A DNA stretch of 64,000 nucleotides from Flavobacteriia bacterium 40-80 (GCA_001899145.1 MKVF01000021.1:124001-188000); one strand, 5' to 3'. Counted from the first letter of the stretch, positions 1 through 64,000 are shown. Translations and numbers: made by a program. The notes: generated from the letters alone by a model not told the origin.

Positions 1-1
1 T

Positions 2-3000
2 TCCAATTATGCAGCCAATGCGTGGTTTTATACACAGGGTGTAAATCTGACATCCGGTACTTCTTACAGAATTAAATACAAGTATGCTACATCTTCTACA
101 TCTTCTGTTGAAAAACTGAAAATAGCGTATGGAACAGCTGCATCAGCAGCATCTATGACAACTATTTTAGCAGATCATCCGAGCATTAGTAATAATGTTG
201 CAGTAGAAAATTATTTGGATTTTGTACCATCTGCGTCCGGAGTTTATTATTTTGGATTTAATGTTTACTCAGCCGCGGATCAATATACTTTATACGTAGA
301 TGATATTTCAGTAGAGCTTTCACCTTCCTGTGTTAACCCGCTTAACCTGGCTGTTTCAGGGGTAACGACAAATGAAGCTACGGTAAAATGGAATCAGTCC
401 TTGTCTTTGCCTGCTGACGGATATGTGTATTACTACAATACAACAAATACAGCTCCAACGGCACCAAGCGGCACAACAGCAGCCGGAGATACGACAATAG
501 ATCTGTCTTCTCTGACAGCTAATACAATGTATTATGTATGGGCAGCAGCGGTTTGTGGTGCTGGTGATACAAGTGCTTTAACAGGACCGATGAGCTTTAC
601 AACTCTTTGTGATGCGATTACTGCTCTTCCGTGGACGGAAAATTTCGACGGAGTAGCGGCAAATGCAACTTATACTCAGGGCAGAGTACCTGATTGCTGG
701 TTGGGTGTGGATAAAGTAAGTGTTATGAGTGATGCTTCCAGTTATATAATACCAAGCAGCCCATCGAATGCCTTGGCTTTCCAGTACGCAACTTCTTCCA
801 CAACCGGCGCATGGGCATTTACACCTCAGTTTGAGCTGCAGGCAGGTACATCTTATCGTTTCAAGTTTAGCTACAGAAACTATAATACCAGTGCTTTTGA
901 TACTTTGCGTATTGGTCTGGGAATAAACGCTTCTGTCGGAGCTATGACAATCATTGGAACACCTCTTTATGACATTACTAATACAACTTATAGTGAATAT
1001 TATGTAGATTTCACGGTTCCTTCAACAGGAAACTATAATTTAGGTATTAATGTGTGGGAGGTCTCTACTTCACCGTGGTATTTACTTGTGGATGATGTTT
1101 CATTAGATTTGACTCCTACTTGTGAAGTTCCGACGAATATTGTTGTTTCAGGCATTACAACGGATAACGCAACAATTACCTGGCAACAATCATCATCCTT
1201 GCCGGCTGATGGTTATGTGTACTATTACAATACATCAAACACGGCACCGGGATCTTCCTACAGCGGAGCAACTGCAGCGGGAGATACAACAACAGATTTA
1301 TCTTCTCTGACAGCTAATACAACGTATTATGTCTGGGTAAAAGCCGCTTGTGCTTCTTCAGATTCCAGTACATGGACAGGTCCTGTAAGCTTCACAACTT
1401 TGTGTAATGCTACAAATATTCCTTATTATCTGGATTTTGAAAGTGTTACAACTCCTGCGATTCCGGGATGTACTTCTATCGAAAATGCAGGAACAGGAAA
1501 CAACTGGCGAACTGCTTCAAATCCGGGATATGGCTTTACCGGCCAGGTGCTGAATTATCCTTATAATAGTTCTAATCCTGCCAATGCATGGTTCTATACA
1601 CAAGGACTTAACCTGACAGCAGGAACATCCTACCGTTTGAGATTCAGATATGGTAATAACTCTTTAAGTTATACAGAAAGCCTGAAAGTTGCTTATGGAA
1701 CGTCTGTTTCCAATACATCAATGACGACTGTTCTTGCAGATTTCCCTTCCATTTCATTAGAAGGCTCTAACCTGTATTTTATAGATTTCATACCTGCGTC
1801 CTCAGGAGTGTATTACATTGGTTTCAACGCTTATTCTTCCACTAACCAGTACCAATTGTATGTGGATGATATTTCTGTTGAACTGACACCTTCTTGTTCA
1901 GAACCGATGAATTTAACAGCAACAGCTACATCTCAGAATTCTGCAACTGTTGAATGGGGGCAATCCGTTTCATCACCATCTTTAGGTTATGAGTACTATT
2001 ACAGCACTTCTAATACAGCGCCGACAGCATCAACTGTTGCAAGTGGTTCCACAGCAGCAGGAGATACGACAGCTGACCTGACAGGGTTAACTGCCAGCTC
2101 AACCTATTACATTTGGGTAAGATCGGTGTGTTCTTCTTCAGATACAAGTGTATGGAGTCCGTTAACATCCGTCTATACAGGATATTGTATTCCTGAATCA
2201 GATTACGGAGATACCTATTTTGACAGTGTATATACTATTGGTGGTGTAACAAACATTACAAATAACGGTTCGGGGTACGCAAATGGCGGCTATGCAGACT
2301 ATTACAACTCTGACTCATTGACCATTATGGTGGGAGATACGGCGTATATGACATTTTATCTGGCCAGTTATTCTGGCGCAGGAGTATCAATTTATGTAGA
2401 TTTTGATAATAACCTGACGTTTGATCCTTCGGAGCAGCTTTATTCATCCGGAACATATCTGGGAGATGAATTGGTTACACTACAAATCGCCTTACCGGCA
2501 TCTATAGCTCCGGGAACTTACCGTGCGCGTATCATTTCCGATGATATGACAGATGATCCTTACGCATGTGAAATTCTGGAAGACTGGTGGTTCGGAGGAA
2601 GATACGGAGAAGCGGAAGACTATAAGATCGTAGTTATTCCTGCGTGTACGCCACCGGTTGTAAATCTGGGCGCTGACAGCTCTGTTTGTGCAGGAACAAG
2701 CGTAACGTTGAATGCCGGTAATCCGGGAAGCACTTACCTGTGGAGCACAGGAGCGGTAACACAGACTATTTCGGTAAATGCTCAAGGTTCTTATTGGGTA
2801 AAAGTTACCGATGGAGTATGTTCAACATCTGACACTGTAACGATCACTGTTAAACCTCTGCCAACTGTTTCTGTAACAGCGAGCGCCTTAACAGTTTGTC
2901 CTGATAAGCCGGTGACATTAACAGCGAGCGGAGCAGACAGTTATGCATGGAGTGACGGAGGAACAGGTGCGACACATGTTGTTACGCCATCTGCGACGAC

Positions 3001-3334
3001 AACTTATACAGTAACGGGAACAACAAACGGATGTTCCGGTGACGCGACAGTTTCAATTATCGTACAGGATTGTGTAGGGCTGGAGGATGTCGCTTCTTAT
3101 TCCGTGAAGTTGTATCCGAATCCTGCAAGCTCTTCTGTGACCATTGCCGGAGAAGCTTTGACAGCTCATTTCACTTCTTATACAGTAGTTGACCTGACAG
3201 GTAAAGTTGTCCTGGAAGCTTCTGTTACAACGGATGAAACTTCGATTGATGTACACTCTTTAGTAGATGGAATTTACTTTGTGAACCTTCACGGATCGCA
3301 GACTAAAACATTTAAAGTAGAGATCAAACATTGA
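2..3334 (+). CDS. Large multidomain T9SS-secreted protein, 5' end outside the window
   Basis: The reading frame is open from the first bases, and the residues before the first internal ATG (155) repeat a later part of the protein (AWFYTQGVNLTSGTSYR here, AWFYTQGLNLTAGTSYR near 1600), so the gene starts upstream and about 1110 residues are visible. It alternates jelly-roll-like modules (about 2-330, 610-1120, 1407-1890) with fibronectin-III-like modules (about 331-610, 1121-1406, 1895-2190; each with a YVYYYNT-type strand and SFTTLC end). These are followed by a GEVED-type domain (GEAEDY near 2610), two Ig/PKD-like segments, and a T9SS type A sorting domain (LYPNPASSSVTI to the end). It is expected to be exported and attached or released at the cell surface. 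The precise role, adhesin or enzyme, cannot be told because the N-terminus is missing. A strong terminator follows. Confidence 0.88.
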   Translation, partial: SNYAANAWFYTQGVNLTSGTSYRIKYKYATSSTSSVEKLKIAYGTAASAASMTTILADHPSISNNVAVENYLDFVPSASGVYYFGFNVYSAADQYTLYVDDISVELSPSCVNPLNLAVSGVTTNEATVKWNQSLSLPADGYVYYYNTTNTAPTAPSGTTAAGDTTIDLSSLTANTMYYVWAAAVCGAGDTSALTGPMSFTTLCDAITALPWTENFDGVAANATYTQGRVPDCWLGVDKVSVMSDASSYIIPSSPSNALAFQYATSSTTGAWAFTPQFELQAGTSYRFKFSYRNYNTSAFDTLRIGLGINASVGAMTIIGTPLYDITNTTYSEYYVDFTVPSTGNYNLGINVWEVSTSPWYLLVDDVSLDLTPTCEVPTNIVVSGITTDNATITWQQSSSLPADGYVYYYNTSNTAPGSSYSGATAAGDTTTDLSSLTANTTYYVWVKAACASSDSSTWTGPVSFTTLCNATNIPYYLDFESVTTPAIPGCTSIENAGTGNNWRTASNPGYGFTGQVLNYPYNSSNPANAWFYTQGLNLTAGTSYRLRFRYGNNSLSYTESLKVAYGTSVSNTSMTTVLADFPSISLEGSNLYFIDFIPASSGVYYIGFNAYSSTNQYQLYVDDISVELTPSCSEPMNLTATATSQNSATVEWGQSVSSPSLGYEYYYSTSNTAPTASTVASGSTAAGDTTADLTGLTASSTYYIWVRSVCSSSDTSVWSPLTSVYTGYCIPESDYGDTYFDSVYTIGGVTNITNNGSGYANGGYADYYNSDSLTIMVGDTAYMTFYLASYSGAGVSIYVDFDNNLTFDPSEQLYSSGTYLGDELVTLQIALPASIAPGTYRARIISDDMTDDPYACEILEDWWFGGRYGEAEDYKIVVIPACTPPVVNLGADSSVCAGTSVTLNAGNPGSTYLWSTGAVTQTISVNAQGSYWVKVTDGVCSTSDTVTITVKPLPTVSVTASALTVCPDKPVTLTASGADSYAWSDGGTGATHVVTPSATTTYTVTGTTNGCSGDATVSIIVQDCVGLEDVASYSVKLYPNPASSSVTIAGEALTAHFTSYTVVDLTGKVVLEASVTTDETSIDVHSLVDGIYFVNLHGSQTKTFKVEIKH

Positions 3335-3352
3335 TTGAATTGAATGAAAATA

Positions 3353-3383
3353 AAAAAACGCCCGGATAACCGGGCGTTTTTTT
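3353..3383 (+). terminator. Rho-independent terminator after the first T9SS gene
   Basis: A GC-rich stem, ACGCCCGG-ATAA-CCGGGCGT, is flanked by an A run and followed by a T run. It lies about 20 bases after the stop codon. Confidence 0.9.
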
Positions 3384-3531
3384 ATTTTAGCACTAAGCTG
3401 TTTTTAGGATACCGTAATTATATGTGATAAATCAGCTGATCTGTTATATATCCCGCTGACCCATTGCATTGCTTCTCCTTCATCATCAGATTCATTCCGG
3501 CAGAAATTTCTGATCAGTAACTAAAAAATAT

Positions 3532-3562
3532 TTTGGATTTTACCCAGAAGAAATTACATTTG
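3532..3562 (+). promoter_or_regulatory. Bacteroidota-type promoter for the 3601 gene
   Basis: TTTG at 3532-3535 and TACATTTG at 3555-3562 (TAnnTTTG form) are 19 bases apart. The ATG follows 38 bases after the -7 element. Motif match only. Confidence 0.6.
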
Positions 3563-3600
3563 TGCCAGTTTAATACCTAATCATCAGTACAATTATTACT

Positions 3601-5790
3601 ATGAAAAAAATTTACTCGCTGCTATTGGCAGTCTTTACAGCTTCCTCATCCATATTCGCTCTTACTCCTCTTACGGACTGGGTAAAAAGTATCAGCGGAA
3701 CAGCAGCCATCTCCCATGACGCCAGCGGAAACGCTTATGTGACAGGATCCTTTTCAGGTACTGTTGATTTTGACTTCGGGAGCGGAGTGAGCAACCTGAC
3801 CTCTTCCGGTTCCACAGATATATTTGCGGCTAAGTATACGGCTGCGGGTAATTTGGTTTGGGCTAAAAGGATTGGCGGAACAGGCGCAGATGCCGGATCA
3901 TCAGTTGTCAACCTGAATGGAAATATGATATTGTCCGGAAGCTTTTTGGGTACGGTTGACTTTAATCCTGGTACTGCTGTGAATAACCTGACGAGTGCAG
4001 GAACAACCAATGCGGATCTGTTTATGCTCGCTTTGAATGAAACTACAGGCGATTTTTCCTGGGTAAAAAAAATTAGCGGGACCAACACAAAAAGCGGTCG
4101 CATTTCTACCATTGGTGGTTACCTGTATATGACGGGCTCTTATAAAGGAAGCGTTGATTTTGGCGGACACAGTGAATCTACAAGCGGAAGCGGAAGTAAT
4201 ACAACACAAGAAGCATTTTTTGTAAAATATACAGAGACAGGGATTTATGTTGATATGCAGGTTGTAGAAGGATCCGGAAATGCCACAGGTACGGGAATTG
4301 CAATAGACCCTTCTGGTAACGCTTATCTGCTTGGCCATTTTTCGGGAAGCATAAACACTTATCCTTCTACGGGTGGTAATGGTACCATTACAGCTTCAGG
4401 TGCTTTTGACATTTTTATTTTTAAGCATAATTTTAATAATTCCATGTATAACAATACCTGGGCGTACAAGTTTGGATCAGCAAATCAATTCAGCTACGCG
4501 GGCGGAGTTGTTTATACTGATAAACTGATTTTTACCGGGAGTTTTGCAGGTACGGTGGATTTTAACCCGGGAGCAGGAACAAACAATATTTCCTCTGCAG
4601 GAGGAACCAGCGATATGTTTGTAAATGCGTTGGATGCCAATGGTGGGTACCTGTGGACAAAAACGATTGGTGGCGCTTCCTCAAGTGCAGATGCCGGCCG
4701 GCTGGCTACCTACAACAATGATCTTTATGTGACGGGGACTTTCTCCAATACTATTGATGCAGATCCGGGAGCAGGAGTAACTAGTATGACAGCAGTAGGG
4801 ATTTACGATATTTTTTTGGTAAGGCTTACTGCTTCAGGCGATTTTGTATGGGGAAAACATTACGGTGGAACAGGTACTGACTATTTTAGTTCAGTCAGTG
4901 TAAGGAATGAACATGATATTTATTTTGCAGGAGGTTTTAACAGCACGGCAACTTTTGAAACAGTCACTGTAACTGCGTCAGGAAGTGCTGCTTTTTTTGG
5001 TAAGTTGAAAACTTCCTGTATCAATACAACCTCTACCATCACTCATGGAAGCTGTGATCCTTATACGGTCAATGGTCAGACTTATAACCAGACGGGGCAA
5101 TATACTCAGGTGCGAACCAATGCGCAAGGCTGTGACAGTACGATTACCATCAACTTCACACGTTATGTGCCAACCAGCAGTGTCCTGAACCGTAATGGCT
5201 GTAACGGAAGTTTTACACTTAATGGTCAGACCTATACTTCTTCAGGTACCTACACACAGCACAGACTGAATTTCCGTGGTTGTGACAGTACCATTACCTT
5301 AAACCTGACAATGATTAACATGGATACGGACCTATCATTAACAGGATACGAGCTGAGCGTTACTGAATCGAATGCGGGGTACCAGTGGATCAATTGCGGA
5401 AACGGAAATACGCCGATTCCGGGAGCGACTTCACAAACCTACACACCAACAGTACCCGGAACTTATGCCGTAAAGGTAACCAAAGGAGGTTGTACGGAAA
5501 CTTCGATCTGCCTGGCGGTCAATCCTCCGGTTGGAGTAGAGGAAACCGCAGCAGATGCATTCAGGATTTTTCCTAATCCATCTACAGGACTGGTAACTAT
5601 TACAGCATCAGCTGATATGACTGGTGCGGTACTGAAAATATATACCGCAACAGGGCAAGTCATCCATACAAAAGGAACTATTTCCGGAAACGATATCAGC
5701 CTTGACCTTTCAGCAGCTGCACCGGGAGTTTATCTTGCTGAAATCGTGAAGGATGGGCAAGTGATGCGGAAGAAATTGATAAAAGAATAA
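3601..5790 (+). CDS. T9SS-secreted SBBP-like beta-propeller protein
   Basis: The 729-residue protein opens with a signal peptide (MKKIYSLLLAVFTASSSIFA). Residues of about 25-475 form repeated blades of the SBBP type, recognisable by recurring GNAYVTGSFSGTVDF, FVKYT and WAKRIGG-like strings. Two repeats of about 50 residues follow, each with NGQTY, GTYTQ or GQYTQ, and GCDSTIT. Then come an Ig-like segment and a C-terminal T9SS sorting domain (IFPNPSTGLVTI to VMRKKLIKE). It is probably a surface or released protein; no catalytic motif is visible. It has its own promoter (3532-3562) and is followed closely by another T9SS cargo gene. Confidence 0.85.
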   Translation: MKKIYSLLLAVFTASSSIFALTPLTDWVKSISGTAAISHDASGNAYVTGSFSGTVDFDFGSGVSNLTSSGSTDIFAAKYTAAGNLVWAKRIGGTGADAGSSVVNLNGNMILSGSFLGTVDFNPGTAVNNLTSAGTTNADLFMLALNETTGDFSWVKKISGTNTKSGRISTIGGYLYMTGSYKGSVDFGGHSESTSGSGSNTTQEAFFVKYTETGIYVDMQVVEGSGNATGTGIAIDPSGNAYLLGHFSGSINTYPSTGGNGTITASGAFDIFIFKHNFNNSMYNNTWAYKFGSANQFSYAGGVVYTDKLIFTGSFAGTVDFNPGAGTNNISSAGGTSDMFVNALDANGGYLWTKTIGGASSSADAGRLATYNNDLYVTGTFSNTIDADPGAGVTSMTAVGIYDIFLVRLTASGDFVWGKHYGGTGTDYFSSVSVRNEHDIYFAGGFNSTATFETVTVTASGSAAFFGKLKTSCINTTSTITHGSCDPYTVNGQTYNQTGQYTQVRTNAQGCDSTITINFTRYVPTSSVLNRNGCNGSFTLNGQTYTSSGTYTQHRLNFRGCDSTITLNLTMINMDTDLSLTGYELSVTESNAGYQWINCGNGNTPIPGATSQTYTPTVPGTYAVKVTKGGCTETSICLAVNPPVGVEETAADAFRIFPNPSTGLVTITASADMTGAVLKIYTATGQVIHTKGTISGNDISLDLSAAAPGVYLAEIVKDGQVMRKKLIKE

Positions 5791-5845
5791 TTAAACGATT
5801 GCCGGAGAAGGGGTTTGAAGTCTCTTCCCGTGGATCCGGTATCGT

Positions 5846-5871
5846 TTTGGAACGAAATAAAACTATATTTG
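5846..5871 (+). promoter_or_regulatory. Promoter for the 5911 repeat-protein gene
   Basis: TATATTTG at 5864-5871 is an exact TAnnTTTG -7 element, with TTTG at 5846-5849 upstream (spacing 14, shorter than usual). It lies downstream of an in-frame ATG at 5815, so it argues for translation from 5911. A short inverted repeat CCGAC-ATAG-GTCGG (5884-5897) lies in the leader. Confidence 0.5.
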
Positions 5872-5910
5872 CAGTCTAATCACCGACATAGGTCGGAAAA
5901 ACTATATTCT

Positions 5911-7518
5911 ATGAATAAAAAACTACATTTATTATTTTTAAGCTCAACATTAAGCTTTGGTGCGTTTGCACAATTTCAGCTTACTTCTCAGGATTGGACG
6001 ATCCCGGTGATGGAACAATATGCCGAAGACCTGGATCAGGTGAATGGGCTTAATTACAGCTTAGTAGATATCAATGGCGATGGAAAAGCTGACCTGGTAG
6101 ATGCGCGCCAGAATGGAGCTACGACAGTTTGGATGACAAGCTCCAACGTTCCTTACTGGAAAGTGTACCTGAATAACGGAAGCGGGTTCAGTGCTGTTGC
6201 AGAAAACTGGACGATCCCGGTAATGGAGCAGTATGCCGAAGACCTGGATCAGGTAAACGGAGCGAATTATAGTTTGGTAGATATCAATGGTGATGGAAAA
6301 CCTGACCTGGTAGATGCGCGTCAGAATGGAGCCACGACAGTTTGGATGACGAGCTCCAACGTTCCTTACTGGAAAGTGTACCTGAATAACGGAAGCGGGT
6401 TCAGTACTGTTGCAGAAAACTGGACGATCCCGGTGATGGAGCAGTATGCCGAAGACCTGGACCAGGTAAACGGAGCGAATTATAGCCTGGTGGACATCGA
6501 TGGTGATGGAAAACCTGACCTGGTAGATGCGCGTCAGAATGGAGCCACAACAGTTTGGATGACAAGCTCAAATGTTCCTTACTGGAAAGTTTACAAAAAC
6601 ACCGGTACGGCTTTCAATCTCACAGCAGAAAACTGGACGATTCCTGTGATGGAGCAGTATGCCGAAGACCTGGATCAGGTAAATGGATTGAACTATAGTC
6701 TGGTGGACATCGACGGTGATGGAAGACCTGACCTGGTAGATGCGCGTCAGAATGGAGCCACAACAGTTTGGATGACAAGCTCGAATGTTCCTTACTGGAA
6801 AGTTTACAAAAACACCGGTACGGCTTTCAATCTCACAGCAGAAAACTGGACAATTCCTGTGATGGAGCAGTATGCAGAGGATCTGGATCAGGTAAACGGA
6901 GCGAATTACAGTTTGGTAGATATGAATGCCGACGGCATACCTGACCTGGTGGATGCACGTAAAAACGGGACTTCTACCGTTTGGATGACGAGTTCCAATG
7001 TTCCTTACTGGAAAGTGTACCTGAACAGCGGAAGTGAGTTTCGTACTGTTGCAGAAGACTGGACGATTCCGGTGATGGAGCAATATGCAGAGGATCTGGA
7101 CCAGGTAAATGGATTGAACTATAGCCTGGTGGATATCAATGGAGACAAGAAACCTGATCTGGTGGACGCGCGTAAAAATGGCACTTCTACCGTTTGGATG
7201 ACGAGCTCCAATGTTCCTTACTGGAAGGTCTACCTCAATACTTCCGTATCTCCATGGCTGGGGGTTGAAGAACAGGAAAAACTGAAAACGCTGAATGTTT
7301 ACCCGAATCCATCCAACGGACTGATCCACGTGAATTTGTCTGATATGGAAAACGAAAGCCGTATTATGATTTACAACAGTATAGGAGCGATTATTCACAA
7401 TGAAACGGTCAACACATCCGATTTCACATTTGACCTGACAGCTTACGAAACAGGATTGTATTTTATTACAGTACAAAACAGCAATCAATCCTATACTGCA
7501 AAAGTGATCAGGAAGTAA
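5911..7518 (+). CDS. T9SS-secreted protein made of six near-identical VCBS/FG-GAP-like repeats
   Basis: I chose the ATG at 5911 because it starts a clear signal peptide (MNKKLHLLFLSSTLSFGAFA) and follows a promoter; an in-frame ATG at 5815 lies upstream of that promoter. After the signal peptide come six tandem 71-residue repeats, the last one shorter. Each holds an acidic DINGDGKPDLVD-type loop, which resembles the calcium-binding loops of VCBS/FG-GAP blades, and the invariant strings PVMEQYAEDLDQVNG and WMTSSNVPYWKVY. The C-terminal 80 residues are a T9SS sorting domain (VYPNPSNGLIHV to AKVIRK). It is probably a cell-surface six-bladed propeller. Function and ligand are unknown. The repeats are almost identical at DNA level, which suggests recent duplication or gene conversion. 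Confidence 0.87.
   Translation: MNKKLHLLFLSSTLSFGAFAQFQLTSQDWTIPVMEQYAEDLDQVNGLNYSLVDINGDGKADLVDARQNGATTVWMTSSNVPYWKVYLNNGSGFSAVAENWTIPVMEQYAEDLDQVNGANYSLVDINGDGKPDLVDARQNGATTVWMTSSNVPYWKVYLNNGSGFSTVAENWTIPVMEQYAEDLDQVNGANYSLVDIDGDGKPDLVDARQNGATTVWMTSSNVPYWKVYKNTGTAFNLTAENWTIPVMEQYAEDLDQVNGLNYSLVDIDGDGRPDLVDARQNGATTVWMTSSNVPYWKVYKNTGTAFNLTAENWTIPVMEQYAEDLDQVNGANYSLVDMNADGIPDLVDARKNGTSTVWMTSSNVPYWKVYLNSGSEFRTVAEDWTIPVMEQYAEDLDQVNGLNYSLVDINGDKKPDLVDARKNGTSTVWMTSSNVPYWKVYLNTSVSPWLGVEEQEKLKTLNVYPNPSNGLIHVNLSDMENESRIMIYNSIGAIIHNETVNTSDFTFDLTAYETGLYFITVQNSNQSYTAKVIRK
5992..7239 (+). repeat. Six tandem 213-bp coding repeats
   Basis: Units start at 5992, 6205, 6418, 6631, 6844 and 7057, exactly 213 bases apart, each beginning with the codons for (N/D)WTIPVMEQY. 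The sixth ends about 30 bases early. Units 1-5 differ mostly at synonymous sites and in the short NNGSGFS or NTGTAFN segment. Confidence 0.93.
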
Positions 7519-7579
7519 TTCAATTTCATAAGATGTAAAAATGATTTTCCTGGTTTCAGACCAGGGATCATATATAAAT

Positions 7580-7616
7580 AAGAAAGGAAATATAACCAAG
7601 TTATATTTCCTTTCTT
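7580..7616 (+). terminator. Long perfect hairpin terminator
   Basis: A perfect 17-base-pair stem (7580-7596 with 7600-7616) closes on the loop CAA and is followed by a T-rich stretch. A second small hairpin, CCTGGT-TTCAG-ACCAGG, lies at 7549-7565. The gene on the other side (7748-8167) is convergent, so the hairpin may serve both strands. Confidence 0.75.
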
Positions 7617-7747
7617 GCTTTAGGTACAATCGTTAGCCTTATTACTGAAATTTTTTGGAAACGAATTAGTTTTCCTTTTCTCATAAACAGAAGAAGAGCG
7701 GGCTAAACCGGCTCTCAGCTGTTTAATTTATTGAAATTCTTACGGAT

Positions 7748-8167
7748 TTAATTTGCTCTGGTCAGTACATACGATTCTTTTACCTGGTATGCAGAACCGT
7801 TTAATGTATAACTATCATCCCTGTCAAAAGCAAATTCATTTTTTGAATTCTTCTTCACATTGTATTGAGTCAATCCGTCATTATAGGTAACAAATAGTTT
7901 CTGATCTGTTATATGCCATGTGAATTCTTTTGTTGTTCCACCTTCGTGTTGTTCACCTTCACCTTCATCATCAAATTCAATATAACCGGAATTGACCACC
8001 GAAAGATCTGTTTGCGTCGCCCCGTTAACGACTTGTTTGTATGAATGGGAAGAGATCAGCCATTTTCCCTCTTTTTTAATAAGAGCATTGGTGTATTGTT
8101 TGTCTTTGGAACAAGCTGTAGCGCCGATTATCAGCATCACTAATGAAATAAAGAATAATTTTTTCAT
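7748..8167 (-). CDS. Lipocalin-like lipoprotein of unknown function
   Basis: The 139-residue protein starts with a lipoprotein signal peptide ending in the lipobox ATAC followed by SKDK, so the mature protein should be lipid-anchored at Cys19. The rest is beta-rich with a repeated pattern of a GKW start, an acidic EFDDEGEGEQHE turn and an ESYVLTR end, as in small lipocalin-like domains common in Bacteroidota. No catalytic residues can be recognised. It is monocistronic, convergent with the 5911 gene and divergent from the Rrf2 regulator. Confidence 0.6.
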   Translation of the reverse strand: MKKLFFISLVMLIIGATACSKDKQYTNALIKKEGKWLISSHSYKQVVNGATQTDLSVVNSGYIEFDDEGEGEQHEGGTTKEFTWHITDQKLFVTYNDGLTQYNVKKNSKNEFAFDRDDSYTLNGSAYQVKESYVLTRAN

Positions 8168-8256
8168 GAAAATATATTTTATAGGAGTAAATGTAATCCA
8201 ATTTAAGATTCAGAAACAGAACCATATTTATTTTAATAGGTAAAAATTATTTCGGA

Positions 8257-8291
8257 TATTTTTGTCTTAAATAAAAAATTGTTTATTTTTG
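8257..8291 (+). promoter_or_regulatory. rrf2 promoter region with operator half-site
   Basis: TATTTTTG occurs at 8257-8264 and again at 8284-8291. The TTTG at 8261-8264 is 19 bases before the second copy, so it can act as its -33 element. Immediately after it is GTCTTAAAT (8264-8272). The string TATTTTTGTCTTAAAT is nearly the same as 8771-8785 in front of the downstream operon, which suggests autoregulation by the Rrf2 protein. Confidence 0.6.
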
Positions 8292-8311
8292 ATAAAAATT
8301 AATGCGGTAAA

Positions 8312-8746
8312 ATGTTTTCAAAAGCTTGTGAGTACGGTATAAGAGCGATTATTTACATTGCAACGCAATCCATGGAAGGAAAGCGTGTAAAAATCGGGGA
8401 TATCGCAAAGAACTCGGATACTCCGGTAGCATTTACCGCAAAAATTCTCGGATTGCTTACAAAAAATAATATCGTGCTTTCCCAAACAGGCCCCAACGGT
8501 GGTTTTTACATCGAATTAAATCAAATGAACGACATAAAGCTGGGCGACATCGTAACAGCAATAGATGGTGATACTATTTACAAAGGCTGCGCATTGGGAT
8601 TAAAAGAATGTGATAATGAAACGCCTTGTCCGATGCATGACAAATTTATCAAAGTAAGAGAAGATCTGAGAAGAGTATTGGATACAACAACAGTGCATGA
8701 TCTGGCAATGGGATTAAAGTCCGGCAGATCTGTTTTGATGAGGTAA
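8312..8746 (+). CDS. Rrf2-family Fe-S transcriptional regulator, NsrR-like
   Basis: The 144-residue protein has the Rrf2 winged-helix N-terminus (MFSKACEYGIRAIIYIA, then the GPNGGF wing at about residue 62) and, in the C-terminal half, three cysteines in the pattern GCALGLKECDNETPCPMHD. That spacing is the [2Fe-2S]/[4Fe-4S] ligand set of NsrR and IscR. NsrR-type proteins lose repression when NO attacks the cluster. The genes that follow (truncated haemoglobin, Ric) are classical NO-response genes, so an NsrR-like role is favoured over IscR; no isc or suf genes are adjacent. An operator-like sequence sits both at its own promoter and before the downstream operon. Confidence 0.8.
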   Translation: MFSKACEYGIRAIIYIATQSMEGKRVKIGDIAKNSDTPVAFTAKILGLLTKNNIVLSQTGPNGGFYIELNQMNDIKLGDIVTAIDGDTIYKGCALGLKECDNETPCPMHDKFIKVREDLRRVLDTTTVHDLAMGLKSGRSVLMR

Positions 8747-8760
8747 AAATTTTTTGAACC

Positions 8761-8786
8761 AATTTAAGACTATTTTGTCTTAAATT
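8761..8786 (+). promoter_or_regulatory. Perfect inverted repeat, putative Rrf2/NsrR-type operator of the NO operon
   Basis: The two 10-base arms AATTTAAGAC and GTCTTAAATT are perfect reverse complements separated by TATTTT. The centre plus right arm reads TATTTTGTCTTAAAT, which almost repeats 8257-8272 before the regulator gene. TATTTTG may be part of the -7 element, so a bound protein would block transcription. The first ATG of the operon follows at 8802. Confidence 0.65.
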
Positions 8787-8801
8787 AAAATAAGTTAGAT
8801 T

Positions 8802-9089
8802 ATGGCTAAAACACAAAAATCATGGTTTGATGTTCAGGCTGAAAAGTTTGAAGCAACTCGTCTTGGTTCCATGTCATGGATGATCACAGCTCAAAGCTGC
8901 TGGGCTTCAATTGCTGCAGCCTTAGCATTACAGGACAATAATTATGAATCCCTGGCGGTTGTTGCTGTTCTGGCGATGGCATCCAACGCCGCTTTTATTG
9001 CCCAAGGCCCTGGGAAATGGTGCATCGGCATTTTTTACACTAGTGTTGTTATGAACTTATTAATCGCGGTATGGCATCTGATACAATGA
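8802..9089 (+). CDS. Small membrane protein of the NO-type operon, unknown function
   Basis: The 95-residue protein has a polar N-terminus of about 20 residues and roughly three hydrophobic segments (around 25-45, 48-68 and 73-94). It carries conserved-looking tryptophans and isolated Cys and His residues that could touch haem or metal, though that is only a possibility. I do not recognise the family. It is the first gene after the operator palindrome, and its stop codon overlaps the start of the truncated haemoglobin gene (ATGA at 9086-9089), so the two are translationally coupled and probably work in the same response. Confidence 0.7.
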   Translation: MAKTQKSWFDVQAEKFEATRLGSMSWMITAQSCWASIAAALALQDNNYESLAVVAVLAMASNAAFIAQGPGKWCIGIFYTSVVMNLLIAVWHLIQ

Positions 9090-9475
9090 AAAGTGATATA
9101 CTGTCACTAAAAGAGGTGAAAATACTGGTGGATTCGTTTTACGGGAAAGTCCGGAAAGATGAATTGCTGAAAGATATATTTGACAATGTCATTCAGGATA
9201 GATGGGAAGCCCATCTGGATAAGATGTACCGCTTTTGGCAGACAGTATTGCTGGAAGAACATACATACAGCGGCACTCCGTTCACACCGCATGTGAAGCT
9301 GCCGGTGGAAAAAAAGCATTTCGACAGGTGGATTGCGCTGTTCTTTGAAACGGTCAACGAGCACTTTGAAGGAGAGAAGGCTGAAAAAGCTAAGTGGCAG
9401 GGAGAGCGGATGGCAGAAATGTTTTTAATCAAGATCGAATATTACCGTGAAAATAACTTAACTCCGCTGGCATGA
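9086..9475 (+). CDS. Group III truncated haemoglobin
   Basis: The protein has about 129 residues from the ATG at 9086, which gives an ATGA overlap with the previous stop; another in-frame ATG lies at 9071. It matches the group III 2-on-2 globins: ILSLKEVKILVDSFYGKVRKD at the start, the FWQTVLL segment with the E helix, HVKLPV, and KKHFDRWIALF with the proximal haem histidine on the F helix. Such globins bind O2 and NO and are thought to help in NO detoxification. Position in an operon with an Rrf2 regulator and ric supports that role. The stop overlaps the next start by four bases (ATGA). Confidence 0.87.
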   Translation: MKSDILSLKEVKILVDSFYGKVRKDELLKDIFDNVIQDRWEAHLDKMYRFWQTVLLEEHTYSGTPFTPHVKLPVEKKHFDRWIALFFETVNEHFEGEKAEKAKWQGERMAEMFLIKIEYYRENNLTPLA

Positions 9476-9918
9476 AGATCTCTTATCAGTTTTTGATTAT
9501 TGCAGCAGGTTTTTTATGGATCGGATTTGTCGGTGCGATCAGCTTTATGGAGGCATGGCTTAAATTCCGGGCACCCGGAATTACGGTTCCGTTAGGTTTA
9601 GGGATCGGAAGAATCGTTTTCAGCGCGCTGAACAAAGTGGAATGGTGTCTGGCAATTATAATTTTTATAAGCCTGGCACTGAACAAGGGAACATCACTTT
9701 TCCGCATGGATAATTTGTTTTATCTGATTCCTGTTCTGGTCCTCATAATCCAGACCTTCTGGTTGCTGCCGGCGCTGGATTTCCGCGCAGAGCTTCATAT
9801 ACAGGGAGCTGACGTTCCTGCTTCCAGCCTGCATTTTGTATATGTAGGATTAGAATTACTGAAAATTATCAGTCTCTCCGCTTTTGGAATATTACTTTAT
9901 AAAATAATTATAAGATGA
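9472..9918 (+). CDS. Four-helix membrane protein of the NO-type operon, unknown function
   Basis: The 148-residue protein has about four hydrophobic segments (residues 5-25, 55-75, 82-102, 122-147) and a loop WLLPALDFRAELHIQG between the third and fourth. The residues KVEW and the Asp/Arg/Glu cluster in that loop are the only polar features near the membrane. I cannot name a family. It overlaps both neighbours by ATGA junctions (9472-9475 and 9915-9918), so it is certainly part of the operon with the globin and the dioxygenase. Confidence 0.7.
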   Translation: MKISYQFLIIAAGFLWIGFVGAISFMEAWLKFRAPGITVPLGLGIGRIVFSALNKVEWCLAIIIFISLALNKGTSLFRMDNLFYLIPVLVLIIQTFWLLPALDFRAELHIQGADVPASSLHFVYVGLELLKIISLSAFGILLYKIIIR

Positions 9919-10838
9919 GCATAAATAACATTATTGGTGAAATAGAAGAAAAATACCTGCAGCTGGGAGAAAACCCGGAAACGTACCTGAAAGGATTGCT
10001 ACAGACAAAACCGATTAATTACTGGGATTACATACAAGTGGATACATTGCTTTCCCTTCAGAAAACAAGAACGGATTTCAAGGACGAGGTCATCTTCGTC
10101 ATGTATCACCAGGTAACGGAGCTAATCCTTAAAATGGTGCTGCACGAGATCCGACAGATGGTTGATGAGGAATTTGATGAAGAGGTCTGGATCGAAAAAT
10201 TTAATCGCTTGAACCGCTATACATCCATGCTGATCACCTCATTTGATGTGATGAAATACGGAATGAATTATGATGATTATAATACGTTCAGAAGCACGCT
10301 TACACCTGCAAGCGGCTTTCAGTCAGCACAATTCCGGTTTATAGAGATCTGCTGTACACAGTTACAGAACCTGATCAATGAACAAGGAAGAGAACGTATC
10401 GGCGAAAACCCGGGAACAGAAGAATATTTCGAACACATTTACTGGAAAGATGCCGGTTATAATCGAAAAACAGGGAAAAAATCGCTGACATTAAGGCAAT
10501 TTGAAGAAAAATACCTGAATGATTTTATCGCTCAGGCAAAAAAAGTGAAAGGAAATACACTGGAAGAAAAAATTCTTGGACAGCCACATATATCAGAAAA
10601 GCTGGTGGAAAAAATGAAAGAATTTGACCGTTTTTATAATGTGGAATGGCCGCTTGTGCATCTGGAAACAGCCCGGCATTATCTGGACAGTAAAGGAGAA
10701 AACAAGGCAGCGACAGGAGGCTCGGAATGGAAAAAATACCTGCACCCGCAATTCCAGCAACGAAAGTTTTTCCCTTCCTTATGGACAGAAGAAGAGCGGA
10801 CTAACTGGGGAAATAAACAGGTTCTTAAACATACCTGA
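9915..10838 (+). CDS. kynA: Tryptophan 2,3-dioxygenase family protein
   Basis: This 307-residue protein matches haem-dependent tryptophan 2,3-dioxygenase, which opens the indole ring of L-tryptophan to N-formylkynurenine. Visible signatures are YWDYIQVDTLLSLQ (36-49), YHQVTELILK with the active-site His65, TPASGFQSAQFR (130-141), VHLETARHYL with the likely proximal haem ligand His249, ATGGS (266-270) and the C-terminal FFPSLW. All expected substrate and haem motifs seem present, so it should be active. The other kynurenine-pathway genes are not adjacent. Instead it sits, with ATGA overlap, inside an operon of NO-response genes, which is unusual. Confidence 0.88.
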   Translation: MSINNIIGEIEEKYLQLGENPETYLKGLLQTKPINYWDYIQVDTLLSLQKTRTDFKDEVIFVMYHQVTELILKMVLHEIRQMVDEEFDEEVWIEKFNRLNRYTSMLITSFDVMKYGMNYDDYNTFRSTLTPASGFQSAQFRFIEICCTQLQNLINEQGRERIGENPGTEEYFEHIYWKDAGYNRKTGKKSLTLRQFEEKYLNDFIAQAKKVKGNTLEEKILGQPHISEKLVEKMKEFDRFYNVEWPLVHLETARHYLDSKGENKAATGGSEWKKYLHPQFQQRKFFPSLWTEEERTNWGNKQVLKHT

Positions 10839-10839
10839 T

Positions 10840-11619
10840 ATGAATGTAGCTGACTTCAATAAAGTTCCCGGACACTGGATCCTTGCTAAAATGGGAAAAA
10901 AAGTGCTGCGTCCCGGAGGTAAAGAGATGACTTTAAAATTAATAAAGAATTTAAACATTTCTCAAAATGATCAGATAGCTGAATTTGCGCCTGGCCTGGG
11001 ATTCACGGCAAAGCTCGCCCTTGCTCAAAATCCTGAAACATATACAGGTATTGATGCGGATCCGGACGTGATCCGGCGACTAAACCAAAAGCTGGCTAAG
11101 AATGGTACTGTTACTTTTCACGAAGGAAATGCAGCCGAGACAAAGCTGCCCGCGGAAAGTAAAGATAAAGTTTTTGGAGAAGCCATGCTGACAATGCACG
11201 CAGACCACCGGAAATCGGACATAATCAGGGAAGCACACCGGATTTTAAAGAAAGGAGGTCTGTATGCCATTCACGAAATGGGATTACACCCTGATAAACT
11301 GGATGAAAATATAAAAGCAGCAATTCAGAAAGACCTTGCACTGGCAATTAAAGTCAATGCGCGCCCGCTGACGGTGCAGGAATGGAAAAGCCTGCTGGAA
11401 CAGGAAGGCTTTACAATAAAGACGACAATTACCAATTCGATGCACTTGCTGAAACCGCTGCGAATAATTGATGATGAAGGTTTTTTCAGAACCTTGAAAA
11501 TAATGAAGAATATTTTGTTTAATCTACATGCCAGAAAACGCATTCTGCAAATGAGAAAGGTTTTTAGTAAATATGAAAATCAATTGAATGCGGTAATGAT
11601 TGTGGCAGAGAAAATATAA
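10840..11619 (+). CDS. Class I SAM-dependent methyltransferase
   Basis: I place the start at ATG 10840, one base after the dioxygenase stop; a longer in-frame reading from 10624 would lie inside the dioxygenase gene. The 259-residue product has the Rossmann SAM-binding motif I (IAEFAPGLGFTAKLAL), the acidic ribose-binding strand TGIDADPDV and the post-motif region HRILKKGGLYAIHEMGL typical of UbiE/Methyltransf_11 enzymes. The substrate cannot be predicted. Its position between the dioxygenase and ric makes it part of the same transcription unit. Confidence 0.8.
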   Translation: MNVADFNKVPGHWILAKMGKKVLRPGGKEMTLKLIKNLNISQNDQIAEFAPGLGFTAKLALAQNPETYTGIDADPDVIRRLNQKLAKNGTVTFHEGNAAETKLPAESKDKVFGEAMLTMHADHRKSDIIREAHRILKKGGLYAIHEMGLHPDKLDENIKAAIQKDLALAIKVNARPLTVQEWKSLLEQEGFTIKTTITNSMHLLKPLRIIDDEGFFRTLKIMKNILFNLHARKRILQMRKVFSKYENQLNAVMIVAEKI

Positions 11620-11624
11620 GAACC

Positions 11625-12338
11625 ATGGAAATTTCAATTAACAGCATTATAGGCAATATGGTGGCCAAAGATTACCGGATGGCTTCCGTATTTCAGTCTT
11701 ACGGAATTGATTATTGCTGTAACGGAAACAGAACAATCCGCGAAGTCTGTAATGAGAGAAATATAGAGCCGGAGCTATTGATCGAAAACCTGAATAAGAT
11801 CACCGGCGAAAACGGAACGAGAAAAACAGATTATAATTCCTGGCCGCTCGACCTGCTGGCGGATTACATTGAAAAAACACACCATCGTTATGTAGAATCT
11901 AAAATTCAGGAAATAAAGCCATTGCTGCAAAAGATCGTCAGCGTACATGGACAACAGCATCCGGAGTTGAAGAAAGTGGAGAAGTTATTTTCCGAATCGG
12001 CAGATGAGCTAACCGTGCACATGAAAAAAGAAGAATTGATGCTTTTCCCTTTTATACGGAAAATAGCACAGCATCCGAATGAAAAACTAACCGCTCCTTT
12101 CGGAAGTGTCAAAAATCCCATTGCAATGATGCACCAGGAGCATAATCTCGAAGGAGAGCGTTTCCGCCAGATTTCCTCACTAACAAATAATTACACACCT
12201 CCTGCAGATGCCTGCAATACATATAGAGTAACATTTGCTTTGCTGAAAGAATTTGAAGAAGACTTGCATTTACATATCCACCTGGAAAATAATATTTTAT
12301 TTCCCAAATCCATGGAAATGGAAAGCGCGCTTGCATAA
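11625..12338 (+). CDS. ric: Iron-sulfur cluster repair di-iron protein Ric (YtfE/ScdA)
   Basis: The 237-residue protein has the ScdA N-terminal domain (SIIGNMVAKDYRMASVFQSYGI, then DYCCNGNRTIREVC, residues about 7-43) followed by a hemerythrin-like di-iron domain. The iron ligands are visible as H in THHRY, HMKKEE, MMHQEHNLE and HLHIHLENNILFP. Ric proteins donate iron to damaged clusters and can act on NO. It is the last gene of the operon and is preceded by a 5-base gap. It strongly supports an NO/nitrosative-stress role for the whole cluster. Confidence 0.93.
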   Translation: MEISINSIIGNMVAKDYRMASVFQSYGIDYCCNGNRTIREVCNERNIEPELLIENLNKITGENGTRKTDYNSWPLDLLADYIEKTHHRYVESKIQEIKPLLQKIVSVHGQQHPELKKVEKLFSESADELTVHMKKEELMLFPFIRKIAQHPNEKLTAPFGSVKNPIAMMHQEHNLEGERFRQISSLTNNYTPPADACNTYRVTFALLKEFEEDLHLHIHLENNILFPKSMEMESALA

Positions 12339-12345
12339 AAGTCTG

Positions 12346-12409
12346 ATGCCAAACCTGAGATTCTGTGTTTATTTTTCAGGCAAATGAACACAGAAGATCG
12401 GGTAGGCAT
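12346..12409 (+). repeat. Imperfect 27-bp-arm inverted repeat downstream of ric
   Basis: The left arm starts at ATGCC (12346) and the right arm ends at GGCAT (12409). TTCTGTGTT on the left pairs with AACACAGAA on the right, with a few mismatches in between. There is no T run, so it is a weak terminator candidate or a folded mRNA end. The rest of the 12339-12531 gap shows only a short imperfect direct repeat (CTGGCTTGAAA and CTGGCTTAAAA). Confidence 0.45.
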
Positions 12410-12531
12410 TTATTATATTCCCCAATTCTTGTTTTCAGCAATGTTGCGCTCTGGCTTGAAATCTATGGATGCAGCGCCTGGCTTAAAACTAATCTCTAAG
12501 ATCAGTTTCCGAATTAAAAACAGTGAATGAT

Positions 12532-12891
12532 TCACGGCACAAAAGCATCCGTGATATGCTCTAATTCATGGGAACCCTCATTTTTTAATACAATCGAAAT
12601 AATATCGAACCGCACTTCTTTATCAAGATCATGCTGTAAAATATACTGGTTTGCCGCTCTGATCAGTTGTTTTTGCTTCTGGCGTGTAACCGCTTCGTAA
12701 GGTGCTCCGAACACTGTGGTATTTCTTGTTTTCACTTCCACAATGACCAGCGTATTCTCATATTCGAAGATCAGATCTATTTCAAGATGCTGAAACCGAT
12801 AGCCGTCGGCAAGAAATTCATATCCGATCCCGGTGAGATACTCACGCGCGATCGCTTCTCCTTTTTTGCCTGTGTCAATATTCCCCGACAT
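12532..12891 (-). CDS. yraN: YraN/UPF0102 family nuclease-fold protein
   Basis: The 119-residue protein matches the UPF0102 (YraN) family: GKKGEAIAREYL near the start, the catalytic-like triad of the restriction-endonuclease fold in LEIDLIFEYENTLVIVEVKTRN (the Glu, Asp and EVK are present), and RFDIISI near the end. The biochemical role is not settled; Holliday-junction-associated nuclease activity has been suggested from the fold. Its start codon abuts the stop of the upstream MORN-repeat gene, so the two are probably co-transcribed. Confidence 0.88.
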   Translation of the reverse strand: MSGNIDTGKKGEAIAREYLTGIGYEFLADGYRFQHLEIDLIFEYENTLVIVEVKTRNTTVFGAPYEAVTRQKQKQLIRAANQYILQHDLDKEVRFDIISIVLKNEGSHELEHITDAFVP

Positions 12892-14577
12892 TTATTTCGG
12901 AACCATTTTATATTGTTTCTCCTGGCCGTATTCGAAATCCTTTTGCTTTGAAACTTTGCCCCGTTTGTCGAAAATCTTCATGGTTCCGTGCTTCAGGCCG
13001 TCTTTATACTGCGTTTCATTGATGATATTACCGCGCTGATCGAACTGGCGCATATAACCGTTTAGCTTTCCGTCTTTGTATTGAGACAGGACAGCGACAA
13101 TCTTTCCTCCCGGATAATAGGCAAGCCATGTACCTTCTTTCTTATCATTTTTATAAGTTCCTTCTTCCGTTTTTTTATAGTCTTTCTGCGAATAGGAAAT
13201 GAAAAGCCCTTCTTTTACACTTGCATACGTGACCTTGTTTTTCATAGGACCGTATTTCACTTTGGATTTAATTTTTGCAACCTTGTAAGTTTCCACATCC
13301 TTCAGGTTGCCGTTATCGAAATATTCGTACCATGTTTTATTCTTATAGCCGTTTTTATATTCACCGGCAGATTTGGTTTTACCCTTAGGTGTATAAGATA
13401 TCCACGCTCCGTTGAGCGTCCCTTTTTTGAACGTTGCTTTATTTTTGATAGTACCGTTTTCCCAGTAATTGACCCATTCTCCTTCTTCTTTTCCGGCTAC
13501 ATAACTTCCTTCCATCAATAATGTTCCGTTTTCATACCAGGTGGACCATTTACCATCTTTTTCATCGTTTTTAAATGTTCCTGATTTGAATTTTGAGCCG
13601 TCTTTATAATAATAATTCCACGTGCCTTCCTTCTTATCTTTTTTAAACTGGGCAGTATAAGAGATTTTCCCGTCCGGATAATAATATGCCCAGTCACCGT
13701 CTTGCTGATCATCAAGGAATGTCCCCTTCATATCTAAAGAACCATTGTTGGCGTACCACGTCCATAAGCGGTTCTTTTTACCATTAGCATAATACCCGCT
13801 CGCGCGTAATTTTCCGTTGTCATAATAAAGCTGGTATAAGCCATCCAGTTTGTTGTCCTTGTAATTGGCAATTTTTTCGATCTTGCCGTTATAGAAGAAC
13901 TGCTTCCATTCCCCGGTTTTTAATCCCTGATTGTAGAATCCGGAGACAGCAGTATCTCCATTTATTTTGTACTCTGTAAAAGGCCCGTCTTCCAGCCCGT
14001 TTTTGAAATTATACACTTCCTTAATATTATTATCAAGGTAATAGTTAACCATCTTGCCATTCCCGTTGATTACTGTCTGAACAGAATCCGGAGACCAGAA
14101 TGCCTGAACATAGCGGGTTGAATCAATAAATTCTTCAGTCATTTTAGGTTTCCCATTAAGATAGAAGCTTTTCCAGAACCCGAATTTTCTATCCTTCTTA
14201 TAATTTCCTTCCAACAATAAAATATCGCCTTCTGACCATTCCCGGTAGATACTGTCCTGAACGTCCATTATAAAATACCCTTCCTGCTTCTTGTTCCCGT
14301 TCGGCCAGAATAACAACACCTGTCCGTGGAGCTTTCCTTTATAGAAATTCCGGATTTCCTCCTTTTTACCGTCTTTACTGTAATATTCCCACTTTCCGTG
14401 CTCGTATTTCGTTTCTCCCAGATCGTCTTTATAGTAGCTCCCCGTGGATAACAGCTTTGTTTTTTTGAAATCGTAGTAATTTTTTTCGGGACGCGTAAGA
14501 TTTTGTTTCAGCACCTGCTGCCCGGAAAGGGTGGACAAAGAGCATACAACAGTTATTACAAACAGAAAATACTTCAT
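12892..14577 (-). CDS. Secreted MORN-repeat protein, YwqK antitoxin-like family
   Basis: I choose the ATG at 14577 because it begins a signal peptide (MKYFLFVITVVCSLSTLSG); an in-frame ATG lies at 14610. The roughly 560-residue protein is almost entirely made of about twenty 22-25-residue MORN-like repeats of the form GxWxxYYxDGKxxxxGxYKN. Bacterial proteins of this kind are annotated as YwqK-family antitoxins, but here there is no adjacent toxin gene, and export points to a periplasmic or surface scaffold role. It is followed without a gap by yraN. Confidence 0.78.
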   Translation of the reverse strand: MKYFLFVITVVCSLSTLSGQQVLKQNLTRPEKNYYDFKKTKLLSTGSYYKDDLGETKYEHGKWEYYSKDGKKEEIRNFYKGKLHGQVLLFWPNGNKKQEGYFIMDVQDSIYREWSEGDILLLEGNYKKDRKFGFWKSFYLNGKPKMTEEFIDSTRYVQAFWSPDSVQTVINGNGKMVNYYLDNNIKEVYNFKNGLEDGPFTEYKINGDTAVSGFYNQGLKTGEWKQFFYNGKIEKIANYKDNKLDGLYQLYYDNGKLRASGYYANGKKNRLWTWYANNGSLDMKGTFLDDQQDGDWAYYYPDGKISYTAQFKKDKKEGTWNYYYKDGSKFKSGTFKNDEKDGKWSTWYENGTLLMEGSYVAGKEEGEWVNYWENGTIKNKATFKKGTLNGAWISYTPKGKTKSAGEYKNGYKNKTWYEYFDNGNLKDVETYKVAKIKSKVKYGPMKNKVTYASVKEGLFISYSQKDYKKTEEGTYKNDKKEGTWLAYYPGGKIVAVLSQYKDGKLNGYMRQFDQRGNIINETQYKDGLKHGTMKIFDKRGKVSKQKDFEYGQEKQYKMVPK

Positions 14578-14622
14578 GATACGAACTAAATGGACTGAAT
14601 TATAATTCAAAATTAATAATAG

Positions 14623-15279
14623 TTACAACTTTATGAAATAGACAATCCCCTGAAAAAACAGAAGCGTGCCGAATCCGATAAGGATAAAGCTGATGAAACG
14701 GTTGAGGTTATGAAGGAGCTGGGGTGTCACAAAGGGACGAAGTTTTTTTGCTGCAAAAATTTTGATAATGTCAATAGAGAAAAAGGTGAGCAGGATAATA
14801 GACAGATAAATCAAAATAGGATCAATTCCGATAAAACGTTCCTGTTTCTGAATCCCGATGGTGATCACTGATAGCCAATAGAGAATAATCATCGGATTTG
14901 CAAAATTCAGCAGAAACCCTTTGATGAATAACATCCAGTATTCACGGCTGTTTTTGACAGAATAACAGATAATTTGCTGATCCGAACTGGTAGGTGTTTT
15001 CTTTTTTAAAGTAAGGCCGCCAAACGAAACAAATATGATTCCGCCGACAATTTTCAGGAGAAAAATATTGGATCCGTTCAATAAACCGGAAATTTCCTGA
15101 AAGAATAAATAGGCAATTAAAATGTAGATAATATCACTGACAAACACCCCGAAATCAAAACTTGCAGCAGCGCGGATACCTTTCTGGATGCTGGTCTCAA
15201 TCAGCATAAAAAAAGAAGGACCGAGCATGATACTTAAAATCAGACCTGTTACAAAACCTTTTAAAATTAATAGTGCCAA
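14623..15279 (-). CDS. LysE/RhtB-family amino-acid exporter
   Basis: The 218-residue membrane protein has about six hydrophobic segments and the family start GLILSIMLGPSFFMLIETSIQKG, with FANPMIILYW in the middle (the NP motif of LysE-type translocators). The family exports amino acids or related metabolites; the substrate is unknown. The start is a TTG (15277-15279, minus strand), as there is no in-frame ATG nearby. It is encoded upstream of the MORN gene with a 45-base gap. Confidence 0.8.
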   Translation of the reverse strand: MALLILKGFVTGLILSIMLGPSFFMLIETSIQKGIRAAASFDFGVFVSDIIYILIAYLFFQEISGLLNGSNIFLLKIVGGIIFVSFGGLTLKKKTPTSSDQQIICYSVKNSREYWMLFIKGFLLNFANPMIILYWLSVITIGIQKQERFIGIDPILIYLSIILLTFFSIDIIKIFAAKKLRPFVTPQLLHNLNRFISFILIGFGTLLFFQGIVYFIKL

Positions 15280-15643
15280 ATGCCGTTTTTTTAGAGTAAA
15301 CCTACCGTTAAAAAGTGCTTTAAGTTAAGTATGATTCACTTATCTGCCAAATTTTGAACCATTATTTTGGAAAGGAATGCTAATTATTAGCAAACAAATA
15401 ACGAATTGATTTACAGGGACTTAATTTTTTAAATATTTTTCATTGGATGAAAATAACAATGATTATTAAGGGTTAATTAATTGATATACATTAATTTAAT
15501 TTGAATTTTATTCTTGTGTCTGTTGTGTTGTCAGAATAAACCTGTATTTTTTGATATATTTTGTATCTGACTAAAAAGAATACTGAAATTTATTACTTAC
15601 TTTTGCCGCAGAATGTTTCATTCTTTAAATAAGAAAACAAAAT
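15280..15643. other. 364-base non-coding interval between divergent genes
   Basis: This is a very AT-rich stretch between the divergently transcribed lysE-like gene and the 15644 gene. I see no ORF or RNA structure. It should hold two promoters; only the rightward -7 element (TACTTTTG, 15598-15605) is convincing. Confidence 0.5.
15598..15605 (+). promoter_or_regulatory. -7 promoter element of the 15644 gene
   Basis: TACTTTTG is an exact TAnnTTTG match 38 bases before the ATG. The -33 element is weak. Confidence 0.5.
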
Positions 15644-16000
15644 ATGAGAACGGCGACTGCAAATAAAAAATTAAACGAGATAATAGCTAAAGTTGAAGCT
15701 AAAGGCGTATTGGCTGACGGTTTGGTAGAAGACCTGAAAGCATTGAGAGAGTTAGCGTTAAAAGAGCAAGACCCTTTAGTAGTAAAAGTATTGCGTCTTA
15801 CTTATGAATTTCTTCTGGACAGAGAAGCATTTGATGTGCAGGCTCAATACGAAGAGGACGAGGAAGGAGAATATGCTATCGAGATCGATGACAATGAAAA
15901 TTTGTTGTATTTGCTGAGATTGCTGGAAAATGCGGAGCACAAGATCAACCGTGAAGAAATTAAAGATTATCGTACCGCTTTGAAAGAAGAATTGTACTGA
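15644..16000 (+). CDS. Small acidic conserved-looking protein of unknown function
   Basis: The 118-residue cytosolic protein is helical and rich in Glu, Leu and Lys. It has an N-terminal coiled-coil-like stretch (KLNEIIAKVEAKG to ALRELALKEQDPLVVKVLRL) and an acidic linker QYEEDEEGEYAIEIDD in the middle. I do not recognise a family and see no motif. It has its own promoter and a terminator (16024-16052), so it is a single-gene unit. Confidence 0.7.
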   Translation: MRTATANKKLNEIIAKVEAKGVLADGLVEDLKALRELALKEQDPLVVKVLRLTYEFLLDREAFDVQAQYEEDEEGEYAIEIDDNENLLYLLRLLENAEHKINREEIKDYRTALKEELY

Positions 16001-16023
16001 TTATTGACAGATTATATGGAAAA

Positions 16024-16052
16024 ACGGATATCTTTAAGGTATCCGTTTTTTT
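16024..16052 (+). terminator. Terminator after the 15644 gene
   Basis: ACGGATA pairs with TATCCGT across a 9-base loop and is followed by TTTTTTTGT. It separates the small acidic gene from the YhhN gene. Confidence 0.8.
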
Positions 16053-16057
16053 GTGAT

Positions 16058-16714
16058 ATGAAAATTTTAAAGCTCATTTTTTTATTAATTGCCGTTTTGC
16101 AGCTACTAAGCATCTGTTATGATTGGGAAGCTATACGATTGCTGACAAAACCGTTAATTTGCACCACATTAATCGGAATGGTTCTCATTCACCGGTTAAA
16201 AAATAACTCCTTGCTTATTTTGGCACTGGCAGCCTGCCTTTCCGGAGATGTATTTTTGATGCTGAAAGGAGAGGAATGGTTTTTTATAGCCGGTCTGGCC
16301 TCGTTCTTAACAGGACATCTGCTCTACGTTTTATTCTTCTTGAAAGGCCGCAGCTCGCAATATCAGAAAAACAAACCGTTGATCATAACAGCGGTTCTGA
16401 CAATGACTGTGATAATTACCTTTATAGCAAAAGAGCTGCTTCCTTATGTCGGAGAGCTGAAAGTTCCTGTGATGATCTATATGATTGTTATCGGACTTAT
16501 GTTTGTTGCAGCGACAGGCAGATTGGATAAACGGCAGCCTTCGCACGGTTTAATGCTGATTGCCGGCGCAGCATTGTTCGTTATTTCCGATACCATTCTG
16601 GCATTTAATCAATTTGTATCCCCAATAAGCAACGGTCATTTTTTTGTGATGATCACTTATATGGCAGCACAATATTTCCTTGTCAGCGGAAGTTTGGCTA
16701 AAGAGGTAAACTGA
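16058..16714 (+). CDS. YhhN/TMEM86-family membrane protein (lysoplasmalogenase-like)
   Basis: The start at ATG 16058 is preferred because the longer reading from 16004 would run through the preceding terminator hairpin. The roughly 218-residue protein has about seven or eight hydrophobic segments and YhhN-type sequences: LAACLSGDVFLML with the conserved GD, SFLTGHLLYVLFF, and FVISDTILAFNQF with a second acidic residue. Members of the family hydrolyse the vinyl-ether bond of lysoplasmalogens; whether this one does is unknown. Confidence 0.78.
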   Translation: MKILKLIFLLIAVLQLLSICYDWEAIRLLTKPLICTTLIGMVLIHRLKNNSLLILALAACLSGDVFLMLKGEEWFFIAGLASFLTGHLLYVLFFLKGRSSQYQKNKPLIITAVLTMTVIITFIAKELLPYVGELKVPVMIYMIVIGLMFVAATGRLDKRQPSHGLMLIAGAALFVISDTILAFNQFVSPISNGHFFVMITYMAAQYFLVSGSLAKEVN

Positions 16715-16770
16715 ACCTGAAAGCATATAAAAATTGCTGGTTAGTTGGTCATCTAATCTAAGTGTTTTAC

Positions 16771-16778
16771 TACTTTTG
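16771..16778 (+). promoter_or_regulatory. -7 promoter element of aspS
   Basis: TACTTTTG is an exact TAnnTTTG match, with a weak TTGG about 22 bases upstream. It lies 15 bases before the ATG at 16794 and supports that start over the in-frame ATG at 16734. Confidence 0.55.
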
Positions 16779-16793
16779 TTTAAAATTTTATTC

Positions 16794-18542
16794 ATGTACA
16801 GATCACATAATTGCGGAGAATTACGCATTTCAGATATTAATAAAGAAGTTACTTTGGCCGGATGGGTTCAAAAGTCCAGAGATTTAGGCGGAATGACCTT
16901 TGTGGATCTAAGAGACCGCTACGGAATTACACAATTGGCTTTTAATCTGGAAGTAAATGAAGAGCTTTGCCTGAAAGCCAGAAAATTAGGGCGTGAGTTT
17001 GTTGTTCAGGCTAAAGGAAAAGTGATCGAACGTTCCAGCAAAAATAAAAATATCCCGACAGGAGAGATTGAGATAGAGGTGACGGAGCTGACGGTTTTAA
17101 ATGCCGCTAAAACACCTCCGTTTACAATTGAAGATGAAACAGATGGTGGAGATGAGCTGAGAATGCAATACCGTTATCTGGATATCCGCCGTAATCCAGT
17201 GATTGAAAAATTGAAATTAAGAAATCGTGTCGCATTAGAAACGCGCAAATACCTGGATACAAACAATTTCATGGACGTTGAAACGCCGTTCCTGATTAAA
17301 TCTACTCCTGAAGGAGCAAGAGATTTTGTAGTGCCGTCCAGAATGAATGAAGGGCAGTTCTACGCGCTCCCTCAATCACCGCAAACGTTCAAGCAATTGC
17401 TGATGGTTTCAGGAATAGACCGTTATTACCAGATCACAAAATGTTTCCGGGATGAAGATTTGCGGGCAGACCGCCAACCGGAATTTACACAAATTGACTG
17501 CGAAATGTCTTTTGTGGAACAAGAAGACATCTTAAACACATTTGAGGGGCTTATCAAACATTTGTTCCGAACAATAAAAGGGATTGACTTTGAAGGAGAT
17601 TTTCCCCGCATGACATACGCCGAAGCAATGGAAAAATACGGTTCTGACAAGCCGGATATCCGTTTCGGAATGGAATTTACAGAACTTTCGGATATCGCAA
17701 AAGGAAAAGGATTTCCTGTATTTGACAACGCGGAAACTGTAATCGCCATCAACGCGAAAGGCTGTTCGGAATACACAAGAAAACAGCTGGATGCGCTGAC
17801 GGAATTTGTAAAACGTCCGCAGATAGGTGCAACGGGATTGATTTATGCAAAATTCAATACCGACGGAACTGTAAAATCTTCCGTGGATAAATTCTTTACA
17901 GAAGAAGATTTAAAACAATGGGGATCAAAGACTGCTGCTGAAGCAGGAGATTTATTGCTGGTGCTTTGTGGAAATACAGATAAAGTTCGTAAGCAGATGA
18001 ACGAGCTGCGCCTGCATCTGGGGACAGAATTAGGTTTGAGAAAACCGGATGATTTTAAGCCATTGTGGGTGTTGGATTTCCCATTGCTGGAATGGGACGA
18101 GGAATCTGGCCGTTATCACGCAATGCACCATCCGTTTACTTCTCCGAAAAAAGAAGACATTCATTTGATAGCAACCGATCCGGGAAAAATCCGTGCAAAT
18201 GCTTATGACCTGGCAATGAATGGTGTAGAATTGGGTGGAGGATCCATCCGTATTCACGACAGAGAATTACAGGCGAAAATGTTTGAATTGCTGGGCTTCA
18301 CGAAAGAAGAAGCGATTTCGCAATTTGGATTCCTGATGAATGCGTTTGAATATGGCGCACCGCCACACGGAGGACTGGCTTTCGGCTTAGACCGTCTGGT
18401 GGCTACGATGGGTGGTTCTGACTCTATCAGAGACTACATTGCTTTCCCGAAAAATAATTCAGGCCGTGACGTGATGATTGATGCACCGGCACCACTGGCG
18501 GAAGCTCAATTGAAAGAATTGAATATTAATGTTTTGAAATAA
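16794..18542 (+). CDS. aspS: Aspartyl-tRNA synthetase
   Basis: This 582-residue class IIb synthetase charges tRNA-Asp with aspartate. It shows the N-terminal OB-fold anticodon-binding domain ([21 protein letters not shown], about residues 20-40), class II motif 2 ([18 protein letters not shown]), the bacterial insertion domain in the middle and motif 3 ([16 protein letters not shown]) near the C-terminus. The start [10 protein letters not shown] matches the family N-terminus. The metB-like gene follows after 7 bases and is probably co-transcribed. Confidence 0.97.
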
Positions 18543-18549
18543 TTTATAC

Positions 18550-19707
18550 ATGGAAGACTTTTCGACAAAAGGATTTGGGACGAGAGCAATCCACGCAGGA
18601 GTGGAGCCGGATCCTTCTACGGGAGCAATTATGACTCCGATTTACCAGACATCAACGTATGTTCAGGAATCTCCGGGAGTAAATAAAGGATATGGTTATG
18701 CTCGTGGTAAAAACCCGACCAGAGAAGCGTTGCAGGCAAATCTGGCTGCTTTGGAAAACGGGAAATACTGTGTGTGCTTCAGTAGTGGAGTGGCAGCAAC
18801 AGATGCTGTGCTAAAATTGTTAAGTCCGGGTGATGAGGTGATTACAGGAGATGATTTGTACGGTGGAACTTACCGTTTATTCGTTAATTTATATGAGAAA
18901 TTCGGAATCAAATTTCACTTTGTCGATTTGACGAATGCAGATAATGTAACTGCTTATATCAACGCAAATACAAAACTGATCTGGGCAGAAACGCCGACCA
19001 ATCCGACGATGAAGATCATCGATATTGAAGCTTTGGCTAAAACGGCGAAACAGTACAATATTATCATGGTAGCAGACAATACGTTTGCTTCTCCTTACCT
19101 GCAAAATCCGCTGAACTTAGGAGCAGACATTGTAATGCATTCCGTAACAAAATATTTGGGAGGACATTCAGACGTTGTAATGGGAACCTTGATTACCAAC
19201 GATGAGAAATTGCACCAGCAATTATATTTCATTCTTAATTCTTCCGGTGCAAATCCCGGACCGATGGATTCATTTCTGGTTTTAAGAGGGATTAAAACAT
19301 TGCATTTGAGAATGGAAAGACATTGTCAGAACGGAAGAAAAATTGCAGAATATCTGAAAAATCACCCGAAAATTGAAAAAGTGTACTGGCCGGGCTTCCC
19401 GGAGCATCCGAATCATGAAATCGCTAAAAAGCAGATGCGTGATTTCGGAGGAATGATTTCGATTGTACTGAAGGACAAATCCGTTGAGAATACATTCCGA
19501 GTTGCCTCTTCCTTTAAGGTGTTTTCGCTGGCGGAATCATTGGGTGGTGTTGAATCGCTGATCAATCACCCGGCAACGATGACGCACGCGTCTATTCCGA
19601 AAGCAGAGCGAGAAAAATCCGGTGTTGTGGATAATCTGTTACGTTTAAGTGTTGGTGTGGAAGACGTGGAGGATCTGATTGCAGATTTAGAGCAGGCGTT
19701 AGCTTAG
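18550..19707 (+). CDS. Cystathionine gamma-synthase / gamma-lyase family PLP enzyme
   Basis: The 385-residue protein belongs to the Cys/Met-metabolism PLP enzymes, which interconvert homocysteine, cystathionine and cysteine. It has TRAIHAGVEPDPSTGAIMTPIYQTST at the N-terminus, GYGYARGKNPTREALQ with the phosphate-binding Tyr/Arg, SSGVAA, the PLP-aspartate motif VADNTFASPYLQNP and the Schiff-base lysine in HSVTKYLGGHSDV, and the SLGGVESL end motif. Synthase (MetB) and lyase (MctB/MetC) cannot be separated by eye. It lies 7 bases after aspS and ends at a shared terminator. Confidence 0.9.
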   Translation: MEDFSTKGFGTRAIHAGVEPDPSTGAIMTPIYQTSTYVQESPGVNKGYGYARGKNPTREALQANLAALENGKYCVCFSSGVAATDAVLKLLSPGDEVITGDDLYGGTYRLFVNLYEKFGIKFHFVDLTNADNVTAYINANTKLIWAETPTNPTMKIIDIEALAKTAKQYNIIMVADNTFASPYLQNPLNLGADIVMHSVTKYLGGHSDVVMGTLITNDEKLHQQLYFILNSSGANPGPMDSFLVLRGIKTLHLRMERHCQNGRKIAEYLKNHPKIEKVYWPGFPEHPNHEIAKKQMRDFGGMISIVLKDKSVENTFRVASSFKVFSLAESLGGVESLINHPATMTHASIPKAEREKSGVVDNLLRLSVGVEDVEDLIADLEQALA

Positions 19708-19765
19708 GAAATGGAATATTAAATGTTTGATGCTGAATGTAGAATTATGGGATTTTACAGATAAT

Positions 19766-19800
19766 TAAAAAGGGAGATTTTTAAAATCTCCCTTTTTTTA
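19766..19800. terminator. Bidirectional terminator between convergent genes
   Basis: AAAGGGAGATTTT and its reverse complement AAAATCTCCCTTT flank a minimal centre, with an A run on one side and a T run on the other. It can end both the metB-like gene and, read leftwards, the thymidine kinase gene, whose stop codon is at 19801. Confidence 0.85.
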
Positions 19801-20376
19801 TCAGATATTTTCCTGATTGTGACACCACCTGCAAAGCGGTTTGTATTTTTCATTGGCACCGACTAAAACCTGTTCTTTTTCTTTTACCGTACGATGAGAG
19901 ATATACGCCAGATCTCCGCAGTTTACACAAATCGCATGAACTTTTGTAACATATTCAGCGATCGCCAGAAGATGCGGTACAGGTCCGAAGGGATTGCCCT
20001 GAAAATCCATATCCAGTCCGGCGCAGATCACACGGGCACCTTTATCAGCAAGTTGTTTTACTACGTCAATGATTCCGTTATCAAAAAATTGTACTTCATC
20101 AAAAGCGATCACCCTTTCGCCGTTCCAGTGCTTAAAGACATCACTTGCTCTTTCAATCAGAATTCCGTCCAATGTAGAACCTTTGTGACTTTTCACAGCA
20201 GTTCCCGCATAACGGCTGTCTGTCTGTGGCTTAAACAGCAAAAACTTCTGATTCGCAAATTCTGTACGTTTCAGACGGCGGATTAATTCCTCTGTTTTTC
20301 CGGAAAACATCGATCCGCAGATAACCTCTATCCAGCCATGCGTCCTTGTCTCTAATGGAAATTGCTCTAAAAACAT
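19801..20376 (-). CDS. tdk: Thymidine kinase (type II)
   Basis: The 191-residue enzyme phosphorylates thymidine in nucleotide salvage. It has the P-loop (VICGSMFSGKTEELIRRLKR), the DEVQFF Walker B-like motif with the catalytic Glu, the GLDMDFQGNPFG lasso region and four zinc-ligand cysteines (CVNCG and CRWCH). The length and order match bacterial TdK. It is a single gene, convergent with the metB-like gene. Confidence 0.95.
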   Translation of the reverse strand: MFLEQFPLETRTHGWIEVICGSMFSGKTEELIRRLKRTEFANQKFLLFKPQTDSRYAGTAVKSHKGSTLDGILIERASDVFKHWNGERVIAFDEVQFFDNGIIDVVKQLADKGARVICAGLDMDFQGNPFGPVPHLLAIAEYVTKVHAICVNCGDLAYISHRTVKEKEQVLVGANEKYKPLCRWCHNQENI

Positions 20377-20536
20377 ATTACTTTCGGGTTTTCAACAATT
20401 AAACCGTGAGAATTTATCTTTTACGATACTTATTCTTATTCAAATACAGCTTAATTTAGTCACGAATATACTTTTTAAGGTTCTTTTGAAGCTTGAAAAG
20501 TTAGAAAAATACGATTTTTGTTAATAAGTTGAAGAT

Positions 20537-21502
20537 ATGGCGGCGTTTAAAAAGAAAGAAGATTTACTGAATACGATCAGTCAGGCATTTGAAGCGATTA
20601 ATCTTGGCAATTTTGATTTGAAACAAATGGACGAGCTGGTTTCAGATACCAGGGAATTGTACGAACGTATGTTAATTATCCGTCATAAAGCATATGAACT
20701 GAAAGCGGAAAAAGCGCCGGTTGTATTTGAAAATGATATTGATACAGCTGTAAAACAGCCTGTAGAACCCGTAAATTCGCTTACTGAAGAAGAAGTGATT
20801 TTTACTGACACAGCTGTTGCTGTGGAAGAACCCGAAAGTGCAATCCCTGACATTTCCCCGGAAGTAGAAATAAGTGAGACACAGCTTCAGGAGCCGGATA
20901 CATTTTCAGTAGATGAAAAAGAAGAAGGTTTTGCGTTTGATCTGTTTTCAGAGGATGAGCCGGTGAAAGAACAGCCGGTTGATCTTCCTGCGGATACTTT
21001 GGAAGAGGAAGCTCAGGAAATTCCGGAACAGGCAGTATCGATGCCGGAGCAGCTGGAAGAAGACGAGGTTGAATTACCAAAAGCAATAGGAGATATTATC
21101 CAGGAGCATGCTGCTGATTTTACCGTAGAGAGCATTATCGAGGAGGAAATAGAAGAAACGGAATCTACTGAAGTGGAAATGCCGGCTGTCTCTTCCGCTA
21201 TAGATTCAGCATTTTTTGCGAATTACAAACCGATCGCAGATAATCCTTCCGCTAAAATGCTGGCGCCGAAAATAGAAAGCTTATCATCTGCTTTTGGACT
21301 GAATGAAAAGCTGATGTTCATCCGTGAATTATTCAACGGCTCCAGCGAAGCGTTTAACCAGGCCGTTTCTGTGGTAGATGAACTGCATTCATTTGAAGAG
21401 GCAAAGCTGGTTCTGAACGATATAGCACTGTCAAATGACTGGAACCTGGAACAGCAGGCGACACTGGATTTTGTCAATAAGATCGAAAGAAGATTTTTCT
21501 GA
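20537..21502 (+). CDS. Acidic linker protein of unknown function
   Basis: The 321-residue protein has three parts: a helical N-terminus (MAAFKKKEDLLNTISQAFEA to HKAYELKAEK, residues 1-60), a long Glu/Pro-rich, probably disordered linker (about 65-220), and a folded C-terminal domain of about 95 residues (FFANYKPIADNPSAKMLAPK to IERRFF, with SAFGLNEKLMFIRELF). No enzymatic motif is visible and I do not recognise a family. The stop overlaps the next start by one base (TGATG), so it is coupled to the M28 peptidase gene. Confidence 0.7.
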   Translation: MAAFKKKEDLLNTISQAFEAINLGNFDLKQMDELVSDTRELYERMLIIRHKAYELKAEKAPVVFENDIDTAVKQPVEPVNSLTEEEVIFTDTAVAVEEPESAIPDISPEVEISETQLQEPDTFSVDEKEEGFAFDLFSEDEPVKEQPVDLPADTLEEEAQEIPEQAVSMPEQLEEDEVELPKAIGDIIQEHAADFTVESIIEEEIEETESTEVEMPAVSSAIDSAFFANYKPIADNPSAKMLAPKIESLSSAFGLNEKLMFIRELFNGSSEAFNQAVSVVDELHSFEEAKLVLNDIALSNDWNLEQQATLDFVNKIERRFF

Positions 21503-22761
21503 TGAAATTACTGCTCCTGTTACTATTTACCGGTTTTAATTTTCTTCTTTTTGCTCAAAAAGAAGAAGGGCAGCAGTGGTGCAAAGCGCTTTCGGACCGT
21601 TCGTTTTTCGGGAGAGGATATGTGAAAGGAGGTGACTCGCTTGCAGCAGCATATATTGCCGGCGAATTTAAACGATTAGGTGTTCAGCCCTTAGGAAAAA
21701 GTTATTTTCAGTCGTTTGATTTTCGCGTCAATACATTTCCGACAGATATACAGCTGATTATTAACGGAAAGGAGTTGGAATTAGGAAAAGAATACATTCC
21801 TAATGAAGAAAGCGGTGCATTTATTGGCGACTGGAAATTTAGAATTATAACTGTTTCCGAATTGATGCATCCTGAAAAACTGGTGACGACACGGGATTCG
21901 CTGATGAAAAAGACATATAGCGGAATTGTAATTAATGCTTGCGGCCTGAAAGGCGATACATTGGATATGGCGAATGCCTTATCTGCCTTTTTTATCCAAC
22001 ACGGAAATATACTGAAAATAGTAGATAAAAAAGAGAGTTTCAGTGTTGCGGGAGCCCAGTACCCCTATGCATTTTTTGTGGTTCAAAAGGAGGCGCTTCC
22101 TGAAAATATTACCAGCATTAAATCAATTATTAAACCCGTTTTAAAGCAGCATAAAACCCAAAACGTAATCGGGTTTATTCCGGCAGCTAAGAAAAATGCG
22201 CCTTATTTGTTCTTTACAGCACATTATGATCATCTTGGCGGTATCGGTAACCAGGTATTTTTTCCGGGAGCAAGCGACAATGCCAGTGGCGTTGCCATGT
22301 TGCTGAGCATGGCTGATTACTACAAAAAAAATCCTTCGGATTATAATATGGTTTTTATCGCTTTCGCAGGAGAAGAAGCCGGCTTGCTCGGTTCAAAATA
22401 TTATGTGGAACATCCGGTTATCCCTTTATCAAAAATAAAATTCCTTATAAATCTTGACCTGATGGGAAATGGAGAAGACGGGATAACAGTGGTTAACGGC
22501 AGTGTTTTCAAAAAAGAATTTGAGCTGCTGCAATCAATAAATAATGAAAAGAACTACCTTCCTGTCATAAAATCCAGAGGAAAAGCGGCTAATTCAGATC
22601 ATTATTTCTTTACGGAAAAAGGAGTTCCGTCATTCTTTATCTATACAATGGGGAAAAATCTGAATTATCACGATGTATTTGATGTTTATGAAGATCTTAG
22701 CTTCGCTAAATTCAATGAAATTGTCTGGCTACTGATTGATTTTGTAGAGAAAATAGAATAA
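21502..22761 (+). CDS. Secreted M28-family metallopeptidase
   Basis: The 419-residue protein carries a signal peptide (MKLLLLLLFTGFNFLLFA) and the M28 di-zinc aminopeptidase motifs: FTAHYDHLGG, GASDNASGVAMLL, the catalytic AFAGEEAGLLG pair of glutamates, NLDLMGNG and SDHYFFTEKG. It should cleave N-terminal residues from peptides in the periplasm or outside the cell. The region before residue 200 is a protease-associated/N-terminal extension. It is followed by a 14-bp minisatellite. Confidence 0.9.
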   Translation: MKLLLLLLFTGFNFLLFAQKEEGQQWCKALSDRSFFGRGYVKGGDSLAAAYIAGEFKRLGVQPLGKSYFQSFDFRVNTFPTDIQLIINGKELELGKEYIPNEESGAFIGDWKFRIITVSELMHPEKLVTTRDSLMKKTYSGIVINACGLKGDTLDMANALSAFFIQHGNILKIVDKKESFSVAGAQYPYAFFVVQKEALPENITSIKSIIKPVLKQHKTQNVIGFIPAAKKNAPYLFFTAHYDHLGGIGNQVFFPGASDNASGVAMLLSMADYYKKNPSDYNMVFIAFAGEEAGLLGSKYYVEHPVIPLSKIKFLINLDLMGNGEDGITVVNGSVFKKEFELLQSINNEKNYLPVIKSRGKAANSDHYFFTEKGVPSFFIYTMGKNLNYHDVFDVYEDLSFAKFNEIVWLLIDFVEKIE

Positions 22762-22762
22762 A

Positions 22763-22856
22763 GATATTAGACAGAAGATATTAGACAGAAGATATTAGAC
22801 AGAAGATATTAGACAGAAGATATTAGACAGAAGATATTAGACAGAAGATATTAGAC
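22763..22856. repeat. 14-bp minisatellite, 6.7 copies
   Basis: GATATTAGACAGAA is repeated at 22763, 22777, 22791, 22805, 22819, 22833 and 22847 without a single mismatch; the last copy is 10 bases. It starts two bases after the peptidase stop codon, lies between convergent genes and shows no spacers, so it is not CRISPR. Confidence 0.97.
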
Positions 22857-22876
22857 TTTTTGTATAGACTAAGCAC

Positions 22877-24865
22877 TTATTTTTTATTTCTGCGTTTTTC
22901 TGCGAGCCATTTCGGCATGGGGCGTTCCTGATTTTGTTGCGCGTGCTTTTTTTTCTGTGAAGAAATTTTTTGTGAATGTCCATTTTCGTTTTTAGGAGCA
23001 TGGGGCCGCGTTGGTTTCGATCGAAGACCTTCATTTTCTCCTAACAGCTTTTCGATCAGGTCAGGACGGTTGGCGCGTTTCAGGCGCTGGCGGATCCAGT
23101 CGTGGTTTTCACGTTTGTACCAGAAGAAGAAACGGTTCTGATTCAGCTTATCTTCTTTGGATTTTACTGTATTAATAGGTTTCAGTGTATAAGGATGAAC
23201 ACCGGAATAGTAAATGACTTCCGCTACAGTCATAGGAGTAGGCGTGAAATCCTGAACTTGTTCCAGCTCAAAACCCATATCTTTGGTTTCTGCTGCCAGA
23301 TTCGCCATATCTTCTTCCTCACAGCCCGGATGGGAAGAAATGAAATAGGGGATCAATTGCTGATTTAGTCCGTGTTTGTCACAGGCCTTGTCGTATTTCT
23401 CCTTGAACTTGTGGAAATACTTGAATGAAGGCTTCCGCATGACCCGTAATGTTGCGTCGGACGTATGTTCCGGTGCTACTTTCAAACGTCCGGAAACGTG
23501 ACGTGTGATTACCTGTTCAATATATTCATCATGATTGCCATCTTCGTTATTTTTGTTGAAGTCGTCAACCAGTAAATCGTAGCGGATCCCCGAGCCGATA
23601 AAGGCTTTTTTTACTTTAGGATGCTCATCTACTTTTCGGTAAAGCTGTGTCAGCGGTTTGTGTGAGGTATCCAGGTTGGAGCAGATCACCGGATGTATAC
23701 AGCTGGGAGAAGAACATTTTGCACAGATAGCCTCATCTTTTCCCCGCATCTTATACATATTTGCCGAAGGCCCGCCTAAATCGGAGATGTAGCCTTTAAA
23801 CTCCGGATGATTAACTACCTGTTCCACTTCATCCATTACCGAACGTTCGCTGCGTGAAGCGATAAATTTTCCCTGATGCGCTGAAATCGTGCAGAAGCTG
23901 CAGCCGCCAAAGCAGCCGCGGTGCATATTGATGGAAAATTTGATCATCTCGTATGCTGGAATCGTTCCGCGTTTTTTGTATTTCGGGTGAGGAAGGCGTG
24001 TATAAGGTAAATCGAACGAACGGTCAATCTCCTCTTCTTCCATCGTTTTATAAGGTGGATTGATCACCAGCCGTTTGTTGCCGACTTCCTGTACAATCCG
24101 GTTGGCGTTCCATTTATTGGATTCCACTTCAACGATTTTGAAGTTGGCGGCATATTTGATCTTATCCTGCAGGCAGACTTCATGTGAAGCCAGCTCTACC
24201 GTATTCCAGTTTTTATTTCTTGGCAGCTCTTCTTCAATATCCTGAAGGAAAGCTACTTGTTTCAACGTGCGGAGATTGGAGAAAGAAACGCCTTTTTTCA
24301 GTAGTTTCAGTATTTCCCGCAGCGGTTGTTCTCCCATTCCATAGACCAGCAAATCCGCGCCTGAATCAACAAGTATGGAAGGCATTAATTCATCTTTCCA
24401 GTAATCATAGTGCGTTACCCGTCGCAGAGAAGCCTCAATTCCTCCAAGAAGGACAGGAACATCAGGAAAAAGATTTTTCAGGATTTTAGCATAGACAGCA
24501 GAAGCGTAATCGGGGCGGAAACCCGCTCCTCCTCCTGGAGTATATGCGTCTGTGGAACGTAAACGTTTGTTTGCAGTATAATGATTCACCATCGAATCCA
24601 TGCATCCGGCGGTAACACCGAAAAAATACTTCGGCTTCCCGAATTTTTTAAAGTCCCGCAGGTCGTCTTTCCAGTTAGGCTGGTCAACAATAGCAACACG
24701 GAAGCCTTCGTCCTGAATAATACGGCCGATCACGGAAGTGCCAAAAGAAGGATGATCTACATACGCGTCACCGGAGACGAGTACGACATCTACTTCGTTC
24801 CATCCGTGTTTTTCCAATTCTTTAACGGTGATTGGCAACCAATCGGTGATAGGTCTTTCCTGCAT
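22877..24865 (-). CDS. ygiQ: YgiQ-family radical SAM protein
   Basis: I favour ATG 24865 (MQERPITDWLP) over an in-frame ATG at 24883, because a TATCTTTG -7 element (24880-24873 on the minus strand) lies between them. The roughly 662-residue protein has the N-terminal B12-binding-like domain (VDVVLVSGDAYVDHPSFG), the radical SAM cluster motif CFGGCSFC (CxxxCxxC) about residue 335, and the long C-terminal domain with a Lys/Arg-rich tail. The molecular reaction of YgiQ is not established. It is a single gene. Confidence 0.92.
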   Translation of the reverse strand: MQERPITDWLPITVKELEKHGWNEVDVVLVSGDAYVDHPSFGTSVIGRIIQDEGFRVAIVDQPNWKDDLRDFKKFGKPKYFFGVTAGCMDSMVNHYTANKRLRSTDAYTPGGGAGFRPDYASAVYAKILKNLFPDVPVLLGGIEASLRRVTHYDYWKDELMPSILVDSGADLLVYGMGEQPLREILKLLKKGVSFSNLRTLKQVAFLQDIEEELPRNKNWNTVELASHEVCLQDKIKYAANFKIVEVESNKWNANRIVQEVGNKRLVINPPYKTMEEEEIDRSFDLPYTRLPHPKYKKRGTIPAYEMIKFSINMHRGCFGGCSFCTISAHQGKFIASRSERSVMDEVEQVVNHPEFKGYISDLGGPSANMYKMRGKDEAICAKCSSPSCIHPVICSNLDTSHKPLTQLYRKVDEHPKVKKAFIGSGIRYDLLVDDFNKNNEDGNHDEYIEQVITRHVSGRLKVAPEHTSDATLRVMRKPSFKYFHKFKEKYDKACDKHGLNQQLIPYFISSHPGCEEEDMANLAAETKDMGFELEQVQDFTPTPMTVAEVIYYSGVHPYTLKPINTVKSKEDKLNQNRFFFWYKRENHDWIRQRLKRANRPDLIEKLLGENEGLRSKPTRPHAPKNENGHSQKISSQKKKHAQQNQERPMPKWLAEKRRNKK

Positions 24866-24872
24866 TGGAAAG

Positions 24873-24880
24873 CAAAGATA
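24873..24880 (-). promoter_or_regulatory. -7 promoter element of ygiQ
   Basis: CAAAGATA on the plus strand is TATCTTTG read on the minus strand (TAnnTTTG). It ends only seven bases before the ATG at 24865, which implies a leaderless or nearly leaderless mRNA. Confidence 0.6.
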
Positions 24881-24966
24881 CAACAGTTTTTCCGGTAGTG
24901 AAAAAAATGTTTGAAGCCGTAGCTTATTTTATTTCAATATTCCGGCAGGAATTAGTCACTACCTGC

Positions 24967-25488
24967 TTAAAATTCGACAAACAGTAAAACCATTCCGAGA
25001 ACCAATCCCAGCAGTGCATATACCATTCCTTTTCTAAAAACAGATGTTTTAGGAGCGTACATCCAGAAGCTCGTAATGACATAAACCAGAAGTGAAACAC
25101 CGAAAAATACATTCAGTGCTGATTGCTTATCTTCCGATTTGGCTTTATGAAGAGAAACCATTTTGTCGAGCACATACGGATACTCTTTTAATTTGTAATT
25201 TGCTTCACCCGTTCTGATATTGTAAGCTCCCTGTTTGAAGTACATAACACTGTTCTCTGTCTTTTGAACCTCAAATCGTTTGATCCGGAGTGTCTGATCC
25301 AGCTCTTTTTCAGACATTCCCGCGGGAAGCTTTTCGTTATAAGTAACTTCTTTTTTCAGGAAATCAGTGCCCCGGTACACCAGGACGATACCACTGATAG
25401 CATACACCGCCATAATACCTGCAAGAAAATACCCGAGATACCGGTGGATCAGTCGCATATAGGCTGAAATTTTACTGCTTTTGCTCAT
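24967..25488 (-). CDS. PepSY-associated transmembrane protein
   Basis: The 173-residue protein has one N-terminal hydrophobic segment (YLGYFLAGIMAVYAISGIVLVY), a soluble middle of about 80 residues resembling a short PepSY domain, and two C-terminal hydrophobic segments. The start MRLIHRYLGYFLAG is that of PepSY_TM proteins, which in other bacteria accompany iron or haem reductases. Here no such partner is adjacent. Function unknown. Confidence 0.68.
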   Translation of the reverse strand: MSKSSKISAYMRLIHRYLGYFLAGIMAVYAISGIVLVYRGTDFLKKEVTYNEKLPAGMSEKELDQTLRIKRFEVQKTENSVMYFKQGAYNIRTGEANYKLKEYPYVLDKMVSLHKAKSEDKQSALNVFFGVSLLVYVITSFWMYAPKTSVFRKGMVYALLGLVLGMVLLFVEF

Positions 25489-25699
25489 AAGTTTAAAAAT
25501 AATGTTGCGTCAGAAATGCCTTTGAAGAAGTTGGTATGGGAAGCCAAAGTTAATTGAAATTTCATTTCAGGAAAGATGGAATTTGCGGATTTAAAATAAA
25601 CGTAATACGAACATATATAAGCGCGATCTCAGAAAATCGCTTTCAACTATTTTTCGGCATAAACGTTTCTTTAATAGTAAAACTATAAGATTGTTTATA

Positions 25700-26122
25700 A
25701 TGAGATATTTAAAGATTTCTGCTTGTTTTTTGGTAATGAGTATTTTTATCTCCTGTGATCCCGGAATAAGATTTCAGAAAATTATTGAAAACCAGTCGGA
25801 TTATGATGTGAAAGTGTATATCTACCGTGATACCAGCCAGTATTACGAAGTGTCCTATCTGGCAGATTCGTTTCTGATCGGGAATCATTCGGAAATGGTG
25901 CTGGCAGAAAGAGTAGGGCTCGGCCAATATTATAAATTTTCTGATTGTCAGCTATATGTTGATTCTCTGAAAATAATGGTACTGGATAATGACTCAATCA
26001 TCGTGAATGTGGATATTAATAAGCCCGTCAGCTGGCATTTCAGACGAACAAAAGCAATGTCAAACGGTGGCGGAGAGTGTGAGTGCAGGCTGATGTTGTC
26101 GAATATCCATTTTCAGCAGTAA
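25700..26122 (+). CDS. Lipoprotein of unknown function
   Basis: I choose the ATG at 25700; a TTG at 25691 is three codons earlier. The roughly 140-residue product has a lipoprotein signal peptide ending in IFISC, so the mature N-terminal Cys should be lipidated. The mature part is beta-rich with many aromatic residues and ends GGGECECRLMLSNIHFQQ. I know no family for it. It precedes the tRNA gene. Confidence 0.6.
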   Translation: MRYLKISACFLVMSIFISCDPGIRFQKIIENQSDYDVKVYIYRDTSQYYEVSYLADSFLIGNHSEMVLAERVGLGQYYKFSDCQLYVDSLKIMVLDNDSIIVNVDINKPVSWHFRRTKAMSNGGGECECRLMLSNIHFQQ

Positions 26123-26185
26123 TTCTTCCAAGAAATCTCCGACTTAAAAAAATACAGAAAATTTTCTGGTTTCGAAAAAAGTTAT

Positions 26186-26193
26186 TTTATTTG
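26186..26193 (+). promoter_or_regulatory. Possible -7 element of the tRNA gene
   Basis: TTTATTTG deviates from TAnnTTTG at one base and lies 20 bases before the tRNA. Weak match. Confidence 0.35.
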
Positions 26194-26212
26194 CACTCTC
26201 AAAATGCTGAAT

Positions 26213-26286
26213 GCCTCTTTAGCTCAGCTGGCTAGAGCAGCTGATTTGTAATCAGCAGGTCGTTGGTTCGAGTCCGACAAGAGGCT
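26213..26286 (+). tRNA. tRNA-Thr (anticodon TGT)
   Basis: The acceptor stem GCCTCTT pairs with AAGAGGC and the discriminator base is T. The D stem is GCTC/GAGC, the anticodon stem is GCTGA/TCAGC with the loop TTTGTAA (anticodon TGT, reading ACA), and the T arm is GTTGG-TTCGAGT-CCGAC. CCA is not encoded. A terminator follows at 26297. Confidence 0.96.
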
Positions 26287-26296
26287 CATAAAACAA

Positions 26297-26328
26297 AAAA
26301 AGACAATCATTGCGATTGTCTTTTTTTG
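26297..26328 (+). terminator. Terminator of the tRNA gene
   Basis: AAAAAGACAATC pairs with GATTGTCTTTTT across a 5-base loop. It may also serve the convergent gene at 26344-26817. Confidence 0.85.
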
Positions 26329-26343
26329 TTTAGCTGGTTTTGG

Positions 26344-26817
26344 TTAAAGAATGATATGCTTGGTGTCTTTATCAACACTCAATAAAACAGCTTCTTTGTA
26401 TAATTTGAAGGCGCTGATCAGTGATTTTGCAGTAAAACCTCCTTCTGTCCAGTAATAGTAGTAAAAAGCGATAGAGTGTGTCTGCTCTAAGTAGTAACAT
26501 TTGATCAGGGCAACTTCTTTGCTTAATGTATTAATCAGTTCATACACTTCCTGTTTGGAAAATTTTTTATCCAGATTGAATACATTGCTGATAGTTACAT
26601 AACGTTGTTTTGAATCAATGTCAAAATAAAATTTATAACCGTCACGAACGATAATGTAAGTATCCTGAACCTCCTCAACGCTGTAGTAAGCGTTTTCGAA
26701 CAGGCTTTTCAGAAAAGGAGCAGATACACTGGTGCCGGGAATAATTTCCTGAGCTTTAGCGGTTGGTGCTGCAATAAATAGCAGCATTAAAAACGGAAGT
26801 AAAAAATTTTGTTTCAT
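26344..26817 (-). CDS. Secreted YbjN-like protein, unknown function
   Basis: The start at ATG 26817 opens a signal peptide (MKQNFLLPFLMLLFIAAPTAKA); an in-frame ATG at 26844 would add nine residues. The mature 135-residue part resembles the YbjN/CesT-like alpha-beta fold (YYSVEEVQDTYIIVRDGYKFYFDID, then FNLDKKFSKQEVYELINTLSKEVALIKCYY), but this is a structural impression only. No catalytic residues are recognisable. Single gene, convergent with the tRNA. Confidence 0.55.
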   Translation of the reverse strand: MKQNFLLPFLMLLFIAAPTAKAQEIIPGTSVSAPFLKSLFENAYYSVEEVQDTYIIVRDGYKFYFDIDSKQRYVTISNVFNLDKKFSKQEVYELINTLSKEVALIKCYYLEQTHSIAFYYYYWTEGGFTAKSLISAFKLYKEAVLLSVDKDTKHIIL

Positions 26818-26965
26818 AATGATGTGTTTTACATGGTTTTGCAACTCTTTTCTGCAAAGTTAATATAATAGCAGGAGTTACGAAATACGTAACTTGCCGT
26901 ATTTTTGAAAACGAGGCTGACAACGCGAAGCAGTTTAAAAGTTGTTCGTAATTATATGCCGATTG

Positions 26966-26998
26966 TTTGTTTTCCTAATCAGAATAAGTGTAACTTTG
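26966..26998 (+). promoter_or_regulatory. pckA promoter
   Basis: TTTG at 26966-26969 and TAACTTTG at 26991-26998 are separated by 21 bases. The leader to the ATG is 37 bases. Confidence 0.6.
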
Positions 26999-27035
26999 CA
27001 AATCAAAATATAGCGGCAGCTGAAATAGATGAACT

Positions 27036-28643
27036 ATGAATGAATTTGGGAAAAAAGGTAAATCAGCTGATTTATCTCAACTGGGATTAAAACATTTAGC
27101 AAATGTGTTTTGGAATCTTTCCCCGGCGGAATTAGTAGAAGATACTATTTTATTAGGAGAAGGAAATCTGACTGATACCGGAGCTATAGCTATTGAAACG
27201 GGTGAATTTACCGGCCGATCTCCAAAAGACCGATTTGTGGTTTGTGATGCTAAAACGGAGAGTTCAGTCTGGTGGGGAGATATCAATATTAAATTCTCAG
27301 AAGAGCAATTCGAAAAATTATACAACAGAGTAGCTGCTTACCTTGAGGGGAGAAATGTATATGTAAGAGATGCTTATGCGTGTGCAGATGAGCGGTACAA
27401 AACAAATATCCGTGTTGTGAATGAGCTTCCCTGGGGAAATATGTTCGTTTACAACATGTTCTTGAGACCGACAGAAGAAGAAATAGAGCGTTTTGATCCT
27501 GAGTGGAACATTGTTTGCGCTCCGGGATTTATGGCAGATCCTTCTATCGACGGAACAAGACAGCACAATTTTGCTGTTCTGAACTTTACTAAGAAAATAA
27601 TTTTAATAGGCGGAACCGGTTATACCGGTGAAATCAAAAAAGGTATTTTTTCCGTACTGAACTATGTATTGCCTCACGAGAAAAATGTATTATCAATGCA
27701 CTGTTCCGCAAATATCGGAAAGGACGGAGATACTGCTGTATTCTTTGGGCTTTCAGGAACGGGAAAAACAACTTTATCTTCCGATCCGAACCGCTTACTG
27801 ATCGGAGATGATGAGCACGGTTGGGCGAATGATACAGTTTTCAATTTTGAAGGCGGCTGTTATGCTAAAACGGTGGATTTATCGAGAGAAAAAGAGCCTC
27901 AGATCTATGATGCGATCAAATTCGGGGCGATTTTAGAAAATATAGGCTTCATTGACGGAACTTCCACAGTTGATTATACAGATGTTTCCATTACTGAAAA
28001 TACACGTGTTTCTTACCCATTATATCATATTGATAACATAGCGGATCCTTCTGTGGGAACATCCCCTAAAAATATCTTCTTTCTGACAGCAGACGCATTC
28101 GGAGTATTGCCTCCGATCTCCAGATTGACAAAAGAACAGGCGATGTATCATTTTATGTCAGGTTATACTGCGAAAGTTGCAGGAACTGAAGTAGGGATCA
28201 CAGAACCTACAACAACTTTCTCCGCGTGCTTCGGGAAGGCGTTTTTACCGCTTCACCCGGCTAAATATGCCGAGTTGCTGGGCGAAAAATTAGAAGGTTC
28301 TGATATTAACGTCTGGTTAGTGAATACCGGATGGTCAGGCGGTTCTTACGGAGTAGGAAGCCGTATGAAATTATCCTATACAAGAGCCATGATTACAGCT
28401 GCGCTGGAAGGTAAGCTGAACAATGTAAAATATGAAACATTGCCGGTATTTGACCTGCAGTTCCCGACATCTTGTGAAAATGTTCCTGCTGAAATATTAA
28501 ATCCGAGAGAAACGTGGACAGATAAGGTTGCGTATGATGAAACAGCAAATAAGCTGGCTGCACAATTTGTGAAAAACTTTGAGCAGTTTATTTCTGAAAC
28601 AAGTGAAGATATTCTGAAAGCCGCACCAAAGGTGATGGCCTGA
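27036..28643 (+). CDS. pckA: Phosphoenolpyruvate carboxykinase (ATP)
   Basis: This 535-residue enzyme converts oxaloacetate and ATP to phosphoenolpyruvate in gluconeogenesis. Motifs visible are TGRSPKDRFVV, the P-loop GLSGTGKTTLSSDPNR, the following LIGDDEHGW metal/nucleotide motif, the active-site ENIGF region and the NTGWSGGSYGVGSRMKL segment. Length and order are those of the ATP-dependent PckA family. It has its own promoter and a strong terminator. Confidence 0.98.
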   Translation: MNEFGKKGKSADLSQLGLKHLANVFWNLSPAELVEDTILLGEGNLTDTGAIAIETGEFTGRSPKDRFVVCDAKTESSVWWGDINIKFSEEQFEKLYNRVAAYLEGRNVYVRDAYACADERYKTNIRVVNELPWGNMFVYNMFLRPTEEEIERFDPEWNIVCAPGFMADPSIDGTRQHNFAVLNFTKKIILIGGTGYTGEIKKGIFSVLNYVLPHEKNVLSMHCSANIGKDGDTAVFFGLSGTGKTTLSSDPNRLLIGDDEHGWANDTVFNFEGGCYAKTVDLSREKEPQIYDAIKFGAILENIGFIDGTSTVDYTDVSITENTRVSYPLYHIDNIADPSVGTSPKNIFFLTADAFGVLPPISRLTKEQAMYHFMSGYTAKVAGTEVGITEPTTTFSACFGKAFLPLHPAKYAELLGEKLEGSDINVWLVNTGWSGGSYGVGSRMKLSYTRAMITAALEGKLNNVKYETLPVFDLQFPTSCENVPAEILNPRETWTDKVAYDETANKLAAQFVKNFEQFISETSEDILKAAPKVMA

Positions 28644-28664
28644 TAAGAAATAAAATAATTTATT

Positions 28665-28696
28665 AAAACCGCTTCGGAAAGAGGCGGTTTTTTTGT
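28665..28696. terminator. Terminator after pckA
   Basis: AAAACCGCTTC pairs with GAGGCGGTTTT across GGAAA and is followed by T7. It lies between convergent genes. Confidence 0.9.
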
Positions 28697-28735
28697 TTCG
28701 GTTAACCGGTGAAATTTCTATTGATATTTCCGGAG

Positions 28736-29296
28736 TCAATCACGGTACTTTTTCAGCACCTGAAAATTCAGTCCCAGTCCAACGGCAAATACGAATTCAT
28801 CTGCCATTCCGCTGATTTGATTCAGGTTATTCATTTTGGAATGAACATAGCTGAAATTACTGAAAAAATTGAAATACTTCCATACATAATAACGAACTCC
28901 CGCGTTCAGCTGGATCGTTGGGACAAATTCAAAAGCAGAAAGATTACGATTAGATTCCATTATTGAAAATCCGGGAGCAAAACCGGTATGTACTTCAAAG
29001 TTTCCGAAAGGAAAACCGTATTGTAAGCCGAAGGTTGTCCTGATATTTCTGTTCAGGAATTTCTCAGAAGCATTTCCCAGCATATAATGCAGCTCGCCAC
29101 GAAGGCTGATGCGTTTGTCCAGACGGCCTTCCAGGAAACCATTGAGGTAGTAATTCATATTGTTTCTGTTCAACATTACCGCAGGAGATAATGTTCCGCT
29201 AGCAGTCAGCAGGCCCGGATTGATATAGCTTTTTTGCTGTGCGAAAATTCCCGAAGTAAAACAGAAAAGCATTGCCAAAATAAGAGCCGCTTTCAT
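28736..29296 (-). CDS. Outer-membrane beta-barrel protein
   Basis: The 186-residue protein starts at ATG 29296, which overlaps the upstream stop as ATGA, and has the signal peptide MKAALILAMLFCFTSGIFA. The remainder alternates hydrophobic strands ending in aromatic residues (GQLEG, YGFPFGNFEVHTGFAPG, GVRYYVWKYFNFFSNFSY and FVFAVGLGLNFQVL), a pattern of small eight-stranded OM barrels. It pairs with the next barrel gene upstream, so the two probably form one operon. Ligand unknown. Confidence 0.68.
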   Translation of the reverse strand: MKAALILAMLFCFTSGIFAQQKSYINPGLLTASGTLSPAVMLNRNNMNYYLNGFLEGRLDKRISLRGELHYMLGNASEKFLNRNIRTTFGLQYGFPFGNFEVHTGFAPGFSIMESNRNLSAFEFVPTIQLNAGVRYYVWKYFNFFSNFSYVHSKMNNLNQISGMADEFVFAVGLGLNFQVLKKYRD

Positions 29297-29928
29297 TTTT
29301 TCTTTTTGTTGTGCCATAAATCCGCGATTTTATAATTGATACCAATATTCAGCAACAGATGCCCTTCTATTCCCGTTCCTTTTTTCTTGTGGAGCATTAC
29401 CATATCATTTTCAATATGTGCATGTACATCCTGTCCTAAATGAAACATATACTGGGCAAGAAATGTGATATCCATTCTTTCAGACAAGTTGAAATGAATT
29501 CCTGCTCCGGCCTGAATAGCAGAACTGTTTTTAGTGATCCGGTTGCTTCTGTCGGAGTTATCTACCAGAACCGTCTTGTCAAAGCAATGCCCCGCAACAA
29601 TATAAGGTTTCACTACCGGAGCTGTTTTATCTGTAAAATAATACATAACGCTCCAGCCGACATGATAATCCGTTCTGTTGGCAAGGCCGCTGATATTTCC
29701 GCGCATATAATCGGCAAACCATTCTGTATTTAAACGATTCGCAAGCTGTAAGCGGAATTGCCCGCCGTATCCGAAACCGTTTATCCCGAATTTATCATGA
29801 TCAAATACGCTGACGGTAGATCGTACGCCTAAAGAAAACAAACCTCCCTGATTACCTTTGAGTTTTAATCCCTGAGCGCTGGAAAGCAAGCTGAAAAACA
29901 GCAGAAAAATAATAAGGAAGTATCTCAT
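29293..29928 (-). CDS. Outer-membrane beta-barrel protein
   Basis: I choose ATG 29928; a TTG lies two codons earlier. The 211-residue protein has a signal peptide (MRYFLIIFLLFFSLLSSA) and an OmpW/porin-like series of amphipathic strands (FGYGGQFRLQLANRLNTEWFADY, GWSVMYYFT, QAGAGIHFNLSERMDITFLAQYMFHLG, LLLNIGINYKI). It precedes a second barrel gene with an ATGA overlap. It may be a surface sensor or lipid-binding porin; no more can be said. Confidence 0.68.
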   Translation of the reverse strand: MRYFLIIFLLFFSLLSSAQGLKLKGNQGGLFSLGVRSTVSVFDHDKFGINGFGYGGQFRLQLANRLNTEWFADYMRGNISGLANRTDYHVGWSVMYYFTDKTAPVVKPYIVAGHCFDKTVLVDNSDRSNRITKNSSAIQAGAGIHFNLSERMDITFLAQYMFHLGQDVHAHIENDMVMLHKKKGTGIEGHLLLNIGINYKIADLWHNKKKK

Positions 29929-30062
29929 AAGCAATTGATTTAAAATCAGTATTCGCTGTAAAATTACAGTAAATAACCTTAATTATATGAGATATAATAT
30001 CAAATCTACAATTGGTTACTCTGCTGAAAAGGATTAGATTAAATTGTCAGAGATGTACAAAG

Positions 30063-30094
30063 AAAAGGGCAATTAATTTAAAAATTGCCCTTTT
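30063..30094 (-). terminator. Terminator of glyS
   Basis: AAAAGGGCAATT and AATTGCCCTTTT are reverse complements around an 8-base A/T loop. Read on the minus strand, the hairpin follows the glyS stop (30120) and ends in a T run. Confidence 0.8.
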
Positions 30095-30119
30095 GATATT
30101 TATTGCTGAAAATTTTCTT

Positions 30120-31664
30120 TTACTTCAGCTGTTTCAATAGCGTGGTCATGCTTGTTCTTCGAGCCAGCAAGGTATGAAGATCATCTAACGAGATCCGTTC
30201 CTGTTCCATCGTATCCCTGTCACGTACGGTCACGGTATTGTCTTCCAATGTCTGATGATCTACAGTTACGGAGAACGGTGTCCCGATCGCATCCTGACGA
30301 CGATAACGTTTACCGATTGAATCTTTCTCGTCGTATTGACACAGGAAGTCAAATTTCAGCCCGTCAATAATTTCTCTTGCTTTTTCCGGCAAGCCGTCTT
30401 TTTTAGTCAACGGCAGTACTGCCACTTTATAAGGTGCCAACGGAGCAGGAAGCTTTAGAACGACACGCTCTGTTCCGTCTTCTAATTTTTCATTCTGATA
30501 AGAAGCGCTTAGCACAGAAAGAAACATTCTGTCTAAACCAACCGATGTTTCCACTACATAAGGAACATAACTCTCATTCAGCTCAGGATCAAAATATTGG
30601 AGCTTTTTACCTGAATATTGCTCGTGCTGCTTTAGATCGAAATCCGTACGGGAATGAATACCTTCTAACTCCTTAAATCCCATCGGGAAGTCAAATTCAA
30701 TATCACATGCTGCATTTGCGTAATGTGCTAACTTGATATGATCATGGAAACGGTATTTGGATGCTCCCAGACCAAGGGCACCATGCCATTTTCTGCGGGT
30801 TTCTTTCCAGTATTCGTACCATTTCATTTCCTCTCCCGGACGAACAAAGAACTGCATTTCCATCTGTTCGAATTCCCGCATACGGAAGATGAACTGTCGC
30901 GCAACGATCTCATTCCGGAAAGCCTTACCGATCTGGGCGATCCCAAAAGGAATTTTCATCCGTCCCGATTTCTGAACATTGAGATAGTTCACAAAAATTC
31001 CCTGAGCCGTTTCCGGTCTCAGATAAATTTTTGATGCGTCTCCGGCAACAGATCCCAATTCGGTAGAAAACATCAGGTTGAACTGACGGACTTCCGTCCA
31101 GTTTTTTGAACCGGAAACAGGACAAACAATTTCCAGGTCCACAATCAGCTGGCGGACACCTTCCAAATCATTATTTTCCAGCGTTTCACGCATTCTGTCC
31201 TCAATGGATCTGATCTTTTCCTCGTTGCGTAGAACATTCGGATTAGTAGCTCTGAACTGTGCTTCGTCAAAGGATTCACCGAATTTCTTTTTGCCTTTCT
31301 CAACTTCTTTTTCAGTCTTTTGGCGGATTTTTTCAATATGCTCTTCGATCAGAACATCCGCTCTGTATCGTTTTTTGGAATCTTTGTTGTCAATTAACGG
31401 GTCGTTGAAAGCATCCACGTGTCCGGAAGCTTTCCAGGTAGTTGGGTGCATGAAGATAGCCGAATCAATGCCAACGATATTTTCGTGCATCTGCACCATG
31501 GATTTCCACCAGTAAGTTTTAAGATTGTTTTTCAGTTCTGATCCCAGCTGCCCGTAGTCATAAATAGCTGCTAAACCATCGTATATTTCAGATGACGGAA
31601 ATACAAAACCATATTCTTTTGCGTGTGATATAACGTCCTTTAAGTTGTCTTCTCTTTGTTCCAT
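30120..31664 (-). CDS. glyS: Glycyl-tRNA synthetase, eukaryote-like dimeric type
   Basis: The start at ATG 31664 (MEQREDNLKD) is chosen over an in-frame 31694 codon because a promoter element lies between them. The 514-residue class II enzyme has the GlyRS signature start CAKEYGFVFPSSEIYDGLAAIYDYGQLG in its usual form (here SHAKEYGFVFPSSEIY), the acceptor-stem-binding insert, IYLRPETAQGIFVNYL, FRNEIVARQFIFRMREFEQME and the C-terminal anticodon-binding domain (LPAPLAPYKVAVLPL). It belongs to the alpha2 type, with no separate alpha and beta subunits. Confidence 0.96.
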   Translation of the reverse strand: MEQREDNLKDVISHAKEYGFVFPSSEIYDGLAAIYDYGQLGSELKNNLKTYWWKSMVQMHENIVGIDSAIFMHPTTWKASGHVDAFNDPLIDNKDSKKRYRADVLIEEHIEKIRQKTEKEVEKGKKKFGESFDEAQFRATNPNVLRNEEKIRSIEDRMRETLENNDLEGVRQLIVDLEIVCPVSGSKNWTEVRQFNLMFSTELGSVAGDASKIYLRPETAQGIFVNYLNVQKSGRMKIPFGIAQIGKAFRNEIVARQFIFRMREFEQMEMQFFVRPGEEMKWYEYWKETRRKWHGALGLGASKYRFHDHIKLAHYANAACDIEFDFPMGFKELEGIHSRTDFDLKQHEQYSGKKLQYFDPELNESYVPYVVETSVGLDRMFLSVLSASYQNEKLEDGTERVVLKLPAPLAPYKVAVLPLTKKDGLPEKAREIIDGLKFDFLCQYDEKDSIGKRYRRQDAIGTPFSVTVDHQTLEDNTVTVRDRDTMEQERISLDDLHTLLARRTSMTTLLKQLK

Positions 31665-31669
31665 AGCTG

Positions 31670-31677
31670 CAAAGATA
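31670..31677 (-). promoter_or_regulatory. -7 promoter element of glyS
   Basis: CAAAGATA is TATCTTTG on the minus strand and ends only five bases before the ATG at 31664, which suggests a leaderless mRNA as for ygiQ. Confidence 0.6.
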
Positions 31678-31778
31678 GTTGAAGATTTTATCAAGCATAT
31701 TAAATCGGATTAAAATTTAGATGCTCGTGGAACACATTTTGCTGCTTCGTCCGAAAAATCTTTTATTTTTACAATTCA

Positions 31779-32873
31779 ATGAAGTACAATATGAAAAACA
31801 ATAAGCTTTTAACAGGGGTCATAGCCTTTTTGGGGATGGCACTTTTTTCTTTCTCCTTCGGGCAAAAACTGGAAGATGGGATCTATGCAAAATTCACGAC
31901 AAACCGTGGTGACTTCTTAGTAAAACTGTTTGCTGATGAGGTACCGATGACGGTAGCTAATTTTGTCGGTCTGGCAGAAGGAGACCTGGTGATTCTGGAT
32001 AAAAAATTTAATAAGCCTTTTTACAACGGAATGAAGTTCCACCGGGTGATCAGCGTTGCTAACGGCGACCAGAGTGATTTTATGATTCAGGGAGGTGATC
32101 CGGAAGGGACAGGCGCAGGTGGCCCGGGATATAAATTTTATGACGAGATCGTCCCTGCTTTAAAGCATTCCAAGCCGGGGATTCTTTCCATGGCGAATTC
32201 CGGCCCGAATACAAACGGATCCCAGTTTTTTATCACCATTGTGCCGACACCGTGGCTGGACGGGAAGCACACTGTTTTCGGCGAAGTGATCTCAGGCCAG
32301 GAAGTTGTTAATTCTACACTGGCAAATGACGTTATTGAAAAGCTGGAAATTATCCGTGAAGGAAAAGCGTATTCATCAAAAAAATGGATTGCTTCTGAAA
32401 AATTCAAAGAAGGATATAACGAGCAAAAGAAAGGAGAAGATGCAGAAGTTGCCAGAATTGAAAAAATGGCATCCATGAGCAAGGAAGAGTATAAAAAATA
32501 TTCTTACGAACAGGCCGTAAAATTATATCCGGAGGCAAAACAAACCGCTTCCGGGCTTTCATATGTGATTTTGAACGAGGGTACCGGTGAGAAGATTCAG
32601 ACAGGGAAAAAGATCAAAGTGGATTATACGGGAAAATTCCTGAACGGAAAAGTATTTGATTCGTCTATTCCGCGGGGAATGCCATTGGAATTTGTTTATA
32701 AGCAAACTCCAATGATCCCGGGATTTGAAGAAGGATTATCTATGTTAGGAAAAGGAGGAAAAGCAATCCTAATTATTCCTTACTACGATGCGTATGGCGC
32801 AATGGGGCGCCCGGGAGCGATTCCGCCGTATTCTGATCTGATTTTTGAAATAGAAGTAAAAGACATTCAATAA
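31779..32873 (+). CDS. Secreted cyclophilin-FKBP fusion peptidyl-prolyl isomerase
   Basis: The 364-residue protein has a signal peptide (ATG at 31779 or 31791) and two complete prolyl-isomerase domains of unrelated families. Residues about 35-205 are a cyclophilin ([46 protein letters not shown]). After a charged, helical linker of about 55 residues ([20 protein letters not shown]), residues 255-362 are an FKBP domain ([45 protein letters not shown]). It probably folds exported proteins in the periplasm. Single gene. Confidence 0.92.
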
Positions 32874-32877
32874 GTTT

Positions 32878-32902
32878 AAGGTCGTGGTAACACGGCCTTT
32901 TC
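32878..32902 (+). terminator. Weak terminator after the isomerase gene
   Basis: AAGGTCGTG pairs with CACGGCCTT (one G-T pair) across GTAA, followed by TTCTG. Confidence 0.55.
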
Positions 32903-32925
32903 TGTTATTTTAAATTACTATAAAT

Positions 32926-34722
32926 ATGAAAGCTCACCGGTCAACTCTAAAGTTTAATCTTTTCTCTTTAATTCTTTGTTTGATAGTATTCACCTATATT
33001 GTTCTTCGGGCGGTTTGGGTGGAACCGGTACATGACGAGCTGGCTACACTGTTTCATTATATAGATTACAATACGATCTGGGGAAAAGGAACAGTCCTGG
33101 ATGCCAACAATCACTTGCTGAACAGCTTTCTTGGAAAAGTTTGCTATTCGGTTTTCGGAGATCATATCTGGGCGATCCGCTTACCCAATGTATTTTCCTT
33201 TTTGCTGTTCTTTTATGCTGCGTATCGCCTTGCAGGCTTGCTCCGCTATGAGTACACGAAGTATTTTTTCCTTATCGGGATGACCTGTATTCCTTACGTG
33301 CTTGATTATTTTGCTTATTGCAGAGGCTACGGAATGTCAATGGCTTTTATGCTGATGGCCGTTTGCTTTTTTCTGGAGATCAATAAAGAATACCGTTCAG
33401 GGAAGGCAATAATGATGGCTGTTTTGTTGGTGCTGGGGATCTATGCCAACCTGAATATTCTAATAACAGCCGTTCTGATGATGGGATACATAGGTATTAA
33501 GCTCTTGATCGAAGCCCGGAAATACGATGACTGGAAACCATTTTATTACTATGTGGTTCTTTGTATAATGGTTGTTTTCAGCTTGTATTTTGCTGCTGTC
33601 CACGCCTATTCTCTGAAAATGAACGGAGCATTGTATTATGGAAGTAAGGACGGGCTTTGGTTAACGACCGGAGCGACATTGAGTCAGTTTGTACTGATGA
33701 CCACATCGATCATTGTCAAATATGCTCTGATAGCAGTTATTGCACTGTTAATTCTTCATGTTATTTACGCATGGATCTCAAAAGGTTCTTTTGCCGTATT
33801 CCAGGCTCCCGCGACATTGCTGATCGGGCTTTTTATCGGTAACCTGGTAGCCATAGAGCTGATGAGGTGGTTGTTAGATACTAATTACCCGGAAGACCGT
33901 GTCGGAATGCAGCTGATCTTTTTGCTGATCTGTGCAGTAGTTTTTACACTAAATGAATACCTTCTTATTTCCTGGATCAGCGTTGTTTTTGTTGCTTTGC
34001 CTTTTGTTGCCCATACCTATTTTAATTTCCGGACTTCCGCTTTTTCCCCTGACGACCGGATGGAAAAAGAGGATTTTTACTTATTCCGGAAGGAAATGGG
34101 GCGTACTAAATCTGTGGCATTTTATCTCACGCAGCAGCTGACATACGCTTATCATGTCCGCAAAAATAACCCGTTAAATTTCTCCGTACCTAATCTGTTT
34201 GACAGGCACTTGTCATTTAATGAAGAAATAGTTTCTTCAAAAATTGACGGAGTTAATGATGCCAAATCGGAAGGATACACGCTGTTACGATATAATACAC
34301 GTACCTGGCAGACGATTTTCAGACGGAAAAAACAGTATGCTTATCAGGAAATGAAAGCAGCAGGTTACGAACGAAAAGAGCCACTGACCACTGCTGACGT
34401 TTTTTATAACCTGATTGATACTTCATGGACACAAATCACCGGTGATCACGTGAAAATTATTATAGAGTGCAAGGTGAATACACCCGAACTGTCACGGGAA
34501 ACACTGGTGCTTGTCGTGGATCAGACAGACGCGAAAGGAAACAATAGGTACCATGGATTCAATCTGAACTGGGCTGCCGGGAAAAACAGAGAATATACTT
34601 TCCGGAAAATAGTGGAATTTTCCCCCGGCGAGCTGAAAGACCTGAAGATCTATTTGTATAATCCGAATGCTTTTTCCTATACGATTCTGAAAGAGAAGGT
34701 GATATTTAAAGTAGCGGAATAA
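32926..34722 (+). CDS. Polytopic membrane protein, possible GT-C glycosyltransferase
   Basis: The 598-residue protein has about eleven hydrophobic segments in residues 10-365 and a soluble C-terminal domain of about 200 residues. After the first segment is EPVHDELATLFHYIDYNTIW, where the acidic pair recalls the catalytic Asp/Glu in loop 1 of GT-C (ArnT/PMT-like) enzymes that use lipid-linked sugars. No clear family match is recognised. A second large membrane protein gene, a GT2 gene and pgk lie downstream. Confidence 0.6.
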   Translation: MKAHRSTLKFNLFSLILCLIVFTYIVLRAVWVEPVHDELATLFHYIDYNTIWGKGTVLDANNHLLNSFLGKVCYSVFGDHIWAIRLPNVFSFLLFFYAAYRLAGLLRYEYTKYFFLIGMTCIPYVLDYFAYCRGYGMSMAFMLMAVCFFLEINKEYRSGKAIMMAVLLVLGIYANLNILITAVLMMGYIGIKLLIEARKYDDWKPFYYYVVLCIMVVFSLYFAAVHAYSLKMNGALYYGSKDGLWLTTGATLSQFVLMTTSIIVKYALIAVIALLILHVIYAWISKGSFAVFQAPATLLIGLFIGNLVAIELMRWLLDTNYPEDRVGMQLIFLLICAVVFTLNEYLLISWISVVFVALPFVAHTYFNFRTSAFSPDDRMEKEDFYLFRKEMGRTKSVAFYLTQQLTYAYHVRKNNPLNFSVPNLFDRHLSFNEEIVSSKIDGVNDAKSEGYTLLRYNTRTWQTIFRRKKQYAYQEMKAAGYERKEPLTTADVFYNLIDTSWTQITGDHVKIIIECKVNTPELSRETLVLVVDQTDAKGNNRYHGFNLNWAAGKNREYTFRKIVEFSPGELKDLKIYLYNPNAFSYTILKEKVIFKVAE

Positions 34723-34727
34723 ACAAA

Positions 34728-34756
34728 AAATTCAACCGGTTTGTAACCGGGAATTT
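34728..34756 (+). terminator. Terminator after the 32926 gene
   Basis: AAATTC plus CCGGTT pair with AACCGG plus GAATTT around a TGT loop, with a two-base bulge. The hairpin ends in ACTTTC rather than a clean T run. Confidence 0.5.
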
Positions 34757-34778
34757 ACTTTCAAATCACTTAAAATTT

Positions 34779-34786
34779 TAACTTTG
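34779..34786 (+). promoter_or_regulatory. -7 promoter element of the CoA-transferase gene
   Basis: TAACTTTG matches TAnnTTTG 37 bases before the ATG. Confidence 0.5.
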
Positions 34787-34823
34787 GGAAACTTTTATTG
34801 TAGTAACCCCTCAAAAAGAACTT

Positions 34824-35483
34824 ATGGCATTAGATAAAAACGGAATTGCAAAGCGGATTGCTCAGGAGCTGAGAAACGGATGGTATGTAAATCTGGGAAT
34901 CGGTATTCCTACATTGGTTGCTAATTACATTCCTGAAGGGATTGAAGTAGAATTCCAGTCAGAGAACGGAGTTCTGGGAATGGGACCGTTTCCATTTGAA
35001 GGAGAAGAAGATGCCGATCTTATTAATGCGGGTAAGCAGACCATCACGGTAAAGAAAGGAGCTGTCTTTTTTGATTCGGCGACATCATTTGCGATGATTC
35101 GCGGGAAACACGTGCAATTAACAGTTCTGGGAGCAATGGAAGTTTCACAAAATGGTGATATTGCCAACTGGAAAATTCCTGGCAAAATGGTAAAAGGAAT
35201 GGGAGGAGCAATGGATCTGGTAGCTTCCGCTGAAAATATCATTGTTGCGATGATGCACACGAATCCCAAAGGAGAAAGCAAGCTGCTGAAAAATTGCACG
35301 TTGCCGTTGACGGGTGTTGCCTGTGTAAAAAAAGTAGTTACGGATTTAGCCGTACTTGAAATAAAAGACGGGAAATTCCATTTACTGGAAAGAGCTCCCG
35401 GTGTTTCTACAGAAGAGATTATCGCTAAAACAGAAGGGGAATTAGTGATTGAAGGAGAAGTTCCTGAAATGAAAATCGACTGA
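34824..35483 (+). CDS. scoB: 3-oxoacid CoA-transferase, subunit B
   Basis: The 219-residue protein is a complete SCOT-type subunit B: it transfers CoA between succinyl-CoA and 3-oxoacids such as acetoacetate. It has NLGIGIPTLVANY at the start, the catalytic glutamate in EFQSENGVLGMGPF (residues about 41-54), and GGAMDLVASA near 135. The A subunit usually lies directly upstream (scoA-scoB) but is absent here; the preceding gene is a membrane protein. It has its own promoter and is followed within seven bases by another membrane protein gene. Confidence 0.95.
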   Translation: MALDKNGIAKRIAQELRNGWYVNLGIGIPTLVANYIPEGIEVEFQSENGVLGMGPFPFEGEEDADLINAGKQTITVKKGAVFFDSATSFAMIRGKHVQLTVLGAMEVSQNGDIANWKIPGKMVKGMGGAMDLVASAENIIVAMMHTNPKGESKLLKNCTLPLTGVACVKKVVTDLAVLEIKDGKFHLLERAPGVSTEEIIAKTEGELVIEGEVPEMKID

Positions 35484-35489
35484 TATTAA

Positions 35490-37235
35490 ATGCTAAACAG
35501 AAAATGGAAGTATCTTCTTTTTCTCAAGGAGCTTTCATTGATCCTGATATTGATAGTTGTTTACAACAACTTTTTATCAAAGAACAATGTTCGGAAAGGA
35601 GAAGTTTTCATTCAGGCCGACGGAAGAGGTTATTATGAATATCTTCCTGCCCTGCTCATATATAAGGATATTCATCTCCATTATCTGGACACGCTTCAGA
35701 CCGAATATTATACACCTGAACAAAATAAGCTGGTTGGTGGAGGACTGATAAAGGACGGTCATCATATAAACAAATACTTTATAGGAACCGCCGTTTTGCA
35801 GGCACCGTTCTTTTTAGCTTCCCATATTGTTGCTTCCGGTAAAACAAGCACTTCTCCTCCGGATGGTTTTTCCTATCCTTATCAGAGAGGAATCTGGTTT
35901 GCTGCGATTTTTTATCTTTTTGCAGGGATGGTGGTTCTCCGGAAATTACTGGAAACATACGAAATAAACCAATGGTGGATCTACTTTATCCAGCTGGCTA
36001 CAATTTTTGCTACACCTTTGCTGTTCTATACCTTATACGATTCTGCCTACAGCCACGTCTATTCTTTTTTTCTGATCAGCTGTTTTCTGTATCTGGTGAG
36101 AAACTATTTTCTTTTTGGAAAAAGGAAATATATTTTGTGGGCAATGGTTGTTCTGGGGTTTACAGTGATCGTACGTCCCGTTAATATTCTTGTTCTGATT
36201 TTTACACCATTACTGGCAGACAGCTTCCGTGAGTATCTTTCCCGGCTGAAAACACTATTTGCGCAACATCTCCGGTTTTTCCTTTCGGGCTGCCTGCTTT
36301 TCGGAATGGTGCTTTCCATTCAGCTGGTAATTTCTTATATGCAGACAGGAAGCCCGTTCAGCTATAATTATGGTACAGAGAGATTCTTTTTTTCTGATCC
36401 TCACTTTTCTGATTTTCTGTTCAGCTACCAAAAAGGATTCTTCCTGTGGACCCCGTGGTGGTTTGTTGTTTTTGTATCGGCATTCATCTGCTGGTTAGCA
36501 AATGCTGCTTATTATAAATTGATTTCGTTTTTCCTGGCATTTTCTCTTCTCATATATGTGCTTTCTTCCTGGCACGCATGGTCCTACGGCGGAAGTTTAG
36601 GACAACGTCCGATGATTGATTTTTATAGTGCATTTATTTTAGCTTTTGTTCCGCTTATAAAAGAACCGCGAAAGATCTGGAAAGGAATACTTTTACTTGC
36701 TGTTTTACCGGCAATCACCGTGATGCAGATCCAGACATTCCAATATAAGAAAGCCATTATATTGTGGGATGGAATGACGAAAGAACAGTATTGGAAGGTC
36801 TTTCTGAGCACGAATGAAAAATACGGCTGGTATTTTTGGAAAGAACCTTTTCCTGTCGGGACGTTACGGCATAAAACTATGCTGGCAGGAGAACTGAGCC
36901 CCTCATTATATCCGGGATATTTAGATACTGCGATTCTGATAAAAAAAGGCGTCATTGATTCACTTTCAGTATTTGGAGAAATAAGGTTTCAGCTGGATAG
37001 AGAAGCGGATAATGAATTTATGGAAATATACCTGCGGGATGAGAAGGATAGCGTCCAGTACTACACATTACAAAGGTTCTTTTATAATAATGAACGGCTT
37101 GTGAACGTTGTATACAAATTTGAATTGCCGGAAAATAAAATGGACATAATTAAATTTCAGCTGCTCATTCAAAATGTCCGGCAGCCATTAAAAATTAAAG
37201 AAGTCTGTTTCTCAACATATAATTCATTAAATTAG
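35490..37235 (+). CDS. Polytopic membrane protein, possible glycosyltransferase-like
   Basis: The 581-residue protein has about ten hydrophobic segments between residues 8 and 410 and a soluble C-terminal part of about 170 residues. The first loop has [21 protein letters not shown], with acidic residues close to the membrane as in GT-C enzymes. Later come [14 protein letters not shown] and [20 protein letters not shown]. The function is not recognised. It is followed by a GT2 gene, so a role in surface glycan or lipid-linked sugar handling is an inference from context. Confidence 0.6.
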
Positions 37236-37252
37236 CGCCGATTTTACCCTCT

Positions 37253-37972
37253 ATGAATTTACGTAAATTATCCATACTAATCCCTGCTTATAATGAAGGT
37301 CCGACGATTCATCTGATCTTGGATCGTATAAAAGCAGTCAAGCTGCCGGACGGGCTTGAAAAAGAAATCATAATTGTCAATGATTGCTCAAAAGACGATA
37401 CCGTTGAGCGTATAGAAGACTATATGAGAAACAATCCGGAGCTTCCGATGCAGTTGTTTTCCCAGTCCCATAACCAGGGGAAAGGAGCAGCGATCAACCG
37501 TGCGATTAAAGAATGTACAGGGGATTATCTGCTGATTCAGGATGCGGACCTGGAATATGATCCGGAAGATTATAACCTGTTGTTGAAGCCTGTTTTTATG
37601 GATAATGCGGATGTTGTTTACGGTTCCCGCTTTATGGGGCACCATCCGCACCGTATTTTGTTTTTCTGGCATTCCATAGGAAATAAATTTCTGACGTTCC
37701 TGTCCAATATGATGACAAATCTGAATCTGACGGATATGGAAACCTGTTATAAGCTGATGCGTTCCTCCATTGCGAAGAACATCATTATTACAGAGAATCG
37801 TTTCGGAATTGAGCCGGAAATTACTGCAAAGCTGGCGAGGATTCCGAAGATCAGAATTTATGAAGTGGGTATTTCCTATTACGGCAGAACATATGAAGAA
37901 GGGAAGAAGATCGGCTGGAAAGACGGATTCAGGGCTATTTATTGTATTTTCAAATATAAATTTGTTAAGTAA
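37253..37972 (+). CDS. Family 2 glycosyltransferase (polyprenyl-phosphate type)
   Basis: The 239-residue protein is a GT-A fold family 2 enzyme like dolichyl-phosphate mannosyltransferase. It opens with [18 protein letters not shown], has the nucleotide-binding [23 protein letters not shown], the metal-binding [11 protein letters not shown] (DxD-like) and the Arg/Gln region [21 protein letters not shown]. It lacks the C-terminal membrane domain of the longer members, so it is probably soluble and makes a lipid-linked sugar for the neighbouring membrane proteins. The pgk ATG follows two bases later. Confidence 0.88.
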
Positions 37973-37974
37973 TC

Positions 37975-39168
37975 ATGTACAAGATTGACACGTATGACTT
38001 TAATGGAAAAAAAGCGTTGATAAGAGTAGATTTCAACGTTCCATTGGATAAAGAAACGTTTAAGGTGACGGATGATACACGGATCCGTGCCGCTTTACCT
38101 ACCATCAATCACATTTTGGAAAAAGGTGGAAGTGTTGTGTTAATGTCCCATTTGGGAAGACCGAAAGAAGGCTTTGAAGAGAAATATTCCTTAAAGCATA
38201 TTGTTGCAAAAGTGTCGGAATTACTTGGACGTGAGGTAAAATTCGCTTCTGACTGTATAGGAAGTGAAGCTTTTGAAATGAGCAAAAATCTAAAGCCGGG
38301 AGAAGTGCTGCTTCTGGAAAACTTACGTTTTTATAAGCAGGAAACCACCGGTACGGAGTCTTTTGCTCAGGAGCTGTCAAAACATGGAGATGTCTATGTG
38401 AATGACGCGTTCGGAACCGCTCACAGAGCACATGCGAGCACAACAATTATAGCCGGCTGTTTTCCGAACGATAAAATGTTCGGTTATTTGCTGGAGAAAG
38501 AAATCGAGAATGTCAACCGAGTGCTGAATGCCACTGACAAACCTGTAACGGCTATTGTCGGCGGAGCAAAGGTTTCTTCAAAAATTACAATTATTGAACG
38601 CTTGCTGACACGAGTGGACAACCTGATTGTCGGAGGAGGAATGGCCTATACATTTGTAAAAGCACAGGGTGGAAAAGTAGGAAATTCTTTGGTGGAAGAT
38701 GATTTCCTGGGAACAGCATGGGAAATTTTGAAAAAAGCGGAGAAAAATAATGTAAGAGTGGTAATTCCGGTGGATACGATAATTGCAGATAAATTTGATA
38801 ATGAAGCGAATCGTAAGACTGTGAACATCAATGAAATTCCGGATGGCTGGATGGGGTTGGACACCGGCGAAAAAACTTCCGAAATTTGCAGAGAAGTACT
38901 TTTGAGCTCAAAAGTGATTTTGTGGAACGGCCCGATGGGAGTTTTTGAAATGGAAAATTTTCAGCAGGGAACACTGGATGTTGCGAATGCCATTGTTGAG
39001 GCAACAGAAAAAGGTGCTTTCTCTTTGATCGGGGGAGGAGATTCGGTGGCTGCCATTAATAAATTCAAGCTGGCAGATAAAGTAAGCTATGTTTCTACCG
39101 GTGGCGGAGCAATGCTGGAATACCTGGAAGGAATTGAATTGCCGGGAATCGCCGCCATATTGAATTGA
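37975..39168 (+). CDS. pgk: Phosphoglycerate kinase
   Basis: The 397-residue glycolytic enzyme transfers phosphate from 1,3-bisphosphoglycerate to ADP. Signatures are [12 protein letters not shown] at the N-terminus, the substrate-binding [51 protein letters not shown] and the nucleotide loop [12 protein letters not shown] with [11 protein letters not shown]. Complete length. It is in the same orientation as, and two bases after, the GT2 gene; no strong promoter is visible between them. Confidence 0.98.
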
Positions 39169-39248
39169 AATAAAATGAGCTGATAAATGATTTCGGGGTA
39201 GAGCATATTGCAAAATCCCGAAGTCATGGCATTTAAAAATAATTTATT

Positions 39249-39256
39249 TATCTTTG
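39249..39256 (+). promoter_or_regulatory. -7 promoter element of the 39274 micro-ORF
   Basis: TATCTTTG matches TAnnTTTG 17 bases upstream of the ATG at 39274. Confidence 0.5.
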
Positions 39257-39273
39257 ATTAAAAATAATTAGTT

Positions 39274-39399
39274 ATGTCATCACATCCATCTGAAAAAGAA
39301 AAATATAGTACATTTTTTGATTCTACAACAATAGCTGTAGGAATTATTTTCACAGTTTGTGCATTAGCTTTCTTAGCATACGTGCTTATTTGGGGATAA
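39274..39399 (+). CDS. 41-residue single-pass membrane protein
   Basis: This short gene is below usual size limits. It encodes a polar N-terminus (MSSHPSEKEKYSTFFDS), then one hydrophobic segment (TTIAVGIIFTVCALAFLAYV) and a short end LIWG. It has a good -7 element 17 bases upstream, lies in a gap between pgk and the GH3-like gene, and looks like a small accessory subunit of a membrane complex. Identity unknown; there is no visible oxidase or transporter gene next to it. Confidence 0.5.
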   Translation: MSSHPSEKEKYSTFFDSTTIAVGIIFTVCALAFLAYVLIWG

Positions 39400-39540
39400 T
39401 TCAGATTTCTGATGTGCGGAACAGCCGGAATTCGGTTATTACCGTACTTTTTGGAAAATAAAAATGTTAACTGTTGGTAAAATTGCACCAGCATCCCTGA
39501 ATCCTTTTATCTTAGTAAAAAGGATAAAAATCGAATCAGC

Positions 39541-41052
39541 TTGAACGAATTATTCAAATGGATAATAAAGTTAAGGCTTTCCCAAATTGAGGAAATCCGT
39601 CAACGACCTTTGGAGCTTCAGGCAAGGTGGTTCGATTTTTTAGTTGCTAATGGTATGAATACCGAATGGGGAAATCTGAATAATTTCTCTTTGATCGCAG
39701 ACCTTCCTTCCTTTCAGCAAAATGTACCATTACAAACGTATGATTCCCTGAAACCCTTTATCGACACGGAAATTTACGGAAAGGAAAATGTTCTGTGGCA
39801 GGGCAAAACAAGCTGGTTTGCCAAATCTTCCGGTACAACAGCCGACAGAAGCAAATTCATTCCGGTAACAGAAGAATCCCTTTTTGAAAATCATTACAAA
39901 GCAGGAAAAGATTTACTGGCGAATTATTACGAGATTTTTCCCAATGCACAGCTGTTTTCAGGAAAAACGCTGGTTATTGGAGGAAGCTCTCAGATAAATG
40001 AGCTGAGCGCGGATTCTTACATGGGAGACTTGTCAGCGATCATTCTGAAAAACCTGCCGTGGTGGGTGGAAATGAAACGCACTCCGAGCAGGGAAATAGC
40101 GCTCATGAGCGACTGGGAGCCGAAAATTGAAAGAATGGCGCGTGAAACCATGGAAGAAGATGTCAGAATTCTTTCCGGCGTTCCGAGCTGGACACTGGTA
40201 CTTTGCCACCGGATCCTCGAACTGAAAGGAACGGATAACCTGCTGGAAGTCTGGCCGAATCTGGAGTTGTTTATGCACGGTGGAGTCAGCTTTGAGCCTT
40301 ACCGGCAGGAGTTCAGAAAAATTATTCCGGGTGAGAATATGAACTACATTGAAACCTATAATGCCTCAGAGGGAATGTTTGGTTTTCAGGACCGACCGGA
40401 GACAGGCGATATGCTGCTGCTGCTGGATCACGGTATATTTTATGAATTCATCCCAATGACTGCTTATGATGGAGTAAACAGCAAGCAGGTTATCGGGTTG
40501 GAAGAGGTAGAACCCGGAGTGAATTACGCGCTGATAATTTCCACAATCGGAGGCTTATGGCGATATATTGTGGGTGATACAATTAAGTTCACATCTGTCC
40601 ATCCGTTCCGTTTTAAAGTTACGGGAAGAACAAAAAGCTTTATCAATGCTTTCGGGGAAGAGCTGATCGTTGATAATGCGGAAACCGCCATCGCCAGGAC
40701 AGCCGGAGAAACCGGTGCACAGGTGATGAACTATACTGTTGCCCCTGTCTTCATGCAGTTCGGTGAGGAAACGACCAAAGGACGGCATGAATGGGTTATT
40801 GAATTTCTGACAGAACCTTCGGATAGAGAGCAGTTTATTGAGCTTTTGGACCGGAATTTGAGAGCAGTAAACTCGGATTACGATGCGAAACGGACAAAAG
40901 ACCTTGCCGTACTGGCGCCGAAAGTCCATTTTGCAACTGCCGGCATATTTGATAAATGGCTGAAATCCAAAAACAAAATGGGAGGACAGCATAAAATACC
41001 TCGTCTTTGCAATGACAGGACAATTATGGAGGAAGTTTTGAGTTTATTATAA
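39541..41052 (+). CDS. GH3-family acyl-adenylating enzyme-like protein
   Basis: The 503-residue protein belongs to the GH3 family, known from plants as enzymes that join amino acids to hormones through acyl-adenylates; bacterial members have unknown substrates. Motifs are the nucleotide-binding KSSGTTADRSKFIPVT (about residues 95-110), LFMHGGVSFEPY, YNASEGMFGFQ (motif 2-like), and GLWRYIVGDTIKFT (motif 3-like). The start is a TTG at 39541; no in-frame ATG fits. It is followed by a secreted protein gene three bases after the stop. Confidence 0.85.
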   Translation: MNELFKWIIKLRLSQIEEIRQRPLELQARWFDFLVANGMNTEWGNLNNFSLIADLPSFQQNVPLQTYDSLKPFIDTEIYGKENVLWQGKTSWFAKSSGTTADRSKFIPVTEESLFENHYKAGKDLLANYYEIFPNAQLFSGKTLVIGGSSQINELSADSYMGDLSAIILKNLPWWVEMKRTPSREIALMSDWEPKIERMARETMEEDVRILSGVPSWTLVLCHRILELKGTDNLLEVWPNLELFMHGGVSFEPYRQEFRKIIPGENMNYIETYNASEGMFGFQDRPETGDMLLLLDHGIFYEFIPMTAYDGVNSKQVIGLEEVEPGVNYALIISTIGGLWRYIVGDTIKFTSVHPFRFKVTGRTKSFINAFGEELIVDNAETAIARTAGETGAQVMNYTVAPVFMQFGEETTKGRHEWVIEFLTEPSDREQFIELLDRNLRAVNSDYDAKRTKDLAVLAPKVHFATAGIFDKWLKSKNKMGGQHKIPRLCNDRTIMEEVLSLL

Positions 41053-41055
41053 ACC

Positions 41056-41862
41056 ATGAGGTTACTTTTTTATATATTTCTTTACGTGCTACCATTGGCT
41101 GGCTTTGGGCAAATTCATTTTTCATGGAAAGAACAATGGTCGAAACCTGCCGGGAACAGTGTTTTTACCGTAGATCAATACAATAACCTGTATTATACTT
41201 ATGAGCAGGTTTTGTATAAAATCGATTCTACCGGAAAAGAACGTTTTAAGCAAAGTATTAAAAACTGGAGCGATATCAGCTTTATTGATGCCAGGAATCC
41301 CATGAAGATCATGCTGTTCTCGGAAGATCAGCAGCTGGTCGAATACCTGGATAACACGCTTGCCAAGCAACAGGACATCATTGACCTGACGGAAGAAGGC
41401 TTTTCGTTTGCCACAAAAGTGGTGACTTCTGCTCAGCCTGATAAGATCTGGGTATTTGACTCTGATAATTCCCGTATTGTTCTTTATACGAGACAGGTAT
41501 CGCAGCAGCAACGGATTGACAATATTTTCGGACTGTTAAATTCTAAAATGATCTTCCAGATGCTCGAATATAACAGCCAGCTGTACCTGGTGGATCCTAC
41601 GAAGGGAATTTTTGTTCTGGACCGTTATGGAACGATGCTGGATTTTATTTCACTGGAAAAAGTGCGCCTTATCCAGATAGAAAACGGTATTCTTTATTAC
41701 CTGGTTGGTGACGATCTTTTTTTCATGCACCTTAAGGATAAATTCACGGAAAAAATCACACTTCCCCTGACAGGAATAAAGTATTTTTTTAAAAATGAAA
41801 ACAAGTTTTATTTCCAGACAGACAAAGAGATAAAATTATTTTCTTTTGAAAATCGTCCATAA
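41056..41862 (+). CDS. Secreted protein of unknown function
   Basis: The 268-residue protein has a signal peptide (MRLLFYIFLYVLPLAGFG). The mature part has repeated strand patterns such as QYNNLYYTYEQVLYKIDSTGKE, FDSDNSRIVLYTR and VDPTKGIFVLDRYG, which suggest beta-propeller-like blades, but no family can be named. The gene is three bases after the GH3-like gene and so is probably co-transcribed with it and perhaps with the kinase gene downstream. Confidence 0.65.
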   Translation: MRLLFYIFLYVLPLAGFGQIHFSWKEQWSKPAGNSVFTVDQYNNLYYTYEQVLYKIDSTGKERFKQSIKNWSDISFIDARNPMKIMLFSEDQQLVEYLDNTLAKQQDIIDLTEEGFSFATKVVTSAQPDKIWVFDSDNSRIVLYTRQVSQQQRIDNIFGLLNSKMIFQMLEYNSQLYLVDPTKGIFVLDRYGTMLDFISLEKVRLIQIENGILYYLVGDDLFFMHLKDKFTEKITLPLTGIKYFFKNENKFYFQTDKEIKLFSFENRP

Positions 41863-41918
41863 AGCCTTGAAATTGCGTCAGAATTTTTAAATTAGTGCTT
41901 CTTAAAACAAGACGACTT

Positions 41919-42533
41919 ATGCACATTGCAGTAGCAGGCAATATCGGAGCCGGAAAAACAACACTTACAAAGTTGCTGGCGAAACATTACGGATGGGAAA
42001 CTCACTTCGAAGATGTGGAGCAGAATCCGTATCTGAATGATTTTTACGAAGAAATGCAGCGCTGGTCGTTCAATCTTCAGATTTACTATCTGAACAGCCG
42101 GTTTACACAGGTGCAGGAAATCCGTGATTCTGAAAAATGGGTTATTCAGGACAGGACAATTTACGAAGACGCGTTTATTTTTGCTCCCAACCTGCATTCC
42201 ATGGGACTGATGACAACACGTGATTTTGAAAATTATTTTTCATTGTTCAACCTGATGGATTCCTTTATTTCAGCACCGGATCTGCTTATTTATCTTCGTG
42301 CAAGTGTTCCCGCTTTAGTACAGCAGATTCAGCAGAGAGGGCGGGAATATGAAGAATCTATCCGCCTGGATTATCTGAAACGCCTGAATGAACGTTACGA
42401 AGCATGGATCTCCACCTATGATAAAGGAAAGCTGCTAATAGTAGATGTTGATAACAATCGTTTTCACGAAAATCAGGAAGATCTGGGGAAAATTATCAAT
42501 GCGATTGATGCGGAAATCAATGGTCTGTTCTGA
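41919..42533 (+). CDS. Deoxynucleoside kinase
   Basis: The start is ATG 41919; a GTG at 41895 is in frame. The 204-residue protein has the P-loop AVAGNIGAGKTTLTK, the DRTIYEDAFIF catalytic segment and the LID-like arginine-rich region QRGREYEESIRLDYLKRL of the dCK/dGK/TK2 family. It phosphorylates deoxynucleosides, complementing the type II thymidine kinase elsewhere in the window. Substrate preference (dA, dG or dC) cannot be told. A terminator follows. Confidence 0.9.
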   Translation: MHIAVAGNIGAGKTTLTKLLAKHYGWETHFEDVEQNPYLNDFYEEMQRWSFNLQIYYLNSRFTQVQEIRDSEKWVIQDRTIYEDAFIFAPNLHSMGLMTTRDFENYFSLFNLMDSFISAPDLLIYLRASVPALVQQIQQRGREYEESIRLDYLKRLNERYEAWISTYDKGKLLIVDVDNNRFHENQEDLGKIINAIDAEINGLF

Positions 42534-42556
42534 CCATTTTAAATTGAATAAATGTA

Positions 42557-42590
42557 AATCCTGAAGATGCTTCTTTAGGATTTTTTGTTT
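42557..42590 (+). terminator. Terminator of the deoxynucleoside kinase
   Basis: AAATCCT...GAAG pairs with CTTC...AGGATTT around ATG and is followed by a T run. Confidence 0.75.
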
Positions 42591-42672
42591 TTGCATGATA
42601 ATAACAATTTGCTTTTAATAAAAAACAAACGCAGATAATACTAAGTACTTTCATTCATCGTTCATTTGTACC

Positions 42673-43572
42673 GTGAAAAGATACATCGCATTATTAACAG
42701 GCTTTTTGCCATTCTGCTTGTCCGCTCAGATGCTGGACAACTCGAAAGGCTTTGCTTTTACGGAATTACCTTATTTTAATGAGCAGTTCGTTAAAAATAA
42801 CAGGATCAAAACTCTCAACGGGCATTTTCAATATAAGAAAACAGGTGACATCATCCGTGAATCCAAATATATTTACCGTTATGAATTTGACAGAAAAGGC
42901 CATCTGATCTATTCGCTGGAAACAAAGCTGATAGGAACGATTGTAGATACGGTCGTGTTGTACTATGAATACGATGAAAAAAATAATTTAAGCGTTGTAC
43001 GGCAAAAAGATGCAAAGGGATTTTTCTCTACCAGATTTACGTATGACGATAAAGACCGTGTGATTAAAGAAGAATATTACAGAGATATTGATACAACCAC
43101 CAATAATGTTGTCAAACCTCAGTTTGAACGTTCAACCTATCTGAATTCGGAAAGATTTGAATATACGGAAAACCCGGCGGTATTAAAAAAAACATATTTT
43201 AATAACTATGATTTTCCTTACCTGGATGAATACCTGACTTATAACGATCTGGGGTTGCTGAAGAAAAAAGAAGAGATCATCCGGACAACTTCACAGATGA
43301 CTGTTACGGAATATGACTATAACCCAAAAGGATGGGTTTCCAGACAAAAGATCTATTCTCCGACGAATAAGAATATCCAGCAGGAAATAATTTTTAATTA
43401 CGATGCACAGGGAAATTTAACGGACAAGCAAATTCATAAGAATGGAGAACACGTTACTGAAATTCAGTTGATTTATAACTCTAAAACGGGAATCCTGTCT
43501 TATACATTGACCAGAGATATAAAAACCAACTTTATTACAATCCTGAAAATTGACAATGTTGAATATTTCTGA
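42673..43572 (+). CDS. Secreted YD-repeat-like protein
   Basis: The 299-residue protein starts at GTG 42673 with a signal peptide (VKRYIALLTGFLPFCLSA; first residue Met). The mature part has several YD-type repeats (YEYDEKNNLSVVRQKDAKG, RFTYDDKDRVIKEEYY, EYDYNPKGWVSRQKIY, FNYDAQGNLTDKQIHKNG). Short YD proteins like this often bind glycans or form part of Rhs-type shells, but with only a few repeats and no toxin domain its role is unknown. Monocistronic. Confidence 0.65.
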   Translation: MKRYIALLTGFLPFCLSAQMLDNSKGFAFTELPYFNEQFVKNNRIKTLNGHFQYKKTGDIIRESKYIYRYEFDRKGHLIYSLETKLIGTIVDTVVLYYEYDEKNNLSVVRQKDAKGFFSTRFTYDDKDRVIKEEYYRDIDTTTNNVVKPQFERSTYLNSERFEYTENPAVLKKTYFNNYDFPYLDEYLTYNDLGLLKKKEEIIRTTSQMTVTEYDYNPKGWVSRQKIYSPTNKNIQQEIIFNYDAQGNLTDKQIHKNGEHVTEIQLIYNSKTGILSYTLTRDIKTNFITILKIDNVEYF

Positions 43573-43651
43573 ATACAATAAAAAGCAATTTACCCGTTTA
43601 CAAATTAAGAAAAATTAAAGCAGTTCCGGCTTTATCGTCCGGATGAGAATA

Positions 43652-43659
43652 TATATTTG
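43652..43659 (+). promoter_or_regulatory. -7 promoter element of the MBOAT gene
   Basis: TATATTTG matches TAnnTTTG 15 bases before the ATG. Confidence 0.5.
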
Positions 43660-43674
43660 TGTGATTTTTAATAC

Positions 43675-45072
43675 ATGATATTTAGCAGCCTTACGTTTTT
43701 AATAATCTTCCTTCCGATTGTATTTGTTCTTTATTCCGGGAGGAACAATAATATCTGGAAGAACGGAGTGCTGATGATTACCAGCCTGCTCTTTTACGCG
43801 TGGGGCGGTGTTTCTTATTCGGTAGTGCTGATTCTTTCCATTTTGCTGAATTTTTTCATAGGAAGAAAAGTAAGAGGACATAATAAAAAATGGCTGATCG
43901 CCGGAATTGTGTTGAATCTTCTTATTTTGATCACCTTTAAATATGCAGGATTTTTTATTGAGAATATCAGCGCTTTGCTGCAATTGAACATCAAAAAGAT
44001 CAATATTCCGCTGCCGCTTGGCGTTTCCTTTTTTACATTTCACGGAATTTCCTTTCTGACAGATATTTACCGTTCAGAGAAAAGGGAACCGATCCGCCTG
44101 GATGAGACAACACTTTATATCTGTTTCTTTCCTCAGCTGGTAGCAGGGCCGATTATACGTTACCACGATATTATTTACCAGATCAGAACTCGCACGATTA
44201 CGCTACTGGGAGTCAATACGGGAATCCAGCGGTTTATTCTCGGATTGTTTAAAAAAGTAGTAATTGCCAATACGGCAGGCGCTCTTGCGGACCAGATCAT
44301 GAATGTAAATGCGGAATTACTCAGCTCTCCCGCGGCATGGCTGGGAATCCTGGCTTATACCGTTCAGATCTATTATGATTTTTCCGGCTATTCGGACATG
44401 GCGATCGGGCTCGGTAGCATGTTCGGGTTTAAGATCCCTGAAAATTTTAATTATCCGTACATCGCGTCCAGTATTCAGGAATTCTGGCGGCGCTGGCATA
44501 TTTCCCTTTCAACGTGGTTCAGGGATTATGTTTACATTCCGCTGGGAGGAAACCGCAAAGGAAAATTCAGAACCTATTTCAATCTGAGCATTATTTTTAT
44601 ACTGACGGGATTCTGGCACGGAGCAACCTGGAGCTTTGTTTTCTGGGGCGTATTTCATGGTTTTTTCATGATTATGGAACGCCTGTTCTTAGGAGATATA
44701 TTAAAAAAAATACCTGCTTTTGCAGGGTGGATTTACACGATGCTCGTGGTCATGATCGCCTGGGTGTTTTTTAGAATAGAAACATTTGATGCGGCGCTGG
44801 ATTATGTAAAGCTTCTGTTTTCTTTTAAAGGAGAAGGGATTACGTTACTGGAAAATCTGGATATCGAAAAAATCATGGTGCTGACGATTGCCATCCTGTT
44901 TTCCATGCCGTTTTATCCGAAGCTGGTTGAAAAGCTGGAAGTTCCCTCTACGCGCCTTTCTTCCGCTTTTTTGTTCGTCCGGATGAACATTCTCATTCCA
45001 TTATTGTTTTTGTATTCAGTAATGGTGCTGTGCGGCTCTACTTATAATCCATTCATTTATTACCGTTTTTGA
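43675..45072 (+). CDS. MBOAT-family membrane O-acyltransferase (AlgI-like)
   Basis: The 465-residue protein has about ten membrane segments and the AlgI/DltB-type motifs: LLFYAWGG near residue 40, LPLGVSFFTFHGISFLTDIYR, CFFPQLVAGPIIRY, QIYYDFSGYSDMAIGLG, WHISLSTWFRDYVYIPLGGNRKG, and the catalytic histidine region TGFWHGATWSFVFWGVFHG. Such proteins move acetyl groups across the membrane to polysaccharide or lipid. The next gene, overlapped by one base, encodes an AlgJ/AlgX-like SGNH protein that would complete the acetylation. Confidence 0.93.
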   Translation: MIFSSLTFLIIFLPIVFVLYSGRNNNIWKNGVLMITSLLFYAWGGVSYSVVLILSILLNFFIGRKVRGHNKKWLIAGIVLNLLILITFKYAGFFIENISALLQLNIKKINIPLPLGVSFFTFHGISFLTDIYRSEKREPIRLDETTLYICFFPQLVAGPIIRYHDIIYQIRTRTITLLGVNTGIQRFILGLFKKVVIANTAGALADQIMNVNAELLSSPAAWLGILAYTVQIYYDFSGYSDMAIGLGSMFGFKIPENFNYPYIASSIQEFWRRWHISLSTWFRDYVYIPLGGNRKGKFRTYFNLSIIFILTGFWHGATWSFVFWGVFHGFFMIMERLFLGDILKKIPAFAGWIYTMLVVMIAWVFFRIETFDAALDYVKLLFSFKGEGITLLENLDIEKIMVLTIAILFSMPFYPKLVEKLEVPSTRLSSAFLFVRMNILIPLLFLYSVMVLCGSTYNPFIYYRF

Positions 45073-46211
45073 TGAGAAAAATTAATTATCTGATATTACC
45101 GGTTCTCTTTTTCGGATTCATTTATTTTATGTTTCTGAATCAGTATTTTAAGTGGAAAGTGTATAAAAATAAATCTGAAAACCGGTCATTAGCTAAATTC
45201 CCGGAGTTCAATATCAATAAGCTGGATAAATTTCCCGGAGAATTTGATGCCTATCTCAATGATAATTTTACGTACAGAGGATTGTTCCTCGGAGCATACC
45301 ACGAAGCAAAATTCTTAATGGGTGTCACTCCGAATATTCAGGATGTCATTGTGGGTTCAAACGGGAATTATTTTTTAGCATACCCGGATCAGAAGATCTA
45401 CTCCGGAGAGTATTTCTTTGACAAGAAAAAATTACTTCTTTTAGAAGCGGAATGGAGAAAAAAACAGCGTTATCTGGATAGTAAAGACATTCCTTTTTAC
45501 TGGTTGATCGCTCCTAACAAACACCATGTCTATCCGGAAAATCTGCCAATGGGAATTTATGAAAAAGGAAAGAACCGCAGCATTGTCCTGAAAGCTCATT
45601 TTGATAAGGCCTTTCCTTTAACTATGGTGTATCCGCTGAATGAAATGCTTGCCTGCAAAGATAAGCAATATGCCTACTACAAGCAGGATAACCACTGGGC
45701 ACAAAAAGGTGCTTTTATTGCATATCAGGAAGTGATGAAGCTGATGCACCGACGAGATCCTTCTGTCCGCTATTTATCGGAAAAGGAAATTCAGTGGAAA
45801 TCGTATAACCGTACAAACGGAAACCTGCTTAATTTCTTAGGAAAGGAAGGAGAGTTGTCAGAAATGGCATACGTAGCTGATTTTGCAAATACTTCAGCCA
45901 AAGAAGCTCCGCTGTACCATTTCAAGGTGACGGAAGGTTTTCCTTACCCCTGGGAATACGAACGACATTATATAAATCCCGGAGCGCTGAATGCTAAGCG
46001 GGTGCTGATTATTCGTGATTCATTCGGAGAAAATATGATCCCTTTTTTCAATGAGACATTCAGCGAAACACTTTATATTTTTGATGCATGGAAATATGCC
46101 ATCAATAAACAAATTGTAGAACGGTATAAACCCGATCTGATTATTTTCCTGACGCTTGAGACGAATGTTGGGAATATCCTGGAATACGAGCAGGTCTTTG
46201 AGAAAGAATAA
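45072..46211 (+). CDS. AlgJ/AlgX-like SGNH-type O-acetylation protein
   Basis: The start is ATG 45072, overlapping the MBOAT stop (TGATG); a TTG at 45069 is one codon earlier. The 379-residue protein has an N-terminal membrane anchor (YLILPVLFFGFIYFMFLNQYF), then an SGNH-fold domain with the catalytic Asp-His pair in QDNHWAQKGAF (about residue 220) and the serine in LIIRDSFGENMIPFF (about 320). Together with the MBOAT partner it is expected to transfer acetyl groups to a cell-surface polysaccharide in the periplasm. The genes for that polysaccharide are not in view. Confidence 0.88.
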   Translation: MRKINYLILPVLFFGFIYFMFLNQYFKWKVYKNKSENRSLAKFPEFNINKLDKFPGEFDAYLNDNFTYRGLFLGAYHEAKFLMGVTPNIQDVIVGSNGNYFLAYPDQKIYSGEYFFDKKKLLLLEAEWRKKQRYLDSKDIPFYWLIAPNKHHVYPENLPMGIYEKGKNRSIVLKAHFDKAFPLTMVYPLNEMLACKDKQYAYYKQDNHWAQKGAFIAYQEVMKLMHRRDPSVRYLSEKEIQWKSYNRTNGNLLNFLGKEGELSEMAYVADFANTSAKEAPLYHFKVTEGFPYPWEYERHYINPGALNAKRVLIIRDSFGENMIPFFNETFSETLYIFDAWKYAINKQIVERYKPDLIIFLTLETNVGNILEYEQVFEKE

Positions 46212-46245
46212 AAACGGTTTTACATAGAGTAAGTTCGATATAAAT

Positions 46246-46282
46246 ACACTCAAAAATTTAGAAAAGAGCTTTTTGAGTGTAT
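46246..46282. terminator. Bidirectional terminator hairpin
   Basis: ATACACTCAAAAA and TTTTTGAGTGTAT are near-perfect reverse complements around a short loop. It lies between convergent genes (45072-46211 and 46294-47700). Confidence 0.75.
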
Positions 46283-46293
46283 TTTCAATAGTA

Positions 46294-47700
46294 TCAATTT
46301 ATGGAGCATGTGCTCGTTCCGGTTGGAAGCGCTGTATTTTTGATGGCTCCGAATCCACCGGCGATATCAATCACATCGTGATAGCCTCTGCTTTTCAGAA
46401 TGGAAGCAGCGATTACCGAGCGATATCCTCCCGCACAGTGAATATAGAAAGGTTCGTTTTTGGGGAATTCATCAAACTGCTCGTTGATAAAGTCTAACGG
46501 AAGCAATTGTGCATTCAGTAAGTGACCGTTGTTGTATTCTCCCTCTTTACGCACATCAATAATCTTATAGTTAGTGCTTTGGCTTTCTTCCGCAAATTCC
46601 TCTGCTGAAACTGAGCGGATTTCATCAAGTTCTTTTCCTGCATTTTTCCACGCTTCAACTCCTCCTTCCAGATACCCTAACGTATTGTCAAATCCGACAC
46701 GGGCAAGGCGTGTAATAACTTCCTCTTCTTTTCCTTCCGGGCAGACCAGCAAGATATTCTGGCTGACATCTTTGATCAAAGCTCCGACCCATGGGGCAAA
46801 GCCTCCGTTGATTCCGATAAATATAGATTGAGGAATAAAACCTTTTACGAAATCTTTCTCGGAACGGACATCCAGGATCAATGCTTCTTTCTCATTTGCG
46901 AGCTGTTCAAACTCTTCCGGAGAAAGTTTTTTCTTTCCTGTTTCTATAATATCATCAATAGAACGGTAACCGTTTTTATTCATCTGAACGTTTAAAGGGA
47001 AATAAGCCGGTGGTGTTGTCAGGCCATCCGTTACTTCCTTTACAAATTCCTCCCTGGTCATATCAGAACGAAGTGCATAATTGCTTTGTTTTTGCTCACC
47101 GAGCAATCCCACTGTTTCTTTGGACATATTTTTTCCGCAGGCAGATCCGGCACCGTGTCCCGGATAAACAATGACATCATCCGGTAATGTCGTGATTTTT
47201 GTCCGAAGAGAATCATACAACATCCCGGCAAGATCCTCCTGTGTCAGCTCTGCTCCCTTCTGTGCCAGGTCAGGACGTCCCACATCTCCGAGGAACAATG
47301 TATCTCCGCTGAAGATCGCATGTTCTTTTCCATGCTCGTCTATTAAAAGGTAAGTAGTGCTTTCCAGTGTATGTCCCGGAGTGTGAAGCACTTTAATTTT
47401 AACAGCTCCTATTTCAAAAATTTGTCCGTCTTCTGCAACAATAACATCAAAAGCAGGATTTGCGTTTGGCCCGTAAATAATTTGCGCGCCTGTTTTTTCA
47501 GCAAGTGTCAGGTGTCCGCTGACAAAATCCGCATGAAAATGCGTTTCGAAAATATATTTGATTTTTGCATTATCTGCCGCCGCACGGTCAATGTATGATT
47601 GAACCTCTCGTAACGGGTCTATAATGGCTGCTTCTCCGTTGCTGGTAATGTAATAGGCCCCCTGAGCCAGGCAGCCGGTGTAAATTTGTTCGATTCTCAT
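46294..47700 (-). CDS. MBL-fold hydrolase with two rhodanese domains (persulfide dioxygenase-like)
   Basis: The 468-residue protein has an ETHE1/GloB-like metallo-beta-lactamase domain (residues 1-250: THFHADFVSGH, HTPGHTLEST, FSGDTLFLGDVGRPDL, YPGHGAGSACG) fused to two rhodanese domains. The first domain's loop is CPEGKEE, which does not match the usual CxxGxR active-site form well; the second has the normal HCAGGYRSVIA. ETHE1-type enzymes oxidise glutathione persulfide to sulfite, and the rhodanese domains move sulfane sulfur. Single gene, convergent with the AlgJ-like gene. Confidence 0.88.
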   Translation of the reverse strand: MRIEQIYTGCLAQGAYYITSNGEAAIIDPLREVQSYIDRAAADNAKIKYIFETHFHADFVSGHLTLAEKTGAQIIYGPNANPAFDVIVAEDGQIFEIGAVKIKVLHTPGHTLESTTYLLIDEHGKEHAIFSGDTLFLGDVGRPDLAQKGAELTQEDLAGMLYDSLRTKITTLPDDVIVYPGHGAGSACGKNMSKETVGLLGEQKQSNYALRSDMTREEFVKEVTDGLTTPPAYFPLNVQMNKNGYRSIDDIIETGKKKLSPEEFEQLANEKEALILDVRSEKDFVKGFIPQSIFIGINGGFAPWVGALIKDVSQNILLVCPEGKEEEVITRLARVGFDNTLGYLEGGVEAWKNAGKELDEIRSVSAEEFAEESQSTNYKIIDVRKEGEYNNGHLLNAQLLPLDFINEQFDEFPKNEPFYIHCAGGYRSVIAASILKSRGYHDVIDIAGGFGAIKNTALPTGTSTCSIN

Positions 47701-47860
47701 AATTGCAATTTATGTTATTGTAAAAATAATCAAACTTCGGCAGGTAGGAATGAAAAAAATATATAAGATTCCTGTTGTGATTTTTCAGATTTCTTAAGGT
47801 GAAATTCTGATGCGATTTGCCCGGGAGATCCATTTGCGTTTCCAAACGCGGCTGAATAAG

Positions 47861-47884
47861 AAACCCCGGAACTTCCGGGGTTTT
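47861..47884 (-). terminator. Terminator of gyrB
   Basis: AAACCCCGGA-ACT-TCCGGGGTTT is a perfect stem. Read on the minus strand it follows the gyrB stop (47934), although the T run is short. Confidence 0.75.
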
Positions 47885-47933
47885 ATATTAACATCTACAA
47901 GATTATTTTACTTCTCTTTGAAGAAGATGTTTA

Positions 47934-49904
<1,971 letters not shown>

Positions 49905-49921
49905 TTAAATTTGACAAGGAG

Positions 49922-49929
49922 CAAATATA
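49922..49929 (-). promoter_or_regulatory. -7 promoter element of gyrB
   Basis: CAAATATA is TATATTTG on the minus strand, 38 bases before the ATG. Confidence 0.5.
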
Positions 49930-50175
49930 CGAAAAATTCACGGTTTTACCATTAGCTGCCATATATAAAAACCACATAGTTTTCAACAATTTTGAAGAGG
50001 ATATCGGGGTGGCAGATATAATAACAAAGACAAAGCAGAAAAGACCTTATTCAGTTGTTTTTTATCTCTTCAAGAGGTTTCATTTTTCAGGTTCAGCCTT
50101 TCAGCAAAAAGCGGATGAATAATTTATCTTAGTTTTGGCATACAAAATGGTAAGACTTACAGAAAATCCTAAAAT

Positions 50176-50985
50176 ATGAAATTACCTGCGACTTTCCTGA
50201 TCTTGCTGAATACATGTTTACTCTTTGGGCAAATTGCCCCGGAAAGAGAAAACCGGCAATTGGTTTGGGAAGACCAGTTTGATTTTTTAGATACTGTGAT
50301 CTGGAATGTCATTGATAACTTTGACCATTACGGGACAAGTTCCAGCGTATTTATCAAAGACAATGTACGAACGAGAAATGGAATGTTGCTGCTGGATTTA
50401 AAAAAAGAAACTTATTCCTGTCCCTCATGGGCAATTGATCCGCAATGGAACTGTGTGCTTCAAAACAAAACGGGAAACCCGTATTATTACACTGCCGGAA
50501 GGGTTGAATCAAAACAAGCTTTTAACACAAGCTTCGGATATATTGAAGCGCGGATTAAATTCCCTTACAATAAGCACTTATGGCCTGCTTTCTGGACATT
50601 TGCCGGTGATGGTGTTGATCGTCCTGAAAATGCTGCTGAGATTGATATTGCCGAAATGCTCGGCGAATTCGGGCCAAATGTCATGACTACCAATATTCAC
50701 AAAGATTATCCGGATGATTATTTCATGGCAGTCAGTCCCGACAATTATCATTGGGAGAACTGGCATATCTATGGTCTGGAATGGACGCCGACGGAACTGA
50801 TCTGGTACCTGGACGGAATTCCGGTCAGAACGATGGAAAATCACGGAATTGTTGATCCTGTCAAGCTGATATTCAATACCGGGATGCGGCCTTTTGCACC
50901 TGTTTACGATTTCTTGGGAGAAATGAATTTTCCATATACGATGTATGTGGATTTCGTAAAGGTTTATGGACCAAAGGAAGATTGA
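50176..50985 (+). CDS. Secreted glycoside hydrolase family 16 (laminarinase/agarase-like)
   Basis: The 269-residue protein has a signal peptide (MKLPATFLILLNTCLLFG) and a complete GH16 jelly roll. The catalytic motif is NAAEIDIAEMLGE (ExDxxE), flanked by the substrate-groove strands WPAFWTFAGDG before it and HIYGLEWTPTELIWYLDG after it. The family cleaves beta-1,3/1,4-glucans, agarose or carrageenan; a specific substrate cannot be read. No T9SS tag is present, so it is probably periplasmic. It sits alone, outside any polysaccharide-utilisation locus. Confidence 0.92.
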   Translation: MKLPATFLILLNTCLLFGQIAPERENRQLVWEDQFDFLDTVIWNVIDNFDHYGTSSSVFIKDNVRTRNGMLLLDLKKETYSCPSWAIDPQWNCVLQNKTGNPYYYTAGRVESKQAFNTSFGYIEARIKFPYNKHLWPAFWTFAGDGVDRPENAAEIDIAEMLGEFGPNVMTTNIHKDYPDDYFMAVSPDNYHWENWHIYGLEWTPTELIWYLDGIPVRTMENHGIVDPVKLIFNTGMRPFAPVYDFLGEMNFPYTMYVDFVKVYGPKED

Positions 50986-51014
50986 ATTACATGATATATT
51001 TTATTAACTTTTGC

Positions 51015-51581
51015 CTATCTGGCGTCCAGCAACTTCGTTATTTCTTCTGACAAAGGTGACACACTCGTCGGGAAATCCTTGATGATTTTGTGATGTTCAT
51101 CTAACAGGATCTTGTGGAAATTCCATTTGATCTGAATCTTTCCGTACCCATTTGATTTCTCATCCAGTAATGCCTGATATAGTGGGTGAATAGTGTTTCC
51201 TCTCACATCTACTTTATCCATCATCTGAAACGTTACACCATAATTTTTAGTACAGAATTCCTTGATCTCATCAGCTGTTTTAAATTCCTGATTCATAAAA
51301 TTATCTGTCGGGAAACCGATAATAACCAATTTATCTTTGTACTTCTCATAGAGCTGCTGTAAATCGGCATATTGTTTTGTGTATCCACATTTTGACGCAG
51401 TGTTGACAATCAGAATTTTCTTATCTTTAATCTGGCTCAGGTAAATCGTATCGCCATCCAGCGTTCTCAAAGGGATCTGGTCGATATTTTGAGCGTAAGA
51501 ACCGGAACTAAATCCGAAAATTACCGTAAATACGGAAACTAAAATAAAAGCTGTTTTGAATAAATTATTTTTAAGTTTCAT
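51015..51581 (-). CDS. Exported glutathione peroxidase-family protein
   Basis: The 188-residue protein has a signal peptide (MKLKNNLFKTAFILVSVFTV and following, cleaved near SYA-QNI) and a thioredoxin-fold peroxidase domain. The peroxidatic Cys lies in NTASKCGYTKQYADLQ and the conserved Trp/Asn in IKWNFHKIL. The third motif, usually FPCNQF, is FPTDNF here, without the Gln and the adjacent Cys, so activity may depend on thioredoxin-type donors. Its start codon overlaps the start of the divergent OmpA-family gene by 26 bases. Confidence 0.87.
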   Translation of the reverse strand: MKLKNNLFKTAFILVSVFTVIFGFSSGSYAQNIDQIPLRTLDGDTIYLSQIKDKKILIVNTASKCGYTKQYADLQQLYEKYKDKLVIIGFPTDNFMNQEFKTADEIKEFCTKNYGVTFQMMDKVDVRGNTIHPLYQALLDEKSNGYGKIQIKWNFHKILLDEHHKIIKDFPTSVSPLSEEITKLLDAR

Positions 51582-52407
51582 ATTATTTTTGTTTTGTCTG
51601 ATAAGTTTCTCACAAAGTACTGAAAAATATTTCTTGCAGGGAATTATTTATGGAAAAAATTATACCAATGTCATCGGGACGATCTATATTCTGAAAGACG
51701 GCAATTCGGTAAAAATCCGCCAGGAATACGTAAACGATCCGGCTGATTACACACTTTCAGAAGCAGCATTTAAAAATGAAAATCAACAGCTTATCTTTAA
51801 TCAGACTTCTTTTTTGTCCAAAAAATTAGGACTGAAAAACCAATTATGTAAGAGTACGGTTTATCTGGAACAGGAAGATTCTTTGGGTTATTGGCGCGGA
51901 ACAATAAAAAGCACACAGTGCAGGAACATGAATTATGAAGTGATCTGTTATGAGTCTTCCCTGAGATTCAACGAAGAACCGGTAAACAACTACAATAATT
52001 ACTGGATAAAAGAATTTCAGAGGCGTCTGGAAAAAAAATATCCTTCACCCAAAAAAATGGAAGAAAAGCGGGCTAACTTCAAGCTGTTCACAATTTACTT
52101 TGATTACGATAAGTACGATATTCGCCCGGAATACATTTCCAGGTTGAATGAAATGACCATGATCATTGACAGTCATACGGATTACCGGATCAAAATTACG
52201 GGACATACAGATGCCGACGGAAGCGATCAGTACAACGATGAATTATCGAAAAACCGTGCCGATGAAATCAGAAGATTTTTCACTGCCCGTGGAATTCCGG
52301 ATCACAAGATCGTTATTGAATTTAAGGGAGAAAAGCTTCCCGTGGACAACAATAAAACGTCTGAAGGAAAACAACGAAACCGGCGTGTGGAGATCGGGTT
52401 TATCTGA
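51556..52407 (+). CDS. OmpA-family outer-membrane/peptidoglycan-binding protein
   Basis: The 283-residue protein begins with a signal peptide from a TTG codon (51556). A C-terminal OmpA domain of about 110 residues has FTIYFDYDKYDIRPEYISRLNEM, KITGHTDADGSDQYNDELSKNRADEIR and RNRRVEI, which bind peptidoglycan diaminopimelate. The N-terminal 150 residues are not a classical barrel. It likely links the outer membrane or a secretion apparatus to the cell wall. The first 26 bases are antisense to the divergent glutathione peroxidase gene, and no ATG in the region gives a signal peptide. Confidence 0.82.
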   Translation: MNKLFLSFILFLFCLISFSQSTEKYFLQGIIYGKNYTNVIGTIYILKDGNSVKIRQEYVNDPADYTLSEAAFKNENQQLIFNQTSFLSKKLGLKNQLCKSTVYLEQEDSLGYWRGTIKSTQCRNMNYEVICYESSLRFNEEPVNNYNNYWIKEFQRRLEKKYPSPKKMEEKRANFKLFTIYFDYDKYDIRPEYISRLNEMTMIIDSHTDYRIKITGHTDADGSDQYNDELSKNRADEIRRFFTARGIPDHKIVIEFKGEKLPVDNNKTSEGKQRNRRVEIGFI

Positions 52408-52425
52408 TGATTAAAATACTGTCAT

Positions 52426-53202
52426 ATGACATCTAAAAACACATTGAGAGTTATATTGTTTACAGTACTGGGATTTGTTCTGCATTATCTTCTTTTTCTC
52501 AACTTCAACTCTTTTAAAACAGCTTTTGATAACCTGACACATCAGGGACTGACCAGCTATATTATTACTTATTTTTTGATTGGTATTCCGATTTTTGCGG
52601 CAACTAATTTGATTGACACTAAGAAGAGTACTTCTGAATCACTTGGTTTGTCAGGAAGCATTAAAACAGGAGTGTTATTTGCAGTTATAGTAACACTTCC
52701 GATGTTTGCAGGAGGCTGTCTTTTCTTTGATTTTAATTCCAATATTGATATTGAAAATTTGATTGCCGGTACTTTTGTAGCTGGTTTTATGGAAGAGCTG
52801 TACTACCGGGGTTTTTTGTTTGGGCAATTGTTTAAAAATACAAAACTTGGATTTTTCTCATCGGTATTTTTAGGAGCATTAATTTTTGCTTCAGGTCACT
52901 TGTACCAGAGTTATGATGTTACAGAACTGATCGGAATTTTTACAGTTACTTTTTTTGGGGCCGTTTTTTTCGCATGGTTGTTTACCGAATGGAAGTATAA
53001 TTTATGGACCGCTGTATTTACGCATTCCTTTATGAATTTGTCCTGGAATTTATTTGAAGTTGACAATACTGCGCTAGGAGATGTAAAAGCAAATGTATTC
53101 CGGGGATTAACCATCGTTACAGCTATTCTGTTCACGGTTATCTATAAAAGAAGGAACAAAGAAGCATTGATAATTAACAAATCGACACTTTTCAGGAAAT
53201 AA
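52426..53202 (+). CDS. CPBP-family intramembrane metalloprotease
   Basis: The 258-residue protein has about seven hydrophobic segments and the CAAX-protease/CPBP motifs: the EExxxR motif in FMEELYYRGFLFGQLF (about residue 120), the histidine of FASGHLYQ and the C-terminal FTHSFMNLSWN with HxxxN. Such proteins cleave or modify membrane peptides and often give immunity to bacteriocins; the function here is unknown. Followed by the zinc-type operator region. Confidence 0.88.
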   Translation: MTSKNTLRVILFTVLGFVLHYLLFLNFNSFKTAFDNLTHQGLTSYIITYFLIGIPIFAATNLIDTKKSTSESLGLSGSIKTGVLFAVIVTLPMFAGGCLFFDFNSNIDIENLIAGTFVAGFMEELYYRGFLFGQLFKNTKLGFFSSVFLGALIFASGHLYQSYDVTELIGIFTVTFFGAVFFAWLFTEWKYNLWTAVFTHSFMNLSWNLFEVDNTALGDVKANVFRGLTIVTAILFTVIYKRRNKEALIINKSTLFRK

Positions 53203-53222
53203 CCGAAAAATAGAGTAATTAT

Positions 53223-53276
53223 TATTGCAACAAAGTTTCATTTAAAAAGTTTTTTGATTATTATTGCAATTTAATT
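53223..53276. promoter_or_regulatory. TTGCAA-type operator region before the metallochaperone operon
   Basis: TATTGCAACAA occurs at 53223-53233 and TATTGCAATTTAATTGCAT at 53262-53280, whose core is the inverted repeat TGCAAT-TTA-ATTGCA. These match the elements of the perfect palindrome at 55702-55747. I infer a Fur/Zur-type regulator binding here to control the COG0523 operon. Confidence 0.5.
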
Positions 53277-53287
53277 GCATTAATTAT

Positions 53288-53479
53288 ATGATCCCACAAA
53301 CATTTGAACAATGGAAGCATTGCATCGTCAATGAATGCCAGATCCGGCTGACAAAAGAATTCGCTAATCAGCGCCTCGAAGTCTATAAGAATAAGCAGCA
53401 TCCTGAAACAAGCAGATTTATACAACTTTACGGAGAGCAGCATCTGAACAATATCATCACTTGGTTTCAGCTGATATGA
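53288..53479 (+). CDS. Small conserved-looking partner of the COG0523 GTPase
   Basis: The 63-residue protein starts at ATG 53288. It has many polar and aromatic residues, with [22 protein letters not shown] and [14 protein letters not shown], and is probably helical. Two cysteines and two histidines could bind metal, which is only suggestive. The stop overlaps the start of the GTPase gene as ATGA, so the two are coupled. I cannot name a function. Confidence 0.65.
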
Positions 53480-54684
53480 GCACAGAGAAAAAACTACCCG
53501 TAACTGTTCTGAGCGGATTTCTCGGATCCGGAAAAACCACTTTGCTCAATCACATTCTTCACAACAAAGAAGGATTGAAAGTCGCTGTTATTGTTAACGA
53601 TATGAGTGAGGTAAATGTGGATGCCCGCCTGGTTGAAAATCAGAATACACTTTCCCGGACGGAGGAAAAGCTGGTAGAAATGAGCAACGGCTGCATTTGC
53701 TGTACGCTTCGGGGAGACCTGATGGTAGAAGTGGAACGATTGGCAAAAGAAGGCCGTTTTGATTATCTGCTGATTGAAAGTACGGGTATAAGTGAGCCTG
53801 TTCCCGTAGCGCAGACATTCTCCTTTGTGGATGAGGAAAACGGTATCGATCTTTCCCGTTTCAGTTACATCGACACAATGGTAACGATAGTGGATTGCTT
53901 TAATTTTTTCCGGGATTTCAGTACGAATGAATTACTGAAAGACCGTGAACTGACCGATATGGAAGGAGATTACCGTACAATCGTCAACCTGCTGACAGAC
54001 CAGATTGAATTTGCCAATATTATCCTTCTCAATAAAACAGACCTGGTCGATAAAGAAACAGTCGGAGTACTGAAAGCAGCAATCACAAAGCTCAATCCGG
54101 GAGCAAAAATCATTGCTTCTTCCTTTGGAAAAGTAAAGCCGGCGGAAATTCTGAATACCAGGTTATTCGATTTTGAAGAGGCACAAAATTCAGCCGGCTG
54201 GCAGAAAGAGCTGGAAGCTGAAAATCATACTCCCGAGACAGAAGAATATGGAATCAGCTCTTTTGTATTCAGGAGTAAAAAACCGTTTCATCCCGAACGT
54301 TTCTGGAACTACCTGAATGAGGAATATCCCGTTGGAGTGATCCGCGCAAAAGGACTGTTCTGGCTGTTGTCACGACCGGACGATGCGCTGAACTTTTCCC
54401 AGGCAGGAGGTTCTTCACGGTTGGAGAAAGCAGGCGTCTGGTGGAGTAGTATGCCGTTTGAGGAACGAATGAGGTATCCTTCATTTGATTACAACAGAGA
54501 ACTGATCGAAAGCCGTTGGGATAAGCAATGGGGCGACCGTATGAATGAACTTGTTTTTATCGGGCAGCATATGAATAAAGAACAAATGATTGCCGATTTG
54601 GAAAAGTGCCTGATCACAGATCGTGAACAATTGCTGTTCGGGAAAAAAATACAGTTCAACGATCCGTTTCCAAAGAATATATAA
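53476..54684 (+). CDS. COG0523-family zinc metallochaperone GTPase
   Basis: The start at ATG 53476 gives an ATGA overlap with the small upstream gene. The roughly 402-residue protein has the G3E GTPase motifs: P-loop [25 protein letters not shown], the metal-binding [12 protein letters not shown] with CxCC, the E-rich [18 protein letters not shown] for guanine, and the C-terminal CobW_C domain. Members of this type (ZigA, ZnuD-linked YciC) deliver zinc under zinc limitation. The TTGCAA sites upstream and the zinc-type regulator nearby support that role. Confidence 0.92.
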
Positions 54685-55698
54685 GTGAAGGAACAATTAT
54701 CAAGACGAGAGCTGATTAAAAAGGGTGGAATGGCGGTTTTAATATTTGCACTGCCTGTTCCTTTCACATCTTTTACTAAATTTAATACTATGGCAGATAA
54801 TAAAAAATTTGATGTGATCATTATCGGAGGAAGCTACGCAGGCCTGTCTGCGGCAATGGCTTTAGGGCGATCAATGAGAAACGTGTTCCTTATTGACAGT
54901 GGAAATCCGTGTAATAAACAAACGCCTCATTCGCACAATTTCATTACACACGACGGAGAAAAACCAGCGGTTATTGCTCAAAAAGCAAAAGAGCAGGTAT
55001 TGAGCTACCCAACCGTAACCTATATGTCTGATTTTGCAGTTAGCGGAATGAAAACAGACGGAGGATTTGAAATTAAAACGCAAGCAGGAATTAAGCTGAC
55101 AGCAAAGAAATTAATTTTTGCAACAGGAGTCAAAGACATAATGCCGGACATCAAAGGTTTTGCTGAGTGCTGGGGAATTTCCGTGATCCATTGTCCGTAT
55201 TGTCACGGTTACGAATACCGTGGGAAAAGAACAGGAATCATGGCAAACGGTGACAAAGCATTTCATGTGGCTTCTTTGGTCAATAATCTGACAGATCAGC
55301 TCATTGTCCTGACAAATGGAAAAGCGGATTTCAAGGAAGAGCAGTTTCATAAGCTGAAAAGGCATACAATTGAAATCATAGAAACACCTGTTGCTGAAAT
55401 CGAACACGAAAACGGTCAATTGAAAAATGTGATCCTCAACAATGGTAATAAGCTGGAATTTGATGCTGTGTACGCAGCGATTCCTTTCAGGCAACATTCG
55501 GATATTCCGGTGAACTTAGATTGTGAGCTGACAGAAACGGGACACATAAAAGTAGATCCGTTTCAGAAAACAACTGTTCCGGGAGTTTATGCCTGCGGAG
55601 ACAATTCCGGCCCGATGCGTTCCGTAGCCTATGCTGTTGCGATGGGAAATCTTGCGGGAGCAATGGCAAACATGGAATTGACAGCGGAAGAGTTTTAA
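54685..55698 (+). CDS. Thioredoxin-reductase-like flavoprotein with Tat-like N-terminus
   Basis: From the GTG at 54685 the 337-residue product begins with SRRELIKKGGMAVLIFALP, a twin-arginine-type signal sequence; from the ATG at 54790 it would be a cytosolic enzyme. The rest is a FAD/NAD(P) oxidoreductase: VIIIGGSYAGLSAAMALG for FAD, the redox pair HCPYCHGYEYRG (CxxC), a second nucleotide fold near residue 190, and GVYACGDNSGPM. It resembles TrxB/AhpF. The GTG directly follows the GTPase stop. Tat export would let a folded flavoprotein act outside; evidence is sequence only. Confidence 0.82.
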   Translation: MKEQLSRRELIKKGGMAVLIFALPVPFTSFTKFNTMADNKKFDVIIIGGSYAGLSAAMALGRSMRNVFLIDSGNPCNKQTPHSHNFITHDGEKPAVIAQKAKEQVLSYPTVTYMSDFAVSGMKTDGGFEIKTQAGIKLTAKKLIFATGVKDIMPDIKGFAECWGISVIHCPYCHGYEYRGKRTGIMANGDKAFHVASLVNNLTDQLIVLTNGKADFKEEQFHKLKRHTIEIIETPVAEIEHENGQLKNVILNNGNKLEFDAVYAAIPFRQHSDIPVNLDCELTETGHIKVDPFQKTTVPGVYACGDNSGPMRSVAYAVAMGNLAGAMANMELTAEEF

Positions 55699-55701
55699 AA
55701 A

Positions 55702-55747
55702 ATAACGCAACAATATTGCAATATTTATTGCAATATTGTTGCGTTAT
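55702..55747. promoter_or_regulatory. Perfect 22-bp-arm palindrome, putative zinc-regulator operator
   Basis: ATAACGCAACAATATTGC... and its reverse complement ...GCAATATTGTTGCGTTAT face each other across two bases (55724-55725). Each arm holds a pseudo-palindrome GCAA-CAATA-TTGC, so two operator sites may be present. There is no T run, which argues against a simple terminator for the flavoprotein gene, and the lipoprotein gene starts 48 bases further on. Confidence 0.6.
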
Positions 55748-55794
55748 ATAGATTTTTATTTATAGTATTGCATCTGAATTTAAAATTAACAATC

Positions 55795-56043
55795 ATGAAA
55801 AAGATTTTTATTGTTTTAAGCGTAGTGACGTTTTCATTTTCCCTGACATCCTGTAAAAAGGACTATTCATGCGCCTGCACATGGGAAGAAGCGCACGGTA
55901 GCCATCACCATGATGAATCACAGACATTTGCGTTGGGAAAATTAGACAAGCAGGATGCAGAATCGGCTTGTAACAAGGAAAAGGCAGCGATTGCTACTCA
56001 TGCGGACAATACCAATATCGAATGTGCTCTTAAAAGCAATTAA
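55795..56043 (+). CDS. Cys/His-rich lipoprotein, probable metal binder
   Basis: The start at ATG 55795 gives an 82-residue protein with a lipoprotein signal peptide (MKKIFIVLSVVTFSFSLTSC). The mature part has CACTWEEAHGSHHHDESQ near its N-terminus and two more cysteines further on (SACNKEK and IECALKSN). The histidine cluster suggests metal binding. It lies directly after the large palindrome, so I infer zinc-dependent control. No family recognised. Confidence 0.65.
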   Translation: MKKIFIVLSVVTFSFSLTSCKKDYSCACTWEEAHGSHHHDESQTFALGKLDKQDAESACNKEKAAIATHADNTNIECALKSN

Positions 56044-56098
56044 ACAAAACAGACAAAGTTATTCCGCCTTACAAGATAAACTGCATAGATTCTGTTTG

Positions 56099-56135
56099 AG
56101 ATAATCCGGACATTTCGTTCGGATTATTTTTTATT
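56099..56135. terminator. Terminator of the lipoprotein gene
   Basis: ATAATCCG pairs with CGGATTAT across an 11-base loop and is followed by TTTTTTATT. The Fur-like gene (stop at 56131) is convergent and partly overlaps. Confidence 0.75.
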
Positions 56136-56514
56136 GACAATCCGGACAGATACCGGATAAGGTAAAGTTCATTTCTTTCACCTGGTAATTTTTGGGAAGC
56201 TTAAAACGCGGCTCAATGTTTTCCAGACAGGTTACTTTTTTGCATTGTTCACAGCTGAAATGAGCATGGTTATGTGTATGATGCTCTTCTGCGGAACAGG
56301 AATGGCAGGCAGCATACTTTACAATTCCCTCCAGATTGACTACTTTGTGAATCTGATCCTCTGAAATCAACCGTTCCAAAACACGATAGATCGTTACACG
56401 GTCACACAATCCGTTTAATTCTGATTGAATTTCAGCATGTGACAAAGCAACAGGAGAATGATTAATTAATTTTAAAATCTCCGTTTTGGCAACTGTATTT
56501 CTGATAGCTTTCAT
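56131..56514 (-). CDS. Fur-family metalloregulator, probably zinc type (Zur-like)
   Basis: The 127-residue protein has a winged-helix N-terminus (ALSHAEIQSELNGLCDRVTIYRVLERLI) and a dimerisation domain with two CxxC pairs for structural zinc (FSCEQC and ICPDCQ). Between them is a cysteine- and histidine-rich segment CHSCSAEEHHTHNHAHFSC that resembles the regulatory metal site. The family includes Fur, Zur and PerR; the COG0523 and His-rich lipoprotein genes next to it favour Zur. It is encoded convergent to the lipoprotein gene and its own promoter region (56515-56558) shows no clear operator. Confidence 0.8.
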   Translation of the reverse strand: MKAIRNTVAKTEILKLINHSPVALSHAEIQSELNGLCDRVTIYRVLERLISEDQIHKVVNLEGIVKYAACHSCSAEEHHTHNHAHFSCEQCKKVTCLENIEPRFKLPKNYQVKEMNFTLSGICPDCQ

Positions 56515-56558
56515 TAATTTCTCCTATACTATGTACAAATTTAGCAAAAAGAATATTT

Positions 56559-57224
56559 TCAGGGAAGCATTAATTTTTCCACTAACAACCGTTCCGTAAC
56601 CTTGCTGCTTAAGACTTCATTCATTTTGTTATCGTAGCTCACAATCATTGTCTGATCAAACGGCTCGATCGAATGAATTCTGATTGTCAGCCCCAGGTGC
56701 AGTTCTTTTGAATTTAAGAACCGGAGAAAATCTTCTGAAGAGTTCATCACTGCGGACAATCTGACCTCGGTATCCGGGACGCATTCACTTAATTTCAGGT
56801 ATTCTTTCCAGACAATATTTCCGTCCTTATCCGGGATGGGCGAACCATGAGGATCTATTTTAGGATGACCCAAAATTTCATCCATTTTATCGAAAAATTC
56901 GGGAGACCTGACATGCTCCACCTGCTCCGCGATCTCATGAACCGATTCCCAGCCGAATCCCATTTTTTCTACCAGGAACATCTCAGTCAGTCGGTGCTTA
57001 CGAATAATCAGGGCTGCTTCTTTTTTACCCGATTCAGTTAAACGAAGAGGTTTATAGCTTTGATAATCAACCAGCTCTTTTGCTGCCAGCTTTTTCATCA
57101 TGCTCGTAACAGTTGGCATCTTGATATTCAGATGCTTGGACAGGTCGTTGACATTCACCTCACCTTTCTCATTGGTAAGCGTGAACATTGCTTTCAAATA
57201 GTTTTCCTCCGTCAACGAATTCAT
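56559..57224 (-). CDS. MntR/DtxR-family metal-dependent repressor
   Basis: The 221-residue protein has the DtxR winged-helix domain (VNVNDLSKHLNIKMPTVTSMMKKLAAKELV), a metal-binding/dimerisation domain with HEIAEQVEHV and HPKIDPHGSPIP, and a C-terminal SH3-like (FeoA-like) domain. Aligned by eye with DtxR, the Cys102 position is Glu in AEQVEH, as in manganese-sensing MntR (ExxEH), so Mn(II) is a likelier co-repressor than Fe(II). It is divergent from the TonB receptor gene, with a 16-bp palindrome in between. Confidence 0.83.
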   Translation of the reverse strand: MNSLTEENYLKAMFTLTNEKGEVNVNDLSKHLNIKMPTVTSMMKKLAAKELVDYQSYKPLRLTESGKKEAALIIRKHRLTEMFLVEKMGFGWESVHEIAEQVEHVRSPEFFDKMDEILGHPKIDPHGSPIPDKDGNIVWKEYLKLSECVPDTEVRLSAVMNSSEDFLRFLNSKELHLGLTIRIHSIEPFDQTMIVSYDNKMNEVLSSKVTERLLVEKLMLP

Positions 57225-57275
57225 CCTGCCAAGTTAAGCATTCCATTCTCTAAAAAGAAATTTTTCATAAAAACA

Positions 57276-57306
57276 TTTGTTAGATTAATCTAACTTTATA
57301 TTTTTG
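57276..57306 (+). promoter_or_regulatory. TonB-receptor promoter with DtxR/MntR operator in its spacer
   Basis: TTTG at 57276-57279 and TATTTTTG at 57299-57306 are separated by exactly 19 bases. GTTAGATTAATCTAAC (57279-57294), a perfect 16-bp palindrome of DtxR-box type, fills the spacer. The regulator's gene starts 55 bases to the left on the other strand. Binding would block the promoter. Confidence 0.75.
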
Positions 57307-57331
57307 CAAAACAAACTTTAAAAATAAGTGT

Positions 57332-59638
57332 ATGTTTAAATATTTATTTTTTCTTTTCGGCTGCACATTCATTTTATCCATAAATGTTTCTGCTTACGGT
57401 CAGGAACAGGAGATGAATTTAAGAGGGAAGGTCGTTTCTGAAGGAAGAGGCGTGGAAGCTGCTGCAGTAACCCTGAGAGGTTCTTCCTTTTCTGTGAAGA
57501 GTGATGCGGAGGGAAAATTTGAATTTAATAATGTTCCGGCCGGAAACTATATTTTAACAGTTAGTGCTGCTGATTATGAGAAGTTTGAAAAATCAGTTGC
57601 TCTTTTCCGGGATACGGATCTGAGTGTAGAGCTTAATAAAATAAGCTCTTCGTTAGATGAGGTTGTAATTTCCGGAACAATGAAAGAAGTTTCCAAGCTC
57701 GAGAGCCCGGTTCCGGTTGAGGTTTATACCTCCAAATTTTTTAAAGCCAATCCCACACCTTCGTTATTTGATGCTTTACAGAATATCAATGGCGTCCGGC
57801 CTCAGCTAAATTGCAATATCTGCAATACGGGCGATATTCATATCAACGGCTTGGAAGGACCTTACACAATGATTTTAATTGACGGAATGCCAATCGTCAG
57901 CGGATTGGCGACTGTTTACGGATTATCGGGAATTCCACAGGCACTTATTGAGCGGGTGGAAATAGTGAAAGGTCCCGCGTCCACGCTTTACGGAAGTGAA
58001 GCAGTTGGCGGACTGATCAATATTATTACGAAAAAACCTTCCAATTCCCCTTTATTTTCAGCAGATGTGTTTGGTACTTCATGGGGTGAAATTACAGCGG
58101 ATGTCGCAGGTAAATTTAAAGCAGGAAAGAAAGCGCAGTCACTGATGGGAATCAACTATTTTAACTATCAGATCCCTATAGACAATAACAAAGATGGATT
58201 TACAGATGTAACACTGCAGAACAGGATTTCTGTTTTTAATAAATGGAATTTTAGCAGAAAAAATAACCGGATATTCTCACTTGCGGCGCGTTACGTCTAT
58301 GAAGACCGCTGGGGAGGCGAAATGAGCTGGTCTAAAAAGTACAGAGGCGGAGATGAGGTGTATGGTGAAAGCATTTATACCAATCGCTGGGAAATTTTCG
58401 GAACATACCAGCTGCCGGTAAAAGAAAAGATTCTTTTTCAGTTCAGCGCAAACGGACATGACCAGAACAGTGTGTATGGTAATACTTCTTATATAGCACA
58501 GCAATATGTCGGATTCGGCCAGTTCTACTGGGATAAAAAAATTAAAAATCACGATTTGCTGGTCGGAACAACATTTCGATATACGTATTACGACGACAAT
58601 ACTCCTGCGACCGCTGTTTCTGATTCGGCAGGAACGGGGAAAAACAATCCTTCCAATACGTATCTTCCGGGGATTTTTGTACAGGACGAGATCCGGCTGA
58701 ATGATCAGAATAAATTGCTGTTAGGTGTTCGCTATGATTATAATTCCATTCATGGAAGCATTTTCACGCCACGGCTGAATTACAAATGGAGCTCTGAAAA
58801 TAAAAAAAATGTGCTTAGAGTGAGTGTTGGAAATGGTTATCGCGTAGCGAATGTGTTTACCGAAGATCATGCTGCGTTGACAGGCGCGAGAAAAGTGGAA
58901 TTTCTGGAAGACCTTAAACCGGAAACTTCCTGGAACGGAAATATCAATTTTGTCAAAAAAATGTTTCTGAAAAACGGTTCCATTATCGGGCTGGACGCAA
59001 CAGTATTCTATACTTATTTCACGAATAAGATCATTGCCGATTATGACACAGATCCCAACAAGATCATATACGATAATCTGAAGGGTTATGCCGTTTCACG
59101 GGGTATCTCCCTGAATATGGACATCGTATTTCCTTTTGGATTGAAAATGCTTTTAGGCGGTACCTACATGGATGTTTACAGTATGAAAGACAATAACCGT
59201 GTAAGACAATTATTCACGGAAAAATTCACGGGAACCTGGACAATCGGTTATACGGTTCCGAATACACAGCTGACGATTGATTACACGGGAAATGTGTACA
59301 GTCCTATGCGTCTGCCTTTATTGAGCGAACAAGATCCGAGGAGTGAATACTCACCTTGGTGGAGCATTCAGAATATCCAGATTACCTATAAATTCAAAAA
59401 AGGTCTTGAAATTTACGGCGGAGTTAAAAATCTGCTGAACTGGACGCCCAACAAGGGAAATCCGTTTATTATCGCACGTGCTTTCGATCCGTTTGACAAA
59501 AATGTTCAGTTTGATGCAAACGGTCAGGCAATGATAACTCCTGATAATCCTTACGGGCTGACCTTTGACCCTTCGTATGTGTATGGGCCTAATCAGGGAA
59601 TAAGAGGTTTTCTGGGAGTTCGGTGGACAATTAACTGA
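57332..59638 (+). CDS. TonB-dependent outer-membrane receptor with CxxC in the plug
   Basis: The 768-residue protein has a signal peptide, an N-terminal carboxypeptidase-like regulatory domain (LRGKVVSEGRGVEAAAVTLRG to LSVELNKI), the plug domain (EIVISGT region, LIDGMPIVSGLATVYGLSG, IERVEIVKGPASTLYGSEAVGGLINIIT) and a 22-strand barrel. The plug contains LNCNICNTGDIHINGLEG, a CxxC. It takes up a substrate using TonB energy; substrate unknown, but its promoter is covered by a DtxR/MntR-type operator, so a metal or metal complex is likely. Followed by a thioredoxin-like partner gene after seven bases. Confidence 0.92.
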   Translation: MFKYLFFLFGCTFILSINVSAYGQEQEMNLRGKVVSEGRGVEAAAVTLRGSSFSVKSDAEGKFEFNNVPAGNYILTVSAADYEKFEKSVALFRDTDLSVELNKISSSLDEVVISGTMKEVSKLESPVPVEVYTSKFFKANPTPSLFDALQNINGVRPQLNCNICNTGDIHINGLEGPYTMILIDGMPIVSGLATVYGLSGIPQALIERVEIVKGPASTLYGSEAVGGLINIITKKPSNSPLFSADVFGTSWGEITADVAGKFKAGKKAQSLMGINYFNYQIPIDNNKDGFTDVTLQNRISVFNKWNFSRKNNRIFSLAARYVYEDRWGGEMSWSKKYRGGDEVYGESIYTNRWEIFGTYQLPVKEKILFQFSANGHDQNSVYGNTSYIAQQYVGFGQFYWDKKIKNHDLLVGTTFRYTYYDDNTPATAVSDSAGTGKNNPSNTYLPGIFVQDEIRLNDQNKLLLGVRYDYNSIHGSIFTPRLNYKWSSENKKNVLRVSVGNGYRVANVFTEDHAALTGARKVEFLEDLKPETSWNGNINFVKKMFLKNGSIIGLDATVFYTYFTNKIIADYDTDPNKIIYDNLKGYAVSRGISLNMDIVFPFGLKMLLGGTYMDVYSMKDNNRVRQLFTEKFTGTWTIGYTVPNTQLTIDYTGNVYSPMRLPLLSEQDPRSEYSPWWSIQNIQITYKFKKGLEIYGGVKNLLNWTPNKGNPFIIARAFDPFDKNVQFDANGQAMITPDNPYGLTFDPSYVYGPNQGIRGFLGVRWTIN

Positions 59639-59645
59639 TGATTTT

Positions 59646-60140
59646 ATGGCAATTCAGTCAATCAGTAAATTAAGTAGCTTAGTGGCGGGGATATTGTTCT
59701 CGTCACTAACTGCTTTTTCCCAGCTGAAACAGTATTCTTTCGAACAAACAGACAGCTTACAGAAAACAGAAAGGAGAAATGTGGTCGTTTTCATACATAC
59801 CGATTGGTGCAGCTATTGCCAGGCAATGAAGAACATTACATTTGAAGATCAGAAAATCATTGAATCACTGAACAAAAATTATTGGTTTATCTCCCTCAAT
59901 GCGGAAGAGCAAAAGGATATCCGGTTCAATGGTCACATTTTCAAATACCGTCCGACCGGGAATAATGTCGGAATTCACGAGCTGGCGGAAGAGTTGGGAA
60001 CGATAGGGGACAAAATAGCTTATCCTGTACTGTGTATTCTGAGCCCGGACTGCGAAATTATTTTTCAATATAACCAGTACCTCGCTCCTGATGATTTACA
60101 ACGAATACTGGGTATAATTCCCGGAAAGAAAATCAAATAA
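59646..60140 (+). CDS. Periplasmic thioredoxin-fold protein
   Basis: The 164-residue protein has a signal peptide (about 25 residues, cleaved near SLTAFS) and a thioredoxin fold with the redox motif HTDWCSYCQAMK (CxxC) and the cis-Pro loop DKIAYPVLCIL. It is encoded seven bases after the TonB receptor gene, in the same operon, which suggests that it maintains cysteines of the receptor or of a metal handling partner in the periplasm. It may also be a disulfide reductase of wider range. Confidence 0.82.
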   Translation: MAIQSISKLSSLVAGILFSSLTAFSQLKQYSFEQTDSLQKTERRNVVVFIHTDWCSYCQAMKNITFEDQKIIESLNKNYWFISLNAEEQKDIRFNGHIFKYRPTGNNVGIHELAEELGTIGDKIAYPVLCILSPDCEIIFQYNQYLAPDDLQRILGIIPGKKIK

Positions 60141-60262
60141 TCAGCCTAAGCATTTCCACAGAAATGAATCCGGCTGCAAATGACTGATTCCGGCATACAC
60201 GGCTATCTCTTAAAATAACAGAAACAAAACGAACAAAACAGCCGATTCTGTCAATAATTACC

Positions 60263-60270
60263 TATTTTTG
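60263..60270 (+). promoter_or_regulatory. -7 promoter element of the TerC-family gene
   Basis: TATTTTTG is an exact TAnnTTTG match 20 bases before the ATG. No yybP-ykoY-like riboswitch is seen in the 150-base leader region. Confidence 0.55.
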
Positions 60271-60289
60271 TTGCTTTCAAAAGAAATAC

Positions 60290-61351
60290 ATGTTAAGTCA
60301 TCCGATGCTTATAGTTGCTTTTGCAGTAACGGTTATTTTTATGCTGTTACTGGATTTGGGGATCTTCCACAAGAAAAGCCATATTGTCAGCAGCAAGGAA
60401 TCATTGATCTGGACCATTGTCTGGATTACATTATCAATGCTGTTCAGCGGAGTTATTTATTTCACTTATAACATTCAGGATTCACATGCGTTAGCCATAG
60501 AGAAATTTGCACAATTTCAATCCGCGTACTGGATTGAAAAAGCCCTTTCAGTGGATAATCTCTTTGTCTTTGTGCTTGTTTTCAGGATGTTTAAAGTTCC
60601 CTCTGAAAATCAGCACAAGATACTGTTTTGGGGAATTATAGGAGCGCTGGTATTCCGTGCAGTTTTTATTTTCGCCGGAGTAGGGCTTATTAAGCTGACT
60701 TATTTGCCTGAGTTTTCAATTGGCTCATGGAATTTTACAATTGATCACAGTTCAGATGCCGTTTCTGATTTTGCGACAAAAACATTCTACCGTCCAAATG
60801 TCCTGTTGTTCTTATTTGGTGTATTTCTCCTGGTAGCCGGTATCAAATCCTGGTCAGCAAATAATGAGGAAGAGGAAGAAGAACAGGATTTTTCTAAAAA
60901 TATCGGGTCCAGGCTGGTTCATAAATTCTTTAAAGTCGCTCCGAATTTTGACGGTGATAAATTTTTTACCGTTCAAAACGGAATAAAAATGGCGACACCC
61001 ATGCTGGTTGTTATCATGGTGATTGAATTTACGGATTTATTATTTGCCGTAGATTCCATTCCGGCTATTTTCGCTATTGCACCGGATGATCCTTATATCT
61101 TATATTCTTCGAATATTTTCGCGATTCTCGGATTGCGGTCTTTGTATTTCCTGCTGGCAAATTTTATCAAAGTCTTCAACAAGCTGCATTACGGATTAGC
61201 AATTATTTTAAGCTTTATCGGCCTGAAAATGATCCTTTCTCCTTTCTATCATATTGAAGCGAGCCATTCATTGTTATTTGTCGGAAGTGTTTTGCTTATT
61301 TCAGTGATTTATTCCGTTTTATCCAACAAAAAAGAAAGCCATGAACATTAA
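60290..61351 (+). CDS. TerC/Alx-family membrane protein, probable manganese exporter
   Basis: The 353-residue protein has about eight or nine hydrophobic segments and the two acidic TerC motifs, [13 protein letters not shown] (about residue 88) and [13 protein letters not shown] (about residue 255). Alx and related proteins export manganese. That fits the MntR-like regulator 3 kb upstream, although no DtxR-type box is visible at its promoter. The gene overlaps engB by 11 bases. The long name Alx is preferred over tellurite resistance because the sequence is Alx-like in length. Confidence 0.88.
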
Positions 61352-61928
61352 ATCCGCAAAATTTCTTGTTAGCAACACCAATGTAAAGGACTGTCCGAAA
61401 ACAGACAAGCGGGAATTCGCGTTCATCGGCCGTTCAAATGTGGGTAAATCGTCATTGATTAATATGCTGACGGGACAGAATAAGCTGGCAAAAACCTCTC
61501 AGACTCCAGGAAAAACCCAGTTAATTAACCATTTTGAGATTAATGATTCCTGGTTTATAGTTGATTTACCGGGTTACGGTTATGCAAAAGTTTCTAAAAC
61601 ACAGCGGGAGAAATTCGGCCAGATGATCTCCGGATACCTGTTACACAGAGAAAACCTGATAACAACATTTGTGTTAGTGGACAGCCGCCTGGAACCGCAG
61701 AAAATCGATGTGGAATTTATGAATTGGTGCGGAGAAAAAGGAATTCCGTTTTCAATTGTTTTCACGAAAATTGACAAGCTCTCTTCTTCTGAGCTGCAAA
61801 AAAACCTGGCACGATATAAAAAGGAACTGCTAAAATTCTGGGAAGAGCTGCCGCCGGTTTTCACCACTTCCAGCGAATCTAAATTCGGCAGGGAAAAACT
61901 GCTGAATTATATTGAAACATTGCTTTAA
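61341..61928 (+). CDS. engB: Ribosome biogenesis GTPase EngB (YsxC/YihA)
   Basis: This 195-residue essential GTPase takes part in 50S assembly. It has the G1 P-loop [16 protein letters not shown], the G2/switch I region [13 protein letters not shown]3 [13 protein letters not shown]4 FTKIDKL and the C-terminal [12 protein letters not shown] (G5). Length and N-terminus are typical. Its first 11 bases overlap the TerC-family gene, so the two are co-transcribed, which is an unusual pairing. Confidence 0.95.
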
Positions 61929-62039
61929 AACAATGTATAATAAAACAAAAATCCTTCTGACAATGTCAAGGGGATTAGTTTCCTTTTGATTTCTTTCCTG
62001 AATTCAGATAATAAGAAAGGTATGACGAGCTGCTCAGGA

Positions 62040-62321
62040 TTAATAATATACCTGATTCGTTTTTGCGTTTTGTTTATTGCGCTTTTCTGTCTGCTTAATT
62101 GTCTTTTTCACCTGCTTCGACTGAGATGCCCAATACTGCTTTTTAGCAAGCTTCAGGTATTTTTGGTCCTCTTTATATTTTTTGTATCGTTCTTTTTCGA
62201 TACTTTTGGAGGAATTCTTTGAAGCTTCCTTATTGTTGTCATCGCTAATTGTACCGGCAACACAATTTGGAGCTATAGAAACCGTTAATAACGTAATAAT
62301 TAATAGAATAGTGGTTTTCAT
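62040..62321 (-). CDS. Small basic secreted protein of unknown function
   Basis: I choose ATG 62321 because it begins a signal peptide (MKTTILLIITLLTVSIAPNC); a longer reading from 62450 is possible. The mature part of about 70 residues is very rich in Lys, Gln, Ser and Asn (SKSIEKERYKKYKEDQKYLKLAKKQYW), probably helical. No family is recognised. Its signal peptide may end in a lipoprotein Cys (NCVAG), but the motif is not clear. It is antisense to a flanking open reading stretch, and convergent with engB. Confidence 0.55.
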   Translation of the reverse strand: MKTTILLIITLLTVSIAPNCVAGTISDDNNKEASKNSSKSIEKERYKKYKEDQKYLKLAKKQYWASQSKQVKKTIKQTEKRNKQNAKTNQVYY

Positions 62322-62364
62322 GTGCGCAAAGGTATGGTGTAAATACGAAACGATATTTAAAAAA

Positions 62365-62775
62365 ATGTTAATTTTTGTTATCGTTGTAACTTTTTTAGGC
62401 TGTAAATCAACGAGAAGGAATCCGATACCCAATATTCCATTTGATATCACTATAAATATTACGCTTCCGGCGTATATAGATTTACAGAATGTCGGAAGTT
62501 ATGCGTATGTCACCGGCGGCAGCAAAGGACTTATCGTTTATAGAATGAGCTATGACCAGTTTGTGGCATTTGACCGGCATTCTCCTGCAGAGGCGAGCTT
62601 TAACTGTGATCAGCCATTAACACCTCGTGAAGAAAACTTTCTGGAACTTTCGGATAGTTGCTCGACTGCCCGGTTCTCACTTTTGGATGGCTCAGCGATT
62701 GAAGGCTCTGATGTCGGGCTGCGCCAGTACCTGACTTATTTTGACGGCGCAAATAAAGTGCGGATTTATAATTAA
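62365..62775 (+). CDS. Lipoprotein of unknown function
   Basis: The ATG at 62365 opens a lipoprotein signal peptide MLIFVIVVTFLGC, and the mature protein (about 125 residues) starts KSTRRNPIPNIPFDITINI. It is beta-rich with SYAYVTGGSKGLIVYRMS, two cysteines (SFNCDQ and SDSC) that could form a disulfide, and GLRQYLTYFDG near the end. Bacteroidota have many small lipoproteins of this kind; the function is unknown. It is divergent from the basic secreted protein gene. Confidence 0.65.
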   Translation: MLIFVIVVTFLGCKSTRRNPIPNIPFDITINITLPAYIDLQNVGSYAYVTGGSKGLIVYRMSYDQFVAFDRHSPAEASFNCDQPLTPREENFLELSDSCSTARFSLLDGSAIEGSDVGLRQYLTYFDGANKVRIYN

Positions 62776-62828
62776 AAAAGATCTGCGATTACGAAGCAGG
62801 ATTACAAATAATCTGTGATAAAAACAGA

Positions 62829-63146
62829 TTATCGTTTCTGGATACGAATAGAACGTGTTTTGTCCCCGGCTTTCAGCTCCAGCAAATAAAAGCCGCTTTC
62901 CAATTCCAGTACCGTAATGATCTGGGCATTGTGATATCCCTGCTGTACTACTTTGCCGTTCATGTCGATAATTTTATAGGTATCAACAATCTCCCCGTTT
63001 TTCAGAAAAAATATTTCTGTGGTCGGATTCGGAAAAACCTGCACATCTTCCAGCTTGGGCACCTCTGACAGCTGTTCAGAAAGATGTTGCCCGAATGAGG
63101 ATGACAGACAGCAAAAAAATACGGTGGTGGCAATCCAACTTTTCAT
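62829..63146 (-). CDS. Minimal T9SS protein: signal peptide plus sorting domain
   Basis: The 105-residue protein has only a signal peptide (MKSWIATTVFFCCLSSSFG), a linker of about 15 residues, and a complete T9SS type A sorting domain (VQVFPNPTTEIFFLKNGEIV to SIRIQKR). It carries no cargo domain in between. It may be a remnant of a larger gene, or a free sorting-domain protein that saturates or tunes the secretion machinery. Hairpin ATAATCTGT/ACAGATTAT lies at 62808-62832 next to the stop. Confidence 0.75.
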   Translation of the reverse strand: MKSWIATTVFFCCLSSSFGQHLSEQLSEVPKLEDVQVFPNPTTEIFFLKNGEIVDTYKIIDMNGKVVQQGYHNAQIITVLELESGFYLLELKAGDKTRSIRIQKR

Positions 63147-63194
63147 AACTTTGGTTTTACAATAACATAAGTGGCAACATAAAAAAAGTTACAG

Positions 63195-63542
63195 ATGAAA
63201 CTTTCAGAAAAGAACAAAGATTTTTTTGAAATGGTTTTTCAGGTAGTACAGCTGATTCCTCCCGGAAGAGTGACGAGCTACGGGGCAATTGCCAGGTATC
63301 TGGGAAGTCCTCAAAGTTCCCGGATGGTTGGATGGGCAATGCATGCTTCGCATCAGGTGCCGGGAATTCCTGCTCATCGGGTGGTGAACCGGATTGGTCT
63401 GTTAACGGGAAGAATACATTTCGATCCGCCTGAAATGATGGAAAAACGGTTGCAGCAAGAAGGGATCAGTGTGAAAAACGATGCCGTTGTGGATTTTAAG
63501 AAGATTTTTTGGGATCCGAATGTGGAGCTGGAGATAAAATAG
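63195..63542 (+). CDS. Alkyltransferase-like (ATL) DNA-damage-binding protein
   Basis: The 115-residue protein matches the MGMT C-terminal DNA-binding domain: LIPPGRVTSYGAIARYLG, SRMVGWAMHAS (the helix-turn-helix with Arg finger) and the active-site region PAHRVVNRIGLLTGR. The catalytic motif PCHRV is PAHRV, so Cys is replaced by Ala. ATL proteins bind O6-alkylguanine and flag it for nucleotide excision repair without transferring the alkyl group. Single gene in a small cluster. Confidence 0.9.
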   Translation: MKLSEKNKDFFEMVFQVVQLIPPGRVTSYGAIARYLGSPQSSRMVGWAMHASHQVPGIPAHRVVNRIGLLTGRIHFDPPEMMEKRLQQEGISVKNDAVVDFKKIFWDPNVELEIK

Positions 63543-63577
63543 CTTTTCCTCAAAAGAATAAACAGTATATTCGCACT

Positions 63578-64000
63578 ATGATTTTAGTCACGGGAGGTAC
63601 AGGCTTACTCGGCAGTCATCTGCTCTATGCGCTGACCGGCAAAGGATATGCTGTCAGAGCGATTTACCGTGACGCTTCCAGAATTGAAATCGTTCGAAAA
63701 ATATTTTCATCTTATAATCCTACCGATATAGAGGAGCTGATGAACAGAATTGAATGGGTAAAGGCCGATATTCTGGATCTCCCGCTGATGGAAGAAGTTT
63801 TTACCGGCATCGAAACAGTTTATCATCTGGCAGCTGTCGTTTCATACGAGCAGCGTGATTTTTCAAAAATGATGAAAATAAACCGGGAAGGAACTGCAAA
63901 CATGGTGAATCTGGCGTTGGATTTCGGAGTAAAAAAATTCTGCCATGTTTCTTCCACCTCTACGGTTTCAATTAACTACGAAAACAGGAAAGCGCCGTTG
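63578..64000 (+). CDS. NAD-dependent epimerase/dehydratase, 3' end outside the window
   Basis: The ATG at 63578 starts an open reading frame that continues past the window end. The visible 141 residues form the Rossmann fold of extended short-chain dehydrogenases: ILVTGGTGLLGSHLL (GxxGxxG, residues 2-16), VYHLAAVVSYEQRD, KINREGTANMVNLAL and KKFCHVSSTSTV with the likely active-site Ser region. The downstream Tyr-xxx-Lys pair has not been reached. Dihydroflavonol-reductase/nucleotide-sugar-epimerase-like; substrate unknown. Confidence 0.85.
   Translation, partial: MILVTGGTGLLGSHLLYALTGKGYAVRAIYRDASRIEIVRKIFSSYNPTDIEELMNRIEWVKADILDLPLMEEVFTGIETVYHLAAVVSYEQRDFSKMMKINREGTANMVNLALDFGVKKFCHVSSTSTVSINYENRKAPL

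What the first reader, a model, noticed from the sequence alone, without database searches (positions are those of the whole stretch)
8802..12338. NO-type operon that also holds tryptophan 2,3-dioxygenase
Five overlapping or nearly overlapping genes after an Rrf2/NsrR-like regulator contain a group III truncated haemoglobin and Ric, both linked to nitric-oxide damage, but also a complete tryptophan 2,3-dioxygenase and a SAM methyltransferase. ATGA junctions tie the dioxygenase to the globin block. Haem dioxygenases bind NO, so the enzyme could be co-induced as an NO sink or to change tryptophan catabolism under nitrosative stress; this link is inferred. No kynurenine-pathway genes are adjacent.
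Basis: partly seen in the sequence, partly recalled or inferred. Interest (0 to 1): 0.72.

Follow-up and report, generated by a model that had tools for sequence, protein, structure and literature searches.

The report
Tryptophan dioxygenase in nitric-oxide stress operon
A bacterial gene cluster that looks built to survive nitric oxide also carries the enzyme that starts making NAD from tryptophan; the same pairing recurs across the Bacteroidota under a shared DNA switch, so NAD supply is probably tied to nitric-oxide defence in these bacteria.

Summary
The operon is real. Six tightly packed genes (8802-12338) follow an Rrf2 regulator: two small membrane proteins, a group III truncated globin, a tryptophan 2,3-dioxygenase (TDO), a methyltransferase and Ric. 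It is not a one-off. A distinct TDO clade found in Bacteroidota is linked to Rrf2/trHb/Ric in 64 of 101 sampled members; ordinary Bacteroidota TDOs in 0 of 47. A dyad operator (GGAYA-N4-TRTCC) lies about 64 bp before rrf2 in 34 of 48 loci (shuffles 0.17), often with a second copy after rrf2. Over 12 genomes, 11 of 12 exact sites are at this operon; the twelfth precedes flavohaemoglobin, the standard NO-detoxifying gene, beside an rrf2 paralogue. The TDO keeps all catalytic and haem residues checked. In nine genomes the only clearly detected TDOs are linked clade members, and all nine keep kynureninase and 3-HAO; three TDO-free genomes lack both and have NadA. This genome has no NadA, so its two trHb-linked TDOs appear to feed its only de novo NAD route. 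Best reading: a working TDO induced with NO defences to keep NAD synthesis running. An NO sink is possible but unsupported. No expression data exist here; the NO signal is inferred.

The parts
8248..8273 (+). operator 1, TATTTCGGATATTTTTGTCTTAAATA, 64 bp before the rrf2 start
   Evidence: 7/10 paired arms; same position (mostly -61 to -66) and core in 34 of 48 distinct related loci, 0.17 expected in shuffles
8312..8746 (+). Rrf2-family regulator, NsrR/IscR-like, Cys93/Cys100/Cys106 (C-x6-C-x5-C)
   Evidence: PF02082 91.3 bits; the three Cys invariant in 57/57 orthologues, Glu7 in 52/57
8761..8786 (+). operator 2, perfect inverted repeat AATTTAAGAC-6-GTCTTAAATT between rrf2 and the operon
   Evidence: the only zero-mismatch site in 3.5 Mb; second site about 513 bp after the first also in other genomes
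8802..9089 (+). 95-aa small membrane protein, unknown
   Evidence: no family over its cut-off; conserved in 19 of 53 distinct linked loci
9071..9475 (+). group III truncated haemoglobin
   Evidence: PF01152 30 bits; PDB 2ig3 Group III truncated haemoglobin E 3e-14; in 43 of 53 linked loci
9472..9918 (+). 148-aa membrane protein, unknown
   Evidence: no family over its cut-off; in 36 of 53 linked loci
9915..10838 (+). tryptophan 2,3-dioxygenase, distinct Bacteroidota clade; distal His65, Arg126, Ser133, proximal His249, Thr267
   Evidence: PF03301; residues invariant in 101/101 clade members; TDO fold, best Foldseek matches are TDO structures
10840..11619 (+). SAM-dependent methyltransferase, substrate unknown; optional member
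   Evidence: Methyltransf_11 49.5 bits; in 10 of 53 linked loci
11625..12338 (+). Ric/YtfE/ScdA di-iron Fe-S repair protein
   Evidence: TIGR03652 243 bits over cut-off 204.7; in 36 of 53 linked loci

Best explanation
This is a one-operon regulon controlled by an Fe-S Rrf2 repressor of NsrR type. The repressor binds two dyad operators, one before its own gene and one before the operon, and NO destroys its cluster and releases both (inferred). The operon then makes a protective globin, the Fe-S repair protein Ric and a catalytically competent tryptophan 2,3-dioxygenase. The dioxygenase starts the kynurenine route to quinolinate and NAD. Its co-induction keeps NAD synthesis running when NO blocks haem enzymes and, in relatives that have NadA, the Fe-S enzyme of the aspartate route. 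Shown: operon, conservation, operators, residues, gene co-occurrence. Inferred: NO as signal, NAD as purpose, the globin shielding the dioxygenase.
For: Conserved linkage: 64/101 clade TDOs against 0/47 canonical TDOs, Fisher p 1e-15, not corrected for phylogeny; fasttree tree with the clade at SH 100. Partners in other genomes: Ric, hemerythrin, HTHP haem protein, azurin-like protein, cbb3-like oxidase. Operators: 34/48 loci against 0.17 in shuffles. Pattern scan of 12 genomes: 11 of 12 distinct sites at the operon, reversed-pattern control 0, and the twelfth before a flavohaemoglobin (NF009805 515 bits, cut-off 432) beside an rrf2 paralogue, with two such dyads there. Catalytic residues invariant. 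Kynureninase in 29/29 sampled genomes with a TDO and 0/3 without (p 2e-4); 3-HAO in 28/29; the three without TDO have NadA; G000 lacks NadA. Aequorivita and Mesonia genomes tested carry only a clade TDO plus kynureninase and 3-HAO, so the clade can act as the ordinary TDO. NO changes TDO haem content and activity in mammalian cells, up at low and down at high exposure (PMC10220489).
Against: No expression data. Rrf2 proteins can sense iron, Fe-S status or redox instead of NO. In four loci a clade TDO sits at the end of a cbb3 oxidase operon, which fits oxygen or haem as well as NO. TDO needs O2 and ferrous haem, so it is itself NO-sensitive and not an obvious choice under NO. The second copy in this genome (C6) has trHb but no detectable operator or Rrf2, so the operon copy need not be the NAD source.
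Confidence: 0.55

Rival explanations
1. The regulator senses Fe-S status, iron, redox or oxygen rather than NO, and the operon is a general haem / low-oxygen programme in which TDO is one haem enzyme.
For: Best NCBIfam equivalogs by score for the Rrf2 are IscR and SUF regulators, all far below cut-off; co-occurrence with cbb3-like oxidase genes and, in four loci, position at the end of an ordinary cco operon.
Against: Ric and trHb III are typical NO genes; the same operator flanks a flavohaemoglobin beside an rrf2 paralogue; Ric (dnrN) and hmp are core NsrR targets (PMC1274295).
Confidence: 0.2
2. The dioxygenase is an NO sink: its ferrous or ferrous-oxy haem traps NO or oxidises it to nitrate.
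For: Haem protein co-located with other NO-reactive proteins.
Against: A stoichiometric sink would not need the tryptophan-binding residues, which are invariant in 101/101; clade members are the only TDO in sampled genomes that keep the kynurenine pathway; trHb and, elsewhere, Hmp already do the job.
Confidence: 0.1
3. Kynurenine made under NO stress serves another product or signal (methylated or nitrated tryptophan derivative), with the operon's methyltransferase as partner.
For: Methyltransferase directly after TDO here and in 10 related loci.
Against: The methyltransferase is absent from most linked loci; downstream kynurenine enzymes are present in these genomes.
Confidence: 0.07
4. An ordinary housekeeping TDO was captured by an NO operon and carried along, with no NO-related role.
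For: Some clade members are unlinked housekeeping genes in Flavobacteriaceae.
Against: Linkage persists over a wide spread of Bacteroidota with reshuffled neighbours, and many linked genomes keep a separate second TDO.
Confidence: 0.08

Closest known systems
NsrR regulons (Rodionov 2005, PMC1274295; Streptomyces NsrR, PMC9338935)
   Same: Small Rrf2 regulator with three conserved Cys, dyad operators including one before its own gene, targets hmp and Ric/dnrN; sole-target operons with a globin are known (Legionella glbN).
   Different: Rrf2 scores far below the NsrR equivalog (36 of 182 bits); different operator core; includes a tryptophan dioxygenase and a type III globin. In that 2005 paper 'tryptophan' does not occur, and Bacteroides appears with HcpR, not NsrR.
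Bacterial tryptophan 2,3-dioxygenase (KynA; Xanthomonas 2nw7, Ralstonia 2nox)
   Same: Same fold and all active-site and haem residues checked.
   Different: Separate clade, about 45% identical to the usual Bacteroidota TDO; scores 99 of 391 bits on the equivalog model; operon context is NO defence, not kynurenine genes.
Campylobacter jejuni Ctb (group III truncated haemoglobin, 2ig3)
   Same: Group III truncated haemoglobin; Ctb belongs to an NO-induced regulon (own knowledge).
   Different: Here in an Rrf2 operon, next to a TDO.

Membership tests
Tryptophan 2,3-dioxygenase | Distal His, Arg, Tyr/Phe and Ser of the substrate pocket; proximal haem His; Thr of the GTGGS loop | tested here: met
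   All present in the window protein and in 101/101 clade members
Tryptophan 2,3-dioxygenase | Curated family scores | tested here: inconclusive
   Pfam 83.7 over 34.9; NCBIfam equivalog 98.8 under 390.7; the clade is outside that model's range
Tryptophan 2,3-dioxygenase | Converts tryptophan to N-formylkynurenine | not testable with these tools
   Indirect only: clade is the sole TDO in genomes with kynureninase and 3-HAO
NsrR | Equivalog score | tested here: not met
   36.2 bits against cut-off 182; so described as NsrR-like, not as NsrR
NsrR | Three cluster-ligand Cys plus acidic residue near the N terminus | tested here: met
   Cys93, Cys100, Cys106 in 57/57; Glu7 in 52/57
NsrR | Releases DNA on reaction of the cluster with NO | not testable with these tools
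   Indirect: operators shared with an rrf2-flavohaemoglobin locus
Ric/YtfE | ScdA_N plus hemerythrin domain, equivalog score | tested here: met
   (243 over 204.7)
Group III truncated haemoglobin | Similarity to the structurally defined group III protein | tested here: met
   2ig3, E 3e-14, the only PDB match

The most novel reading that the evidence does not exclude
De novo NAD synthesis is wired to NO sensing in part of the Bacteroidota: a TDO subfamily, paired with a type III globin that shields or serves it, is the NO-induced entry to the pathway and replaces or backs up the Fe-S-dependent NadA route.
Probability: 0.35. Interest if true: 0.75.

Novelty: new variant of a known kind. Interest (0 to 1): 0.6.

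Why it matters
It would add a metabolic arm, tryptophan to NAD, to bacterial NO defence, define an NO-type Rrf2 regulon with its operator in Bacteroidota, and give a function to a widespread divergent TDO clade and to two uncharacterised membrane families. It also makes a clear test possible: whether NAD supply limits survival under NO.

Tried and rejected
The COX1-like protein that sits in the operon of some relatives was tested as an NO reductase: it aligns to cbb3 CcoN and keeps the three His and the active-site Tyr (my reading of the alignment), so it is called a cbb3-like oxidase. Promoter overlap: operator 1 cores often read TAnnTTTG (16 of 39), the Bacteroidota -7 box (own knowledge), but no TTTG lies at 19-21 nt upstream, so promoter occlusion is not claimed. 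A wider regulon in this genome: at up to 3 mismatches the operator pattern gives fewer hits (25) than its reversed control (101), so only the perfect site is used. IDO as an alternative enzyme: no hits, but the control rang nowhere, so absence is not proven. The second TDO copy (C6): no operator found near it. Literature searches found no report of this operon in the held library.

Full report
What is there. The window (G000:C21:124001-188000) carries an Rrf2 gene (8312-8746) followed by six same-strand genes from 8802 to 12338, overlapping or with gaps of at most 5 nt. Pfam and NCBIfam give Rrf2, Bac_globin, TDO, a Methyltransf_11 protein and Ric; the 95-aa and 148-aa membrane proteins have no family over its cut-off. 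The globin matches only 2ig3, a group III truncated haemoglobin, in the PDB.

The dioxygenase. It passes Pfam PF03301 but lies far under the NCBIfam TDO equivalog cut-off. Sequence matches in the PDB are TDO structures. An AlphaFold model (mean pLDDT 79) has TDO structures as its best Foldseek matches, with PrnB much weaker; the TM-scores are modest (0.4-0.5) and rmsd high, so the model supports the fold family, not details. Equivalents of Xanthomonas Phe51, His55, Tyr113, Arg117, Ser124, His240 and Thr254 are present in the window protein and in all 101 clade sequences (the residue roles are from my own knowledge of the Xanthomonas structure).

Conservation. In 399 genomes of the order, TDO proteins fall into an abundant set at about 45% identity to the window protein and a rarer set at 59-75%. 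A scan of 84,980 species genomes gave 80 loci of the second kind, nearly all labelled Bacteroidota. A fasttree tree separates the two sets with SH support 100 (fasttree only, with long branches flagged). In the close clade 64 of 101 loci have Rrf2, trHb or Ric on the same strand within 6.5 kb; in the canonical set 0 of 47. Some canonical loci held only 1.5 kb flanks, which weakens that control a little; the 14 canonical loci fetched with longer flanks (L059-L066, L081-L086) also show none. After removing identical TDOs, 53 linked loci hold Rrf2 in 47, trHb in 43, Ric in 36, memb148 in 36, memb95 in 19 and the methyltransferase in 10. Other recurrent members are a hemerythrin, HTHP, a plastocyanin/azurin-family protein, a ferredoxin-like protein, and a CcoN-like oxidase with a FixO-cytochrome c protein.

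The switch. A perfect inverted repeat lies between rrf2 and the operon (8761-8786) and is the only zero-mismatch site in the genome. A related dyad lies 64 bp before rrf2 (8248-8273). Among 48 distinct rrf2 upstream regions 34 carry such a dyad with the GAY-N6-RTC core, against 0.17 in dinucleotide shuffles, mostly at -61 to -66. The arms change together between species (for example AGTGG/CCACT, CGG/CCG, AAAGG/CCTTT), as expected of a protein-bound dyad. An exact pattern scan of 12 whole genomes found 12 distinct sites and none for the reversed control. Eleven are at the TDO operon; where two occur they are about 513 bp apart, as in the window. The twelfth (G415:C7, L184) lies between an rrf2 paralogue (47% identical) and a flavohaemoglobin (NF009805, 515 over 432); a second dyad lies upstream of that pair's operon. 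This is the strongest link to NO, since flavohaemoglobin and dnrN/Ric are core NsrR targets (PMC1274295). The Rrf2 keeps three Cys in 57/57 but is not an NsrR by the equivalog score. Five of the 12 genomes, including G000, gave no site with this exact pattern; the G000 operators differ from it by the last C of the core.

What the TDO is for. In 32 chosen genomes kynureninase is present in all 29 with a TDO and absent in the three without; 3-HAO follows except in G214, where it was not found. The three TDO-free genomes have NadA; many TDO genomes, including G000, have none (the NadA model rings in 12 of 14 control genomes). In nine genomes (G000, G006, G026, G167, G184, G216, G290, G300, G416) the only TDOs clearly detected are linked clade members, yet kynureninase and 3-HAO are kept. 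G006 and G026 also have a weak PF03301-like or TDO-like match in a 512-519-aa frame, so 'only' carries a caveat there. In the Aequorivita and Mesonia genomes tested an unlinked clade member is the only TDO, again with kynureninase and 3-HAO. So the clade very likely has real TDO activity. In G000 no aspartate-route NadA was found and both TDOs are trHb-linked, one with Rrf2 and operators, the other (C6) without. A simple division of labour would be one basal and one induced copy (inference).

Mechanism and limits. NO destroys Fe-S clusters and binds haem; quinolinate synthase NadA is an Fe-S enzyme (own knowledge), and NO raises TDO haem content at low and lowers it at high exposure in mammalian cells (PMC10220489). 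Inducing fresh TDO together with a globin and Ric would keep quinolinate flowing; where NadA exists, it offers a route without Fe-S. The NO signal, the NAD purpose and any globin-TDO partnership are inferred. An oxygen or Fe-S signal remains possible, the more so because four clade TDOs sit at the end of ordinary cco operons. Novelty rests on the held library only.

Noticed in passing
window 5995-7235: 5.8 tandem copies of a 213-bp unit inside ORF 5815-7518, encoding near-identical 71-aa repeats (NWTIPVMEQYAEDLDQVNG...) with a C-terminal tail typical of sorted surface proteins.
   Followed up: no
L131, L135, L153, L163: Clade TDO without Rrf2/trHb/Ric lies at the end of a cbb3 oxidase operon (CcoN-like, CcoG-like, FixH, DsbD_2-like), hinting at a further haem/oxygen link.
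   Followed up: partly
L086 7331-8731: A canonical TDO next to a divergently transcribed truncated globin (32% identical to the window globin); L061 has a memb95-like gene beside a canonical TDO.
   Followed up: no
G000:C6 (L054 7608-8939): Second clade TDO of the same genome directly after a second trHb, an MFS transporter upstream and a thioredoxin-like protein downstream, no operator found.
   Followed up: partly
L184 (G415:C7) 245-2431: Cupin-like gene, rrf2 paralogue and flavohaemoglobin with two dyads of the same operator class.
   Followed up: partly
window 8257-8264: Operator 1 core reads TATTTTTG, identical to the Bacteroidota -7 promoter consensus TAnnTTTG; 16 of 39 operator-1 sites do, but the -33 box is not at the usual distance.
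   Followed up: partly
G006 (G412:C1:639294-639551): A PF03301 partial match (40 bits) inside a 519-aa open frame in Brumimicrobium, possibly another TDO-like haem enzyme.
   Followed up: no
G214: Kynureninase and two TDOs but no 3-HAO match, in a genome listed as 100% complete.
   Followed up: no
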